From: Anaerolineae bacterium
GTDB taxonomy: Bacteria; Chloroflexota; Anaerolineae; Anaerolineales; Villigracilaceae
DNA: 64,000 bases
Direction of reading: 5' to 3'
NCBI GenBank assembly: GCA_021324435.1
Contig: JAJPIZ010000011.1
Coordinates: 1 to 64,000, forward strand
Shown: one piece after another, positions 1 to 64,000 of the stretch
Layout of the letters: each line of letters begins with the position of its first letter
Position numbering within the stretch: the stretch's first letter is position 1
The notes under the pieces: model-generated
The model's input: only the letters and a program-made list of their open reading frames with translations
Database searches by the model: none
What the model was told of the DNA's origin: nothing
Program-made: the position numbers and the translations under genes

Positions 1-2
1 AC

Positions 3-2633
3 GTGGCGGGTTTCCTGTACAGAATTTGGAGTTATTTTATCCATAATTTCGTCGTTGCCGATGCGTTCGCTGAAAGGGTTCCGGATATGCAGTTTCAATA
101 TACCTCTTACATACTTCCATTGATCGTAGCCGCGATCATTTCGAGCTTGGTTGCGATTTATTCATGGTCGCGGCGTTCGTCGCTGGTCAGCGCAGCTGCC
201 CTAGCCTTCATGGCCGCGGTCATTACAGAATGGTCCCTGGGTTATGCTCTGGAGATTGCAGGCGCAAACATCGAGACGAAATTATTCTGGGGGAAAATTC
301 AGTATATTGGAATTGCCGTTGCTCCTTTGGCCTGGTTTGCCTTTGCTGTCACTCATTCCAATCGTGAAAAGAGCCTGACAACTCGCTCGATTCTACTTTT
401 AGCGATTGTCCCGACTATTACGGTGCTTCTCGCTTTGACCACGGAACGACATGGTCTGATTTGGAGTGAGTTTCATATTGAGCAGGCCGGCGACTTCTCT
501 GTGCTGGGTGTTTCCCATGGGTTATGGTTCTGGGTTCATTCGGCCTATTCTTATGTTTTGTTGCTATGGGGAACTGTTGTTGTCATTCTCCGCTCCATCT
601 GGCGTAAGCGAGGATTGTATCGGCGCCAGGCCGCGACTATGCTTGTCGCGGTGCTTGCGCCGTGGATTGGCAACGTCATATATCTTTCCGGTCTAAGTCC
701 TATCCGTTTCCTGGATTTGACGCCCTTCGCGTTTACCTTTTCGATTGCCGCTCTTGCGTTGGGAGTCTTTGGATTTCAATTGATTGACCTGGTGCCTGTT
801 GCACGGGGCACGGTGATTGAGGAATTGAAGGACGGCATTATTGTGTTGGATGCGCGGGGAAGCATTGCGGACATCAACCCATACGCGCAAAATCTGCTTG
901 GGCTATCGGCTTCGCAAGCGATTGGAAGACAGGCTTCAGATGCATTTGCTCCGTGGTCGAATTTTGTGGAACGTTATGCCGGCGTCGCAGATACCCTGGA
1001 TGAAGTTACGGTTGGTGAGGGCGAGTCTCAGCGCTGGTTCGAAATGCATTTGTCATCTTTATATGATAGGAGAAAGCGCTTTATTGGCCGGGTAATTACC
1101 CTTCATGAAATCACTGGCCGCAAACGCGCTGAGGCTCTTGTGCAGGAGAGTGAAGCCCGCTATCGGCAACTTGTGGAAAATGCAAGCGATATCATTTATC
1201 GTATCAACCTGGACGGGCATTTCACCTATGTGAACCCACCCGCTCTGCATCTCATGGGGTTTCGTACCGAGGCAGATGTGCTTGGAAAGAGTTATTTGGA
1301 TCTCATGTTGCCCGAGTGGCGTGACAAATCGAAGCGATTTTACATGCGCCAGTATCTCAGCCGGCAGGCCAATACATATTATGAGTTTCCGGCCCTGACT
1401 GCGAACGGAGAGGTGATTTGGCTGGGACAGAGCGTGCAGGTAATTGAGGAAGGCGGTCGAGTTGTCGGCTTTCAGGCCGTGGCGAGAAACATCACCGAGA
1501 TTAAGCAGGCACAGGATGCATTGGAAATTGCCCGCGACCAGGCGCTCGAGGCCAGCCGCCTTAAGAGTCTGTTGCTGGCAAAGGTCAGCCATGAATTGCG
1601 GACGCCGTTGTCCGGAATCCTGGGATACGCAGAACTGTTGCGCGCAGATGCGTTCGGTGATCTTACTGAACGCCAAAAAGGCGCCATTACCCACATGATA
1701 GACAGCGCGCAGTACCTTAATGAACTGATCAATGAGTTGCTGGATGAGGCTCAGTTGGAAGCCAGGTCTCTTGTCCTTCGGCCGGACTATTGTTCGCCGC
1801 GCGCCATCCTGAAAAAGGTCGAAGCCAATATGATGGTCTTGGCGCGCGCGCGTGGCCTGGGCTTTTTTGTCGAGATTGATCAAGCCTTCCCTGAAACCAT
1901 CTATTCGGATGAAAGACGCTTGCAACAGATATTGATCAACTTGATTGGTAATGCCATCAAATTTACTGAAGCTGGCGAGGTGCGCGTGAACATCTCTCAG
2001 CCCGAACCTCAGCATTGGCGCATAAAAGTTGCTGATACGGGCGTCGGCATAGCCAAGAGTGACCAGCCCGCTATCTTTGAGCCCTTCCACAAAGTGGATA
2101 ATTCCATGACGCACTATAATCGCGGTGCCGGCCTTGGGTTGTCCATTACCAAGCAGCTGGTTGATTTAATGGGAGGTAGCATCGCCCTCGAAAGCCACGT
2201 GGGGAGGGGTAGTACCTTCACTGTTTTATTGCCGCTTATTGGGGTCCCGCCTGAGGGAGATGGGTCTAGGCCGTTTGCATTGATTGTCGAGGAAGACCCG
2301 AAACTCGCGCATATTTTTACGACCATCCTCAGAGAAATCGGCTACAGAACCGAAATTGACGCACTAGGGGACCAGGTTTTAGACAAGTTGTCTTCTAAAC
2401 GCCCTGCGCTCATCGCCCTGAACCTTCACATGCCTTTGGTAGTTAAAACGAAGATGCTGGATCAGATCCGTTCAAATACGCGTTGGGCCGGAACGCCGGT
2501 GATTGTGATGACCAATGACCCCCAACTTGCACAATCGCTCGAAGGGCAAGTGGAGGCTGTACTGACCCAGCCGGTCAGCTTCGCCCGATTCACAGAGATC
2601 GCTATTCGTCTGGTCTCAGGCGAAGCCTCATAA
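3..2633 (+). CDS. Hybrid sensor histidine kinase: N-terminal 7TM region, two PAS domains, HisKA/HATPase, C-terminal degenerate receiver
   Basis: ORF track; H-box VSHELRTPLSGILGY, N-box ILINLIGNAIKFTEAG, G-box DTGVGI; 5' end is at the window edge so the start is uncertain. Confidence 0.9.
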   Translation: MAGFLYRIWSYFIHNFVVADAFAERVPDMQFQYTSYILPLIVAAIISSLVAIYSWSRRSSLVSAAALAFMAAVITEWSLGYALEIAGANIETKLFWGKIQYIGIAVAPLAWFAFAVTHSNREKSLTTRSILLLAIVPTITVLLALTTERHGLIWSEFHIEQAGDFSVLGVSHGLWFWVHSAYSYVLLLWGTVVVILRSIWRKRGLYRRQAATMLVAVLAPWIGNVIYLSGLSPIRFLDLTPFAFTFSIAALALGVFGFQLIDLVPVARGTVIEELKDGIIVLDARGSIADINPYAQNLLGLSASQAIGRQASDAFAPWSNFVERYAGVADTLDEVTVGEGESQRWFEMHLSSLYDRRKRFIGRVITLHEITGRKRAEALVQESEARYRQLVENASDIIYRINLDGHFTYVNPPALHLMGFRTEADVLGKSYLDLMLPEWRDKSKRFYMRQYLSRQANTYYEFPALTANGEVIWLGQSVQVIEEGGRVVGFQAVARNITEIKQAQDALEIARDQALEASRLKSLLLAKVSHELRTPLSGILGYAELLRADAFGDLTERQKGAITHMIDSAQYLNELINELLDEAQLEARSLVLRPDYCSPRAILKKVEANMMVLARARGLGFFVEIDQAFPETIYSDERRLQQILINLIGNAIKFTEAGEVRVNISQPEPQHWRIKVADTGVGIAKSDQPAIFEPFHKVDNSMTHYNRGAGLGLSITKQLVDLMGGSIALESHVGRGSTFTVLLPLIGVPPEGDGSRPFALIVEEDPKLAHIFTTILREIGYRTEIDALGDQVLDKLSSKRPALIALNLHMPLVVKTKMLDQIRSNTRWAGTPVIVMTNDPQLAQSLEGQVEAVLTQPVSFARFTEIAIRLVSGEAS

Positions 2634-2663
2634 CGTCTTTTGATTATAGAAGGGAAGACTGCC

Positions 2664-3017
2664 ATGCCCAAACCGCTCGCCTTTGTCATTGAAGATGATC
2701 CGGCCCTCAGTGAAATTTTTTCGATTGCTCTCCAGAATGATTTCGAAACCCGCACGATTATGGATGGCGACGCGGCGCTCGCACAACTCGCACAAACTGT
2801 GCCCGCGGTGATTGTCCTGGATCTGCATCTCCCTAACATTTCCGGCGCAGATGTTTTTGCCAGAATCCGCGCCGATGACCGCTTCGCCAACACACGTGTG
2901 ATTCTGAGCACGGCGGATGCAGTCCAGGCAGAGATTTTGCGCGAGCAGGCTGATTTCGTCCTGCTCAAACCGGTCAACCCGCTTCAACTGCGCGATCTGG
3001 CTTCCCGTTTGCGCTGA
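2664..3017 (+). CDS. Stand-alone response regulator receiver
   Basis: FVIEDDPALSEIF...VIVLDLHLPNISG...VLLKPVNP; internal ATG at 2664 preferred over the track start 2640. Confidence 0.85.
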   Translation: MPKPLAFVIEDDPALSEIFSIALQNDFETRTIMDGDAALAQLAQTVPAVIVLDLHLPNISGADVFARIRADDRFANTRVILSTADAVQAEILREQADFVLLKPVNPLQLRDLASRLR

Positions 3018-3213
3018 TGTCCGTGATTGGTCCGCTGAAAATAAGAGGACAATGTTCGCTTGTCTCATTTTGACTCGTGTTCTCAGCCTCGCGCGCCAAA
3101 TTGAAATGACTGCGAAAAGTGCGTCGCACCAAACCGACAAGTGAATCTGCTAAACGAAATATATCCTGTCTTTTGGGCGCGCCCGTTATAGAAGGGTGCA
3201 AGGCGCCCTCTGC

Positions 3214-5997
3214 TCACATCCCCAGCCACTTCCCGGCCTCGCGCGCCAAATTGATAGCAGGCCCCTGCCGCGCGGTGCAGGGAGGCAGGGATTCCAAGAA
3301 CAGCCGCCCGTATTGCTTGGTCAACACACGGCGATCCAAAATAGCGACCACGCCGCGGTCAGAGGCGGTGCGAATCAGGCGGCCAAATCCCTGACGGAAT
3401 TTCAAAATGGCTTCGGGCAAGTAATATTCGCTGAATGAATCTTCGTACATCTCGGAGCGCGCCGCGATCAACGGATCGGTGGGAACGTCGAACGGGAGTT
3501 TCGTGATCATCACAACCGACAGGGCCGCGCCGGGCACATCCACGCCTTCCCAAAACGAACGCGTGCCGAGCAGAACCGCGCGGTCCGTGGATTTGAATGA
3601 TTCCAGCAAGGCGTTCGGCGACGCGCCGTCACCTTGTTCGTAGACAAAAATATCTTCGCGCGCCAGCGGCCCCGTGATAGCCTGCGCGGTCTTCTTCAAT
3701 GCGGCGTAGGATGTAAACAGAACCAGCATCCGCCCGCCGGTGGCTTTGGCTGTGGAAACGATGGCGCGGTCGAGTGCTTGCTGATAACCGTTGATGTTCG
3801 GCTCGGGAATATCATTGGCGATATAAAGCAAAGTCGAACTCTCGTAATCATACGGCGAACCGAGTTGCATCTCGTCCGCTTCGTCCGCGCCGAGGGTGTT
3901 GCGCAGATAACCGAACTCGCCGTGCGCGGTCAGCGTGGCGGAGGTGAGAATAACCGATGACTTTTCGTGCCACAAGACTTTTTCGATCAGCGGCCCGACC
4001 CTCAGCGGCGCGGCGTTGAGTGACAATTTGTTTCCGTTTGGGTTGACCTCGATCCAATACACCTGTCCCTCGTTCGGCGCGCTGATCATGCCGGTCACGT
4101 TCATTTCAGCCTCGGCTAGTCTGCGATAAACATTACTCAAATCGCCGATCACATCTTCGAGTTCGTCGTGACCGTCCGCGAATAATTCCGAGCAGGCTTT
4201 GTGTATCTCTTCGATGCCTTTTAGCAAAAGCCTGGCCGTCTCTCCAGCGGCATCCCAACTAATTTCCACTTCATTCCAGCCGGGCATGGCGCGCGTGGCG
4301 GGCAGAACTCGCATCTGCCAGTTGTAATTGCTTTGCGGCTGTCCCTCACGTTGAAGTTTGGCAAACTCAGCAGCGGTGGTGAAAAACTCGCGGTTGAGTT
4401 GTTCGAGACGGAAGGCGCTGTCGGTGGCGCGGCTGACCTTTTGCTGAAGCAGGCCAAAGTCCGAGGGACGAAGCGTTTGGCGAGTCTCGCTGAGCACGCG
4501 TCCCAGAATCCCTGCGTTCGATCCGCCGATCTCTTTCATCAATCGCTCGAGATCGAATTGGGTCAAACGAAAAGAAAGCGCGCTGGTCGTGGCTGACTCG
4601 AGATGATGACCTTCGTCAATGATGAGGTGCGAATAATCGGGCAGGACTTTGCCCTGGGCGGCGATGTCCGAAAGAAGCAGCGCGTGATTAACGACCAACA
4701 AATGCGCGGATTGCGAGGCGGTTTTGGCGCGATGAAACGGGCACGCGCCGCCCGTGCGCTTCAAACATGTTTCGGTTGTGCAGGCATCGTCCTCCGCCGA
4801 AAGTTTCAGCCACACTTCGCGCTCGACGGGGCCGTTGAGATTGAGCGCGTTACGGTCGCCGCTTTGGTCGGTCAATTGCCATACCATCACTTTGGCGAGC
4901 ACGCGCATCTCGTCTTCGTTGCGCGGGCCGAAATGTTTCAAATTATCCAGCCGACGCGGGCAGAGATAATTGGCGCGGCCTTTCATCACCGCCGCGCGCA
5001 AATCGAGATTGAGCGCGGCGCGCAGATCGGGAATATCTTTTTGGATCAATTGGTCTTGAAGATTGATCGTATTGGTCGAGACAACGACGCGCGTATTATT
5101 TTGGATGGCGAACAGCGCAGCAGGCACGAGATAGGCAAACGATTTGCCCACGCCGGTTCCGGCCTCGACCATTAAATGGTTCCCGTTTGAAAGGGCTTTG
5201 GTTACAGCCCTGAGCATTTCCACTTGCTCCGGTCTCTGCTCGAAGGATTCGAAATATTTTGAAAATGGTCCGCCGTACTCCAGCACTGATGCAACCTCAT
5301 CGGCGTCGAGCGGAGTTGGTGTTTCAGGATTTTCCAGCGGCGGATATTTCGAATCATCGAACCATTGCGCCGCGTTCTTCTTGATTTTTTTGACTTGTAT
5401 GCCCTCTTTTGCTTTTGCTTTCAGAATTTCCTGAAACACATAACTGGCGTTCCATACCAATGGCTCGCTCAAGCGGACGATCTCCGCGACCAAATCGAGT
5501 GGTAGTCCGCGCGCGATCTCATACAGGCGATTGAACGCGGCCATTGTGACTTTGGCGTCGTCCATTGCTCTGTGCGTGGCGGGCAGGAGAATTCCCAGTT
5601 CTTTTCCGAGTGAACCGAGGTTGTATCGGCTGGCGGTTGGGAGCAAAACCGCGGCCAGTTCGTACGTGTCAATGATTTCGTTGAACGCGAAGGGGATTTG
5701 CTTTTGCAGGAAGCCAACATCGAAACGGACATTGTGTCCCACGATGGGCGCATCGCCAACGAAAGCCTCCAGTTCATGGGCGACATCGCGCACGCGCGGA
5801 GCCTGTCTCAGCATGGCATCGTCAATGCCGGTCAGTTGTGTGATGAATTCGGGGATATGACGATTCGGATTGATTAGCGATGACCACTCGTCTTCGACGC
5901 GATTGCCTTTGAATTTCACCGCCGCAATCTCGATGATCGAGTCGCGGCTTTCGTCGAGGCCGGTGGTTTCGATGTCTATGGCTACAAATGATGTCAT
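3214..5997 (-). CDS. dinG: DnaQ-family 3'-5' exonuclease fused to DinG-family ATP-dependent helicase
   Basis: N-term FVAIDIETTGLDESRDSIIEIAAVKF; Walker A VEAGTGVGKSFAYLVPA; DEGH box. Confidence 0.92.
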   Translation of the reverse strand: MTSFVAIDIETTGLDESRDSIIEIAAVKFKGNRVEDEWSSLINPNRHIPEFITQLTGIDDAMLRQAPRVRDVAHELEAFVGDAPIVGHNVRFDVGFLQKQIPFAFNEIIDTYELAAVLLPTASRYNLGSLGKELGILLPATHRAMDDAKVTMAAFNRLYEIARGLPLDLVAEIVRLSEPLVWNASYVFQEILKAKAKEGIQVKKIKKNAAQWFDDSKYPPLENPETPTPLDADEVASVLEYGGPFSKYFESFEQRPEQVEMLRAVTKALSNGNHLMVEAGTGVGKSFAYLVPAALFAIQNNTRVVVSTNTINLQDQLIQKDIPDLRAALNLDLRAAVMKGRANYLCPRRLDNLKHFGPRNEDEMRVLAKVMVWQLTDQSGDRNALNLNGPVEREVWLKLSAEDDACTTETCLKRTGGACPFHRAKTASQSAHLLVVNHALLLSDIAAQGKVLPDYSHLIIDEGHHLESATTSALSFRLTQFDLERLMKEIGGSNAGILGRVLSETRQTLRPSDFGLLQQKVSRATDSAFRLEQLNREFFTTAAEFAKLQREGQPQSNYNWQMRVLPATRAMPGWNEVEISWDAAGETARLLLKGIEEIHKACSELFADGHDELEDVIGDLSNVYRRLAEAEMNVTGMISAPNEGQVYWIEVNPNGNKLSLNAAPLRVGPLIEKVLWHEKSSVILTSATLTAHGEFGYLRNTLGADEADEMQLGSPYDYESSTLLYIANDIPEPNINGYQQALDRAIVSTAKATGGRMLVLFTSYAALKKTAQAITGPLAREDIFVYEQGDGASPNALLESFKSTDRAVLLGTRSFWEGVDVPGAALSVVMITKLPFDVPTDPLIAARSEMYEDSFSEYYLPEAILKFRQGFGRLIRTASDRGVVAILDRRVLTKQYGRLFLESLPPCTARQGPAINLAREAGKWLGM

Positions 5998-6059
5998 GAA
6001 ATGAACGACTTTGAAGGAGATTTTGGAATTAGAACAAGTGTACCATAGAATAATAACAC

Positions 6060-6152
6060 GTCATTGCGGGGGTGCATAACGCTTGAAACAATCTCCAAAC
6101 TTAGCAGGGGATTACTTCGTCGTGCCCTTCGAGCATTCCTCGCAACGATGTG
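6060..6152. repeat. Intergenic interspersed repeat, TCATTGCG...CGCAACGATG type (diverged copy)
   Basis: inverted ends TCATTGCG / CGCAACGATG with internal CAATCTCC and ATTACTTCGTCG; related to 16326-16418 and 17518-17656. Confidence 0.6.
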
Positions 6153-6162
6153 TCAGGGTTAT

Positions 6163-6852
6163 TTATTCCTGCGGCAGAACCGACTTTATCTTTTCTAGCG
6201 CTGGCGATCCCAACACTCGTCCCTTTTGACGGAGGAACTCCTTGAGTTGCTTTATCTTCAATGCGGGAGCGGGCGCGTCGGTCGTGTCAATTTCAACTTG
6301 ATCGGAGGTGAATACCAGCGCGCCTTGGATTTCGGGAATCTCGTTTTCGTCCATCTGCTTCGCAAGATATTTCTTCACGGAGTTGATCTGCGATTCCATT
6401 TCAAGATCGGGGCGGCCAATGCCTTCCTGGCCGAAGATAGTCATGTAAGCTTGCATGAATCCGCCGCCCGTGAGTCGCCAGCGATTCTTGTAATAGGTCA
6501 CCTTGCCGCGCTGATGAAAGGGGAGTAATACCCAGACCCCTGCCGCGCCGACATATAGATGGGAAGCGGGCGTTACAAAATGATAAATCGTATCTTCGTT
6601 GGATAAACCTTTGAGTGCCGTATCCAGTTGTTCATCAATGCGCGGGCTGCGTCCCCAGCGGTTGGAAAAATACATGCCGATTTGCGTCATGGTGAAGCCG
6701 ACAACTAATGCTATGATGGAATATGTGAGCAAGTCCACGCGCGTGAATGAGATGTACATACCCAAACCAAGCACGGCCAGCGCGCCAAGGCTAAGCCACT
6801 GACCAATCCTCGCATTGCGTTGGATCATCTTTTCGTTTTTGATGGTTTTCAT
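6163..6852 (-). CDS. Conserved membrane protein with two N-terminal TM segments, possibly NERD-like cytosolic domain
   Basis: ORF with ALAVLGLGMYISF and LLTYSIIALVVGFTM helices followed by a soluble domain. Confidence 0.55.
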   Translation of the reverse strand: MKTIKNEKMIQRNARIGQWLSLGALAVLGLGMYISFTRVDLLTYSIIALVVGFTMTQIGMYFSNRWGRSPRIDEQLDTALKGLSNEDTIYHFVTPASHLYVGAAGVWVLLPFHQRGKVTYYKNRWRLTGGGFMQAYMTIFGQEGIGRPDLEMESQINSVKKYLAKQMDENEIPEIQGALVFTSDQVEIDTTDAPAPALKIKQLKEFLRQKGRVLGSPALEKIKSVLPQE

Positions 6853-6867
6853 TTTTGTCCCATGTAG

Positions 6868-6885
6868 TAGCGACTTAAGTCGCTA
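6868..6885. repeat. 18-bp perfect palindrome TAGCGACTTAAGTCGCTA
   Basis: read directly; just upstream of the 6852 start. Confidence 0.75.
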
Positions 6886-6893
6886 TTACGAAA

Positions 6894-7910
6894 TTATCTC
6901 TTCAAACTTTCTTCAATCGCAGATTTCATTGCATCCAAAACCTTTGCCTCCGCGGCATTCTTCGCCACGCGTATCGCGTTTTTGATGGCGTACGCGTCCG
7001 AGCGGCCATGCCCGATGAAGACCAGTCCGTTTACCCCGAGCAGGGGAGCCGCGCCTTCTTCAGACGGATCGAGCAGTTTCTTGAGTTGACTGAGCGCAGG
7101 CTTAACCAGCAATCCGCCGATTTTCGTCATCAGGTTGCCGTTCTTGATCATCTCGCGGATCTTATCCACCAGCAGTTTAGCCACCGCTTCGTCGGATTTC
7201 AGCATCACATTCCCAACGAAGCCGTCCGTCACCGCCACATCCACTTTGCCACCGATCACTTCTTTGCCCTCGACGTTTCCGAAATAATTAAGCCCCGATC
7301 TCTTGATCAATGGCGTCGCAGCCCTCACCAGCTCATTGCCTTTGCCTTCCTCCTCGCCATTGGAAACGATCCCCACTTTTGGGTTTTTCACGCCGCGCAC
7401 TTTTTCCGCATAGATGCTTCCCATGATGGCAAATTGCAGAAGATTTTCTGGTTTGCAGTCCGGGTTCGCGCCGATATCAAGCACGATGCAGATTCCCGTC
7501 GCGGTTGGGAATGGACCAGCCAGTGCGGGACGATCCACGCCGCGCAGGCGGCCAAGACGAAACAGCGCGGTGACCATTCCCGCCCCGGTGTTGCCCGCGG
7601 TGACAAAAGCGTCCGCTTCTCCGCGCTTGACGAGGTCAATGCCTACCGCCATCGAGTTTTTCGCGTCCTTGTGCCTCGCTTTGAAAGCCAGGTCCTCGCC
7701 TTTATCTTCCATCGTCAGCATTTCAGGCGCGTGGACGATGCGGATGGGCAAACTGCCCGGGTTTTGCGCGCTGAGCACAGGTCTGATTTTTGATTCGTCG
7801 CCCACTAAAATGATTTCAACACCATATTCACGCGCGGCCATCACCGCGCCTTCCACATCCGGAGTCGGATAATTATCGCTCCCCATCGCGTCCACAACAA
7901 TTCGAGTCAT
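6894..7910 (-). CDS. plsX: Phosphate acyltransferase PlsX
   Basis: MTRIVVDAMGSDNYPTPDVEGAV...; SD GGAGG upstream. Confidence 0.95.
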   Translation of the reverse strand: MTRIVVDAMGSDNYPTPDVEGAVMAAREYGVEIILVGDESKIRPVLSAQNPGSLPIRIVHAPEMLTMEDKGEDLAFKARHKDAKNSMAVGIDLVKRGEADAFVTAGNTGAGMVTALFRLGRLRGVDRPALAGPFPTATGICIVLDIGANPDCKPENLLQFAIMGSIYAEKVRGVKNPKVGIVSNGEEEGKGNELVRAATPLIKRSGLNYFGNVEGKEVIGGKVDVAVTDGFVGNVMLKSDEAVAKLLVDKIREMIKNGNLMTKIGGLLVKPALSQLKKLLDPSEEGAAPLLGVNGLVFIGHGRSDAYAIKNAIRVAKNAAEAKVLDAMKSAIEESLKR

Positions 7911-7922
7911 AAGTCCTCCGCG

Positions 7923-8003
7923 ATGTCACTCTGAGGGCGCATTGCGCCCGAAGAGTCTCAGTGAATTTGAGAGACCCTTCGCTATGCTCAGGGTGACATT
8001 GAA
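7923..8003. repeat. Intergenic repeat TGTCACTCTGAGGGC...TTCGCTATGCTCAGGGTGACA
   Basis: inverted ends TGTCACTCTGAG / CTCAGGGTGACA; shortened relative at 32306-32333. Confidence 0.6.
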
Positions 8004-8071
8004 ATGTTTTGCTTGACAAGCAAAGCAAGCCGATTATAATACGGCCTGCTTGCATCAAAGTGTTTTGTTTT

Positions 8072-8153
8072 GCGCTGGTGCTGGAATTGGCAGACAGGCA
8101 TGGTTGAGGGCCATGTGCCGCAAGGCGTGAGGGTTCAAGTCCCTCCCAGCGCA
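8072..8153 (+). tRNA. tRNA-Leu (anticodon GAG)
   Basis: acceptor GCGCTGG/CCAGCGC; D-arm TGGAATTGGCAGACA; anticodon stem-loop CATGG-TTGAGGG-CCATG; long variable arm GCC-GCAA-GGC; T-arm GAGGG-TTCAAGT-CCCTC; CCA not encoded. Confidence 0.93.
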
Positions 8154-8177
8154 CACAGAGAGTTGCAGTCTTCATCG

Positions 8178-8203
8178 AAAATCCCCGAGTACTCGGGGAT
8201 TTT
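8178..8203 (+). terminator. Rho-independent terminator after tRNA-Leu
   Basis: 26-bp perfect palindrome AAAATCCCCGAGT/ACTCGGGGATTTT followed by ATTTTAT. Confidence 0.85.
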
Positions 8204-8313
8204 ATTTTATGATTCGCGTTGAGCGGAGTGGTGTGTAGCGTTACATAGTTGAAGCGCAAAGCGATGTTCGGATGCCCTTCGGCTTCGCTACTCAGCGCGA
8301 ACAAATACGCGAG

Positions 8314-9078
8314 TTATTCATGTCCGCCGGAGCGATAGCGATCAATCAGCGCTTTCGTGCGCGGATCTTTGGGCGATTTGAAAATAACTTCAGGGGTGTT
8401 TTCTTCGATGATCTCGCCATCGGCCATGACAACCACCCGGTCGGCGACTTCGCGCGCAAAGCCCATTTCATGAGTCACAACCAGCATGGTCATGCCTTCC
8501 TGCGCAACTTTCTTCATCACGTTCAGCACCTCACCGATTAATTCCGGGTCCAGCGCAGAGGTTGGCTCGTCGAACAGCATCACCTTCGGTTCCATAGCCA
8601 GCGCGCGCGCGATGGCCACGCGCTGTTTCTGTCCGCCGGAGAGACGGTTAGGGAACTCATCCTTCTTAAAGAGCAAGCCGACCCGATCCAGATTCATCTC
8701 GGCAATTTGCACGGCCTTTGCCCGATCCATGCCCTTGACGATGACAGGCCCCTCGGTGACATTGTCGAGCACGGACATGTGCGGAAACAAATTGAATTCC
8801 TGAAAGACCATGCCGGTTTTCAATCGCACCTCGTGCACCAGCTGACGATGTTCCTTGCCTCTGCCGCCTGCTTTGACAACAAGTTTATCCACCTCGATCG
8901 TTCCAGCGGAGGGTTCCTCCAGGAAGTTGATGCAACGCAAAAGCGTGCTTTTCCCCGAGCCGCTCCGTCCGATGATGCAGACCACTTCCATCGGTTTGAC
9001 TTCGAGATCAATTTTCTTTAAAACATGCAGGCGGCCAAAGTATTTATCGAGACCTGTGACTTTGATAATGCTCGACAT
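8314..9078 (-). CDS. Polar amino-acid ABC transporter ATP-binding protein
   Basis: [57 protein letters not shown]. Confidence 0.93.
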
Positions 9079-9079
9079 G

Positions 9080-9928
9080 TTAACGGTCTCCTTTGGATAA
9101 TGTAGCTTCCAGCCGGCTTTGCAGGGCGGTTAGGATCAATGTCATCACCCAATAAAAAATGGCGGCCATGATGAGGGCTTCAAGATTATGGAATTGGGCG
9201 CGTCCAACTTTCGTAGCGCGCCACATCAGTTCATGGACAAAGCCTGTCGCCGCGACCAGCGCTGAGTCTTTGGTCATGGCGATAAATTCATTTCCGGTGG
9301 GAGGGATGGCGAAACGCAATGCCTGCGGCAGGACGATGCGTTGCATGGTTTGTCTCGGAGTCATGCCGAGGGCCATAGCCGCCTCGCGCTGACCTTTTCC
9401 CACAGACGAAAGCCCGGCGCGGAAAATCTCAGACATATACGCGCCGTAGTTGAGGCCGAGGGCGACCACGCCGGCCAACGTTCCGGAAAGAACGATGCCG
9501 AGTTGGGGCAGAGCAAGGAAGAAGAAGAAAATCTGCAAGTAGAGCGGAGTGCCGCGAATCAATGAGACATAAAAAGTGCTGAGCGCATAAATCGGCGGGT
9601 TGGTGGAGAGTCGCCCCAAAGCGGCCAGCAGCGCCAACACGGTGGCAAACGCAATGGACAGGAATGAAATCTTGATAGTTTCCCACAGACCGCCCGCGAT
9701 GAAACCCATATTTTCTTTTATAAAGTTTTGGTCAAGGTTGATGGTCTTTATTGAAAAACTGCCAATTGCTATGTCGTTACCGCTAAACAGGAAGATCAAA
9801 AATAATAGCAGGATTCCCCACGACAGCCCAACATTCGTGCGAAATTGCCTTTCTTTGCGTTGTTGGGCTTGATAAAGAAGTTCGGCCTGCGATTTAGGCT
9901 CCGCGGGTTCGCGCTGAAAAAGATTCAT
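9080..9928 (-). CDS. Amino-acid ABC transporter permease
   Basis: [48 protein letters not shown]. Confidence 0.92.
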
Positions 9929-9956
9929 CGCTTTTGCATCCTTCTCGAATGAAATA

Positions 9957-9985
9957 AAGGGAAGCGACTATTCGTCGCTTCCCTT
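9957..9985 (-). terminator. Hairpin between binding protein and permease genes (terminator/attenuator)
   Basis: AAGGGAAGCGAC-TATTC-GTCGCTTCCCTT. Confidence 0.7.
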
Positions 9986-9999
9986 GGTGATGCGAGAGT

Positions 10000-10908
10000 T
10001 TAATGGGTGGGCGCTTGTGTGAGGTCTGCTTTGAACCACTTGTTGGAAAGTGCGGACAAGCGGCCATCGCTGTGCATGGCGGTGAAGAGTTTGTCCACTT
10101 CCGCGCGCAGAGAATCAGAATTCAGCGTGGAGGCCTTATCGAACGCGGCGGCCAAATCTTCAGAATAGACCGGATTGCCGAGTTTGACGACGGGCATGCC
10201 GGCCGCGATGTTTGCATCCACAACCGTGGCAGAGGTCACATAGCCGACGAAATCGGTGCGGCCTGCGGCAATGGCCTGCGCGCATTCCTGATCGGTTTCA
10301 AGTGTTACGACCTTGACGCCTGCGGGCGCCTTGGCGTAAATGGATGATTCGGGTAACCCAAGGCCGGTCATATCGTTATTCAACCAGGATTCATACGTAG
10401 TGGCTGTGCCAGCGCACAACGCCTTGCCAGATAGCTGGTCCAGAGAGGTAATGCCTGAATCTTTGGCAACAGCAATAACCGCGGGGGTGTAATAATACGG
10501 GACGCTGAAGTTCAGAACCTTCTGGCGCTCGGTTGTGATGGTCATCGAGCCAACGCTGATGTCCCATTTATCGGCCCAGTTACCGGCAGTGATTGCGTCC
10601 CATGACGGGGTGGCGAAGCAGGTCTCGACGCCGAGGTCGTCGCCGATGGCTTTGGCGACGTCTACATCGAAGCCCTGCATTTCGGCGGTAGTCAGGGCAT
10701 CAGCAGGGCATTTAGTGTTATCGGGTCGTTTGCCTTCTGTGTTGAGGAAGGACTGAGGTTCGTAGTTCGGGTCGGTCGAGACCAAGATATAGCCGCGCGC
10801 TTTGATGGCGCTCAACAAATCCTTGCCTCCGCCGCCAGCGCCTCCACAGGCGGCGAGCAGAAGTGACGCGGCGATCGCGACGACCAGAACGATGTACAGC
10901 TTCTTCAT
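10000..10908 (-). CDS. Amino-acid ABC transporter substrate-binding lipoprotein
   Basis: MKKLYIVLVVAIAASLLLAACGG lipobox; SBP_bac_3-like; SD GGAGGAG before ATG at 10908 (track start 10923 is TTG). Confidence 0.92.
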   Translation of the reverse strand: MKKLYIVLVVAIAASLLLAACGGAGGGGKDLLSAIKARGYILVSTDPNYEPQSFLNTEGKRPDNTKCPADALTTAEMQGFDVDVAKAIGDDLGVETCFATPSWDAITAGNWADKWDISVGSMTITTERQKVLNFSVPYYYTPAVIAVAKDSGITSLDQLSGKALCAGTATTYESWLNNDMTGLGLPESSIYAKAPAGVKVVTLETDQECAQAIAAGRTDFVGYVTSATVVDANIAAGMPVVKLGNPVYSEDLAAAFDKASTLNSDSLRAEVDKLFTAMHSDGRLSALSNKWFKADLTQAPTH

Positions 10909-11132
10909 GGTGTTCTCCTCCAAATAGAAAGTTTATGTTTGGTTTTTGTTCAATCGAATGCGATGGGGTTAAGTGGGAGAAAACACCTCCTTTCGCGGGC
11001 GAAAGTTATTACATTGTAAGCATAGACCAACTTGCCGATTTGTGCAAGAGGCGAATGGATTGAATTTTCACCGATAAGGTATATGAAATGGAAGTGGTAC
11101 AATACCCGCTGTATTTTCGCATCGGAGGCCTC

Positions 11133-11543
11133 ATGAAGATCATATTTCCTTCGCCTGAATGGCTGAACGCGCTTCATGAAAAATTGAACAGCGATGCTCA
11201 TTACAATCAAATTGCGAAAAACTGGGAAGGCGATCTTCTGTTCGATATTCGACCCGCCGGGTATCTGCAACAGCCGCTGACGATGTATCTCGATCTTTGG
11301 CATGGAAAATGCCGCGGGGTGGAATATGCGCCTGACCCCGCGAAACACACCAAACCGACTTTTATCCTGCGTTCGCCTTATAATAATTTCACGGCGATTC
11401 TATTGGGCAAACTCGACCCGATGACCGCCATGATGACCAGCAAACTCAAAGTCGAGGGTAGTCTCGGTTACATGATGCGCAACGTGCCCACGGTTCTGGA
11501 CTTTGTCCGTTGCGCGCGAGAGATTACGACAGATATACTTTGA
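11133..11543 (+). CDS. SCP2 sterol-transfer-like domain protein
   Basis: MKIIFPSPEWLNALHEKLN...LLGKLDPMTAMMTSKLKVEGSLGYMMRNV; SD GGAGG. Confidence 0.7.
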   Translation: MKIIFPSPEWLNALHEKLNSDAHYNQIAKNWEGDLLFDIRPAGYLQQPLTMYLDLWHGKCRGVEYAPDPAKHTKPTFILRSPYNNFTAILLGKLDPMTAMMTSKLKVEGSLGYMMRNVPTVLDFVRCAREITTDIL

Positions 11544-11577
11544 CCCGCCTCGCGCAGTGCGACGCACCCTCATCCTT

Positions 11578-13395
11578 ATGCAACCCATACTCAAAATTGA
11601 TTTATCTACCGGCAAAACAGAACAATATAAAATTCCAGAAGAATGGGAACGGGCATTCCTGGGCGGCGCGTCGCTGGCGGCGCGGTTGTTGTATCCATAT
11701 CTCACGAAAGAACTCGATCCATTCTCGCCCGAAGCGCCCCTGCTTTTTATGAATGGGCCACTCACGGGCACCTCCGGCCCAACAGTGGGTCGCTTTGTTG
11801 TATGCGGTAAAAGCCCGGCTACTTTGCAATGGGCAGAATCAAATTGCGGCGGGTTCTGGGGACCTGAGCTTCGCTTTGCAGGATATGATGGTCTGTGGTT
11901 AACGGGGAAGGCTCAGGCGCCCGTCTATCTTTGGATTGACGATGGCCGCCTCGAGGTCCGGCCTGCGGCGGCCTTGTGGGGCAAAGATACATACGAGACT
12001 CAGGAACTTGTCAAACAGGAAATCAATCAAAAAGGAATCCACGTCGCGGTGATTGGTCCCGCGGCAGAAAATGGGATCCTGTTTGCTGGAATCTATTGCG
12101 ATCATGGACGGGCCGCGGGACGCACCGGACTCGGCGCGGTAATGGCTTCGAAGAACTTGAAGGCGATTGCCGTGCATGGATCGAATCAATTGCCGCTCGT
12201 TCACGCGGGACCGTATGCCGGGTTGCGCTCCGAATCCAATCGCGCGCTGAGGCAGGACAACGAAGCGCGCGTTTTGCACGAAGTGGGCACGGCGGGCGCC
12301 GCGGATTATTCGGAATATCTCGGCGCTTTGCCTGCCAGGTATTATCACCAGGGCGGATTTGGAAATGTGGATAAAGTGTCCGGCTCGACGATGGCCGAGA
12401 CGATTCTCGCGGGGCAGAGTGCGTGTCACGCTTGCGTGATCGCCTGTGGACGCGTTGTGCGACTCGAAGATGGAGCAAAACGCAAAGGTCCGGAATATGA
12501 AACGGTTGTTTCGTTTGGGCCGAACTTGTTGATTGATGATCTGGCCGAAGTTACGCGGCTTGGCGAGTTATGTGATCGTTATGGCATGGACACGATCAGC
12601 ACCGGCAACACGATTGGCTTGGCTTTCTATTTATTTGAAAAAGGAATCATTACAACAAAAGATACTGGTGGTCTTGAGCTCAATTGGGGAGACGCAGTGG
12701 CTGTGCGGCAATTGGTCAAGATGACGGCGCGGCGAGAGGGGATCGGTGAATGGATCGCGCAAGGCTCGCGGCGATTGGGCAAACATTTCGGCGTGGAAGA
12801 AGAAGCGGTGCAAGTCAATGGACTTGAAGTCGCGTATCATGATCCGCGCGGTGTTTCAGGCATGGCGCTTTCGTACGCTACCTCGCCGCGCGGCGCATGC
12901 CACAATCAGTCCGATTATTTCTTCGTGGATTGGGGGCACACCACGGCTGAACTTGGCATTGAGTATTTTTCGCGTCACGCCGACGCGGAGAAAGCCCCCA
13001 ATGTGGCGCGTCACCAGAACTGGCGAACGGTCTACAATTCCATGGTCATGTGTATTTTTGCGAATGTTGCGCCGCAGATGCAAGTGGACTTGATTAATGC
13101 CGCGTGCGGATACAACTGGACCATCGAGGATATGATGCGCGCCGGTGAGCGCGGCTGGACTATGAAGCGTGCGATCAATAATCGTATGGGTCTGACCGCC
13201 GCCAATGACAAACTGCCGAAGGCTCTGCTGGAACCATTGCCCACTGGCGGCACGGATGGATATGTCCCTGATATTCAAGGGATGCTCTATGCTTATTATG
13301 AAGCTCGCGGCTGGGATGAAAAGACAGGCTATCCGACCAGGGAAAAACTTGCGTCGCTTGGCCTGGAAGACGTCGCGAAGGATTTGTGGGCCTGA
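11578..13395 (+). CDS. Aldehyde ferredoxin oxidoreductase family (tungsten/molybdenum pterin) protein
   Basis: MQPILKIDLSTGKTEQYKIPEEWERAFLGGASLAARLLYPYL...; CHACVIACGR; ATG at 11578. Confidence 0.9.
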   Translation: MQPILKIDLSTGKTEQYKIPEEWERAFLGGASLAARLLYPYLTKELDPFSPEAPLLFMNGPLTGTSGPTVGRFVVCGKSPATLQWAESNCGGFWGPELRFAGYDGLWLTGKAQAPVYLWIDDGRLEVRPAAALWGKDTYETQELVKQEINQKGIHVAVIGPAAENGILFAGIYCDHGRAAGRTGLGAVMASKNLKAIAVHGSNQLPLVHAGPYAGLRSESNRALRQDNEARVLHEVGTAGAADYSEYLGALPARYYHQGGFGNVDKVSGSTMAETILAGQSACHACVIACGRVVRLEDGAKRKGPEYETVVSFGPNLLIDDLAEVTRLGELCDRYGMDTISTGNTIGLAFYLFEKGIITTKDTGGLELNWGDAVAVRQLVKMTARREGIGEWIAQGSRRLGKHFGVEEEAVQVNGLEVAYHDPRGVSGMALSYATSPRGACHNQSDYFFVDWGHTTAELGIEYFSRHADAEKAPNVARHQNWRTVYNSMVMCIFANVAPQMQVDLINAACGYNWTIEDMMRAGERGWTMKRAINNRMGLTAANDKLPKALLEPLPTGGTDGYVPDIQGMLYAYYEARGWDEKTGYPTREKLASLGLEDVAKDLWA

Positions 13396-13496
13396 CCGTT
13401 GACCATGCACCATGGACGATGAATGCAAAAATGGTCTATGGTCAATCTCGTCAATAGTCTGATTTTTTAAATGCAAAACGATGATCTAGAGGAAAT

Positions 13497-15119
13497 ATGA
13501 AACTCGTTTCTGTTGCAGAAATGAAAGCCATCGAAAAAGAAGCTGATGCGAACGGCTTGTCTTATGCTCAAATGATGGAAAACGCCGGACAGGGACTCGC
13601 CGAAGTCATTCAGGAATTGCCGATCGAAGATTCCGATCGCGAGGTCTTCGCGCTGGTCGGGCCTGGAAATAACGGTGGGGACGCGCTGGTTGCTCTTTCG
13701 CATCTGGCCGCGGATGGGTGGCAGGCGCGCGCATATTTGATCAAACGGACAAAAGATGAACTAGCCAAACGATTGGAGGGAGCAGGGGGCGAACTCCTCT
13801 TTGCAGACGAAGATAAGAACTTTCAAGACCTGAACGCGTTTATTCAAACAGCGGCCATTGTTTTGGATGGCGTCCTTGGAACTGGAGTCAAACTGCCGTT
13901 AAAAAGTGATGTTGCGAACGTATTGGCTGAGGCGCAGGCGATTCTGGATGAAATGGATGAAGCGCCATTTGTCGTCGCAGTGGATTGTCCGTCGGGCATA
14001 GATTGCGATACAGGCGAAGCCGCGGCTGAATCCCTTCCCGCCGACTTGACGGTGACGATGGCCGCGGTCAAGCAAGGGTTGCTCAAACTGCCGGCCTACG
14101 AGTTGATCGGAAATCTTCAAGTTGTGGATATTGGCCTGCCCGAAGATTTGCCTTCGTTGAACTCAGTGACAACGGAAGTTGCAGAAGAAGATATGATCGC
14201 CGCGCTTTTGCCGGAACGTCCGCTGGATTCGCACAAGGGCACGTTCGGCGCCTCGTTGATCGTGGCGGGGTCGGTCAATTACACGGGAGCCGCGTTGCTC
14301 GCGGGGCGGGCCGCGTATCGAGTCGGCGCGGGCCTGGTCACGATGGCGGTCCCCTCCGAACTTCATACCGCGCTGGCGGGACAATTCCCCGAAGCGACCT
14401 GGGTGCTGTTGCCTCATGAATTAGGCGTCATTTCTGAAGATGCCGCGGAAGTATTGGCAAAAAATCTGGAACGCGCTACGGCTATATTGGTCGGTCCGGG
14501 TTTTGGAACGGAAGAAACAACGAAGGACTTTCTTCAAAACTTCTTTTCAGGAAAAACCCTGTCAAAGAAGAGCACAGCGCGTGTGGGTTTCATTCAAAAT
14601 GAAAGTGAAGAGAAAAAAGAAGCCAATGGCGAAATTCCGCCCGTGGTCCTGGATGCAGATGGATTGAAACTGATGGCGAAGATTCCAAATTGGCACAAAT
14701 TACTTCCCGCGCCCGCGGTGCTGACTCCGCATCCCGGCGAAATGTCCGCGTTGACCGGTTTGTCAAAAGAAGAAATCCAAAATGATCGCCAAAAGGTTGC
14801 CAGTCAGTTCGCGAAAGAGTGGGGACACGTTGTGGTGCTCAAAGGCGCGTTCACTGTGATTGCGTCGCCCGATGGCCGCGTGACTGTAATTCCTGTGGCC
14901 TCGCCCGCGTTGGCGCGCGCCGGAACCGGCGACGTTCTCGCGGGACTGATAGTCGGCTTGCGCGCCCAGGGCTTGGAGGCGTTTGACGCGGCGGTCGCGG
15001 GCGCGTGGATTCACGCGCAGGCCGGTCTCTACGCGGCGGATGATTTGGGAACAACCGCCTCGGTGTTGGCGGGCGATGTGTTGAATTCGGTTTCAGATGT
15101 GTTGAGTGATTTGGAATAG
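13497..15119 (+). CDS. nnr: Bifunctional NAD(P)H-hydrate epimerase / dehydratase
   Basis: N-term epimerase (VGPGNNGGDALVALSHL) and C-term carbohydrate-kinase-like domain (VLTPHPGEMSALTG; AGTGDVLAGLI). Confidence 0.93.
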   Translation: MKLVSVAEMKAIEKEADANGLSYAQMMENAGQGLAEVIQELPIEDSDREVFALVGPGNNGGDALVALSHLAADGWQARAYLIKRTKDELAKRLEGAGGELLFADEDKNFQDLNAFIQTAAIVLDGVLGTGVKLPLKSDVANVLAEAQAILDEMDEAPFVVAVDCPSGIDCDTGEAAAESLPADLTVTMAAVKQGLLKLPAYELIGNLQVVDIGLPEDLPSLNSVTTEVAEEDMIAALLPERPLDSHKGTFGASLIVAGSVNYTGAALLAGRAAYRVGAGLVTMAVPSELHTALAGQFPEATWVLLPHELGVISEDAAEVLAKNLERATAILVGPGFGTEETTKDFLQNFFSGKTLSKKSTARVGFIQNESEEKKEANGEIPPVVLDADGLKLMAKIPNWHKLLPAPAVLTPHPGEMSALTGLSKEEIQNDRQKVASQFAKEWGHVVVLKGAFTVIASPDGRVTVIPVASPALARAGTGDVLAGLIVGLRAQGLEAFDAAVAGAWIHAQAGLYAADDLGTTASVLAGDVLNSVSDVLSDLE

Positions 15120-15135
15120 ATCGGGTGATTAAGTA

Positions 15136-15170
15136 AAAGCAGGGACACAGCGTCGCCGTGTCCCTGCTTT
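15136..15170. terminator. Bidirectional terminator between convergent genes
   Basis: AAAGCAGGGACAC...GTGTCCCTGCTTT. Confidence 0.75.
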
Positions 15171-15183
15171 GTTTGCATCTTAT

Positions 15184-16227
15184 CTAGCTCTTCAAAAACT
15201 CCTCCAACGCTTCCTTGCTGATGCGATAGGACTTGCCAACCTTCTTGGCTTTCAGGCTACCGTCCTGAATAGCGGACATTACATCATCTTCAGTGACCTT
15301 CATCGCGGCCGCGGCTTCGGAAGGGGTCATTACATCTGGAAGCGCGGCTTTGGCTCCACCGCCGCCTTGCGCCGTATTTTGCATTCCGCCCTGCAAGGCC
15401 TGTCCCATCAAATTGCCGATGCCCATTCCAGCGCCGATACCAGCCGTGAGACCCGCGCCGCCGCTGGGGTTGCTCGCCGCGTCGCGCATCGCATCTGCGG
15501 CCTGCAGTTGAGTGTAGGTCGCCATATCGAGCATGCCCATGTCGCGCAATTCCTGAGCGGACTTGTCGGATGGCTTCAAGTTGCCGACATAGAAAGTCTT
15601 GAGTGTGAGACCGAGAGCCGCGAAGTCGTCTTGCGCCTTTGCGCGCACACCCGCTCCGATTTCCTCGGTCAGGCCGATGATCTCAGGCACGGAATGCTTC
15701 GCGCCCGTTTCACCCAGCACATCTTGTAACTTCGAGAGCAACATGGTGCGGAGACGATCTTCGATATCAGAGGTGCGATACGCGCCCTGTGTGCCGACGA
15801 TCTGGGTCACGAATTGTTGCGGGTCTTTGACTTGGAACGAATACGTCCCGAAGCCCTGCAAGAGCGCCACGCCGAGTCCCATGCCGGGGTTGCGCACGAT
15901 GATCGGTTGCGGCGTGCCCCATTTCTTATTGGCGAATTCCTTCATCGAAACAAAGTAGACTTCGGCGGGAAAGGGTGTGCGATCGTTGAAGGCCTTGCCG
16001 ATGAAATCAATCAGCATCGGGATATTGGCGGTTGCAATCGTATGCCGCCCGGCTTTGAAGACATCCAGCGCGTTTCCGTCGCGGAAGAAGACCGCGGCCT
16101 GCGCCTCGCGCACGATCACCTGCGAGCCGATGCGGTAATCTCCGATGGAACTATCGTCGGGGAAGCGATGGACGATCTCGTCCGTCATTTCATTTGGATA
16201 CTCAATGACATCAAAAATCCTGGCCAT
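15184..16227 (-). CDS. SPFH/band-7-like protein with C-terminal excisionase-type HTH
   Basis: MARIFDVIEYPNEMTDEIVHRFP...; Gly-rich linker; DVMTPSEAAAAMKVTEDDVMSAIQDGSLKAKKVGKSYRISKEALEEFLKS. Confidence 0.8.
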   Translation of the reverse strand: MARIFDVIEYPNEMTDEIVHRFPDDSSIGDYRIGSQVIVREAQAAVFFRDGNALDVFKAGRHTIATANIPMLIDFIGKAFNDRTPFPAEVYFVSMKEFANKKWGTPQPIIVRNPGMGLGVALLQGFGTYSFQVKDPQQFVTQIVGTQGAYRTSDIEDRLRTMLLSKLQDVLGETGAKHSVPEIIGLTEEIGAGVRAKAQDDFAALGLTLKTFYVGNLKPSDKSAQELRDMGMLDMATYTQLQAADAMRDAASNPSGGAGLTAGIGAGMGIGNLMGQALQGGMQNTAQGGGGAKAALPDVMTPSEAAAAMKVTEDDVMSAIQDGSLKAKKVGKSYRISKEALEEFLKS

Positions 16228-16325
16228 GTTAACTCCTCTTTTCTGGTTCTAACGGTTTGATTATAGCCGATGGGCTGTACGGGTCAAGAACCGTTTGTCT
16301 TATTTTTATACGCACAGACCATCCT

Positions 16326-16418
16326 GTCGTTGCGAGGAGCCCTGAGCTTGTCGAAAGGCGACGAAGCAATCTCCTCGATGGGAAAATTGCCACGCGACTC
16401 TGGCGCTCGCAATGACGT
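16326..16418. repeat. Intergenic interspersed repeat with imperfect inverted ends
   Basis: GTCGTTGCGAGGAGCCC...GGCGACGAAGCAATCTCCTC...AAAATTGCCACGCGACTCTGGCGCTCGCAATGACG. Confidence 0.75.
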
Positions 16419-17212
16419 TAATCCTTCATCATCTTCCCCGTTCCTTTATCACGGAGCATTAAAATTTCGGCCATGATGCTGACTGCAATTTCCTCCGGCG
16501 TCTCGGCTTGCAATTCGAGACCCATCGGCGAATGCACGCGCGCGATCTTTTCTTCCGGGACCCCCTTTTCTTTCAATGCTTTGACGGTCGTTGCCCATCT
16601 GCGTTTCGATCCGATGACGCCGATGTAGGCCGCGTTTGTCTCGAGCAGATTTGGCAAACCCGCCGCGTCCACCCCGGACCCGCGGCTGGTCACTACCAAA
16701 TAAGTCTGGGGCGTCACTTTGAGTTGGTCCGTTAACTTCTCCATCGGGACAGGATAATACTCGTCAGCGTTGGGAACGGATTCGGGGCTGCAGAACTCCG
16801 GCCTGTCGTCCGAGACTGCGACGCGGAAACCGAGCCACTTCGCGAGGTGAACAACGGCCTTGCCTACGTGTCCCGCGCCGATCACAACGATCATTGGGGC
16901 TGGAAGAATCGGTTCCACAAAGACCTCCACTTGGCCGCCGCACACGCCGGGGTCGCCGCGTGAGGGGTCGGACATGTTGTAATGAAGCAGTCGCGGCTTG
17001 CCGTCGCTGATCGCCATCCAGGCCTCGTCGAGTACGCGGTGTTCAAGATCGCCGCCACCGACCGTGCCGATGAATTTTCCATCGGGATAAACCAGCATTT
17101 TACTGCCCACATGCCGCGGCGTGGACCCTTCGCTTTTCACCACCGTGCAAAGCGCGGCGGGTGTACGATCTCGTTCGAGTTCAGCAAGAGCCTGATAAAT
17201 ATCTTGTGTCAT
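16418..17212 (-). CDS. xdhC: XdhC-family molybdenum cofactor insertion protein
   Basis: AALCTVVKSEGSTPRHVGSKMLV; VVIGAGHVGKAVVHLAKWLGFRVAVSDDR. Confidence 0.88.
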   Translation of the reverse strand: MTQDIYQALAELERDRTPAALCTVVKSEGSTPRHVGSKMLVYPDGKFIGTVGGGDLEHRVLDEAWMAISDGKPRLLHYNMSDPSRGDPGVCGGQVEVFVEPILPAPMIVVIGAGHVGKAVVHLAKWLGFRVAVSDDRPEFCSPESVPNADEYYPVPMEKLTDQLKVTPQTYLVVTSRGSGVDAAGLPNLLETNAAYIGVIGSKRRWATTVKALKEKGVPEEKIARVHSPMGLELQAETPEEIAVSIMAEILMLRDKGTGKMMKD

Positions 17213-17481
17213 TTTGGTTTTTCAGCGTTAATGAGGATACTGTCGGTAATCGGGAGGAATGCTCGCCAGCCTCCATCGTCAATTGAACCAATGACTCGAA
17301 TTGCGCCGCCCGCGTTCGAATCCCATAGCACAAGGACTTCCAATTGATATTCCTTTCCGCTTGCGCCTTTCCTTATGCAGTAAAAATTTTGATCAATGCT
17401 TTGTGCAAGGTCTCCATAAGGTTTTGCTTGGTACGTTTCAAGTTCCTCGGAGAGGACTTGCTTTGCTTCTCTTACATTCAT
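17209..17481 (-). CDS. Hypothetical protein (90 aa)
   Basis: start MNVREAKQVLSEELETYQAKPYGDLAQ; the longer track start lies in the repeat at 17518-17656; TACAAT lies 9 nt before this ATG. Confidence 0.6.
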   Translation of the reverse strand: MNVREAKQVLSEELETYQAKPYGDLAQSIDQNFYCIRKGASGKEYQLEVLVLWDSNAGGAIRVIGSIDDGGWRAFLPITDSILINAEKPK

Positions 17482-17517
17482 GGTCGGAGTATTGTAAATT
17501 TTATCCGATTTTGCCAT

Positions 17518-17656
17518 GTCGTTGCGAGCCGCCTGTTTTGGCGGAGGCGCAATCCCAGCACCTGCGGTTCTGGGCAGGTGTATTGCGCAAGAGCGACGAA
17601 GCAACCTTCTCGCATATGCGGAGATTGCCACGCGCCTTCAGCGCTCACGATGACAT
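17518..17656. repeat. Intergenic interspersed repeat (longer copy)
   Basis: TGTCGTTGCGAGC...GAGCGACGAAGCAACCTTCTCGC...GAGATTGCCACGCGCC...GCGCTCACGATGACAT. Confidence 0.75.
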
Positions 17657-17659
17657 AGA

Positions 17660-18685
17660 TCACGGCCCCCACTGTGGCTGCCAGTCCGGTTCGGGGTTGG
17701 TCGTCAATTGACGGGTCGTGTGCCCGTTGAATTGCATGATGAACAAATCGGCTTGGTTATTGTTGCGAAGCGAATTGTAGACGATCCACTGGCCGTCAGG
17801 CGAGTAGGCCGCCGCGGCGTTGTTCCCGCCAAAAGTCAGTTGTGAGGCGTTGCCCGTGTCCACATCGAGACGATAAATCTCGCGCGCCGCGACGGGCCCC
17901 GCAAAGATCAAAAGGTTTTTTCCATCCGGCGACCAACTGAGGCTTCCGCCGATGCCTTCGATTCCGTGAGAGATTTGGCGCGGCGAAGACGGATTGTTTA
18001 CGTCCAGCAGGAAAATTTCATATGCAAACAGCAGGTTGACCGACATGGCAAAGGCGATGGTCTTTCCATCCGGCGACCAGGCCGCGCCGACGATGCTCTT
18101 GTCGCTCGTGTAAATGGGATGCGGATTCTCGCCGCGGCTTCCCATCACCCACAGCGCGGACTTTCCATCTGAGGCTTTGTTGACGAAAAGGATTTGTTTT
18201 CCGTCCTGCGAAAAATCAGGCGAGAAGGAGTTGCCGAGATGGCTGGTCAGTTGTGTAAAGGTTGAAGTCGCGATATCGAGCAAATACAAATCGAAATTGT
18301 CGTATTTGTTTGAAGCGAAGACAATGGATTTGCTGTCCGGTGAGATGGCGGGGTAATAGTTATTGTTTACAGTGTTCGTCAACTGTTGCAGATTGCTTCC
18401 ATCGGCGTTGATCATGCAGATTTGGTTGTAATCGCCGCGCGTGCAGGTAAACACGATGTGCCCTCCGTGAATGTCGGTGGGAAGCGGCAGGGGCGTGGGC
18501 GAGGGTGTGACAGTTGGAACTTTGACCCCAATCGGTTGCAGAATTTGTTCGGTGAAGAACGAGGGAGGCACGAACGAGAACAGCGCAATGATAGCCGCGA
18601 TGACGACCAGGCTGATGGGCAGGACGGGCGCGCGCCGCGGCTTTCTAAAAAGAGTGGGTCGCCGTTTGCCTGAATTGTATTTCAT
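17660..18685 (-). CDS. TolB-like WD40/PD40 beta-propeller protein with N-terminal TM anchor
   Basis: repeated (A/S)WSPDGKxI motifs; ISLVVIAAIIALFSFVP anchor. Confidence 0.85.
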   Translation of the reverse strand: MKYNSGKRRPTLFRKPRRAPVLPISLVVIAAIIALFSFVPPSFFTEQILQPIGVKVPTVTPSPTPLPLPTDIHGGHIVFTCTRGDYNQICMINADGSNLQQLTNTVNNNYYPAISPDSKSIVFASNKYDNFDLYLLDIATSTFTQLTSHLGNSFSPDFSQDGKQILFVNKASDGKSALWVMGSRGENPHPIYTSDKSIVGAAWSPDGKTIAFAMSVNLLFAYEIFLLDVNNPSSPRQISHGIEGIGGSLSWSPDGKNLLIFAGPVAAREIYRLDVDTGNASQLTFGGNNAAAAYSPDGQWIVYNSLRNNNQADLFIMQFNGHTTRQLTTNPEPDWQPQWGP

Positions 18686-18741
18686 TGATTCTGTTCAGCG
18701 AGGATAAGTCGTGCCCATCTTTTAGCCGCGGTCGGTGAGTT

Positions 18742-19080
18742 CTAGGAGAATTCTCTGGCCTGAACCCGAACGCGGATGGCTTCGACCAGCGCGCGGATAT
18801 ATTCCATGCCTTTTTTGGTCGGATTCTTTTCGTAATGTTTCCAGCGGCGGGATTCAAAGAACAGGCAGGTGCGCAGATCGGTAAGCGACTGATTAAGCGC
18901 CTGCCGGCCGCGATATAACTTGACTCCCTGATCGGCCACTTCGCGGCATTTCTTGAAGGAACCCCAGTGTTTGTAACCGTTAAAAGTCAGCGCGAATGGC
19001 TCGATCTTCTTCCACGTCGCGCGGGCGGAGGGAACATCTTTTTCGATCAGTTGGGTGTTGGGTATGGTTTCCATTTTCAT
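18742..19080 (-). CDS. Uncharacterised 112-aa protein, 4-nt overlap with upstream DUF86 gene
   Basis: ORF; overlap 19077-19080. Confidence 0.55.
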   Translation of the reverse strand: MKMETIPNTQLIEKDVPSARATWKKIEPFALTFNGYKHWGSFKKCREVADQGVKLYRGRQALNQSLTDLRTCLFFESRRWKHYEKNPTKKGMEYIRALVEAIRVRVQAREFS

Positions 19081-19406
19081 ACAAGTTTCTTGATGAGTTG
19101 TTTGAGAAGCGGAAGATCATCCTGAATGGCATTCCAGAGCAGGGCGGTGTTGACCTCGAAATCTTCACGGACGATTTTCCTGCGGGCGATAATCGTCTTC
19201 GCCCAGGGCAGTTTGGGGTGCAGGCTCTGGAATTCAGTTGAAATGCTCCGCGCGGCTTCGTCCACGACTTCGATCTGGCGGACGACGGCATCCTGTACCA
19301 TGGGACGAGAAAGAAATTCACTTTCCGACATGCCGCGTGTGTAATGCTCGATCTGGTTGATGGCGATCAGGATATGGCGCAGATAGGCGTTGTCATCCTG
19401 TTTCAT
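19077..19406 (-). CDS. HepT-like (DUF86/HEPN) protein
   Basis: LRHILIAINQIEHYTRGMSESEF...VVRQIEVVDEAARSIS...PWAKTIIARRKIVREDFEVNTALLW. Confidence 0.75.
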   Translation of the reverse strand: MKQDDNAYLRHILIAINQIEHYTRGMSESEFLSRPMVQDAVVRQIEVVDEAARSISTEFQSLHPKLPWAKTIIARRKIVREDFEVNTALLWNAIQDDLPLLKQLIKKLV

Positions 19407-19540
19407 GGAGGATGACCTTGCTCATTTTCGCCGCGTGGCTCTTCCTGGCAGTTTCATGCATGTCTACATTGTACCCTACTGCGGACGGGATGATTCCTAG
19501 CGGGGATTAAGAGACCCTGAAAAAGGATTCAAAGATTCAT

Positions 19541-20116
19541 TTATTTGAGAGTCACTGTGTTGTAATAAGCGAAGATAAATCCTGTTTTGTAAACGCCCAC
19601 TTGAATGAACGGACGATTGAAATCGGCGGGCGATTGTTCTCCGTACCAGTTGAAGAAGTAGTTGTCAATTTTCCCGCCCTCTTCATAGGTCAAGTTTTGA
19701 GAAAGCGTTTCAAAGCCGGGGATGGCGCGCGCCAGCATTTTGATGACCTTTTCTTTGATCTCAGTTTGCGAGAAGATCGGCGCGTCGGACGGGATGGAGG
19801 CCAGCAGATCGCGCGCGTCCATCTCGACCACAGTGTTGGTGCGCGGTTCGATGGAGAATATTCGACCTTCGCTGTCAGCGTAAATCGCGACAGACCATCC
19901 ATTGCTATCTGGGGAGTTGATCATTGTGTCCATGCCTCTTGACTTCAAAGGCAGATCGGGCAATCCCAGCGCGTCGCGGAAATTGTTGATGGCAGTGACT
20001 TGTGGATTACCAGTTGACTGGATGGTGGGAGTTGGTTTGACTGTGCATCCAATCAAAAATAGAAATCCCAAAATAACCGTGGTGAATATTGCACAGTACC
20101 TTTTGGAATTTTTCAT
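19541..20116 (-). CDS. Hypothetical lipoprotein
   Basis: VILGFLFLIGCTVKPTPT lipobox. Confidence 0.65.
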   Translation of the reverse strand: MKNSKRYCAIFTTVILGFLFLIGCTVKPTPTIQSTGNPQVTAINNFRDALGLPDLPLKSRGMDTMINSPDSNGWSVAIYADSEGRIFSIEPRTNTVVEMDARDLLASIPSDAPIFSQTEIKEKVIKMLARAIPGFETLSQNLTYEEGGKIDNYFFNWYGEQSPADFNRPFIQVGVYKTGFIFAYYNTVTLK

Positions 20117-20149
20117 TATTGCCTCATGGATTCGTTTTTGAATTGTTGG

Positions 20150-21493
20150 CTATCTCTCCAGCAATCCCAACACCACAGGCAACATCTGCTTCTTTCTCGA
20201 GACCACGCCGGGCGCGTCACGCGTGCCATCCGGCAGGGGCGGGTAGGGCAGGTCATCCAGCACGGGCGGCGGGTTGGAGGTGACGATCACGCGGCTGGAA
20301 CCGCGCACCACGTCGGTGATGAGGAGCATGGCAAAGTCAAGGCCGCGCTTGTCGCGTAAATCGTCGAGGGCGGATTGAATCGGTTTGAGATATTCGGTCA
20401 ATTGCAAAAGATCGGTCACTTCGGCCTGTGCCACTGCGAATTTGAATCCGCCCGCTTCGAAGGATTTGATGTCGGTACTGACTACTTCCTTCGGGTCGCG
20501 GTTGGCCAGTCCCGCGCCGGCAGATAAAACGGCTTTGCCGTACGATTCGATGGTCTCGCCTTTCAACGGCGAACCGCCGACAAAGGCCCAGCGCGAGAGT
20601 CGCTCGGCGGCGTCTTTGTCGCGCGGCGTGGTGGTGGGAGAGGTCAGGATAAGGGTGTCCGATAAAAGTCCCGCGAGAAGCGCACCCGCCAGAGTCGGCG
20701 GCATGGAGAGTCCCGCGTCCGCGGTTAGTTCCGAAACCAGTGTCGAAGTCGAGCCGACCACATCCACTGTAAATCGAATCGGTTGATGAGTCGAAGGGTT
20801 GCCGAGGCGATGATGATCCAAAATTTCCAGCAGTTCAGCCTCTTCGAGCGCGGCGATGGCTTGGCGCGGCTCGTTGTGATCCACGAGAATGATCTTCAGG
20901 CGCGGCGGGTTGAGCACCTCGCGCTGGCGCGCAATGCCGAGATACAAACCGTTTTCATCCACGACCCAATAATCGTTGAACTCGTCGCGCAAAATTTTGT
21001 TGAGCGAATCGCGGATGTGTGCGTTGGCCGCGAACTTCGGCACCGATGTGTCCGCCGCCTCTTTGCAGGGCGCGGTCATCAACTCGCGAATCGGAGTCTC
21101 GCCGGGCCGCGGGCCGACTGTGTCGGTGAAATATTTGAACATGCTCAAGCCGTTGATGATGCCGAATGGTTTTCCATCGTCGCCGACGACCGGCGCGATG
21201 CCGCCGGTACGCGTGGCCAGCGACCAGGCCGCGCTGAGTTGTGCTTCGGGGCGGATGCTGTCGAGGCGTTGCATGACAGATTCAAAACGCGGTGACGCGT
21301 CGGTCAGCAACAATGGCGGATCGAGCGCCAGCCGCTTCAATACCCACGACGTTTGCGGGTTCAATGCTCCCGCGCGGGCTGCCACCGCCTCGGCTTGATC
21401 TCGTTCGCGCAACAACCACGCATAGCCCATCGCGGATGCAATCGCGTCGGTATCCGGATTGACGTGGCCGATGACGTAGATTTTGTTTGACAT
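20150..21493 (-). CDS. Mn-dependent inorganic pyrophosphatase (DHH/DHHA2) with CBS region
   Basis: VIGHVNPDTDAIASAMGYA; ILVDHNEPRQAI; ILDHHRLGN. Confidence 0.88.
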   Translation of the reverse strand: MSNKIYVIGHVNPDTDAIASAMGYAWLLRERDQAEAVAARAGALNPQTSWVLKRLALDPPLLLTDASPRFESVMQRLDSIRPEAQLSAAWSLATRTGGIAPVVGDDGKPFGIINGLSMFKYFTDTVGPRPGETPIRELMTAPCKEAADTSVPKFAANAHIRDSLNKILRDEFNDYWVVDENGLYLGIARQREVLNPPRLKIILVDHNEPRQAIAALEEAELLEILDHHRLGNPSTHQPIRFTVDVVGSTSTLVSELTADAGLSMPPTLAGALLAGLLSDTLILTSPTTTPRDKDAAERLSRWAFVGGSPLKGETIESYGKAVLSAGAGLANRDPKEVVSTDIKSFEAGGFKFAVAQAEVTDLLQLTEYLKPIQSALDDLRDKRGLDFAMLLITDVVRGSSRVIVTSNPPPVLDDLPYPPLPDGTRDAPGVVSRKKQMLPVVLGLLER

Positions 21494-21499
21494 GTGCTG

Positions 21500-21505
21500 A
21501 TTATA
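21500..21505 (-). promoter_or_regulatory. -10 box TATAAT, 6 nt before ATG 21493 (leaderless geometry)
   Basis: minus-strand TATAAT-CAGCAC-ATG. Confidence 0.65.
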
Positions 21506-23108
21506 TCTTGCCTGTTTCGGCGAGCTGTAAAAATGTTTTCACGATTTCGGGATCAAAATGCTTTCCCGCCTGTGCCTGCATGTAGGTAATTGTCTTTTGG
21601 CGCGGCCAGCCTTTTTTGTAAGGGCGGTCGGATTGGACCGCGTCCCACACATCTGCCACGGCAAAGATGCGCGCCGCAAGCGGAATTTCCCTGCCTTTCA
21701 AGCCGCGCGGATAGCCCGTGCCGTCCCATTTTTCGTGGTGGCAATAAGGAATGTCGAGGGCCTTTTGCAGGAAGGGGATGCGCGAGAGCAACTCATAGGC
21801 GATGGTCGGATGTTGCAGAACGATATCGCGCTCGACCGGGGTAAGAGGGCCTGTTTTTCGCAAGATTTCGTCGGGGATGGCCATCTTGCCGATGTCATGC
21901 AGGATGGCACCGCGGCGTATGTGCTCGAATTCTTCGCGGGGAATGTCGAGGGCCAACGCGAGTTTCATAGTTGTCTCTGTGACGCGGCGGCTGTGGCCTT
22001 CGGTTTCCTTGTCGCGCAGTTCGAGGGCCTTGGCCCAGCCTTCGAGCGTGGTGTCGTAGGCCTCTTCCAAATCCTGTGTGCGTTCCTGGACGCGCTGTTC
22101 CAGTTGGTTGTTCAATCTTTCCAGGTTTTCCTGAAGTTCAACGTATGCGGTGACATCGCGCGAGACGAAGACGCGTCCGATGTATTCGCCGCGCTGGCTG
22201 TGCAGCAGGGTGGCTTTGACTTCATGGTGATAGGTCTTTCCGTATGCGCTGAGAGTGGTTCTGACGGATTTGTTGGATGGTTCCTCGAATTCGCGGAGCA
22301 GTTTGGGCCATTCGGCAAAAATTTCTCCTGCGAATTTTCCGATCACATCCTTCGATTCCTTCTCGATGGCGTAGAGGGCAATGGGGTTGATGTCCACGAT
22401 TCGATTTTGTGTGTCCAGGATAATGACCAAATCGGACATGTTTTCAACGACATTATGGCGCGCAATGGGAACGATATCGAATAGGCGATAGCGGAATAAC
22501 GCCCACGCAATTGCAAGATTTCCGATTGCCATGGTGAACGGGCTGGTATAGCGGTGCTGGGTGAGACTGACACCGGCCAGGGATAAGAGGGTTCCGGCGA
22601 TGATGATCAATACGCCAAAAGCAATTGCCGCAACCTGGAAACGGAAGAGTTGATGCGGGTGGAGAAAAGCGATTATTAACAGCGCCAGACTCCCCAGAGT
22701 GATTAGATACCCGTAGGCGGCATAGCTATACACCACCGGCGTAAATGTATAAGTTAATTCGCCGAAGGGAAAAATTTCCACAAGACGCGGGTCGGGATAA
22801 ATCTGGTGATGAAACTTGTCGGTGAGCACCAGCACTGTGAATAAAGCCGGGACGACCATTGACGCTGCCAGGATCAGTTTTGGATGCGGCAGTTTGTATC
22901 CCGTATATTGAATAACAAAGATCGGGAAAGCAATTATTATTACCAATCCAGCCAAAAACTGAAACGAATCCCAAAAAATCTTCCCCTGCAGGGACGGGCT
23001 GAGCAGTTCCAGAATGAACCCCCCGATCCACAATGTCCATCCAATAAGATACCAGACGAAGGCGTTGACGCCGCGCGCCTCCCGCCGTTGCCAGGCAAAA
23101 ATCGTCAC
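21501..23108 (-). CDS. 7TM-PAS-HD-GYP domain protein (putative c-di-GMP phosphodiesterase)
   Basis: HSRRVTETTMKLA...RRGAILHDIGKMAIPDEIL...HHEKWDGTGYPRGLKGREIPLAARI; first TM helix continues upstream of this start. Confidence 0.88.
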   Translation of the reverse strand: MTIFAWQRREARGVNAFVWYLIGWTLWIGGFILELLSPSLQGKIFWDSFQFLAGLVIIIAFPIFVIQYTGYKLPHPKLILAASMVVPALFTVLVLTDKFHHQIYPDPRLVEIFPFGELTYTFTPVVYSYAAYGYLITLGSLALLIIAFLHPHQLFRFQVAAIAFGVLIIIAGTLLSLAGVSLTQHRYTSPFTMAIGNLAIAWALFRYRLFDIVPIARHNVVENMSDLVIILDTQNRIVDINPIALYAIEKESKDVIGKFAGEIFAEWPKLLREFEEPSNKSVRTTLSAYGKTYHHEVKATLLHSQRGEYIGRVFVSRDVTAYVELQENLERLNNQLEQRVQERTQDLEEAYDTTLEGWAKALELRDKETEGHSRRVTETTMKLALALDIPREEFEHIRRGAILHDIGKMAIPDEILRKTGPLTPVERDIVLQHPTIAYELLSRIPFLQKALDIPYCHHEKWDGTGYPRGLKGREIPLAARIFAVADVWDAVQSDRPYKKGWPRQKTITYMQAQAGKHFDPEIVKTFLQLAETGKI

Positions 23109-23186
23109 GCCCAGGGAAAGCCCGAAGGAGATCAGATACGGTAATAAATAAACAAGGGACTGATATACTTCGCAAACCCAAGCATT

Positions 23187-23435
23187 CTAATAACTAAATG
23201 AACGTTTGAAATAATAAACCTCTGTGAAGCCTCCACTATCGTTATCGTACCGATAGAAGTTAATCATTTCCCATCCCTGTTTTCCTAATTCGTTCATGTA
23301 ACTTGCAAAAGACCATATTGTATGCTCGGCATCGCTTAGACTATCAATTCGTGTACCACGTTCAAACGCTTCTATTATTATGCCATTAGAAAAGCAATTC
23401 AAACTACATCGCAAATATTCCCATCTTGGAGACAT
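23187..23435 (-). CDS. DUF4177-like small protein
   Basis: WEYLRCSL...MNELGKQGWEMINFYRYD...YYFKR. Confidence 0.55.
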   Translation of the reverse strand: MSPRWEYLRCSLNCFSNGIIIEAFERGTRIDSLSDAEHTIWSFASYMNELGKQGWEMINFYRYDNDSGGFTEVYYFKRSFSY

Positions 23436-23444
23436 AGAGTCACC

Positions 23445-23618
23445 TCAGTTACTCTTTTTGCTTTTCTTTTCCTTTTGCTTGATCGCCTTATCTGTGTCCT
23501 CTTTAGGCTTTGGCTTTACTTTCAGTAATGCGGCTAGAGCCTCCTTGAAGTCAAGCGGGAAAAGAGAAACAGGTTTTTCGTTTGTTGTCTTCTTTTCGTC
23601 ATTCTGATTTTCATTCAT
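23445..23618 (-). CDS. Short basic protein (57 aa)
   Basis: MNENQNDEKKTTNEKPVSLFPLDFKEALAALLKVKPKPKED...; start overlaps PIN stop (ATGA). Confidence 0.6.
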   Translation of the reverse strand: MNENQNDEKKTTNEKPVSLFPLDFKEALAALLKVKPKPKEDTDKAIKQKEKKSKKSN

Positions 23619-24109
23619 GGTATCAATCTCATTTGTTTTATGTGCGGCTCGCAAATATGTATTCCTATCATAACTTCATATTTGAACAGTCTATCATCAT
23701 AATGATTGACCTCATCAATCCTGTGAACATTCTTATTGTACCAAAATGCAGATGCAAGATGAACAGCGTCTTTCGCCTTTAGAACCCAACCGTGAGGGAT
23801 AGCATCTCTAATCAGCCTTCTTGCAATTGGTGCAATATGAGGGCCGTTGTCAATGATTTTTATTATCTTGTCCATCGCCCACATTTCGTCAATCAAAGAC
23901 TCGACTTTTGGATCGAGGCGCGATTTTGTCTTTTCATCAGCGACATGAGCAACTTCTACAATACTTTCGGATGAAGTCAAAATGAAACTATCTTTCTCCC
24001 CTTCAATCTCTGTCATAATATCTCGAATCATTGGTGCTCTTGAAGGCATGCCATTCAAGAGAGACAGAAAAACACTGCTATCCCAATAGAGGTGACGATT
24101 ATTCGGCAT
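23615..24109 (-). CDS. PIN-domain RNase (VapC-like)
   Basis: LYWDSSVFLSLLNG; SESIVEVAHV; AKDAVHLASAFWYN; YDDRLFKY: PIN-type acidic residues present. Confidence 0.78.
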   Translation of the reverse strand: MPNNRHLYWDSSVFLSLLNGMPSRAPMIRDIMTEIEGEKDSFILTSSESIVEVAHVADEKTKSRLDPKVESLIDEMWAMDKIIKIIDNGPHIAPIARRLIRDAIPHGWVLKAKDAVHLASAFWYNKNVHRIDEVNHYDDRLFKYEVMIGIHICEPHIKQMRLIP

Positions 24110-24851
24110 CCCGTAGTCGCCTTATGGCTTCTTCTGGATATTCATCCCCTTCTTTCCAGGGTATGATTCCCACCAAACTCATAAGGTCAATACTGCTTTC
24201 TTTGATAGGTTCAATGTATTTTATGTCGCGAACATCAACAGGTCTTCCAGATATGGGGTCGCGATATATCTGCCCTGCAACGCGAACACGTTTATCCCAA
24301 GCGTCCAACATCAAATCTTCTTGACCTTTTTGCAGGTAACAATCAACTGCTCGATTGAACAGAGTATCGTAGAGAACGAATCGCATTTTCCCATGTTTCG
24401 ACAAAGTTTCAACCGTACCAGTTACCGTGCCAAAGGAGAATTCACCCGAGGTTATTTCTTGCAACTCGATTGGTCGGTCAATAGAAACGCCAAATTCCTC
24501 CGTCTTGAATTCTACGGAGGTGATTTTCCCATTCAACAATCCCGTAATTGCGCGCGCCTCTCGTGCGATAGGCTCTGGATAAGGAATTGGTTCATCGTTT
24601 TGGATTGAACCCCCGATAATCTCAAATGCCTTTACGACCTTTTCTATCGCAGTTTGATTAACAGACCGACCAATAATCAGGGCAGTTGCGCTACCAGATT
24701 CGAGTTTCGCAATCTCCCATTCTATTTCAGCATGTTCTCCAACTTCGTTGGTGAGAGCCTCTACCAGAGACGCGAAATGCCTCATCGCTTGCGCAAACTC
24801 GGCAAGGGGTATATCGCCCTGAAGAGTGAGGCCCAGAGTATCCTTAGCCAT
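24099..24851 (-). CDS. Uncharacterised 250-aa protein upstream of and overlapping the PIN gene
   Basis: ORF MAKDTLGLTLQGDIPLAEFAQAMRHFASLVEALTNEV...; 11-nt overlap with PIN gene. Confidence 0.7.
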   Translation of the reverse strand: MAKDTLGLTLQGDIPLAEFAQAMRHFASLVEALTNEVGEHAEIEWEIAKLESGSATALIIGRSVNQTAIEKVVKAFEIIGGSIQNDEPIPYPEPIAREARAITGLLNGKITSVEFKTEEFGVSIDRPIELQEITSGEFSFGTVTGTVETLSKHGKMRFVLYDTLFNRAVDCYLQKGQEDLMLDAWDKRVRVAGQIYRDPISGRPVDVRDIKYIEPIKESSIDLMSLVGIIPWKEGDEYPEEAIRRLRDAE

Positions 24852-24866
24852 AGGATTTCTTTGGTT

Positions 24867-24895
24867 ATTCTATTCCTTCTCGACTCACCTGCAAA
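24867..24895 (-). promoter_or_regulatory. Candidate promoter for the PIN operon
   Basis: minus-strand TTTGCA-17 nt-TAGAAT, 15 nt before the ATG at 24851. Confidence 0.5.
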
Positions 24896-24904
24896 GTCCT
24901 AATT

Positions 24905-25819
24905 TTATTTCGTGATGTTCTTGTAATAAAGCCGCTTACCTTTTGCGTTGCGAATTGCTTCTACCGTCCGTTGCCCGTCTTCAATCTTGCGGTTATTATA
25001 GCGAAAGGCAAATTCATCTACGTATCGGTCGAGATGTTCTTCGCTGACATGGTGGAAAGTACCAGTCACTCCACGCTTCAAAAGGGCAAACCAACCTTCA
25101 AGAGTATTAGTATAGGCATCGCCGCGCACATATTCGCCAGCGCCATGATCTACGACCTCATGTCCAGCGAATTCTTCTTCAAGACCGGAGTAAGCGCCAA
25201 AACTGTCACTCATAATAACGGCGTTCTTGTCTACATTGTTGCGGATGGCATTTTTCAAAGTGCCAGCAGTAACGTTTCGGACTTTATGCGCGCGCAACTG
25301 GCCGCCACGTTGAACAAGCGCAAAAACGGGGGTTTTGTTTTCGGAGCCGCGACCACGCTTTCCGCCGCGCATTTTTCCACCAACATAAGTTTCGTCAACT
25401 TCAACGACACCATTCAACTTATCGGATAAAGGGGCTTCCCGCATGGCAAGGCGAATCCGATGAGCCATGAACCAAGCCGTTTTATAGGTCACTCCCAAAG
25501 TTCGGTGCAACTGATGAGCCGAAATGCCTTTCTTGCTGGAACACATCAGATATAAAGCCATCAACCAATCAGCGATTTTGATTCGGCTACCCTCGAAGAT
25601 TGTCCCAACCGTAACGGTAAACTGCTTGCGGCAGGATTTGCACTTGTAAACACCAAAGCGGACATGCTTTTTGCCTTCGGCTTTGGGCGTCAGTTTGTAA
25701 GCCTCGGTGCTGTTACAATGGGGGCATACCGCGCCATCAGGCCAGCGGATTGCTTCGAGCATTTCGCGGGCTTGGTCTTCGTTCAGGCTTCGGAGTTGTT
25801 TGAAGGTGATGTTTTCCAT
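24905..25819 (-). mobile_element. IS1595-family (ISXO2-like) transposase gene
   Basis: zinc ribbon CPHCNSTEAY...CKSCRKQFTVTVGTIFEGSRIKIADWLMALYLM; VVEVDETYVGGKMRGGKRGRG; DSFGAYSGLEEEFAGHEVVDHGAGEYVRGDAYTNTLEGWFALLKRG. Confidence 0.92.
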
Positions 25820-25825
25820 GCCTCT

Positions 25826-25854
25826 ATATTAGCATAAAGGCGTGGGTTTGTCAA
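25826..25854 (-). promoter_or_regulatory. Near-consensus sigma70-type promoter for the transposase, leaderless geometry
   Basis: minus-strand TTGACA-17 nt-TAATAT with TGn extension; 6 nt to ATG 25819. Confidence 0.75.
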
Positions 25855-25924
25855 GTATATAATTCCCATAAACAAATTTACCCGGTTCCATTTTGTTCGA
25901 GGTGGCAATGCAATTGTACTTCAT

Positions 25925-25959
25925 GTCAAAAACCCGAGGGATGTCCTCGGGTTTTTGAC
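25925..25959 (-). terminator. Rho-independent terminator downstream of the XDH gene
   Basis: 15-bp stem GTCAAAAACCCGAGG-GATGT-CCTCGGGTTTTTGAC. Confidence 0.85.
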
Positions 25960-25960
25960 T

Positions 25961-28900
25961 TTACTTTCCTTTGAGTGCCCTCCAAATTTTTTCAGGCGTG
26001 ATTGGATTATCGTCAATGTTCACGCCAACCGCGTCGAGGACGGCATTGCCCACCGCAGGCGCGACGCCGTCCATCGGAATCTCCGCCACCGCCTTGACGC
26101 CGAACGGGTGGCTCGGCTCGAATGTTTCAACAAAGATCGTTTCGAGTTCCGGCATTTCGTCCGCGCGGAAGATGTGATAGCGGTCCAAATCTCTTTCAAT
26201 CGCGTTGCCTTTGTCGTCGTAGCGCATTTCCTCGCAGACCGCGTAGCCGAGCGCCTGAGTCATGCCGCCCTCGATTTGACCGGAAGCCGTCAGTGGATTC
26301 ACGATGACGCCCGAGTCAACCGCCATCACAAGTTTATCCACCGTTACCGCGCCGGTCTCTACATCCACGCTGACTTCTGCAAACTGCGCGGCGAACGGCG
26401 GTGGCGAGGACGGCGAGACATACGAGCCGATGCCCATGATCTGTTCCTGCTCATTCTTGTGCAAAGTATCCAGCGCGATTTCAGCCAGCGAAACCGATTT
26501 TCCACTCGGCGCGATGGCTTGACGATTCGATAATCGAATATTCGAATATTCGACTTCACCAAGCATCTTTGCCGCGCGGACCTTGATTCGTTCCGCGGCC
26601 ATCTCCGCGGCTCTGACCGCCGCCGCGCCGGAAATGTACGTTGTGGACGACGCGTACGCGCCTTTATCGAACGGCGTGAAGTCCGTATCGGAGGAATAGG
26701 TGATGATGTCTTCGAGCGGCACGCCCAACACTTCAGCGACCATCTGCGCGATGACCGTGTCTGAGCCGGTGCCTAAATCGGTCGCGCCGACCAAAAGATT
26801 GAACGAACCATCATCATTCATCTTGACCGACGCGCCGCCCATGTCTAAATATGGAATTGCCGTTCCTTGCATAACTAATGCGACTCCTATCCCTTTTCGC
26901 TTCGCTGAACTTGGAGTTCCATGTTCCATGTTCCATGTTCCATGCTTTTCACTTGTCACTTGGAACTTGGTACTTGGAACATTCCGATGCCACTCCTCAT
27001 TTCCGTATTTTGAATCCCAGCCAATCGCGGCTTTGCCTTGTGCCACGCATTGTTCGAGGCCCACAGTGTGAATGATCTCCGGCCTCGGCTCGCGGCCTTC
27101 GTTCCAGGCTGTTGAAAACGGGTGATATTCGCCGGGATGAATGGCGTTCTTCAATCGAAATTCAATTGGATCGAGGTTCAAGGCGCGCGCGATCTTTTCC
27201 ATGTGACGCTCGACAGGCCAGTATCCCTGCGGGACGCCATAACCGCGAAAGGCTCCGGCGGGCGGCGTGTTGGTGTAGACCACGTCCGCATAAAAACGGA
27301 TGTTGGGCTGTTTGCGATATTCGCCATCGCCAACATACAACGCCATGGCTTTGTGACCGGTGTTGCCGGTGACGGTCAACGCGTGACAACCATACGCGCC
27401 GGTGTCCGAGAGCACGCGCATTTCGTTGGCTGTGATCGTGCCGTCTTTTTTCACGCCGGTCTTCATCCAAATCTTCATCGGATGCCGCGAGCGCGCCGCG
27501 ATGAATTCTTCTTCGCGCGTGTATTCATAGATCACAGGCCGCTTGGTGGCAATCGTCAAATGCGCGGCCACGTCTTCCATCAACACTTCCTGTTTGCCGC
27601 CGAAGCCGCCGCCGATGCGCGGCTTGATGACGCGGATTCGTTTGACCGGCAAATTCAAAACCGGCGCGAGCATGCGCCTCACATGAAACGGCACTTGAGT
27701 CGAAGTGCGAATCACGAGGCGGTCGTCTTCATCCCAATAGGTCACGCATACATGCGGCTCGATGGAAACTTGTTGCACCTTCGGCACGCTGTATTCGCCC
27801 TCGAAGATGTGATCGGCTTCCGCGAATCCTTTGTCGGGGTTGCCGATGTCAATGCGGATTTTCGCGGCCACGTTTCGGGCGGGGTCCGAATCGGCGAAGT
27901 TGACATATTCCGGCTCATCGTGGATTCGAATCGCGTCGGGCTTCATCGCGTCTGCGGAGTCCAAAATCGCGGGCAACGGCTCATACTCGACCTCGATCAG
28001 AGTCAGCGCTTTTTCAGCGATCTCCGCCGTTTCCGCCGCGACGAACGCCACGCGGTCGCCGACAAAGCGAACTTTATTGTCCAGCGAAAACGTATCGAGC
28101 GGACCCGGAATCGGATCGGACTGCCCGGCGGTTGACCACACGACGCGCGGGAGGTCCTGCCATGTGAGCACCGCCGCGACGCCCGGCAGGGCTTTGGCTT
28201 TGGACGTGTCAATGCTTTTGATGCGCGCGTGCGCGTGCGGGCTGTGTAAAACTTTAGCGACCAACATGCCGCGCTTTTCGATGTCCGCCGCGAAGGCCGG
28301 TTTGCCCTGCACGAGTTTGACCGCATCCACTTTCTTTTCGGGCTTGCCAACAACTTGCCATGCTTGAGTTTGCGGAGTGACCACGACTTTGGGTTTGGTC
28401 AACAAACTCGCAAATTGATCGCTCGGCGATTCATTCGCTTCCGGCCCGACTTCGGGCGGCTTGCCAAAATCCCAATTGACCGCGTCCCAGCTGACAGGTT
28501 CATCGCCGCGCAGGATGGCCGCGGCGCGCAAGACGGCTTGCACGGGTTTGAGATAACCTGTGCAACGACACAACACACCGGAGATGGCCTCGCGGACTTC
28601 ATCTTCGCTTGGGTTCGGATTTTTATCCAGCAGAGTTTTTGCCGCAAGAATTTGCGCGGGCGTGCAATATCCGCATTGGATCGCGCCCGATTCAACAAAC
28701 GCGCGTTGAAGCGGATGCAAGCCTTCGGTCTTTTTCCAACCTTGATCGGGATGCTCGCCGAGCGCTTCGATGGTGACGATGTTATGTCCCTCAGCCTGCG
28801 CGGCCAGCATGGATCCCGCGTTGACCGGCTTGCCATCCAGTAAAACAGTATCTGCGCCGGTCCATCCCTGCTCGTCGCCGAATTTGACTCCGTAAAAACC

Positions 28901-28987
28901 AAGCCTGCGGATGACAGTGAACAACGTTTCGGATGGTGCGCATTCGATCGCGTGTTCTGTGCCGTTGACGGATAAGGTTATGTTCAT
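25961..28987 (-). CDS. Xanthine dehydrogenase family: 2Fe-2S small subunit fused to Mo-binding large subunit
   Basis: MNITLSVNGTEHAIECAPSETLF; CGYCTPAQILAAKTLLDKNPNPSEDEVREAISGVLCRCTGYLKPVQAV; IGGGFGGKQE; start at 28987 rather than 29059. Confidence 0.9.
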   Translation of the reverse strand: MNITLSVNGTEHAIECAPSETLFTVIRRLGFYGVKFGDEQGWTGADTVLLDGKPVNAGSMLAAQAEGHNIVTIEALGEHPDQGWKKTEGLHPLQRAFVESGAIQCGYCTPAQILAAKTLLDKNPNPSEDEVREAISGVLCRCTGYLKPVQAVLRAAAILRGDEPVSWDAVNWDFGKPPEVGPEANESPSDQFASLLTKPKVVVTPQTQAWQVVGKPEKKVDAVKLVQGKPAFAADIEKRGMLVAKVLHSPHAHARIKSIDTSKAKALPGVAAVLTWQDLPRVVWSTAGQSDPIPGPLDTFSLDNKVRFVGDRVAFVAAETAEIAEKALTLIEVEYEPLPAILDSADAMKPDAIRIHDEPEYVNFADSDPARNVAAKIRIDIGNPDKGFAEADHIFEGEYSVPKVQQVSIEPHVCVTYWDEDDRLVIRTSTQVPFHVRRMLAPVLNLPVKRIRVIKPRIGGGFGGKQEVLMEDVAAHLTIATKRPVIYEYTREEEFIAARSRHPMKIWMKTGVKKDGTITANEMRVLSDTGAYGCHALTVTGNTGHKAMALYVGDGEYRKQPNIRFYADVVYTNTPPAGAFRGYGVPQGYWPVERHMEKIARALNLDPIEFRLKNAIHPGEYHPFSTAWNEGREPRPEIIHTVGLEQCVAQGKAAIGWDSKYGNEEWHRNVPSTKFQVTSEKHGTWNMEHGTPSSAKRKGIGVALVMQGTAIPYLDMGGASVKMNDDGSFNLLVGATDLGTGSDTVIAQMVAEVLGVPLEDIITYSSDTDFTPFDKGAYASSTTYISGAAAVRAAEMAAERIKVRAAKMLGEVEYSNIRLSNRQAIAPSGKSVSLAEIALDTLHKNEQEQIMGIGSYVSPSSPPPFAAQFAEVSVDVETGAVTVDKLVMAVDSGVIVNPLTASGQIEGGMTQALGYAVCEEMRYDDKGNAIERDLDRYHIFRADEMPELETIFVETFEPSHPFGVKAVAEIPMDGVAPAVGNAVLDAVGVNIDDNPITPEKIWRALKGK
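26908..26982. repeat. In-frame degenerate minisatellite (TTCCATG)n plus ACTTGGAAC words inside the XDH gene
   Basis: TTCCATGTTCCATGTTCCATGTTCCATG...CACTTGGAACTTGGTACTTGGAAC; encodes KFQVTSEKHGTWNMEHGTP. Confidence 0.8.
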
Positions 28988-29418
28988 TCGGACCTCTCCC
29001 CTGATCCCTCCCCTAAAAGGGGAGGGGAATAGGGTGGTTGATTTGATAACTGTTTGCAAGCCGTCTTGATTTGTTCAAGAACTTTCGGAAGTTGATTCAA
29101 AATTTCTGCATTCTGAAATCTACTGACATGAAATCCCTGCGTTTTCAAAGCCAGTTCGCGATCCTGGTCTTCCTTTTCTTGAAGCTCGTGGATTTCACCA
29201 TCTACTTCGATGATGAGGTCGAGCTTGTGGAAATAAAAATCGACAATATAACCGTTAATGATTTGCTGCCTGCGAAAATGCCAGCCGTCCAGTCTGTTGG
29301 CGCGAATGTTTTGCCAGAGAAGATTTTCTGCGTCCGTCATCTTGTGGCGCATTTCTTTAGCGAGATTGACTTTCTCGCGCGTTACATACCGACCTCGGAC
29401 GATAAACTTTTGAGACAT
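28984..29418 (-). CDS. DUF559 (Vsr-like) endonuclease-domain protein
   Basis: AKEMRHKMTDAENLLWQNIRANRLDGWHFRRQQIINGYIVDFYFHKLDLIIEVDGEIHE; C-terminal SPPLLGEGSGERSE is repeat-encoded. Confidence 0.85.
   Translation of the reverse strand: MSQKFIVRGRYVTREKVNLAKEMRHKMTDAENLLWQNIRANRLDGWHFRRQQIINGYIVDFYFHKLDLIIEVDGEIHELQEKEDQDRELALKTQGFHVSRFQNAEILNQLPKVLEQIKTACKQLSNQPPYSPPLLGEGSGERSE
28993..29040. repeat. REP-like palindrome CCCTCCCCTAAAAGGGGAGGG plus tail, 3' side of DUF559 gene
   Basis: perfect stem 29006-29014/29018-29026; tail AATAGGGTGGTTG. Confidence 0.85.
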
Positions 29419-29432
29419 TTCAGCCTTTTGTT

Positions 29433-29469
29433 ACCCCTTCCCTTCAAGGGAAGGGGTAGGGGATAGGTC
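29433..29469. repeat. REP-like palindrome ACCCCTTCCCTT-C-AAGGGAAGGGGT plus tail, 5' side of DUF559 gene
   Basis: 12-bp stem; tail AGGGGATAGGTCG. Confidence 0.85.
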
Positions 29470-29483
29470 GCACTGACTTTCTG

Positions 29484-29506
29484 CCCTCTCCCTTTTAGGG
29501 AGAGGG
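29484..29506. repeat. REP-like palindrome CCCTCTCCCTTTTAGGGAGAGGG
   Basis: 10-bp perfect stem. Confidence 0.85.
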
Positions 29507-29509
29507 ACT

Positions 29510-31174
29510 CTATCGGCGTTGATTGATTTTTGCTATCAACGCCGTCGCTCCCGTCAGAATCAACCCAACCGCCGCGACGATCAGGGCCTGGAGTGTTGAC
29601 AAGAATCCCATGAACATGCTGGCCATGTCGGGCAGAGTCCATGTGACCAGTGCGCCGTTGAGGGCAAAGCTCCACAAAATGGGAAGCGAGAGCAGATAGA
29701 GTGTGATGAAAGTAAAGGCGAGAACTTTCTCCGCCGCCTTGCGTGGCGCGGATTTGAACCATCTTTGTGTGAGGAAGATGGCGATCCACGCAACGACTAA
29801 CGAACTGGCCGCGGTCGTGGCAGTGAAAAGGATGATGTCGCTGGCGCTGTTGACTGAACTAAGCGAATAGGTTCGCCCGGCAATGAAGGCGTAGCCGAAG
29901 TTGAACAATGCGACATATAAAATCGCGCCGCTCAACAACCATGCGATGGTTTTGCTTCGTTTCCAAATCAGAATCCCAAACGGGATGAGCGCGACGATGA
30001 TCGCCAGGATAAAACGCGGAATCCGTTCCGAATTCAGGCGATTCAATTTGGCTTCATCCATTGCAGAGATGTAACTGCCGACCGTATCTAGCTCAATTGG
30101 CTCTTTAGCAGTTGATTGAATGGCTTTTTCATAATCTTTCAGCAGTTGAGATTTTTGCGCAAGCAACGCCTTGCTGATATTTGTTTGTTGTTCCGCAGTG
30201 AGATTTAACATCTCCGTGCGGACAATTCCTTCGCTCGAGGCGGGAATGTTCAACCCAAGCAAAGTGGCAGTTGTAGTTGCGACATCGGCCATTTGAATGT
30301 CGGGATACTGTCCCGGTTTGACTCCCGCGCCGGCCATGACGAACGGTTCGAGTAAAACAATTGGGTCCTGGCCGCCGTGACCGCCGCGGTCAATTTGGCC
30401 GTGGTCAGAGACGATGATAACGGTATCCTGTTTGAGGTCCAGTGCGGAGACGATTTGTTTGAGCAGATCGTCGGCGCGCGTCGCGGCCGCGTCCCAGTTC
30501 GGAGATTGCGGTCCGCCTTCATGATGTCCGGCGTAATCCACCTGATCAATGTGAATCAAAACGAATTGATCCTGTCCGCCCTTCGACAAGCTCAGGGCAT
30601 CGGCTTTGAGCCAGGGCAGGGCCGCGTTGACCACGTCAATATCGGCGGCTTTGTCTTCGCCGGGCGTGTAAAACGAATCGTCCACCGCATCTTGTGGAAT
30701 GAGCTTCTCGAACCAGTTGTATCCGCTGACCGCAGTTCTAAGTCCGGCGCGATGCGCGGCGCTGAAGAGGTTGTCCTGCGTCCAGGTGGGGATGTCGGCG
30801 TAATCCAGATTCATGGCGGGGCCGTCGCTGATGTCGGGCCAGGCGCCGGTCATCAGCACAGTGTAGCCCGGCTCGGAATAGGACGGTGTGCGGCTGTGCA
30901 TGGTGGCCCACGCGCCCTGCTCGCGCAGTTGATTCAAAAATGGCATGACATCTTTTTTGTGGGAGGTGTCATCGCGCAACGCGTCAATCAAGACGAAGAC
31001 AACGCGGCGGGTGAGCGGCGCACCGACGGCTTCGCCCGGCGCGGGCGGATGGTCATGTAGCGGCGAACGGAAGGCGTACAGCGAATCCATCATCCCTGTG
31101 GCCCAGAAGTATGAACCCGCGGCGATGAGCAGACAGCCGAGAATGCCGAGGATGATCCAACGATTTTGATACAA
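29510..31174 (-). CDS. Alkaline phosphatase/phosphodiesterase superfamily membrane protein (PIG-N/O-like)
   Basis: RRVVFVLIDALRDDTSHKKDVMPFL; VIIVSDHGQIDRGGHGG; C-terminal TM helices; TTG start with SD. Confidence 0.82.
   Translation of the reverse strand: MYQNRWIILGILGCLLIAAGSYFWATGMMDSLYAFRSPLHDHPPAPGEAVGAPLTRRVVFVLIDALRDDTSHKKDVMPFLNQLREQGAWATMHSRTPSYSEPGYTVLMTGAWPDISDGPAMNLDYADIPTWTQDNLFSAAHRAGLRTAVSGYNWFEKLIPQDAVDDSFYTPGEDKAADIDVVNAALPWLKADALSLSKGGQDQFVLIHIDQVDYAGHHEGGPQSPNWDAAATRADDLLKQIVSALDLKQDTVIIVSDHGQIDRGGHGGQDPIVLLEPFVMAGAGVKPGQYPDIQMADVATTTATLLGLNIPASSEGIVRTEMLNLTAEQQTNISKALLAQKSQLLKDYEKAIQSTAKEPIELDTVGSYISAMDEAKLNRLNSERIPRFILAIIVALIPFGILIWKRSKTIAWLLSGAILYVALFNFGYAFIAGRTYSLSSVNSASDIILFTATTAASSLVVAWIAIFLTQRWFKSAPRKAAEKVLAFTFITLYLLSLPILWSFALNGALVTWTLPDMASMFMGFLSTLQALIVAAVGLILTGATALIAKINQRR
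30577..30598. repeat. CGCCCTTCGACAAGCTCAGGGC in-frame repeat fragment (encodes ALSLSKG)
   Basis: 21/22 identity to the reverse complement of 16339-16360. Confidence 0.75.
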
Positions 31175-31202
31175 GTTTGCTTCTCCTTATTGGCATGGTG
31201 CA

Positions 31203-31436
31203 TCACATTGCATAAGCGTCTTTAGACCAATAAAGAAGTAAAGTACATGTCAAAATAAATGTGACGACGAAAATGATTATTAGTAAGGTCGAAAGCTTAT
31301 TGCTTGATATAGCAACATTTCTTTTTTCTTCAGGTAGCAGACAAATAGCTGCATACGTGGAACTCACAAGCACAGTTGGTATTAATGGGCTGAGACAACA
31401 AATCCAAAATGCCGCTGCGCCAGGCGAAAAGTCCAT
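31203..31436 (-). CDS. Small membrane protein (77 aa)
   Basis: two hydrophobic segments. Confidence 0.4.
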   Translation of the reverse strand: MDFSPGAAAFWICCLSPLIPTVLVSSTYAAICLLPEEKRNVAISSNKLSTLLIIIFVVTFILTCTLLLYWSKDAYAM

Positions 31437-31453
31437 AATTGTAATGAACCCAT

Positions 31454-32224
31454 CTATGCTTTCAAATTATCCAAGCATCTCTTTGCCAGCGTGGCGGCGA
31501 CATCCTGGCGGTATTCGGCGGAAGCCCATTCATCTTTCGCTTCATGGAAAGCATTGCGTGCCGCGGCTTCTACTCCCTCACCCTGTATCCCTCTCCCGCC
31601 GGGAGAGGGATCAACGTCCCCGTCCATGGCGAGCATCGGGGCTTTGCCATAGCCGCCAACCGCGAGACGCGTGCGACCGGAGGGCCATTGCGCCAGCGCG
31701 ACGCACACGATGGGCTTGTCTGCGGGCGTGCGCGCAACATATTCAAAAGCAGACTTCACATTCATGGGAATTGTGATGGAGGTGATCAGTCCGCGCGGGC
31801 GGAGGGGGAGGTAATCACCCAGATTTACGATTTCAGATTTTCGATTTGCGATTGCGAGCTTCGCATCGAGGGCAAGCAGTCCGCAAACAAACGTTGATCG
31901 TCCATCACACGCGACAATCGTCCCGGCTACGGTCGCCGCGTTGCGGATGTTGAGCGGCGCTTCGAGTTTGATTGCACGCTTCAGCGCGTCGGGGCAGAGT
32001 TCGCTTTCGAGAAGTTGTTGAAGCGTGACGGTCGCCCCGATCTCGAGGCTGTTGCCGCTTTTTTTGATTTGATTCAGGCCGAGGGCTTGAAGGTCAACGA
32101 CTTGAACGGAGTCCGCTGAAGGGTGAGAGAGGAGCGTCCCGCCGCCGAGGGGAAATGTGTTCGGCCGCGCGAGGAGAGTCAGGGCTTCGTCAAGAGTTTG
32201 AGGACGATGATAGGCTGTAATCAT
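31454..32224 (-). CDS. FAD-binding (medium) subunit of a xanthine dehydrogenase-family enzyme
   Basis: MITAYHRPQTLDEALTLLARPNTFPLGGGTLLSH; ASVAGT-like NAATVAGTIVACDGRSTF. Confidence 0.88.
   Translation of the reverse strand: MITAYHRPQTLDEALTLLARPNTFPLGGGTLLSHPSADSVQVVDLQALGLNQIKKSGNSLEIGATVTLQQLLESELCPDALKRAIKLEAPLNIRNAATVAGTIVACDGRSTFVCGLLALDAKLAIANRKSEIVNLGDYLPLRPRGLITSITIPMNVKSAFEYVARTPADKPIVCVALAQWPSGRTRLAVGGYGKAPMLAMDGDVDPSPGGRGIQGEGVEAAARNAFHEAKDEWASAEYRQDVAATLAKRCLDNLKA
31588..31610. repeat. REP-like palindrome TCCCTCTCCC-GCC-GGGAGAGGGA inside the FAD-subunit gene
   Basis: perfect 10-bp stem; encodes VDPSPGGRGIQGEGV. Confidence 0.85.
31821..31857. repeat. Degenerate GATTTNCGATTT repeat inside the FAD-subunit gene
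   Basis: AGATTTACGATTTCAGATTTTCGATTTGCGATTGCGA; encodes AIANRKSEIVN. Confidence 0.75.
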
Positions 32225-32230
32225 GCTCTA

Positions 32231-32236
32231 ATTATA
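32231..32236 (-). promoter_or_regulatory. -10 box TATAAT, 6 nt before ATG 32224
   Basis: minus-strand TATAAT-TAGAGC-ATG. Confidence 0.65.
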
Positions 32237-32340
32237 CGGCAACCGACCATCCTTGACCATTTGTTGTAGTCAGCTTAGATATTCGGCATCACAAAATAAA
32301 TTGTCATTCTTCGCTACGCTCAGGGTGACACCTTTTGTGA

Positions 32341-32817
32341 TTATTCCGGATAGACCTTCCACCCCAATTCGTCCAACCTCGATAAATCGAATTGATCTTC
32401 CGGCACGTTGATGTGGAGCGCGTTGGCTTCCGCCAGAAGTTCCCCGTTTTCATCGTAGATGCCCGCCCAACTCTCGGCCATCTTGGCTCGCACCTTTCCG
32501 GCTTTGCCAACGATCTTCAATAATTTTCCGATCGGAACGTTCTTGCGATACTTCACTTCGAGTTTGCCGGTAAACATAAAGCGCGGGTTGGCCGCGTCGC
32601 CCATGTGGATGCGTCCGCTGACTTCGTCCAGAAGCGCGGCCACGATGCCGCCATGCAAGACGCCGGGATAACCCTGAAAATGTTCCGGCGCGATGTATTT
32701 GCTTTCGATCACGCCCGGCGCAGTTTCGTACATGTGTAAATGCAAGCCAACCGGATTTTCAAGCCCGCAGATGAAACACATTTTAGAATTGGGTTGCTTG
32801 ATCGGATAATCGGTCAT
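32341..32817 (-). CDS. PaaI-type hotdog-fold thioesterase
   Basis: MCFICGLENPVGLHLHMYE...GYPGVLHGGIVAALLDEVSGR; ATGA overlap with menG stop. Confidence 0.8.
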   Translation of the reverse strand: MTDYPIKQPNSKMCFICGLENPVGLHLHMYETAPGVIESKYIAPEHFQGYPGVLHGGIVAALLDEVSGRIHMGDAANPRFMFTGKLEVKYRKNVPIGKLLKIVGKAGKVRAKMAESWAGIYDENGELLAEANALHINVPEDQFDLSRLDELGWKVYPE

Positions 32818-33512
32818 AATTCCTTTTCTCCATAATGGATCGCGATGGTGCCGAACATCAGGCGTTTGAAGTTGATATTTTTGAAACCGGACGCCGCCAT
32901 TCGAGTCGCCAATTCTTCCGCGGCGAGAAAGTTTTCGGTTGAATTCGGTAAATATTGATACGCGTCGCGAAAGCCTGAAAGTAGTCCGCCAATGAACGGA
33001 ATGATCACATGCATGTGAATCCAAATCAATGGCGAGAGTAAATTTTTCTTTGGACGAGTCGTATCGAGGATGACGATTCGCCCACCGGGCTTGAGAGTGC
33101 GATATTGTTCGTCCAATGCCAGATTGACATCCGTCACGTTGCGCATCAAAAATCCAGAGACGACTGCATCGAACGTTTCATCGCGATAGGGCAGACGAAG
33201 CGCATCAGCCGCGGACCAAAGCGGCCCTCCGTTTCGTTGGCCGATTCTCATCATCTCGAGCGTGAAGTCCGCCGCGCTGACTTTGGCCTGTGGTTGCTGT
33301 CGGAGGGCCTCGCGCGCCAAATCGCCGGTGCCCGCTCCGAGGTCAAGGAGGCGAGCGTTTGGAGTCAGCCGCGCCAGTTTGATCACTTGTTTCCGCCATT
33401 GCACGTCCCGGCCGCCTGTCATGAGTCGATTCATCAAATCGTAGCGCGGCGCGATGCGCGCGAACATGTCCTGGACGTATCGTGCGCGTTCTTTACCTGT
33501 AAGATTTGTCAT
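32814..33512 (-). CDS. ubiE/menG: UbiE/MenG demethylmenaquinone methyltransferase
   Basis: ARYVQDMFARIAPRYDLMNRLMTGGRDVQWRKQVI; LDLGAGTGDLA. Confidence 0.92.
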   Translation of the reverse strand: MTNLTGKERARYVQDMFARIAPRYDLMNRLMTGGRDVQWRKQVIKLARLTPNARLLDLGAGTGDLAREALRQQPQAKVSAADFTLEMMRIGQRNGGPLWSAADALRLPYRDETFDAVVSGFLMRNVTDVNLALDEQYRTLKPGGRIVILDTTRPKKNLLSPLIWIHMHVIIPFIGGLLSGFRDAYQYLPNSTENFLAAEELATRMAASGFKNINFKRLMFGTIAIHYGEKEL

Positions 33513-33528
33513 CCGATTTGTTCGTTGA

Positions 33529-34161
33529 TTAAATCTCTTCTTCCAGTTTCGTGGTGGGCGCGATCAGGAAAATAATATTATCCCACACGATATGACTGAT
33601 CACCAGCGCGCCGAGCGGAAAACCCAGCGCGTACAGCGCGCCCCAAAAGCCGCCCGCGATGGTTGCCGCGCCGACCAGGGTGAAATTTCCGCTGGGGATG
33701 TGAACTCCGCCATACGCCGCGGTTCCCATCAGCCAGCCCCAGAAGCGGCCAAACTTTTTCATCAGGCCGTCTTGAAGAAAGCCGCGCCAGAAATATTCCT
33801 CGGCGGGGCCGATGACCAGACCGAGGCGGAGCATTAATTCCTGTCGCGGGCGGATTCGTTTGAGCGCGTAAATGTCTTCGATCTGCTTGTCACCGTTGGG
33901 AACGATCTGCCGCGACATTTTGTCGCCGACGTGAAAGATTCCATACAACGTCGCGGCGGAACCGATGCCTAGCAAAATTTCTTTCAAGCCGATGCGCGTG
34001 CGGCGCAGTTCGGGTTGCGTTGCCAGCGCCAATCCACCGAGCGCGAGGCCGGTGCCGGTCATGCGCGTCCAGAATTTTTTGCGCGGCCCGCGAAAGGTCA
34101 ACGCGAAGAACGCCGCGGCGAGTCCAAGGCCGAGGCCAAGCAGGGGCAGAGATTTTTTCAT
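33529..34161 (-). CDS. CPBP family intramembrane metalloprotease
   Basis: GPAEEYFWRGFLQDGL; GGVHI; ISHIVWDNIIFLI. Confidence 0.85.
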   Translation of the reverse strand: MKKSLPLLGLGLGLAAAFFALTFRGPRKKFWTRMTGTGLALGGLALATQPELRRTRIGLKEILLGIGSAATLYGIFHVGDKMSRQIVPNGDKQIEDIYALKRIRPRQELMLRLGLVIGPAEEYFWRGFLQDGLMKKFGRFWGWLMGTAAYGGVHIPSGNFTLVGAATIAGGFWGALYALGFPLGALVISHIVWDNIIFLIAPTTKLEEEI

Positions 34162-36155
34162 ACTGCGCGCCCGATCAAAATTCCGACCACATACAAAATC
34201 CCAAACGCGGCATGGAGTTTGGCGGTCTCCAGATCAATCTTGGCGATGGCGCGTTGCTGACCGTTGATGCCGAGTTGCGACGCGCCGATGAGATAGACAA
34301 GAAACGGCATGGACAGCAACGCCAGCAGACTCGTCTGTGGCAAAGCGCGCAGGAGCACGGCAAGGATTACGGTGATAAACGCTCCGCTGATGAGCGCGAG
34401 ATATGTGAGATGCGCCCACTTGCGTCCCATCAAGGCGGAGAGTGTGCCAATACCGTAGCGCGCATCGTCGGTGATGTCGCGCCATTCGTTGCCGTGTAAG
34501 ATGGCGGTGACCAGCAAGCCAATCGGCAGGCTGACAATGAAAGGCGACCAATTGATTCCGCCGGTGATGGTGTAATACGCGCCCATCACCATCAGCGGCC
34601 CCATCAGAAGGAACACCATCGGGAGGCCAATGGCTTTGTATTTGTATTGGAAGGGCGGCGCAGTGTAGCCATATCCCATGATCAATCCGGCCAATCCAAG
34701 CAACGCAACCGGCCAGCCGCGCAGAGCGATCAATGCAATGCCGAAGAGGATCGCGAGCAGGAACGAGCCTCGGATCAAACCAAACGCTTCGTGTTCGGTG
34801 AGACGCCCTTTGAGCAAAGCCTGGCTGGCGCGCGGCGAAGTGATCGAGTCAATGCCGTTGCGCACATCGTAAATCTCATTGGTGATGTTGGTGCCGACGT
34901 GCAAAAGCATGGCCGCGGCCAGTGAGATAAAGAAGGGCGCGACTTCAAACCTGTTTTGGACGAAGGCCAGCGCGCCCGCGCTCAACACGGGGATTGTGGA
35001 TGCAGTAAATGAAAATGGACGCGCGATCTCGCTGAACGCGCTGATTTTGCGCCAGGCGCGCTCGAAGATGTTCAAGCGATCCTCACGCTTCTCGCCGGAC
35101 GATAAAACGGCCGCCGTTTCACGAGCGGGCGCGGCCTCTTTGACCGCCACCGACCCATACAACGCGGCCGCTTCCAACGCGAGCGGGACTTGATCTTCAT
35201 CTTGCAGAACGGGCTGGATGATCGGCGTGGTCATGCCGGCTTCGTTGTAACGCGCCGCGCCTTCCGCCACTTCATCCGGTGTGCCACACAGCATGATCGC
35301 GTCCAGCATGTCATCGGGAATTAATTCCGCGGCCTTGTGATAGTCCTCAGCGCGCCAGGCTGCCGCGATCTGGTCGCGCAGGGCAGGCTCGAACCCGGCT
35401 TGTTGCAGAGAGAAATTGGAGAGCACACTGATCATGTAAATCACGAAAGGTTCGCGCTTGGCGCGGTTCAACGCCTCACGGCGCGACTTGTCCACGTGCG
35501 TGAGCAGATAACCCGCGACGTCCACCGCGTTTTCGTCGCGGCCCGCTTCCAGCGAAGATTTTTTCAATTTGGCGATGAGCCGCTTCAGGTTCGGAATCGA
35601 TTCGGCGGGTCGCGCTAAGTAGCCATCCGCTTTCTGTCCCGCGAGTTGCAGAAAAGGAGTTCGATACGCGGCGATGTAGATCGGCACGCGATGCACGGGC
35701 GGGAACATCGGTTGAATGGGCGGCAGGTTCGGCGTCGCAGAGGGGATGCGTTGCCCGGCCCACAGCGCGCGCACCATGTCAATTGCCTTGCTCACATTTT
35801 CCACACCGCCTTCGGGTGTGTATGGGATTCCAAGTTGAGCAAGCCGCAGAGGGATCGAGGTGCCCATCCCCAAAATGATTCGGCCCGGCGCCATCTCGTC
35901 CAGCGCAGAGACGGTCATCGCGATCAGCGCGGGTGTGCGTGTGTACGCGCTCAACGCGCCCAATGCCACGCGCACATTCGGCACTTGCGCCGCGATGGCG
36001 GACGCGTAGGTCACGGCGTCGCGCTCATACAAACTATCGTGAATCCAAACGGAATGGATTCCTCGCCGCTGGGCTTCATTTGCCCAGCCGACGACATCTG
36101 AAACTTTGCCGCGCGCGGCAAAGCCAATTCCGACTGCTCTGGCAAGTTCGGACAT
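34158..36155 (-). CDS. Fusion: luciferase-like (LLM, probably F420-dependent) oxidoreductase + UbiA/MenA-family prenyltransferase
   Basis: N-half SVWIHDSLYERDAVTYASAIAAQVPNVRVALG...MAPGRIILGMGTS; C-half NITNEIYDVRNGIDSITSPRASQALLKGRLT plus TM helices; one uninterrupted 665-aa frame. Confidence 0.88.
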   Translation of the reverse strand: MSELARAVGIGFAARGKVSDVVGWANEAQRRGIHSVWIHDSLYERDAVTYASAIAAQVPNVRVALGALSAYTRTPALIAMTVSALDEMAPGRIILGMGTSIPLRLAQLGIPYTPEGGVENVSKAIDMVRALWAGQRIPSATPNLPPIQPMFPPVHRVPIYIAAYRTPFLQLAGQKADGYLARPAESIPNLKRLIAKLKKSSLEAGRDENAVDVAGYLLTHVDKSRREALNRAKREPFVIYMISVLSNFSLQQAGFEPALRDQIAAAWRAEDYHKAAELIPDDMLDAIMLCGTPDEVAEGAARYNEAGMTTPIIQPVLQDEDQVPLALEAAALYGSVAVKEAAPARETAAVLSSGEKREDRLNIFERAWRKISAFSEIARPFSFTASTIPVLSAGALAFVQNRFEVAPFFISLAAAMLLHVGTNITNEIYDVRNGIDSITSPRASQALLKGRLTEHEAFGLIRGSFLLAILFGIALIALRGWPVALLGLAGLIMGYGYTAPPFQYKYKAIGLPMVFLLMGPLMVMGAYYTITGGINWSPFIVSLPIGLLVTAILHGNEWRDITDDARYGIGTLSALMGRKWAHLTYLALISGAFITVILAVLLRALPQTSLLALLSMPFLVYLIGASQLGINGQQRAIAKIDLETAKLHAAFGILYVVGILIGRAV

Positions 36156-36227
36156 TGCTACCTCCTCGCGTTAATTGAGGTGATTGTAGCGTTTGCCCAA
36201 ATCAGCGACAAGAGACAAATGTCATCT

Positions 36228-37394
36228 TTATAACCCGATTAGAAGAAGGAGATCGTTGACGTTCGTGCCGGTGTAGCCGGGTTTGAGTAGATCATTGAGG
36301 GGCTTGAAGAAATGATACGCGTCATTGCGGGACAAATAAGCGGAGGCGTCCATCCCGATCCTTTCCGCCCGCTGACGCGTTTCGCCGTTAACCACCGCGC
36401 CCGCCGCGTCGGTGGGGCCGTCGTCGCCGTCGGTGGCAAGGGAGATAAGCATCGCATTTTCGACGCCGCTCAATTCGTCCACCGCGGCCAGCGCCAATTC
36501 CTGATTTCGCCCGCCTTTGCCATTACCTTTGATCGTGACCGTTGTCTCACCGCCTGCGATCAAACAAAACGGACTTCTCCTCTTTCGTCGTTCTTCTTTC
36601 AACCTCTGCGCGAGCTTCAAGCCAACTTCGCTTGCTTCTCCTTGAATGGCCAGATCCAAAATTCCAGACTCAAAACCTTCCTCTGCGGCTTTTTGTTTTG
36701 CAATCTCCGCCGCGCGGCGAAGATCGCCAATGATGACGTTTTGCACGCGCGTTCCTCGCGCCACATCAACCGTCATGCCGGATGCGATGGTTTCCAGCGA
36801 ATTGCCGATCACATCCGAGAGAATCAGGCTGACGATTTTTGCTTTTGTGGCGCGTGCCAATCCGCCGCCTTTGATTCGATCCAACTGTCGGCGCAGATTG
36901 TTGACCTCTTGAATCGGCGCGCCGCTTGCCAGAAGCGATGAAGTCTTTGCTTGTATTTCTTCGAGCGTCACGCCCTGGCGCGGCGCAGTGACCAATGCCG
37001 AGCCTCCGCCGGAAATCAAACAAATCAGCAGATCGTCTTCGTTCAAGCGTGAGACAAAATCCAGCGCGGCGCGTCCCGCCGCGAGACTGCGCGCGTCCGG
37101 GACGGGGTGTCCGCTTTCTATAACGGCGATCCGCTCGCGGGTCCGGGATGAAGCGTATTTTGTGACAACCAACGCGTCCGTAAAATGAGTCAAACTGTCT
37201 GCCGCGGCTAGAGTCATCGGCTCGGCAGCTTTGCCAATCCCCAATAAAAAGGCACGCTTGTGTTTTGGCAAATCCGCTTTCTGCAAATAATCCTGCACAA
37301 GTTTCGCAGGTTCAACCGCCTCCAGCGCGGCGGAGAGAATCCGCAAAATGCGTTCATCGTGCAGAGTGTGAGTCCGAAAACGATTGACGTCCAC
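36228..37394 (-). CDS. Glycerate 2-kinase (GckA/TtuD, DUF4147)
   Basis: [64 protein letters not shown] start. Confidence 0.9.
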
Positions 37395-37414
37395 GCTTGC
37401 AGTATACTTTGCTC
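37395..37414. promoter_or_regulatory. Divergent overlapping leaderless promoters sharing palindrome AGTATACT
   Basis: plus strand TATACT-TTGCTC-ATG; minus strand TATACT-GCAAGC-GTG; 20-bp intergenic region. Confidence 0.7.
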
Positions 37415-38380
37415 ATGGCAAAACCCAAAGTCTTCGTGACGCGTATCGTTCCTGAAAAAGGTTTGTCGCTCGTGCGTGATTTTTGCGAAGCAGACATTTG
37501 GCAGGATGAAATGCCGCCTTCGCGCGCCGACCTGCTTGCGCGCGTTCGCGATGTGGACGGCTTGCTTTCCCTGTTGACCGACAAGATAGACGCGGAATTG
37601 ATGGATGCCGCGCCGCGTTTGAAAGTAATCAGTAACATGGCCGTCGGTGTGGACAATGTGGATGTGGCCGCGGCTACTGCGCGCAGGATTCCAGTGGGCA
37701 ATACGCCCGGCGTTTTGACGGATGCCACCGCCGATCACGCCTTTGCGTTGATGCTATCCGCCGCGCGGCGTATAGTGGAGGGGGAGAAATATGTACGCGC
37801 CGGCAAATGGATCACGTGGCACCCGCAACTTCTGCTCGGCGCGGATTTCGCGGGCGCAACACTGGGCATCATTGGTTTTGGTCGGATTGGTCAAGCGGTG
37901 GCCAAGCGCGCGCAGGGATTTGATCTGCACGTGATTTATCATGATCCATCCGCGCGGCCTGCGTATGGCGCGACGCCAACCGATCTTGGCACGTTGCTTC
38001 GCGAATCGGATTTCATCTCTTTGCATGTGCCGTTGACGGAACAAACCCGTCACATGATCAACGCCGAGACGTTAAGGAAGATGAAGCCGAATGCGATTCT
38101 GGTCAATACCGCGCGCGGCCCCGTTGTGGACTCGCAGGCTTTATACATCGCTTTGAAATCCAAACAAATCTTCGCCGCGGCGCTGGATGTCACTGAGCCT
38201 GAACCTCTGCCTGTGGATAGTCCCTTGCTTGAATTGGATAATTGTCTCATCGTTCCGCACCTCGGCAGCGCCAGCAGACAGACGCGCGACGAGATGTCTT
38301 TCCTGGCCGCGCAGAATTTAATTGCAGGATTGAAAGGTGAGCGCCTGCCGAATTGTGTCAACCCGCAACTGTATGATTAG
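37415..38380 (+). CDS. D-2-hydroxyacid dehydrogenase (glyoxylate/hydroxypyruvate reductase type)
   Basis: [51 protein letters not shown] at 37415. Confidence 0.9.
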
Positions 38381-38453
38381 AATAACGTCTCTGCTTGTAT
38401 AATTAAATTCGCACATCGCAATTGTGATGCGGGGATAATCATTTATCGGTATT

Positions 38454-40172
38454 ATGGAGGAAGAACGGATTCGCTTTTTGCTGTTACAACTTTATGGCGA
38501 GCAGGCGGTCGTCTCTATTTTGCCGCGCCTGCAGGCCATTCTCGACAAATATCGCGATCTGATACCGAGTCCTCACGTTCGCGGCTTGAGCGAAGGCGAC
38601 GCGATTCTGATTGCATACCCTGATCAAGTTCAAGAGCCGGATAAACCTCCGCTTCAAACCCTGACCGAGTTCTGTGCGCGCCATTTAACAGGCCTGGTCA
38701 GCGGCCTGCACATTTTGCCGTTCTATCCCTCGTCGTCGGACGACGGATTCTCCGTCGTTGACTATCGCGCAGTCGCTCCGCAATACGGCGATTGGAATAA
38801 TGTGACTCAACTCGGCCAACGCTTCCGCTTGATGTTTGACGCGGTGATCAATCATGCGTCCGCGCAAGGTAATTGGTTTGGAAAATTTCTGCAAGGCGAT
38901 CCGCGTTACCGCGACTACTTCATCGAAATAAAAGACAACCCTGATCTTTCGCGCGTAGTCCGCCCGCGCGCCTTGCCGCTCTTGACGCACTTTGGTGAAA
39001 GGGCGGTTTGGACGACCTTCAGCGCCGATCAGGTGGATTTGAACTATCGCAACCCCGAAGTGCTTTTGGATGTCATTGATGTCCTGCTGTTTTATGTCAG
39101 CCGCGGCGCGGAGTTCATTCGCCTCGACGCGATTGCCTATCTTTGGAAAGAGATTGGCACGCCGTGCATCAACTTACCGCAGACACATTTCATGGTTCAA
39201 CTCTTCCGTGCCGTGCTCGATGAAGTTGCTCCGCACGTCATGCTAATTACGGAAACCAATGTTCCGCACGTTGATAACATCTCATATTTTGGCGATGGGA
39301 CGAATGAATCGCAGATGGTTTATAACTTTTCCCTTCCGCCGCTGGTCTTGCACGCGTTTCAGACAGGCAGCGCCGAGGTCCTTTCGCGCTGGGCAAAGAC
39401 GTTGGAATTGCCGTCCGATAAAGTTACCTTCTTCAACTTTCTGGCGTCTCATGATGGGATTGGATTGAATCCCTTGCGCGGCATCCTGCCCGAGGTCGAG
39501 ATTGAAGCGTTGGCTCAGGCCGCGAAAGAGCGCGGCGGATTCGCGTCTTACAAATACAACCCTGACGGAACTCAAAGTCTGTATGAGTTGAACATCAATT
39601 ACTTTGACGCCCTCGATAATCTCGATGGCTGGGAAACGCTGGAGTTGAAGGTCAATCGTTTTATTGCCGCACACGCGATCTTGCTCTCGTTCCTCGGTGT
39701 TCCCGGCATTTATTTTCAAAGTTTATTCGGCTCGCGCGGTTGGCCGGAGGGCGTCGCGCAGACCGGACATAACCGCGCCATCAATCGGCAGAAATTTCAG
39801 CGCACCGATCTGGAACGCGAACTTGCAAATCAGGATTCGTTGCGGCACAAGATTTTTCACAGTCTCGCGCGATTGCTTCAGATTCGCGGAGAACGCGCCG
39901 CTTTCGATCCGCACGGACGCCAGCAAATTTTGGATGTCGCGCCGGGCGTCTTCGCGCTGACCCGCTCCTCGTCAAAGGACGGATGCGAGGCGCTCTGTTT
40001 GCATAACGTGACCGGTGCCTCGCAGTCGTTTAAGTTGGATTTATCGGAGATAAAATTGAGATCATCGGAGAAATTGCGCGACGTGATCAGCAATGAAGTC
40101 TTTGAGGCTGAAAGTTCCTTGTCCATTTCCATGCAGCCATATCAGGTTATCTGGTTGCTTGCTGAAAACTAG
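38454..40172 (+). CDS. GH13_18 sugar phosphorylase (sucrose/glucosylglycerate phosphorylase-like)
   Basis: LHILPFYPSSSDDGFSVVDY; FDAVINHASAQGNWF; FIRLDAIAYLWKEIGT; ITETNVPH; SHDGIGLNPLRG. Confidence 0.88.
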   Translation: MEEERIRFLLLQLYGEQAVVSILPRLQAILDKYRDLIPSPHVRGLSEGDAILIAYPDQVQEPDKPPLQTLTEFCARHLTGLVSGLHILPFYPSSSDDGFSVVDYRAVAPQYGDWNNVTQLGQRFRLMFDAVINHASAQGNWFGKFLQGDPRYRDYFIEIKDNPDLSRVVRPRALPLLTHFGERAVWTTFSADQVDLNYRNPEVLLDVIDVLLFYVSRGAEFIRLDAIAYLWKEIGTPCINLPQTHFMVQLFRAVLDEVAPHVMLITETNVPHVDNISYFGDGTNESQMVYNFSLPPLVLHAFQTGSAEVLSRWAKTLELPSDKVTFFNFLASHDGIGLNPLRGILPEVEIEALAQAAKERGGFASYKYNPDGTQSLYELNINYFDALDNLDGWETLELKVNRFIAAHAILLSFLGVPGIYFQSLFGSRGWPEGVAQTGHNRAINRQKFQRTDLERELANQDSLRHKIFHSLARLLQIRGERAAFDPHGRQQILDVAPGVFALTRSSSKDGCEALCLHNVTGASQSFKLDLSEIKLRSSEKLRDVISNEVFEAESSLSISMQPYQVIWLLAEN

Positions 40173-40180
40173 AGGTAGAG

Positions 40181-41473
40181 ATGTCCACTGCTTATCCCAT
40201 CCCCGCATCCAATCTGAACGTCGGCTTTGTCTCGACTCGCTTCGACAGCACCGACGGTGTTTCGCTCGAGTCTGAAAAGTGGGCGCATGTGTTGGAGGGG
40301 CTTGATCATCAGTGTTTTTATTTTGCGGGTTTGTGCGACCGCCCGCAAGAAGTGAGCTATGTTGTTCCGGAAGCGCATTTTGAACACCCGGCGATTTTGG
40401 AAACATACAACATGGCTTTCTCGAATCGCGTCCGCCCGCGCCAATTGACGGATCGAATCCACGAACTGGCTCAGTTTCTCAAAGGCCATCTGTATAAATT
40501 CATCGAGAAGTTCGATATTCACATGCTTCTGGTCGAGAATGCGTTGGCGATTCCACTTAATATCCCGCTGGGAGTAGCGCTGACAGAGTTCATTGCCGAG
40601 ACAGGCATTCATACTATCGCCCATCATCACGACCTGTTTTGGGAGCGTAGAAGGTTTCTGGTGAATTGTGTGTGGGATTATTTGGATGTCTCGTTTCCGC
40701 CGCGCTTGCCGAGCGTACGCCATGTGGTGATCAATTCGCCTGCGTCTACGCAACTCGGTTATCGGCGCGGTATCTCGGCGCGATTAATTCCGAATGTGAT
40801 GGACTTCGATCACCCGCCCGAACCGCCGGATGATTATGCGGCGGGCCTGCGCGCTGACCTAAACATCCAGCCGGGTGAATATTTCTTTTTGCAACCCACG
40901 CGCGTCGTCCGGCGCAAAGGCATCGAACACGCCATTGAATTGGCGCGCCGACTGGGTCTGCCTGCGAAACTGGTCATCTCACACGCCAGCGGCGATGAAG
41001 GCGACTTGTATGAAAAATATATTCGTTCATTTTCATCGCTTCTTGATGTTCAAACCATCTTTGTCTCCGATATTATCGGCGACAAACGCGGAAAAACGAA
41101 GGATGGCCGCAAGGTTTATTCTTTGTGGGACGTATATCCTTTTGCAGACCTCGTAACGTATCCATCGCTTCTCGAAGGATTTGGCAATGCTTTCCTCGAG
41201 GCGGTTTATTTTCGCCGCCCGATTCTGGTCAATGATTACACTATCTATTCCATTGACATCAAGCCCAAGGGATTCCAGGCAATTGAATTCGATGGCTTCA
41301 TCACCGATTCGACCATCGAACAGGTCCGCGAGGTGCTTCATAATCCGTCCAGGGCAAAGGAAATGGCCGATCACAATTACGAACTGGCGCAGCGATTTTA
41401 TTCGTTCACATTCCTCGAACACCAACTTCAGGCGCTTTTGCAATCCTTCACCGGTGAAGAAGTGAGAACATAG
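40181..41473 (+). CDS. GT4-type glycosyltransferase (possibly mannosylglucosylglycerate synthase-like)
   Basis: PTRVVRRKGIEHAIELARRL; TYPSLLEGFGNAFLEAVYFRRPILVN. Confidence 0.75.
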   Translation: MSTAYPIPASNLNVGFVSTRFDSTDGVSLESEKWAHVLEGLDHQCFYFAGLCDRPQEVSYVVPEAHFEHPAILETYNMAFSNRVRPRQLTDRIHELAQFLKGHLYKFIEKFDIHMLLVENALAIPLNIPLGVALTEFIAETGIHTIAHHHDLFWERRRFLVNCVWDYLDVSFPPRLPSVRHVVINSPASTQLGYRRGISARLIPNVMDFDHPPEPPDDYAAGLRADLNIQPGEYFFLQPTRVVRRKGIEHAIELARRLGLPAKLVISHASGDEGDLYEKYIRSFSSLLDVQTIFVSDIIGDKRGKTKDGRKVYSLWDVYPFADLVTYPSLLEGFGNAFLEAVYFRRPILVNDYTIYSIDIKPKGFQAIEFDGFITDSTIEQVREVLHNPSRAKEMADHNYELAQRFYSFTFLEHQLQALLQSFTGEEVRT

Positions 41474-41476
41474 CAG

Positions 41477-42697
41477 ATGAAGATTACTCTCCTTCATTAT
41501 GCCGCGCCGCCGATCATCGGTGGGGTGGAAAGTGTGATGAGTCATCATGCGCGCTTGATGGCAGACGCGGGACATCAAGTCCAGATCATCGCGGGACGCG
41601 GCGAACAAATTGACTCGCGCGTCCGTTTCACGCGGCTTCCACTCGTGGATTCGCGTCACGATGAAGTTCTCCGCCTCAAATTGGACCTCGACGCGGGCCG
41701 CGTGCCAAAGGAATTTGATTCACTCGTCAAGCGGATCGAAACCCAACTGCTCGAATCCATTTCGGATTCAGATTGGCTCATTGCTCACAACGTCTGTTCG
41801 CTCAACAAGAATCTCGCATTGACCGCCGCGCTGAAACGCATCTCGGAAAGTCATTTGCGGCCGCGTTTGATCTTGTGGCATCACGATCTTGCCTGGGCGA
41901 CGCCGCGCTATCGAAATGAATTGCACGATGGGTATCCATGGGATTTGCTTCGCGCTGATTGGCCGCAGGCCGTACAAGTTGTCGTCTCGGAAACGCGCCG
42001 CCGCGAGTTGGCCGACCTGTTGAAGTCTCCGCTTGAACGCATTCAGGTTGTCCCGAATGGAATTGACGCGGCGCGTTTCCTAAAGCTTGAAGCGCAGACT
42101 CAGGACTTCGTGAAACGACTCGATTTGCTTTCTGCCGCGCCGTTGATTCTGCTTCCTGTGCGCATCACGCCGCGCAAAAACATCGAACTTGCATTGCGCG
42201 TGCTGGCTGAACTGTGTTCAGAATTTAAACGGGCAAAGTTGATCGTAACGGGTCCGCTTGGGCCGCATAACCCGGCCAACGTCGAGTATATGAAGCGGTT
42301 GGTTGCGCTTCGCCGCGAATTGAATATCGAAGACGCGGCGCATTTTCTGGCAGAATTGAGCGATCAGTTTTTATCTGATGAAGTCATCGCGGATTTTTAT
42401 CGGCTGGCCGATTTGCTTTTTCTGCCCAGCCGCGAGGAGGGATTTGGCATCCCAGTTTTGGAAGCCGGTTTGCGCGGCATTCCCATCTTCTGCGCAGATA
42501 TTCCAACTTTGCGCGAATTGGGAGATTCGCACGTGAATTATTTTTCGCCGGACGAAGATCCAAAAAAGCTCGCAAATCGGCTGATCGAGTTGCTCAAAGC
42601 GGATTCGCAATTCGTCCTCCGCAAAAGAATCGAGAGCGAATACACTTGGGAGCAAATTTATATAGATCGTATCGAGCCTTTATTCGTGAGAGGATGA
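41477..42697 (+). CDS. GT4 glycosyltransferase
   Basis: LHYAAPPIIGGVESVMSHHARLMADAGHQV; LLPVRITPRKNIELAL; LFLPSREEGFGIPVLEAG. Confidence 0.88.
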   Translation: MKITLLHYAAPPIIGGVESVMSHHARLMADAGHQVQIIAGRGEQIDSRVRFTRLPLVDSRHDEVLRLKLDLDAGRVPKEFDSLVKRIETQLLESISDSDWLIAHNVCSLNKNLALTAALKRISESHLRPRLILWHHDLAWATPRYRNELHDGYPWDLLRADWPQAVQVVVSETRRRELADLLKSPLERIQVVPNGIDAARFLKLEAQTQDFVKRLDLLSAAPLILLPVRITPRKNIELALRVLAELCSEFKRAKLIVTGPLGPHNPANVEYMKRLVALRRELNIEDAAHFLAELSDQFLSDEVIADFYRLADLLFLPSREEGFGIPVLEAGLRGIPIFCADIPTLRELGDSHVNYFSPDEDPKKLANRLIELLKADSQFVLRKRIESEYTWEQIYIDRIEPLFVRG

Positions 42698-42700
42698 GGA

Positions 42701-44509
42701 ATGAAAAGAAGTTACGCGGGTAAGATTTTTAGAAAGATCCTGGTTCCTGTTTTTCATGACGTTGATTATGTGGATGCTCTCAACGCCGCGCTGGCCATCG
42801 CGGGTCAGGCCAATGTATGGCTGGTTGGGATTGTCGGAATCACAGAAAATGAATCCTTGAGCAAAGCGGCTGTGCCTGCCCGCCATGTACGCAAGATGAT
42901 GCGTGAGATTGTTTCCGAAAAACGGACGCGTGCGCTACAACGTATACGCGTTTCCTACAAGCCATGGGATGAACTGACTCATGTTGTGCAGGAGGAACAA
43001 CCGGACTTGCTTGTTCTTCAGCCGTCTCATTTTGGAGCGATGGGCATCGGCATTGGCCAGGCCTTTCGTTTTCCTCCCTGTGACATCGTGGTCGCTAGCG
43101 GAAAATTTCCAGATCATCCTGAGAAGGTGTTGGTCTCGTTGCGAGGCGGGCCATACGCCGAACTTTCACTGCGATTGAGTCTTTCGATTTCACGAAACAG
43201 TCAGGCTAAACTTACTGCTTTACATATTTTGCCGGACACAAGCGCTTCCGATCCCGCCTTCAAAGGCATGGAAAGCGTGTTGAAGAACCTGCCTGAAATC
43301 AAGCGTCAGCACGTAAGAACCAATGATCCTGCGCAGGCAATTCTCTCCGCGTTGCGGGATCACGATTTGTTGGTGCTGGGCGCCACTGCGCGCCCGCAGG
43401 ACTCGCTGATTTCGATTGGCCCTGTCGCAGATGCAATCCTGCGCGAAAGTTCAAAGGGCGTTTTGGTCGTGAAGTCCAGCCGCCCCTTGCCGGCGAACAT
43501 GGACAGTGAAATCGTTGGGCGGAATGCGATCTCGGTTTTAGTTGACAAGTGGTTTGCGGAGAATACATATCACGCGGGCGAGTTTGCCGACCTCGATCAT
43601 TTGCTCGCGTTGAAACGCAAGCAGAATCTAACAGTCAGTTTGGCTTTGCCGGCCCTCAATGAAGAAGAGACGGTCGGACATGTCATTCAAATCGTCAGAC
43701 AGACGTTGATGGATCGCGTCCCTCTGTTGGATGAAGTTGTGCTGATTGATTCGAACTCCACGGATCGTACGCGGGACATCGCGGTGGATCTCGGAGTTCC
43801 GGTCCACATCCATCAGAATGTCCTTCCGCAATTCGGCGCGCGGACTGGAAAAGGCGAGGCACTGTGGAAGAGCCTTTATCTGACGCGCGGCGATATCATC
43901 CTGTGGATTGACACGGACATAGTTAATATTCATCCTCGCTTCGTTTATGGACTTTTAGGTCCGCTCATTCTCCGCCCGGACCTGCTCTTCATCAAGGGTT
44001 TTTATCGTCGTCCCTTGAAAGTGGACAACAAACTTCAGGCGGGCGGCGGCGGGCGCGTGACCGAATTGACCGCCCGGCCTCTGCTCAATCTTTTCTATCC
44101 TGAACTGTCCGGCGTTGTCCAGCCGCTCTCGGGCGAGTACGGCGGGCGACGCGCAGCGTTGGAACAGCTTCCATTTTCCTCGGGTTATGGCGTAGAGACA
44201 GGATTGCTGATTGATGTATTCGAAAAGTTCGGGCTGAACGCCATCGCTCAAGTTGACCTTCAGGAGCGTGTCCATCATAACCAGCCGCTCGAGTCGCTCA
44301 GCAAAATGTCGTTTGCAATTATCCAAACGATTTGTCGGCGAATTGAAAAACGTTACGGCATCAACATGCTGGAGGATGTCAACAAGTCCATGAAGTTGAT
44401 TCGCTACGAACAAGGGCGTTTATTCTTGGATGTGGAAGAAATCGCCGAGCTGGAGCGCCCGGCGATGATCGAATTGACTGAATATCGCGAAAGAAATTCA
44501 AAAACCTAA
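42701..44509 (+). CDS. Usp-like domain(s) fused to glucosyl-3-phosphoglycerate synthase-type GT (GT81)
   Basis: N-term universal stress-like repeats; C-term [25 protein letters not shown]...[14 protein letters not shown]...[41 protein letters not shown]. Confidence 0.87.
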
Positions 44510-45507
44510 GTCTGTGCGAATGTGTCAATCAGCAATTTGAAATTCCCGCCGACGGGATAAAGAATGGGGCAGGTTGCTCCCCGCTTTCGGTATTCGTCCA
44601 CTTTGGCGCGCGCTTCGTCCGGTGTGCCTGAAGCGGTGATGCGATGAACCAAATCGTCGGGAACAAGGTGTTTGGCTTTATTGATCTGTTCTTTTGTCGC
44701 CGGCCAGCCGAGAATGGATTGAATCTGTGTGATCACATCCTGCGAAACGCCGGAAGCTTTTGCAATGTGCGGCTGTTGGGCGAGATATTGGCAAAGCAGT
44801 TCTTTTGTGTACTCAATCGCTTTGTCGTGGTTGGGGTCCACCGAACAGACGATCAATTGCGGTCGGTCGAAGTCGTCCATTTTGCGACCGGATTTTTTCA
44901 GACCCTTCTCGATCCATTCGAGGGCGTTGTCGTTGTATTCAGGCGGCACGCAGTAGTTCAGCACGACTCCGTCCGCGATTTCTCCCGTCATTTCCAGCAT
45001 TTGATCGCCCGTCGCGCCGATCATGATCGGGACATTGCGCGGCTCGCGGCGACCGTGAACCACATCCAGCTCGATTCCGTCCACGTGATGGAATTCTCCG
45101 TGGAAGGTGACGCGTTCCATGTTCAACAATTTTTTGAGAATCGTAATCGTTTCTCGCATGGCGACCAGCGGCTTCCTACGTTCGATGCCCACGTTTTTCG
45201 CCAGCGGATCCCACCATGCGCCAATTCCACAGATGATTCGATTTGGAGCGAGGTCGTCCAGGGTCAGGAAGGTAGCGGCGAGCAATCCAATGTTGCGCGT
45301 CCAGTTGTTAATGACGCCGGAGCCGACTTTGATTTTGTTTGTCACCGCGGCATAAGCCGCCATCGGGACGATGGCATCGCGCACGAGTCTCGACTCGGCC
45401 TGCCAAACGGCTTCAAAGCCTTTTTCTTCGGCGTAACGTACATAATCGAGTCCATCGCGCAGATCGTGTGAGTCTTGCAGATAAAGCGCAACACGTTGAT
45501 GAGCCAT
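44506..45507 (-). CDS. LLM-class F420-dependent oxidoreductase (MER-like)
   Basis: [67 protein letters not shown]. Confidence 0.88.
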
Positions 45508-45524
45508 TGCATTCTCCTCGTTGT

Positions 45525-46139
45525 TTAGATTTCGTGCTTGAGCGCTTCCAACTGTCGGACCAGTTCCAAATCTTCCGGCAAGTCGAGGTCGAGGCCGAGC
45601 GATGGCAGGGTGACAATCTCCAGTCGCGCGCCGGCTTTCTTGGTGCGTTCGCAGTGACGCTTGAACGAGTTCTCGCCGAAATCGTATTCGATCAAATTGG
45701 CGGGGGAGAGCAGAAGCGCATTCGTCCCTTTTTGATGGCGGTCGGGCGCGATGACCACCACAGGCGGATCGGTGGCGTGCTCGATCAGCGTCAAAATATC
45801 GTGTTGAGAAAGAAGCGGCAAATCGGCGGGCAGGACGAGCACGCCGCGTGAAGCGTACACTTGTGCCACGACCGTCGCCCGCTTGAGCGCGGTATTCAGA
45901 TGCGGCGCGCCGTCTTCTTGAACGGTGCGCGCTCCGAGGTCCCGCGCGAGCGCCAGCGCGGAAGAATCGCGGCTCACGACGAGCACTTGTTCAACTTCCT
46001 TCAGGTCGCTCAATGTCTTGATTGTGCGTTCCAATAAAAGACGATTCAATTCCGCCCGTTCGTCTTCGGTCAACGCGCCGGCCAATCGTGACTTGCCGCG
46101 GCGCAATGGTTTCACAGGGACGATCGCCCAGAGTGTCAT
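45525..46139 (-). CDS. cofC: 2-phospho-L-lactate guanylyltransferase CofC/FbiD
   Basis: [48 protein letters not shown]. Confidence 0.9.
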
Positions 46140-47104
46140 GATGCAGTTCCGATAAAGTGTAGCACATCTTCGGCCAAACGTCGCCGATCTTTAACGTTCT
46201 TCATCAAGGTCTTCGTCACCAGTGTCCGCATGTTTAAACTCCGAATCTCCGCTTCAAGATGCGAATCGATTTTATCGAGCGCAAAGTCAGTCGCCAGTCC
46301 TTCGTATTGTTTTGCGACCGCCAGCGCGGATGGTTCGATGCCGAGTTCGCGATACATTTTCGCGGCGGGACCTTTGACAGCCTGCCCGCCTATGATGGGT
46401 GAGATGGCGACAACTTTCTTCGCTTCCATCTTTGACCTGAGGCCGGGTACCGCTAAAATGGGCGCGATGCTCACCCATGGATTCGACGGGCAAATGATGA
46501 TGGCATCTGCCGATTGAATCGCTTCGCGCGCGCCGGGCGCGGCTTCCGCTTTTTCGATTCCATTAAACCGAAAGCCTTTGACGCGCGGCTCGCATCTGCG
46601 ATGGACGAAATATTCCTGAAAGGCCAAATCGCCTTCATCCGTTTCGACGATGGTCCGAACAGGATTATCGCTCATCGGCAGGATCGTATGTTTAATTCCC
46701 CACGCTTTGCAAAAGTCGCGTGTGATCTCAGAAAGGCACTGGCCTTCCTTGATTCGCCGCGTGCGCTCGATGTGCGTGGCGAAATCCTGATCCCCGAGGC
46801 GGAACCAGTTTGGCCCGCCGAGTCTTTCGATATTTGAAATGGCTTGCCATGACTCGTTCGCGCGTCCCCAGCCCGTTTTCGGATTTGCGAGTCCCGCCAA
46901 TGTATAACAGACCGTGTCAAGGTCAGGGCAGATGTATAAGCCGAGATGCTCGAAGTCATCGCCGGTGTTGACGATGACGGTCAAATCTTCAGGAGGGAGG
47001 ATTTGGGCGAGTCCGTGCGCGAGTTTCGCACCGCCGACTCCGCCCGCGAGGGCAACGATCCGTCGGTGGACGATGGATGGTGGACGGTGAAAGTTAGATT
47101 TCAT
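46136..47104 (-). CDS. cofD: 2-phospho-L-lactate transferase CofD/FbiA
   Basis: [58 protein letters not shown]-terminal [15 protein letters not shown] is repeat-encoded. Confidence 0.93.
47064..47090. repeat. Degenerate TGGACGATGGATGG repeat at cofD start / 3' end of S23 gene
   Basis: GGTGGACGATGGATGGTGGACGGTG. Confidence 0.75.
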
Positions 47105-47504
47105 CGGTTTCGTAAATTGCCGACTCTTCTCTGATTAATTTATTAGAAGGTGAAAGCGCTTTGCGGAAGGAGTGGAGTTTCTTTGCTAGATTTTGCGCTA
47201 TTATGTCTGCTTTTTCGAGCAGAGACTCTTCAATCCTGAAATTGCGTCTCTTGATAATTCTTTGACAGGCAACGGTTTCGATCAAAGATCGAACTGCCAT
47301 TCCAAGGAAGCGATGTTGTTCAGCGTCGCTTTGTCCCGTAGAGCCTTCGGCAATGTTCAGGGCGACCGATGTGGCCGCGCGGGTAATCTGTGAATTCAAG
47401 TTGAATTTTTCGTTGTCGGGCAATTTGTTTGCAAGATCGTAGATTACATCAATATAGTCCAGTGACAATTTCCAAACATCGAGATGTTCAAATTTAAAGG
47501 ACAT
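47094..47504 (-). CDS. Four-helix-bundle / S23 (rRNA intervening-sequence-type) protein
   Basis: FEHLDVWKLSLDYIDVIYDLANKLPDNEKFNLNSQITRAATSVALNIAEGSTGQSDAEQHRFLGMAVRSLIETVACQRI. Confidence 0.88.
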   Translation of the reverse strand: MSFKFEHLDVWKLSLDYIDVIYDLANKLPDNEKFNLNSQITRAATSVALNIAEGSTGQSDAEQHRFLGMAVRSLIETVACQRIIKRRNFRIEESLLEKADIIAQNLAKKLHSFRKALSPSNKLIREESAIYETDEI

Positions 47505-47536
47505 TTCTTCTCCTTGACATCAACTTGCCGCGTGAA

Positions 47537-47565
47537 TCATGGTCAGCGGTCCACGGTCTGCTGTC
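47537..47565. repeat. Degenerate GGTCCACGGTC repeat upstream of the S23 gene
   Basis: ATCATGGTCAGCGGTCCACGGTCTGCTGTC. Confidence 0.65.
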
Positions 47566-48148
47566 AAAGCGTTTGAATCAAGCGATTAATTGGTTTCAAT
47601 TCCTTGGTTTTAGCCACATCATCCGCCTTACCAATAAAAATCATTGCCTGTGGCTCCCATGTTTCAGGCAGATTTAGCGCGGCGCGGGTTTCTTCCCTTG
47701 CATACAACGGCCAGCAAATCCAGTTGCCGCCAAGACCTTCAGCGTGCGCGGCCAGCAAAAGTTGCAGTCCTGCCGCGGCGACGGATTGAATCGCCATCGT
47801 CGTTTCTTCGGGCGTATCGGCGCGGACGGCGGTCGCGTCGCGGCATAAAAGGATCAACACAGGCGCTTCGTTGATGCGGCGAATGGAATTCGTCACGCGC
47901 TTCTCGATTTCAGATTCAGACGCGCCTTCGGCTTGCATGTCCGCGCGCATTTTGTTGGTCAATGCCTGGGCAAGACGCGTTCTTGCGTCTGGATTTTTTA
48001 TGATGACAAATCTCCATGGTTGAAGGTTGTGTGCAGAGGGGGCGAAGGTCGCGGTGGTGAGGATGCGTTCCATAACGGAATCCGGTATCGGGTCCGGTTT
48101 GAAGCGGCGGATGGAACGTCGCGAGCGCAGGAAGTTATGCGCGTCCAT
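47564..48148 (-). CDS. Nitroreductase family FMN protein, FbiB C-domain-like
   Basis: FLRSRRSIRRFKPDPIPDSVMERILTTATFAPSAHNLQPWRFVII. Confidence 0.85.
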   Translation of the reverse strand: MDAHNFLRSRRSIRRFKPDPIPDSVMERILTTATFAPSAHNLQPWRFVIIKNPDARTRLAQALTNKMRADMQAEGASESEIEKRVTNSIRRINEAPVLILLCRDATAVRADTPEETTMAIQSVAAAGLQLLLAAHAEGLGGNWICWPLYAREETRAALNLPETWEPQAMIFIGKADDVAKTKELKPINRLIQTL

Positions 48149-48153
48149 GCGTA

Positions 48154-48552
48154 TTATTCATCCACAAATACTTTTTCGGGTTTGATTTTGTAGATCACAC
48201 GAACCTGGCCTGGCCGGGGTTTCCATTGCTCGCCGTTGTGATATTTCATGTTGAGTTTATTGATGTGGGCGTCCGCGCCTTCCTCTGTGATCTCCACCAC
48301 GCGGCCGCGCACTTGAATGTAACGATATGGATCCTTCGGGTCTGCGATCACCGCCGCGACGCGAGGACGCGCGCGCATGTTCTTGTCTTTGAGTCGTCCC
48401 TTTGCCGAGTTGATAAGAATGTATTCCCCGTCTGTGTTGAACCAAATGGGAGTGACTTGCGGCGAGCCATCTGAAAATACAGTGGCGAGATAGAGAAATG
48501 CACAAGCCTCGTCTTTGAGCAGATCGCGGTGGGATTCGGGAATGGAATTCAT
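48154..48552 (-). CDS. PPOX-class F420-dependent enzyme family protein
   Basis: AFLYLATVFSDGSPQVTPIWFNTDGEYILINSAKGRLKDKNMRARPRVAAVI. Confidence 0.85.
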   Translation of the reverse strand: MNSIPESHRDLLKDEACAFLYLATVFSDGSPQVTPIWFNTDGEYILINSAKGRLKDKNMRARPRVAAVIADPKDPYRYIQVRGRVVEITEEGADAHINKLNMKYHNGEQWKPRPGQVRVIYKIKPEKVFVDE

Positions 48553-48606
48553 ACATGCCTCTTGCTTGCAAGTCTAACAAGCGCGCATAAGATTCTTGTT
48601 AGCGTT

Positions 48607-49425
48607 TTATCGAAACAAATCCTGATCCCTGGGGCGAATCAATTCGTTGAGCGAGCCTTCGCGCAGTGGATAGGGAAACCCGCGCACATGGACCACGGGC
48701 GTGCCCTCCGCGGCTTGGCCCATCACGAGTGAAGCGGCCGCGGCCAATTCATCTGCCACACCGACGATGGTGATGCGCAAGGTGTAGCCGAATAAATCTT
48801 TCCAGCCGCGCTCATCAATCACAGCAGGGATTCCGCTCAGGCCAATGCAGACTCCCTCCGTGCCGATGCGCCAGGCGCGGCCATGCGAGTCAATGATCAT
48901 GACGCCGATTCTTTTGCCGGTAGTGCTTTCAATTTTGGCGCGAATGTTGGACGCGGATTGATCGGGGTTTTCGGGGAGGAGCAAAACATATTCTTCCTCT
49001 TCCCGCGCCCCTTCGTCCTTCTCTCGATTTTGGGGGAAGGGCAAAGGAGAAACGTTTGAGTGATCAATTCCTGCATTGGCGCAGACAAAGCCGAGTTTAT
49101 GTTCGACAATGATTGTGCCCGGTCGGGTGCGCAGAACGGCATTGCTTTCCTGAAGCATCAATTCAACCATGCGCGGGTCTTTTTCGGTTTGCACGGCGAG
49201 TTCTTTTGCGCGTTCGCTCGGCGTGACAGTGGCAAGATTGACCATCCGCCCTTCGGCTTTGCTGACGATCTTCTGGGCAAGGACAAAAATGTCATTGTCT
49301 TCGAGATCGGTCTTTGAAGAATGAAGCGAATTGAGAATAATATCCGCCAGGTCATCACCGTGGCGGATGAGAGGAATATTTTGTAGGGGGGTGAGGGTAA
49401 GAGGCTTCATCCACAGATTATTCAA
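48607..49425 (-). CDS. cofE: Coenzyme F420:L-glutamate ligase CofE
   Basis: PLIRHGDDLADIIL; DIFVLAQKIVSKAEGRMVNLATVTPSERAKELA; VMIIDSHGRAWRIGTEGVCIGLSGIPAVIDERG. Confidence 0.92.
   Translation of the reverse strand: MNNLWMKPLTLTPLQNIPLIRHGDDLADIILNSLHSSKTDLEDNDIFVLAQKIVSKAEGRMVNLATVTPSERAKELAVQTEKDPRMVELMLQESNAVLRTRPGTIIVEHKLGFVCANAGIDHSNVSPLPFPQNREKDEGAREEEEYVLLLPENPDQSASNIRAKIESTTGKRIGVMIIDSHGRAWRIGTEGVCIGLSGIPAVIDERGWKDLFGYTLRITIVGVADELAAAASLVMGQAAEGTPVVHVRGFPYPLREGSLNELIRPRDQDLFR
48991..49050. repeat. Low-complexity CCTTC/GAAGG in-frame segment inside cofE
   Basis: TTCTTCCTCTTCCCGCGCCCCTTCGTCCTTCTCTCGATTTTGGGGGAAGGGCAAAGGAG; encodes PLPFPQNREKDEGAREEE. Confidence 0.6.
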
Positions 49426-50104
49426 TCTTTTGTTTTGTCGCGCCGGTTATTTTTATCCCGGCATGTGTTGAACCATATTGTCTGTTGATGTTGATTAGCA
49501 CACTGGTCAGCCCTTCAACGACGACTGAATTCTCGATGGGTCCGGCGTCCCAGCCGGTCAACCCGGCCGCGGCGACCAATTTCAACGTTTCTGCGCGTGC
49601 TTGTTTGCTCGTCCCTGTGACCAGCACATCGCATTCAATGTCCTCGTCCTGCAATAAATGTTCATGTGAGATGGTTTGAAATGCGGCTGCGACCTCGACT
49701 CCCTCGCCGAGGATTTGTTTCGCCTCTTGCGCCGCGGAGCCGGCGGCGGGCATCTGGACTTTGGTCACTTTGGGCGGGACGAGAGGGGCTGTCACGTCAA
49801 TCAGGATTTTTCCTGTGAGCGCATCCTTCACAGACTCGAGCGTTTCGCGGTGCGCTGCGTAAGGAACGGTGAGCACGGCAATGTCCGCTTGTTGCGCGGC
49901 CTCCAGGTTTGACATGCCAACAATATATGCTTCGCCTTCGAGCAGGCCCAATAATTCTTTCGCGGTCGCTTCCGCTTTTTCACGCGTACGCGAGCCGATG
50001 TGAACATGATAACCGGCTTTCGCCCAGCGGTATGCGAGGCCTTTGCCTTCTTTGCCTGTGCCGCCAAGCACTGCAATGGTCAAGAGAATGGATGGCTCAC
50101 TCAT
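49418..50104 (-). CDS. npdG: NADPH-dependent F420 reductase
   Basis: IAVLGGTGKEGKGLAYRWAKAGYHVHIGSRTREKAEATAKEL. Confidence 0.9.
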   Translation of the reverse strand: MSEPSILLTIAVLGGTGKEGKGLAYRWAKAGYHVHIGSRTREKAEATAKELLGLLEGEAYIVGMSNLEAAQQADIAVLTVPYAAHRETLESVKDALTGKILIDVTAPLVPPKVTKVQMPAAGSAAQEAKQILGEGVEVAAAFQTISHEHLLQDEDIECDVLVTGTSKQARAETLKLVAAAGLTGWDAGPIENSVVVEGLTSVLININRQYGSTHAGIKITGATKQKIE

Positions 50105-51447
50105 TGTTTGAATTTATCCTGATAGCGTTTCCAGACTTTTGGCGCGAGTTCGCGGGCGCGCGCCGCGATTTCTTCTTCGTCCAGCGTAACCAACTCGCGG
50201 TCTTTCATCAGGACTTTCCCTGCCACAATGGTGGTTGTCACCATGCTTTGTTGAAAGCCGAAGATGATATGCCACGGAAGATTCTCTGGAGAGAAGGGGG
50301 TCGGGGACTGATAATCAACAAAGATCAAATCTGCGAACGCACCGGGGATAATTTGGCCAACGGGCGCTTGAGGGAAGAAGATATTCGCCAGTGCGGCGTT
50401 GTTGTAGATTGCCATTTGTTGAACATCGTATCCGTTCATGCGGCGCGGATCGCGGCTGGTCGCTTTGTGCAGGAAATAGGCCGCCTTCCATTCATCCCAC
50501 ATGGCATTGTTGAAACCGTCATTGCCGAGGCAGACTTTAACTCCAGCGCGCATCATTGATTCGACCGGCGCAGCGCCAACCGCATTATTCATGTTCGAGC
50601 GCGGCTGATGCGTGACCCACGTACCGGATTCTTTGAGTAGATTGATCTCGGCTGTGTCAACGTGAACGCAGTGCGCTGTAATGGTTTTTGGTCCGAGAAT
50701 GTCGTGATTCTTCAAGCGGTCAATCACGCGCATGTTCGATTTGTTCAGGCTGTCGTATTCGTCCGCTTCGTGTTCAGCCGCGTGGATGTGGAAGCCGGTC
50801 CCCTCAGGCGCCAAGGTACGACAAGCCTGAAGGGTGGCGCCCGAAAGCGTCAGGCTGGCGTGCAGGCCGAAGGTCCCGGCCAGACGCGGATGCGGATTGC
50901 CTGCCAGTCGCTTCAAGAATCGGACATTCTCTTTGATCCCCGCGTCCGCTTTTTCCAATCCATCGCGATCGGTGACCTCGTAGCATAGTACCGCGCGCAG
51001 ACCGGATTTGTCCACTGCTTCAGCGATGATGTCGAGCGAGCCGTCAATCGCGTTTGACGAAGCGTGATGATCAATCAATGTGGTTGTGCCGTGCTTGATG
51101 GCATCCACCAGACAGATCAATGCCGAATATCGAATGTCTTCTTCGAGCAGAGACTTATCCAGCGGCCACCAGAGTTTTTCAAGGATTTCAGGAAAATCTT
51201 TCGGCGCGGAGCCGGGGATGGACATGCCGCGCGCGAAGGCTCCATAAAAATGCGTGTGCGCGCAGATGCCGCCGGGCATGACAATTTGCCCATGCGCGTC
51301 GAGTCTCTTCGCTTTTGGATATAACTTTTCGAGTTTGGACGCAGGCCCCACTTCATGGATGTGATCGCCTGAAATGTAGACCGCGTGATTTTCCTGAATG
51401 CGATTTGGGCTTTCAAAGGTAATGAGCGTTGCGTTTGTAATGAGCAT
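50101..51447 (-). CDS. Amidohydrolase (MTA/SAH deaminase-like)
   Basis: MPGGICAHTHFYGAF; HAAEHEADEY; TAHCVHV; LGNDGFNN. Confidence 0.87.
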   Translation of the reverse strand: MLITNATLITFESPNRIQENHAVYISGDHIHEVGPASKLEKLYPKAKRLDAHGQIVMPGGICAHTHFYGAFARGMSIPGSAPKDFPEILEKLWWPLDKSLLEEDIRYSALICLVDAIKHGTTTLIDHHASSNAIDGSLDIIAEAVDKSGLRAVLCYEVTDRDGLEKADAGIKENVRFLKRLAGNPHPRLAGTFGLHASLTLSGATLQACRTLAPEGTGFHIHAAEHEADEYDSLNKSNMRVIDRLKNHDILGPKTITAHCVHVDTAEINLLKESGTWVTHQPRSNMNNAVGAAPVESMMRAGVKVCLGNDGFNNAMWDEWKAAYFLHKATSRDPRRMNGYDVQQMAIYNNAALANIFFPQAPVGQIIPGAFADLIFVDYQSPTPFSPENLPWHIIFGFQQSMVTTTIVAGKVLMKDRELVTLDEEEIAARARELAPKVWKRYQDKFKQ

Positions 51448-53990
51448 TAACTGAAACCAAATTGAGTGGGGTGAGGAAGTTTATAACCCGATGCACCGAT
51501 TTCCCAAAGCGTGAGATACGCGGCCTCGCGCACTTCCGCATCGTCGCCATACATGGCCTCATAGATTTGTTTGACGGTTCCATCGTTTGGATTCTGTTTG
51601 AGATATGGCAGCGCCGCGAGGCGCTCTTCCACTTTTGGACTCTTCACCGCGGCCAACAGGACCTCTGTGGCGGGCGCGCCCGGTGCAATGCCAACTCCCT
51701 GCGTCCCGGCGATTTCGATCAGCCACGGACTCTCCGACGGCGCTTTGAGCGGGCGCGGGACACGCGGGTTATCCGTGCGTTGTGCCGACTCGATCACTTC
51801 ATTGGCCGAATTGCGAACCACCCATTGATCGTCTTCCACTTGCATCTTCTTGATCAATTCCCAGGCCCAGGGTTCGTCCACGCGTGCCAATCCATAGACC
51901 ACAGCGCGGCGTAACAAAAAGTCCGCCAGAGTCGCGCCGTCCTTCAACATGGCGTGGCCTTCGCTGGGATCATTGGCGAGCGATTCAGCCGCGGCGCGGC
52001 GCAGGTCTTCGTCCGCATTTAGCAATGTATGGGCTACAACTTCGAGCGCCTCGTTGGTTCCAATGGCGACCAAAGCGAGACAAGCCGCGCGTCGAGCGGT
52101 GACGTTGGGCGCCTGCAACATTCCCTCGAGCGTCCGAATTGATTTTGTATCGCGCAACGCGCCGCTTCCTAAAGCGAGCAATTTCATTAGTTCAAATGAA
52201 AGTGTATTGGTCAATTGGCGGAATAACGTTGTGACCACCGGATCATTGCTGGCGACAAACGCGGCCAACGCTTGTCCGCGCAGAGACAGCGGCAGGCCTT
52301 CTGTTTGAAGAAGTTCGGCCAGGCTGGCCATCAATTTGCCGCGCCAGGGCGCGTCGCGCGGCGCGTCGCGCAACCAGCGCGCGGCAGTGAGCATCGGTCG
52401 GTGCATTGGCAGGCGCGACCATTCAAGCATATTCTTGACAAGCCCGCTTACGTCACCGTTCGAGGCGAGATAGCGCATGGCGAGAATCTTTCCAGCCCAA
52501 TCCGGCTGATTGAGCAGAGTCTCATCAGCTTGTAGCCCGGCTAATGCGCGCCCAGCTAAAAATCCACCGATCACCGGATGGATGAATCGCATCTTGTTGT
52601 TCGGATGCGAAACCACCAATCCGCTGGATGCCATCCTGCCCAGTAACCCCGGGGTGGGCGAAGGTATTCCTCGAGGTCTCTTTTTCTTTTTTTCAAGGGG
52701 GTCGGTTTTGCTCTCTTCGTTTCCAGAAGACTCTTCCGTTTGTTGTTCAATTTCTTCCGGCAATTCAAACGACTTTACCCAGTCGCGCGCTTTGCGCGGA
52801 TCGAAAATCGGCTGTCCGGTCAATGTGACTTGCATGGCCAGCGCCTCGAGCGCGGCCAAAGGTGTGTTGCTTGGAGCAAGGCGACGAATGTGTGAGGTGA
52901 TCGCTTCGAGGATATGCGGTCCAAGCGCATCGCCCGCGTACGCTCCCCAGACTTTAAGAGTCAATTCAAGCGGGGTCAGGCCCTGATTGTCTATGTTCAG
53001 CCACGTGTTGAGAAGAACAGGGTCCACGTGATTGGAACCAGCCTGCGCCCAACTTTCGATTGCAATGTATTGCGTCCAGAGTTCGCTCCATTTGTTGAGG
53101 AAACGAGCCTGGGTATGCCTGTTCCATCCAGCGATGGCAATCGGCGCGAACTTCAGAGCCATTAATCCATCCGTGTATTCCGGCGCGCCGGTGGTGACGA
53201 CATGAATTTTTGGATATTCGGTCAACAACAACCGGAGATAATCGGAAACTGCTTGCTGGCCGTCTGGAGTCAATTCGTCGAAGCCATCCAGCAGGAGCAG
53301 GGCGCGGCCTGAGCGAAAGGAATGTTGAACGAAGGCGGGAATCCGTCCGAGGTCCAGAACTGATGCGTGCTCGGAGGCCAGGTCCGCGATTTGGTTCAGA
53401 ACATCCTTTGCATCATTTACCGGAAGTTTTAGGTCTGCAACATGCAGGAGGAAAGGAATTGCATCTTTGAACGCGCCAAGACTTTCGCTTCGGTTGGCCG
53501 CGAGTGACGCAAGATGCGCCAGCGCGACCGTCTTGCCTGTGCCGGGCTGTCCAACAATCACCAGATTCATTCCGCCGGAAATTGCCTGTTCCATGCTCAG
53601 GGTTGGTGCGTTGTAGATCGCGGCGAGCTCAGGCCAGGCTGGCAGGTAGGGCAGAGTCGAAGTGACGATGTCTTCGGTGGGGATGACGCCACCCGGTTCA
53701 ACGCGTGGCGGCGGAGCGAGCAAGCGCGGCTCTTGAAGAATTTCATTCAACGCGAAGAGCGGCGCAGCGAGGTGCATGCCTTGTGCGCGCCGCAACGTGG
53801 CGCGCCGGTGATTTTGCTCCACGCTGTTCGTGCGGCGCGACTTCGCTTCTTCGTTTTGTTCTCTGATGCTTTCGACAAGTTCTTTCCAGATCGGGCGGAT
53901 GCGCGTCGCCAGCCACCAGAAAATGCTGGCGGCGATGAAACCAAAGAAAAATGAAAGCGGGTCAAGTGAAATCGGAAAAGGGAATCTCAT
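51447..53990 (-). CDS. Membrane-anchored NACHT-type NTPase with C-terminal HEAT repeats
   Basis: N-terminal TM; GQPGTGKTVALAHLASL; ALLLLDGFDELTPDGQQAV; HEAT-like repeats to the C-terminus. Confidence 0.82.
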   Translation of the reverse strand: MRFPFPISLDPLSFFFGFIAASIFWWLATRIRPIWKELVESIREQNEEAKSRRTNSVEQNHRRATLRRAQGMHLAAPLFALNEILQEPRLLAPPPRVEPGGVIPTEDIVTSTLPYLPAWPELAAIYNAPTLSMEQAISGGMNLVIVGQPGTGKTVALAHLASLAANRSESLGAFKDAIPFLLHVADLKLPVNDAKDVLNQIADLASEHASVLDLGRIPAFVQHSFRSGRALLLLDGFDELTPDGQQAVSDYLRLLLTEYPKIHVVTTGAPEYTDGLMALKFAPIAIAGWNRHTQARFLNKWSELWTQYIAIESWAQAGSNHVDPVLLNTWLNIDNQGLTPLELTLKVWGAYAGDALGPHILEAITSHIRRLAPSNTPLAALEALAMQVTLTGQPIFDPRKARDWVKSFELPEEIEQQTEESSGNEESKTDPLEKKKKRPRGIPSPTPGLLGRMASSGLVVSHPNNKMRFIHPVIGGFLAGRALAGLQADETLLNQPDWAGKILAMRYLASNGDVSGLVKNMLEWSRLPMHRPMLTAARWLRDAPRDAPWRGKLMASLAELLQTEGLPLSLRGQALAAFVASNDPVVTTLFRQLTNTLSFELMKLLALGSGALRDTKSIRTLEGMLQAPNVTARRAACLALVAIGTNEALEVVAHTLLNADEDLRRAAAESLANDPSEGHAMLKDGATLADFLLRRAVVYGLARVDEPWAWELIKKMQVEDDQWVVRNSANEVIESAQRTDNPRVPRPLKAPSESPWLIEIAGTQGVGIAPGAPATEVLLAAVKSPKVEERLAALPYLKQNPNDGTVKQIYEAMYGDDAEVREAAYLTLWEIGASGYKLPHPTQFGFS

Positions 53991-53999
53991 GATTGCGAT

Positions 54000-54701
54000 T
54001 CAACCCGCGTACAAGATCCGTCCGCAGGAGGGACAATGAACAAGTTGCGCCGTATGCCGCGCGTTTTGTTGAAGAGCGGCGGTGAGCGTTGTGCCGCACG
54101 CGCCGCAGGCATTATCAGAAATTTCCGCGACTGCCACACCGCGCCTTTGCTGGCGAAGATTTTCGTAAGTTGCGAGCATTTCCGCGGCAATGGTTTCCGT
54201 TGCGGCATGGCGCTCCACTTGCAAACTTTCAAGATCGCGCGAAAGCGATTCTTGTTCGGCGATCAGTTTGCGATGTTCATCGCCGAGCCGCGCTTGAATC
54301 TGTTTCAGTTTTTCCCGGGACTCCATCAAAGCGGCCTCCGCGGTCTCTGCCTTTGACATGGCTTCCAATTCGCGGTCTTCCAGCGTGGCGAGATGTTTTT
54401 TCAAAGAGACAATGTCAGCCTGTAAGTCCTGCAACTCTTTTGGATTGCGGACATTGCCGCCATAAAGGCTGGACTCGATTTGCTGGATCTTGATTTGCTG
54501 TTCGTGCGCCTCCGCCTCGGACCTACGGCGGGCGTGCTCTGCATTATGTTGTTCCACTTCCGCGGCCTTGACCTGCTCCATCGCCGCTCGAAGTTCTGCG
54601 TCGTTCTCGAGCGTCTCACGAATCTTGGTCAGCTTTGCTTCGATTCGGCTGATTTGGCTGTCCACTTTTTGCAGGCGGAAAAGTCCCAGCGATGCGCTCA
54701 T
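54000..54701 (-). CDS. Coiled-coil protein with C4-type zinc ribbon (CT398-like)
   Basis: MSASLGLFRLQKVDSQISRIEAKLTKIRE...; ACGACGTTL...LVHCPSCGRILY; start at 54701. Confidence 0.87.
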   Translation of the reverse strand: MSASLGLFRLQKVDSQISRIEAKLTKIRETLENDAELRAAMEQVKAAEVEQHNAEHARRRSEAEAHEQQIKIQQIESSLYGGNVRNPKELQDLQADIVSLKKHLATLEDRELEAMSKAETAEAALMESREKLKQIQARLGDEHRKLIAEQESLSRDLESLQVERHAATETIAAEMLATYENLRQQRRGVAVAEISDNACGACGTTLTAALQQNARHTAQLVHCPSCGRILYAG

Positions 54702-54707
54702 GGTTCG

Positions 54708-54713
54708 ATTATA
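54708..54713 (-). promoter_or_regulatory. -10 box TATAAT, 6 nt before ATG 54701
   Basis: minus-strand TATAAT-CGAACC-ATG. Confidence 0.65.
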
Positions 54714-54717
54714 TACG

Positions 54718-54749
54718 AAAACCCCTCTTCTTTTGTTGAAGAGGGATTG
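54718..54749 (-). terminator. Rho-independent terminator downstream of the serine hydrolase gene
   Basis: CCCTCTTC-TTTTGTT-GAAGAGGG with flanking A/T runs. Confidence 0.75.
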
Positions 54750-54756
54750 TTTTTTC

Positions 54757-56247
54757 TCATTGCGAACTTGAATTGTAGAAGTTGTACGATGCCTGTGCGA
54801 GGTTGGCGAACAAAGCATTTGCCTCATCGAAGACGATTTGCACGGGATGGTGTGCGTAGATTGCCAACACAAAGTTTCCTCCGGGCGTGTACACAATGCC
54901 CGCGTCGCTGAAGTTGCGGATGACGCCATCTGTATCTGTGACCCAGCCATGTTTGTGCGCGACTTGTGTTCCCTCGGGGACCCCGGCCTCGATCAACACG
55001 CCAATTTTATCGGCGACGAGGTAATTGATGATTTGCTTGCAAACGTCCTGGTCAATCTTATCGGGGAAGGCGGCTACCAGCGCGCCGCCGCCGGTCTGTG
55101 CGCATTGATAAATATCTTCGAGGATCATGCCCATGTCGGACGGGGTGGTTTGATTGTACGAATCTGGGTCGGTGTTGATATCCGCCCGCGAGTTGGCGGG
55201 CGTAGTGAATCGTTGCAGGAGCGGCGAGCCGGGCGCAAAAAAGCCGGCAAGGAATGTGTTGTCCAATCCGAGTTTCTTCATGTACTCGGTCACGATCAAA
55301 GGGCCTCGATCTACATCCAACTCGGCCATGATCGCGTCTGAGGCAACATTGTCCGATTTGTGAATCATGTTCACAATTTTATCGTTGACCGTACTATCTA
55401 CCGGATCGGTTCCGTGCTGGATGAAATACGAAACCAATATTGGAATCTTGATTGTGCTGGAGGCGGTGAACGCAACGTCGGGATCAACCGACAGTTCTTG
55501 TCCCTGATTAAGTGCAAAGTGAATCTCTTGTCCATTTTGAAGGTCGAGCATGTAAATACCGATCACTCCATCATAACCAGATTTGGCGATGATCTGTTTC
55601 ATCTGTGTTTCGAGATTCTGAATGGTTGGGCGCGCCGCGGCATTCTGTGTGAAAGCCAAAGCGACCGTGCGATTGGTCGGCGAGCGCAGTGCATCCTCGA
55701 TCAATGGAACAGCACGGTCAATATCCAATGTTTGGCCCGGTGTGCCCGGAGTGTAGCCGGTGGAACCGGGGATGGGTTGCGGGGGAGTGGGTGGTTGATC
55801 GTAGCGCGGCGCAATTTCTGTTTGCAGGTAGGCGCGCAGGCGTTCTTCAGAAATCGTTGCGCGCAAAGGTACGGCAACAGGAGTTGGGTCACGGTTCCAA
55901 AGATAATCCCAGAATCCTCCCCAGAACGCGCCGCCGGTTCGGGTCAGGTCTGCCGCGGCCAGCATTGAATCCATATCCAATTGAAACCCGACCAGCGTCG
56001 GGTCAATCTGGATCGCGCTTCCAGCGTATTGAATTTCAATGGGTGTGTTATAAATTTGCAGGACGCGTTGCGAAGCGGTCTGTGGGTCCAGCCCTCCGAC
56101 GGGCACTCCGGCAATCGTCATTCCGGCGGGATAATTATTTCGTTCCCGACTGTAACCGATCAATGAAACAATGGTCAAGACGATGGCAATGATAAGCAGG
56201 AAGATCGCGGTCCCCCTGAGGATAATATTGGCATTGCGGTTTCTCAC
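54757..56247 (-). CDS. Class A beta-lactamase-related serine hydrolase with N-terminal TM and peptidoglycan-binding-4-like region
   Basis: AFTASSTIKIPILVSYF (SxxK); KSDNVASDAIM (SDN); HKHGWV (KxG). Confidence 0.85.
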   Translation of the reverse strand: MRNRNANIILRGTAIFLLIIAIVLTIVSLIGYSRERNNYPAGMTIAGVPVGGLDPQTASQRVLQIYNTPIEIQYAGSAIQIDPTLVGFQLDMDSMLAAADLTRTGGAFWGGFWDYLWNRDPTPVAVPLRATISEERLRAYLQTEIAPRYDQPPTPPQPIPGSTGYTPGTPGQTLDIDRAVPLIEDALRSPTNRTVALAFTQNAAARPTIQNLETQMKQIIAKSGYDGVIGIYMLDLQNGQEIHFALNQGQELSVDPDVAFTASSTIKIPILVSYFIQHGTDPVDSTVNDKIVNMIHKSDNVASDAIMAELDVDRGPLIVTEYMKKLGLDNTFLAGFFAPGSPLLQRFTTPANSRADINTDPDSYNQTTPSDMGMILEDIYQCAQTGGGALVAAFPDKIDQDVCKQIINYLVADKIGVLIEAGVPEGTQVAHKHGWVTDTDGVIRNFSDAGIVYTPGGNFVLAIYAHHPVQIVFDEANALFANLAQASYNFYNSSSQ

Positions 56248-56346
56248 TCGGCCTCCAAATTATGACTTTCGTCGTCAAAAAGTATAACACAAGCAACCTG
56301 GCTACCTGTGCTAGAATATCTTAACATCATGTGAGAAAGGGAATCT

Positions 56347-57306
56347 ATGCTCCGTTCATTTCTGATTTATCTTTCCAAAGCGGCCTGGGCGCAGAAGATG
56401 GTCACAAGTTGGAAATTCGCCTGGCGAACCGCATCCCGTTTTGTGGCAGGCACCAAGATAGACGATGCCATCCGTGCTATTCGTGAACTCAATGCAAAAG
56501 GCATCAACGTCACGCTCGATCATTTGGGGGAGCATACCAGTAAACCTGAAGAGGCCTCCGAGGCCACCACTGAGATTTTGAATACATTGGATGAAATCGA
56601 GAAATCGGATGTGCGCGCAAACGTTTCGATCAAGCTGACTCAAATCGGTCTGGGCCTTGACGAAAACCTGTGCGCGCAAAACCTCGAGCGGATTCTCGCC
56701 CGCGCCAAAGAACAAAACAATTTCATCCGCATTGACATGGAAGATACGCCATACACGGATAAGACCATCAACCTGTATTGTCAAATGCGCAAGAAGGGGT
56801 ACGACAATGTGGGAATGGTTCTGCAATCCTATCTTTATCGAACGGAAGCGGACGCTCGCAAATTGCTGGCGGATAACACCCCGATACGACTTGTTAAAGG
56901 CGCGTATCAGGAACCGCCAGAGAAAGCCTTTCCGAAGAAACACGATGTGGATGCAAATTATGACCTGTTGACGAAAATCATCATGGACGCTTCGCTGGCC
57001 GCCGGCGCACGAAAAGTCGGGGCGGACGGGCGTTTTCCTCCGATTGCCGCCATCGGTACGCACGATGTCAATCGCATCGAATTTGCGAAACAGTATGCCC
57101 AGAAGATAAACCTGCCGAAAGACGCCTGGGAAATTCAAATGCTTTTCGGCATCCGCCGGGATTTGCAGGATCAATTGGTCAAAGATGGATACATGGTGCG
57201 CGTGTATGTTCCTTTCGGCACTCACTGGTATCCTTACTTTATGCGCCGCCTCGCAGAGCGTCCTGCCAACGTTTGGTTCTTCGTCTCGAATTTCTTCAAA
57301 GGTTGA
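56347..57306 (+). CDS. Proline dehydrogenase
   Basis: VTLDHLGEHTSKPEEASEATTEIL; RLVKGAYQEP; VRVYVPFGTHWYPYFMRRLAERPANVWFF. Confidence 0.92.
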   Translation: MLRSFLIYLSKAAWAQKMVTSWKFAWRTASRFVAGTKIDDAIRAIRELNAKGINVTLDHLGEHTSKPEEASEATTEILNTLDEIEKSDVRANVSIKLTQIGLGLDENLCAQNLERILARAKEQNNFIRIDMEDTPYTDKTINLYCQMRKKGYDNVGMVLQSYLYRTEADARKLLADNTPIRLVKGAYQEPPEKAFPKKHDVDANYDLLTKIIMDASLAAGARKVGADGRFPPIAAIGTHDVNRIEFAKQYAQKINLPKDAWEIQMLFGIRRDLQDQLVKDGYMVRVYVPFGTHWYPYFMRRLAERPANVWFFVSNFFKG

Positions 57307-57315
57307 ACATATAGC

Positions 57316-57347
57316 AAGACCAGTTCCTAAAAGGAACCTGGTCTTTT
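57316..57347 (+). terminator. Rho-independent terminator after proline dehydrogenase
   Basis: AAGACCAGTTCC-TAAAA-GGAACCTGGTCTTTTG (one bulge). Confidence 0.8.
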
Positions 57348-57387
57348 GTATTAGGGCGGGAAAGAAGTTTTGTGGTAAAACCATGCC

Positions 57388-58113
57388 ATGTCCGATCAAC
57401 CTTTAGCGTTAGTGACCGGCGCGGCGCACCGATTGGGGAAAGCCTTTGTGCTGGCGCTGGCGCGCAAAGGCTACGCCATTTTGTTGCACTATCGCACGTC
57501 CGAGGTGCAGGCCTCCGCGACTGCAACAGAGATTCGCACACTGGGCGTTCCCGTTTTTCTTTCGCAAGCCGATTTGACCGATCCGAAGAAAATCAAATCC
57601 CTCTTTGAGCTGGTGGATAAAGTCCCGCATCCACTCAAAGTGCTGGTGAACTCCGCAGCCATCATGCCTGTCGGCGACGCGCGCACGCTTTCGCTTCAAG
57701 ATTGGGACGCGGCTTTCAATTTGAATCTGCGCGCTCCGTTTCTTTGCGCACAGGAAGCCGCCAGGCGCATGACGAACGGCGGGTTGATTGTCAACATCAC
57801 GGATGTCGGGGCGCGCAAGTCGTGGAGCCGCTATCCGTCTTATTCCGTCAGCAAGGCGGGCCTCGAAGCGTTGACCAAAATATTGGCCCGCGCGCTTGCG
57901 CCGTCCATTCGCGTCAATGCCATCGCGCCGGGGCTTGTTCTGCAATCTGATTTGGTTTCGCAGGATGAATGGAATCGGTTGATCGAGCGTCTGCCGCTCA
58001 AACGCGCCGCCACAGTCGAAGAGATCGCCTCAACGCTGGAATTTTTGTTGAGAAACGAATACATCACCGGACAAACGCTCATGATTGATGGCGGTTACTC
58101 TCTGCTGGGATAG
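57388..58113 (+). CDS. Short-chain dehydrogenase (pteridine reductase-like)
   Basis: ALVTGAAHRLGKAFVLALARKGYAI; YSVSKAGLEALTK; GQTLMIDGGYSLLG. Confidence 0.88.
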   Translation: MSDQPLALVTGAAHRLGKAFVLALARKGYAILLHYRTSEVQASATATEIRTLGVPVFLSQADLTDPKKIKSLFELVDKVPHPLKVLVNSAAIMPVGDARTLSLQDWDAAFNLNLRAPFLCAQEAARRMTNGGLIVNITDVGARKSWSRYPSYSVSKAGLEALTKILARALAPSIRVNAIAPGLVLQSDLVSQDEWNRLIERLPLKRAATVEEIASTLEFLLRNEYITGQTLMIDGGYSLLG

Positions 58114-58116
58114 TCC

Positions 58117-59742
58117 ATGAATTTTCTAAAACGCCATGCCGACCTGTCGGCTTCGCTGTTGCTCATCGCGGCCGTGTTGATGTATGCCGCCCTGTTTGTT
58201 GATTTCAAAGTTGCGCCGTTTGAAGACGCGGCCATGCTCATGCGATATGCCGATCATCTCGCACATGGTTATGGCATTGTCTGGAACATCGGTGAGCATC
58301 CCGTGGACGGCGCGACCGATTTTCTTTTCATGATTGTCTCCGCGGCGCTGATCAAGATTGGATTTCCCGTGGGACGCGCCGTGCGTTCAATTGGCTTCGC
58401 GTCGCATCTGCTGACCGTTCTGCTCGTTTATTGGGTCAATCGCAGAATTTGGAACGCAAGCATTGTTGTTTCATTATTGTCGGGATTGTATCTTGTGGTT
58501 GGAACGGGACTCGCGTATGTTGCCGCCTTTTTTGGAACCCCGTTCTTTGCCCTCTTTGCGGCTCTCACCTGGACCGTGGGTCTGCTCCTGATTCAAAAAG
58601 CGAATCCGCCCATTTGGCTTTCTCTGGTCTTCGCGTTCTCAGGCCTGATCACCGGATTAATCCGCCCCGAGGGTGTGATCCTCGCCGCGCTGATGTTGAC
58701 CGCGGTGGTCATCATGAAAGGCTGGCGCGCTTCGGCGACAACAATTTTTGTGTTTGCTGGCGTATTTTTAATTCTTGGCGGCGCGTATTTCATCTGGCGT
58801 TGGAACTATTTCGGTTATCCACTGCCGAATCCGTTTTATAAGAAGAGCGGGGGAGTCTTGCATTGGGACTCCTTCTGGGAGTCGCTTGGCAACCTGCTTC
58901 GCTTTGGCGGACCGTTCATGTTGGCTTTCCTCTTTGGTTTTCGTTCCAGCAAAACTACCCGGCAGACGATTGCATTTTTTATTCCGCTGATTTTCTTTGC
59001 GGCAACCTTCATTCTGATTGATAACCAAACTAACTTCGGCGGACGTTTTCAGTACGCGCTGTGGCCGTTGGTGCTGATCTCCTGGTATCCGCTCGTGGAT
59101 GGGCTGGGGCGCGAAATCGGCTTTTCGTGGCCGCGGCCGGTTGAAGTCCGCGCGCGAGGCGTGTGGATTCTAGTCGCGTTGGCCGTTGTGTTCGCGGGAC
59201 TCTATTATTCCTGGTCGCAAAATTGCAGACTCGCCATTGATCAGCAAAATTGCAACTTTGGCGAGGAGCGCGATGGACGCTACGATGTCGCCAAGATTCT
59301 GTCGGACTATCAGGATAAAGGTTACGTGATCGCAACGACCGAGGCCGGGCTTCTTCCTTTTTATTCGAACTGGATCGCCATTGACACGTGGGGACTTAAC
59401 GACGAATGGATTGCCCATCATGGCGAAGTGACGGAGGCATATCTGGATCAATACAAACCGGAGTTGATCGTGTTCCACGCGTACTTCTCTCCGTTGTCTC
59501 CGCCGAATTTGAGTGACAAGAATCTTTCGCAGGATTGGTTTCGCATGACGATCACGTTGAAGGCTTACGCCGAAAAACATGACTACATTCTTGCCGCGGC
59601 CTTTGGCGTCAGCCCGTATGACACGCATTATTATTATGTGCGACGAGATTTCCCAGACAGCGCGAAGATTGTCCGCGCGATTTCTTCTGTGAAATATTTT
59701 TGGGGCAGGCGGGCAGTCAATTATGTTGACTTCCAGCCATAG
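58117..59742 (+). CDS. Multi-TM glycosyltransferase-like membrane protein
   Basis: N-terminal TM and MRYADHLAHGYGIVWNIGEHPVDGATDFLF; many TM helices. Confidence 0.7.
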   Translation: MNFLKRHADLSASLLLIAAVLMYAALFVDFKVAPFEDAAMLMRYADHLAHGYGIVWNIGEHPVDGATDFLFMIVSAALIKIGFPVGRAVRSIGFASHLLTVLLVYWVNRRIWNASIVVSLLSGLYLVVGTGLAYVAAFFGTPFFALFAALTWTVGLLLIQKANPPIWLSLVFAFSGLITGLIRPEGVILAALMLTAVVIMKGWRASATTIFVFAGVFLILGGAYFIWRWNYFGYPLPNPFYKKSGGVLHWDSFWESLGNLLRFGGPFMLAFLFGFRSSKTTRQTIAFFIPLIFFAATFILIDNQTNFGGRFQYALWPLVLISWYPLVDGLGREIGFSWPRPVEVRARGVWILVALAVVFAGLYYSWSQNCRLAIDQQNCNFGEERDGRYDVAKILSDYQDKGYVIATTEAGLLPFYSNWIAIDTWGLNDEWIAHHGEVTEAYLDQYKPELIVFHAYFSPLSPPNLSDKNLSQDWFRMTITLKAYAEKHDYILAAAFGVSPYDTHYYYVRRDFPDSAKIVRAISSVKYFWGRRAVNYVDFQP

Positions 59743-59752
59743 AGGAGAAGCG

Positions 59753-60229
59753 ATGTCGGAGACTGCCGAACTGGCGGAAAAATTGAAATCGGAGGGCGAG
59801 AAGTTCGCCGCGTTCTTTGCGGGTCTGACCGATGCCGAATGGCAAATGGAAGTCTATACGGAAGGCTCGGTGTGGACGATTCGCAACATCCTCGCGCACT
59901 TAATGACATCTGAGCGTGCCTTTGTCAAATTGTTCGAGGATGTTCGTCGAGGTGGTCCGGGCGTGTCGGAAGATTTTGTGATTGACCGCTATAACGCGCG
60001 TCAGCAGGAAAAAACAAGAGAATTAACGCCGAGCGAACTGCTCGATCAATATAAATCTGTGAGAGCACAAATGATCGCATGGGTTTCGGGTATCAGTGAT
60101 TCGGATTTGGATAAAACTGGCCGCCATCCATTCCTCGGTGTGACCACTATGCGCGAGATGGTGAAGATGGTTTATATTCATAATCAAATCCATTATCGCG
60201 ATGTGCGAAAAGTATTGAAGCCGAGTTGA
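59753..60229 (+). CDS. DinB-family protein
   Basis: WTIRNILAHLMTSERAFVKLFEDV; MVKMVYIHNQIHYRDV; start at 59753. Confidence 0.78.
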   Translation: MSETAELAEKLKSEGEKFAAFFAGLTDAEWQMEVYTEGSVWTIRNILAHLMTSERAFVKLFEDVRRGGPGVSEDFVIDRYNARQQEKTRELTPSELLDQYKSVRAQMIAWVSGISDSDLDKTGRHPFLGVTTMREMVKMVYIHNQIHYRDVRKVLKPS

Positions 60230-60239
60230 TCTACCTTCC

Positions 60240-61121
60240 ATGCCGCGCCTTCTAACTCTCCTCCGCTTGTCTCGTCCGCTTTATCTGCTCCTTGTCGCGC
60301 TGACCTACATTCTCGGCGTCGGCGTTGCGCGCTACCTCGGCAAAACACAGACGCCCGCGATCTTCTGGCTTGGCCTGGTTGGCATCTTGTTTTCCTTGAT
60401 TGCCATGAATCTATTGGCCGAAGTCTTTCGCCCACTCAACGAACCCATCGTGCCCGATGAATCTGCGGCTGACCGCAGAGCTGTCCGCGACGCGGCATTG
60501 TATGTTTCCATCGCGGCTTTGGCGTCGCTGGCCGTGATTGCTTTTCTGCTTTTCAAAGATGGCCGCGTGACGCCACAACTTTTGGTCTTCCTGATATTGT
60601 CGCTTGTCATCATCATTGCCTATTCGGTTCCGCCTATCCGTTTGCTTGATAAAGGTTTTGGCGAGTTCGCGCTCGCGCTTTACCTTGCTTATATTGTTCC
60701 ATCCATTGCCTTTCTTCTGCAGGCAGGCGAACTTCATCGCTTGTTGAACAGCCTGGCGGTTCCACTTACCTTCCTTGCGCTGGCTTCGCTTCTTGCGCTC
60801 GACTTTCCAGCGTATGCCGGCGATCTAAAATATGAACGCCGCACACTGCTGACTCGCCTCGGCTGGGAACGTGCGACTCCGTTGCACCATGGGCTTGTCC
60901 TCGCGGCTTATGTTCTCTTTGCCGTCACGCCTCTTCTTGGATTTTCACTCGCGTTGCTTTGGCCCGCATTTCTTTCACTTCCGTTTGGGCTGATTCAAAT
61001 TTATTGGCTTCGTAACATCACCCTCGGCGCGAAACCCATTTGGACTCTTCTGACTGCCAACGCGATGGCCCTCTTCGGATTGACTGCTTATTTCCTGACG
61101 TTGACTTTTTGGCTGAGATGA
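60240..61121 (+). CDS. UbiA-family prenyltransferase-like membrane protein
   Basis: SRPLYLLLVALTYILGVGVARYLG; MNLLAEVFRPLNEPIVPDESAADRRAVRDAA; TM helices. Confidence 0.7.
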   Translation: MPRLLTLLRLSRPLYLLLVALTYILGVGVARYLGKTQTPAIFWLGLVGILFSLIAMNLLAEVFRPLNEPIVPDESAADRRAVRDAALYVSIAALASLAVIAFLLFKDGRVTPQLLVFLILSLVIIIAYSVPPIRLLDKGFGEFALALYLAYIVPSIAFLLQAGELHRLLNSLAVPLTFLALASLLALDFPAYAGDLKYERRTLLTRLGWERATPLHHGLVLAAYVLFAVTPLLGFSLALLWPAFLSLPFGLIQIYWLRNITLGAKPIWTLLTANAMALFGLTAYFLTLTFWLR

Positions 61122-61125
61122 CCTC

Positions 61126-62370
61126 ATGCCTGAATTCCTGACTCTTCTGCCGCCGGACGAAGCCCGCGCGCTTTTGCTCTCGCATCTTTCCGCCCCGAAA
61201 GCGGACTCCGAATTAATCAGCACCGACTTGTCCCTCGGCCGCGTGACCGCCGAAGATATCCTCGCGCCGCATCCCCTGCCGGAGTTCCCGCGTTCGACCG
61301 TGGACGGGTACGCCGTCCGCGCGCGCGATACATTTGGCGCAAGCGATTCATTGCCCGCGTATTTGAATCTGATCGGCGAAGTGCCGATGGGCGACGCGCC
61401 TGCATTTCAGATTCAGCAAAGCCAATGCGCGTTGATTCACACCGGCGGCATGTTGCCCGATGGCGCGGACGCGGTCGTGATGCTGGAGCAGACGCAAATT
61501 GCACGGTCCAATGAAATCGAAATCATGCGCGCGATCGCGGAGGGCGAAAACGTGATACGCGTCGGCGAGGATGTGGTCGCGGGAACGGTCATCCTGCCGA
61601 GGGGCCGAAAGATGCGTCCCGCAGAGATTGGCGGATTGATGGCGCTGGGGATCACTTCCGTGCGCGTAGTCACTAAGATACGCGTCGGCCTGATTTCATC
61701 CGGCGATGAGATCGTGAATCCGAGTCAACGGCCGCGCCGCGGGCAGGTCCGCGATGTCAACGCGTACACGCTGGCCTCGCTGGTGACAAAGTCCGGTGGG
61801 GAGGCGGTAATGTATGGCATCGTGCCCGATGAAAAGTCTGCACTGAAAGAAACTGCCGCGCGTGCCTTGCGTGAATGTGATGTGGCGGTGATCACCGCGG
61901 GTTCATCGGCCAGCACGCGCGACATGACTGCCGAGGTGATCGGCTCGCTGGGCAAACCCGGCGTGCTTGTGCATGGAATCAACACGCGGCCCGGCAAGCC
62001 GACGATTTTGGGCGCGTGCGACGGCAAGGCCGTGATCGGGCTTCCGGGCAACCCGGTCAGCGCGCTGGTGAATGGATATTTATTCGTCGCGCCGGTGATT
62101 GAAAAATTGTTGGGGTTGCCACTTGATAAACCGCGCCCGTCTGTGCTGGCGCGCTTGACGGTGAACGTCTCTTCGCAAGCTGGACGAGAAGATTGGATTC
62201 CTGTAAAGCTCGTAAATCGTAAATCGGAAATCGGAAATTGGGACGCTGAACCTATTTTTGGAAAGAGTAATTTGATCTTTACCCTCGCCGCCGCGGACGG
62301 ATTGCTCCGCATCGCGCCCGACGCGACGGGAGTCAGCGCGGGGGAGAGGGTGGAAGTGTTTTTGATATGA
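61126..62370 (+). CDS. moeA: Molybdopterin molybdenumtransferase MoeA (copy 1)
   Basis: PEFPRSTVDGYAVRA; GGMLPDGADAVVMLEQ; GLISSGDEIV; VIGLPGNPVSALV. Confidence 0.93.
   Translation: MPEFLTLLPPDEARALLLSHLSAPKADSELISTDLSLGRVTAEDILAPHPLPEFPRSTVDGYAVRARDTFGASDSLPAYLNLIGEVPMGDAPAFQIQQSQCALIHTGGMLPDGADAVVMLEQTQIARSNEIEIMRAIAEGENVIRVGEDVVAGTVILPRGRKMRPAEIGGLMALGITSVRVVTKIRVGLISSGDEIVNPSQRPRRGQVRDVNAYTLASLVTKSGGEAVMYGIVPDEKSALKETAARALRECDVAVITAGSSASTRDMTAEVIGSLGKPGVLVHGINTRPGKPTILGACDGKAVIGLPGNPVSALVNGYLFVAPVIEKLLGLPLDKPRPSVLARLTVNVSSQAGREDWIPVKLVNRKSEIGNWDAEPIFGKSNLIFTLAAADGLLRIAPDATGVSAGERVEVFLI
62211..62242. repeat. (AAATCGG)n repeat inside moeA copy 1
   Basis: CGTAAATCGTAAATCGGAAATCGGAAATTGGG; encodes VNRKSEIGNW. 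Confidence 0.8.
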
Positions 62371-64000
62371 GTGTCTACCTCCACGACATTCCTCTCCCCG
62401 AAGCCAAGTCACGCCTCGAGGCCGCGCTGAAAGACGCAAATCTCTGGCGCGTGCTTGGAGTCGAATCGATTCCGCTCGATGAAAACGCGCTGGGCCGCGT
62501 CTTGGCCGAACCGATCTGGGCAAAAATTTCCTCGCCGCATTACCATGCCTCCGCCATGGACGGCTTTGCCGTCCGCGCAGAAGATACAAACGGCGCGCAA
62601 CCGTCAACGCCGCTCCAACTTCCTGTAATTGACTCTTCATCGTCCATTGTCCATCGTCCATCGTCCGCGCAATACGTTGACACCGGCGACCCTCTCCCCG
62701 AATGGGCGGACGCGGTGATTCCGATTGAGAATGTCGAATCGCTTGACGCCGACGGAAATATTTCGTCCATTGTCCGTGGTCCATCGTCTATCAGGATCCG
62801 CGCCGCCGTCGCGCCATGGAGCCATGTCCGCCCGATGGGAGAAGACATCGTTGCGACGCAACTTGTTTTGCCCGCAGGCCATGTCCTGCGTCCAGTTGAT
62901 TTGGGCGGGATTGCCGCGGCGGGACATGAGCAAATCAACGTGGCGCGCAAGCCGCGGGTCGCGATTTTGCCGACAGGCAGTGAACTCGTTCCGATTGGCT
63001 CCAAACTCAAAGCGGGTGACATCCTCGAATATAACTCGCTCGTCCTCGCCGCGCAGATTCGGTCCATGGGCGGCGAAGCGACTCGCTATCCGATCCTCAA
63101 AGATAATTTCGATTTGATTTGTGAGTGCGTCCAGGAAGCCGCGCAAGACCACGATTTGATTCTGCTCAACGCCGGTTCGTCTGCGGGCGCGGAAGATTTC
63201 TCTGCGAAGGTCGTGGAAAAACTGGGAACGCTTCTGGTTCACGGCGTTGCGGTTCGCCCGGGTCACCCGGTCATCATGGGGATGATAAATCGAAAATCGG
63301 AAATCGGAAATCGGAAATCGGAGAACGTGGCACATAACACTTGGAACCTGACACCGATAATAGGCGTCCCCGGCTACCCCGTCTCAGCCGCGCTGACGAT
63401 TGATATTTTTGTCGAGCCGATTCTTGCAAAATGGCTCGGACGCAGACCGAATGAACTATCTGTCGAGACGGCGCAATTGACGCGTAAGGTCAATTCACCT
63501 GCGGGCGATGAAGATTACATCCGTGTCGCGGTTGGCAGGGTCGGAGATAAACTTCTCGCCGCGCCGCTTTTGCGCGGAGCAGGCGTCATCACCTCGCTGG
63601 TTCAGGCCGACGGACTCGTCATCCTGCCGCCCGGTGTGCAGGGACTCGAGGCAGGCGAGAAGGTCAATGTTCATTTGTATCGAAGCAGAGCCGAACTCGA
63701 GCGAACAATTTTTTGCATTGGTTCCCATGATCTCACGCTCGATCTCATGGCGCAATTTCTTGCCGAGCATGATCGCCGCCTCGCATCCGCCAATGTTGGT
63801 TCTCAGGGCGGATTGGTCGCGCTTCGACGCGGGGAGGCTCATCTGGCGGGTTCGCATCTGCTCGATCCCGAAACGGGCGAATACAATATTTCCTATGTTC
63901 GCCAGTACATGCCGGAGATTCCCGTTAAAGTCGTGGCGTTGGTCAAACGTGATCAGGGGTTGTTGGTGAAACGCGGAAACCCAAAGGGAATCAAAACTTT
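62367..64000 (+). CDS. moeA: MoeA (copy 2) with C-terminal PBP/LysR-substrate-like domain, truncated by window end
   Basis: ATGA overlap with copy 1; manual codon-by-codon translation finds no stop to 64000; SSPHYHASAMDGFAVRAED; IIGVPGYPVSAALTIDIF; C-term IFCIGSHDLTLDLMAQFLAEHDRRLASANVGSQGGLVALRRGEAHLAGSHLLDPETGEYN; absent from the ORF track. Confidence 0.9.
   Translation, partial: MSVYLHDIPLPEAKSRLEAALKDANLWRVLGVESIPLDENALGRVLAEPIWAKISSPHYHASAMDGFAVRAEDTNGAQPSTPLQLPVIDSSSSIVHRPSSAQYVDTGDPLPEWADAVIPIENVESLDADGNISSIVRGPSSIRIRAAVAPWSHVRPMGEDIVATQLVLPAGHVLRPVDLGGIAAAGHEQINVARKPRVAILPTGSELVPIGSKLKAGDILEYNSLVLAAQIRSMGGEATRYPILKDNFDLICECVQEAAQDHDLILLNAGSSAGAEDFSAKVVEKLGTLLVHGVAVRPGHPVIMGMINRKSEIGNRKSENVAHNTWNLTPIIGVPGYPVSAALTIDIFVEPILAKWLGRRPNELSVETAQLTRKVNSPAGDEDYIRVAVGRVGDKLLAAPLLRGAGVITSLVQADGLVILPPGVQGLEAGEKVNVHLYRSRAELERTIFCIGSHDLTLDLMAQFLAEHDRRLASANVGSQGGLVALRRGEAHLAGSHLLDPETGEYNISYVRQYMPEIPVKVVALVKRDQGLLVKRGNPKGIKT
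62637..62668. repeat. (TCGTCCAT)n repeat inside moeA copy 2
   Basis: TCATCGTCCATTGTCCATCGTCCATCGTCCG; encodes SSSSIVHRPSS. Confidence 0.8.
62763..62792. repeat. Second TCGTCCATTGTCC-type repeat inside moeA copy 2
   Basis: TCGTCCATTGTCCGTGGTCCATCGTCTATC; encodes SSIVRGPSSI. Confidence 0.75.
63286..63352. repeat. (AAATCGG)n plus ACTTGGAAC repeat inside moeA copy 2
   Basis: ATAAATCGAAAATCGGAAATCGGAAATCGGAAATCGGAGAAC...CACTTGGAACCTGAC; encodes INRKSEIGNRKSENVAHNTWNLT. Confidence 0.85.

Follow-up and report, generated by a model that had tools for sequence, protein, structure and literature searches.

S23 genes between inverted heptanucleotide arrays: a probable relative of rRNA intervening sequences in the F420 operon of an Anaerolineae bacterium

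Intervening sequences (IVSs) of 23S rRNA genes (Salmonella/Leptospira/Coxiella type) consist of a lone S23-family open reading frame (ORF) between terminal inverted repeats and are patchily distributed, two traits that they share with the locus described here. In the Coxiella IVS, the repeats enclosing the S23 ORF form a 28-bp stem that is cut by RNase III in vitro (PMC4990558). As its proposal is relayed in PMC4990558, earlier work (Ralph and McClelland 1993) regarded the IVS as a mobile element whose ORF aids mobility. Intergenic tandem units of 7 nt are known separately, from cyanobacteria, Xanthomonas and Beggiatoaceae (GGGAATC, GGGGAYT, TAACTGA). Such heptanucleotide repeats often occur as inverted pairs in Xanthomonas (PMC4692102) and are scattered across phyla with no known vehicle, those of Beggiatoaceae being proposed translational binding sites (PMC4679880).

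Two further systems deserve comparison. The Avd protein of diversity-generating retroelements (DGRs) has the same four-helix bundle fold as S23. In REP/RAYT systems (REPtrons), a single protein gene is enclosed by inverted palindromic repeats, and solo copies of these repeats occur elsewhere in the genome, an arrangement in common with that of S23.

The S23 locus of the F420 operon

The window (the whole 64,000-nt stretch analysed, from an Anaerolineae bacterium) contains a co-directional row of npdG-like, cofE, PPOX-like, nitroreductase, S23, cofD and cofC genes (Table 1). A first-pass annotation had described the S23 gene as interrupting this F420 gene row between two repeats, the downstream one being read as the first residues of CofD. 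Both statements hold, since the protein matches PF05635 with 87.1 bits (cut-off 33.8), gene order and flanking arrays are as described, and the N-terminus of CofD is encoded by the 3' heptamer array. The gene cofD overlaps the 3' end of S23 by 11 nt. GGTGGACGATGGATGGTGGACGGTG (47065-47089) and ATGGTCAGCGGTCCACGGTCTGCTGTC (47539-47565) lie on either side of S23, which is the sole ORF between the arrays. These two arrays of GTCCAYN-type heptamers face each other and therefore form an inverted pair. Pairing between the window's own two arms is poor; at this site in relatives it is much better. The IVS layout, an S23 ORF between terminal inverted repeats, is thus present, weakly in the window copy and strongly in relatives.

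Table 1. Features of the window discussed in the text
Feature	Position	Strand	Remarks
Solo palindromic GTCCATG array	13390..13447	.	Without S23, between two genes
cofD	46136..47104	-	Start codon ATGAAATC inside S23 3' end; first 15 codons are cassette sequence
3' heptamer array	47065..47092	-	GTCCACC ATCCATC GTCCACC (- strand reading); abuts CofD codons homologous to IVALAGG
S23 (four-helix-bundle) gene	47094..47504	-	136 aa; PF05635, TIGR02436
5' heptamer array	47539..47565	+	GTCAGCG GTCCACG GTCTGCT; starts at nitroreductase stop codon
Nitroreductase-family gene	47564..48148	-	Upstream of cassette; stop codon is the left insertion edge
Two GTCCAYN arrays	62635..62792	+	Direct orientation, no S23; spacing about 90 bp; downstream of MoeA-like gene

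The AlphaFold2 model of the window protein (pLDDT 84) is a four-helix bundle with a TM of 0.80 and an rmsd of 1.3 to 2gsc, the structure of a Xanthomonas S23. The best structure matches are 2gsc and 2rld, followed by Avd (4dwl/8ube), so the resemblance to Avd put forward from the letters alone holds at the fold level. In profile comparisons, the window protein matches TIGR02436 (91, cut-off 24) and not the Avd model, which is scored weakly by another S23 of the same genome. The solved relatives 2gsc and 2rld contain five chains each, and the S23 pentamer forms a toroid (PMC4990558). A defence role, a known RNA family and a 23S rRNA location were considered and rejected: PADLOC returned no match, Rfam returned none at 46800-47900 of the window, and a search of S23 loci for conserved 23S motifs gave none beyond isolated inexact matches.

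In contrast to the 23S IVS, the window cassette sits between protein-coding genes (nitroreductase and cofD) and not inside a 23S rRNA gene, and its arms are built of tandem heptamers whose sequence varies from one S23 copy to another. With no 23S-embedded copy among the genes compared, kinship with the IVS is argued from the gene and layout that they have in common. Like the palindromes of REP/RAYT, the flanking repeats have dispersed solo copies, namely GTCC arrays without S23; however, S23 is not a Y1 transposase, the cassette encodes no transposase, and its repeat units are tandem heptamers. Unlike the DGR loci of Avd, the window cassette has no reverse transcriptase (RT), template or variable repeat, and no RVT_1 domain, hence no adjacent DGR RT, was found in this genome. 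Finally, the published heptanucleotide repeats are described in PMC4692102 and PMC4679880 without mention of S23, whereas here the repeats frame S23 genes. In this genome, one S23 gene (L012) lies between GGGAATC repeats; in the related genome G002, TAACTGA is repeated next to an S23 gene (L109). In the open-licence papers searched, we found S23 genes and heptamer arrays nowhere connected; an earlier report elsewhere is possible.

Our best explanation is that the S23 gene and its two flanking arrays probably make up one IVS-like cassette, a non-rRNA relative of the 23S rRNA IVS with the arrays as its ends. By analogy of gene and layout, we think that such cassettes may be the counterparts of these IVSs outside rRNA.

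Inverted arrays of period 7 flank S23 genes in many phyla

The flanks of 122 S23 genes were compared, 44 from this order (15 from this 3.1-Mb genome and 29 from related genomes) and 78 from many phyla. The latter are those with full flanks among 80 further genes, all in one large clade, from a search that covered a single genome for each species (Nitrospirota, Poribacteria, Bacteroidota, Planctomycetota, Verrucomicrobiota, Acidobacteriota, Patescibacteria and others); they are not fully independent, since several Flavobacterium loci share one site. An inverted-repeat score was obtained by reverse-complementing the downstream flank of each ORF and aligning it with the upstream flank. It averages 14.2 for the 44 genes and 7.4 for a control set of 181 non-S23 ORFs from this genome, with 37 of the 44 above the control 95% level (p=2e-19). 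The 78 genes score 14.2 with matched flanks, 8.0 with mismatched and 7.6 with shuffled ones. Since mismatched pairs score no better than shuffled ones, the heptamer differs from one S23 copy to the next.

The repeats have a period of 7. Self-match of the flanks of the 122 genes is 0.40-0.43 at shift 7 and 0.37-0.40 at shift 14, against about 0.27 or less at most other shifts; the 181 control ORFs are flat, also at about 0.27 or less. Twelve S23 loci on named cyanobacterial plasmids give 0.47 and 0.53 at shift 7. Most arms consist of 2-5 heptamer units, and the arrays stand tens of bases from the S23 start and stop. The co-localisation of S23 and repeats that had been put forward as a check is borne out: the density of period-7 arrays in this genome is about 22 times as high within 200 nt of S23 genes as elsewhere (16 in 6.0 kb versus 29 in 237 kb), and no arrays of period 5, 6, 9 or 11 were found near its S23 genes (about 240 kb sampled). 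For figures on the whole genome we relied on pattern searches and on sampled stretches, about 240 kb in total, that had been picked for their S23 genes. Matches to the strict pattern GTCCRYNGTCCRY number 60 in this genome, versus one for its reversed control, and these GTCCAYN matches often form head-to-head palindromes. Chance, or generally repeat-rich intergenic DNA, is rejected by the control ORFs, the shuffles and the absence of other periods near S23. Besides, S23 genes lie between co-directional genes in 86 of 120 cases versus 102 of 201 controls (p=3e-4). The association of S23 with repeats is confirmed and much more general than was supposed from the window.

Shared sites, heptamer classes and footprints of loss

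Motif similarity rises with S23 protein similarity, and the trend remains significant once pairs that share homologous flanking genes are excluded (r=0.24, 0 of 1000 permutations); poribacterial S23s that are about 74% identical can carry different heptamers. The heptamer thus partly follows the S23 subfamily and is not a rigid code. Of the 152 genomes of the family, 30 carry the window's own subfamily (35 matches in all). It occurs at the cofD junction in 16 genomes, at pstA/pstB in 9, at a glyS-like site in 2 and at other sites, the site names apart from cofD being our reading of the translations. GTC-type heptamers are present at all these sites, three or more of which are unrelated. They are mostly inverted, direct arrays being seen in G097 and at the glyS-like site, and the subfamily tree is cleanly partitioned according to site. 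One heptamer class at several sites, together with a tree ordered by site, indicates that gene and arrays moved together a few times and were then inherited in place. Movement of the gene plus its arrays is thus well supported. Neither a target-site duplication nor a transposase was found for the S23 cassette. Compensatory pairing of the arms was also considered. Matched arms have the better duplex energy over the whole set; inside the GTCC subfamily, however, arms taken from different loci pair as well as arms from a single locus, so that individual arm pairs are not conserved for pairing in their own right. Compensatory pairing is rejected on that ground, and we therefore claim a shared motif and not covariation.

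At the cofD site, the search for empty junctions gave a clear result: the cassette is absent from four of the six genomes of the genus, in three of which the nitroreductase-cofD gap is about 14 bp, and it is patchy in the family. S23 is not an ancestral, constant feature of the site. This patchiness, with arrays beside S23 far beyond chance, upholds the earlier view of the repeat-tied S23 gene as an inserted cassette. When G002 is compared with its sister G004, the cassette follows directly on the nitroreductase stop codon and stops just short of the K/I-V-A-L codons of CofD; no target duplication is seen between these two sequences. Cassette presence requires seven changes on the cofD tree, and the S23 genes at the site form a single clade, which makes repeated loss the simplest reading. 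In 14 of 15 intact genomes, cofD lacks a start codon downstream of the array and must start inside the S23 3' end, so that the array contributes extra N-terminal residues, for example HRPPSTVHRR; G129, counted among the 14, has weaker GTG/TTG codons in frame between S23 and the conserved CofD core. The losses have left footprints: the S23 body is gone in G034 and G029, which keep its tail and the array, and G015 keeps the array alone. In all three the array still begins CofD. Deletions leave such footprints because the cofD start codon had moved into the cassette. The nitroreductase/cofD junctions of two other genomes carry other repeats without S23, AACGTTNN palindromes in G006 (L066) and period-8 TTGTCTAC repeats in G019 (L067).

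Possible mechanism and competing explanations

In the proposed course of events, the cassette would end in arrays of about 3-5 copies of a 7-nt unit each, usually inverted. In this orientation its RNA can form a hairpin whose loop contains the S23 ORF, in the manner of the 23S IVS. It would move rarely to a new site, mostly a junction of co-directional genes, and then be inherited with repeated loss. The window cassette would have entered a stop/start overlap between the nitroreductase gene and cofD, which would then have captured a start codon inside S23, so that the S23 tail and the 3' array survived later deletions. Two solved relatives of S23 are pentamers; S23 itself may bind its own heptamers as RNA or DNA and so assist insertion or maintenance; it may also be what drives movement.

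Some observations speak against the cassette reading. Similar poribacterial S23s can differ in heptamer, arms of the GTCC subfamily pair no better within loci than between them, and neither a target-site duplication nor a transposase was found. Solo arrays are more numerous than those bearing S23, direct arrays occur in G097 and at the glyS-like site, and G025 (L304-L318) has 139 GTCCRYN pattern matches, in arrays mixing several related units, with no detectable S23 or GxxExxY gene. The earlier interpretation is supported in part: S23 is an inserted cassette tied to the repeats, and it may conceivably move or amplify them. GTCC arrays are commoner in genomes with the matching S23 subfamily (15-60 versus a median of 9, p=0.001, uncorrected for relatedness), but G025 is rich in them without a detectable S23, and RT counts do not track S23. 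A rival reading, which we find unlikely, is that S23 is a passenger that lands midway in pre-existing heptamer palindromes, which would arise and spread by slippage or other machinery, with a preference for hairpin loops as in rRNA helices 25 and 45. Arrays do abound without S23, in G025 and as solo palindromes of this genome, and two S23 copies of Nostoc PCC 7120 travel inside an ISL3-type element. Inverted arrays (mean score 14.6) likewise enclose GxxExxY (PF13366) nuclease genes. However, the GxxExxY arrays have a period of 9, and random landing would not give period 7 with S23 and period 9 with GxxExxY. Nor would a passenger be expected to keep one heptamer class at several unrelated sites, or to show heptamer similarity following S23 similarity.

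Still less probable, in our view, is that the arrays are sites through which a pentameric S23 controls the mRNA of its own or a neighbouring operon, with little or no mobility. A toroid (PMC4990558), the pentameric form of the two solved relatives, could contact several heptamers in register, the arrays stand within tens of bases of start and stop, S23 sits in operons with cofD starting inside it, and a comparable role has been proposed for the Beggiatoaceae repeats (PMC4679880). Such control is hard to reconcile with the patchy presence and seven changes on the cofD tree, and with sites that vary widely, common relics and no recurring neighbour function. An Avd-like S23, accessory to an RT in trans and spreading cassettes via cDNA, is very improbable and was rejected: the fold matches Avd of the DGR ribonucleoprotein and the Avd model gives a weak score for another S23 of the genome, but no RVT_1 domain was detected in the S23-rich G000 (15 copies) or G002 (22), and S23 and RT counts are uncorrelated (rho 0.12).

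The IVS-like cassette could belong to something larger. Tentatively, and with more doubt than belief, S23 cassettes may be widespread minimal mobile elements with heptanucleotide-array ends and a sole protein recognising its own heptamer. They would be the source of heptamers across bacterial phyla, rRNA IVSs would be the members that landed in rRNA, and period-9 GxxExxY cassettes would form a sister class. The finding joins three puzzles: stand-alone S23 genes, the origin of heptanucleotide repeats and the spread of rRNA intervening sequences. It predicts that S23 binds its own heptamer and that gene and arrays come and go together in strain pairs. For annotators, N-termini such as that of CofD given above are cassette sequence.

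The number of GxxExxY genes per genome follows that of S23 (rho 0.60), and the parallel argues either for a link between gene and repeat that is specific to each family or for a common way of moving. The GxxExxY/PDDEXK_3 loci (L115-L119, L201-L229) have period-9 units of the ATCCTGTNN and CACAGATGAA-like types, distinct from the period 7 of S23. They are a closer parallel to the S23 cassette than the DUF559 cassette to which it had been likened. That likeness is loose, as the window DUF559 gene has CCCTCTCC-type palindromes nearby and not heptamers. DUF559 genes (29056-29370 of the window; L111, L112) adjoin CCCTCTCCC...GGGAGAGGG palindromes, another repeat type. On Nostoc PCC 7120 plasmids (L234, L235), S23 and a CTCTGCC array lie inside an ISL3-type insertion sequence in two copies; defining mobile ends from these near-identical copies proved uninformative, both being within that element. 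A CRISPR survey lists the 23S rRNA IVP domain among associated proteins (PMC10910872). S23 genes beside cas genes may be inserted cassettes and not CRISPR components; in cyanobacterial plasmid CRISPR-cas operons (L231, L237, L236), they occur as cas6-S23-cas4 and cas10-S23-cmr3 with heptamer arrays alongside.
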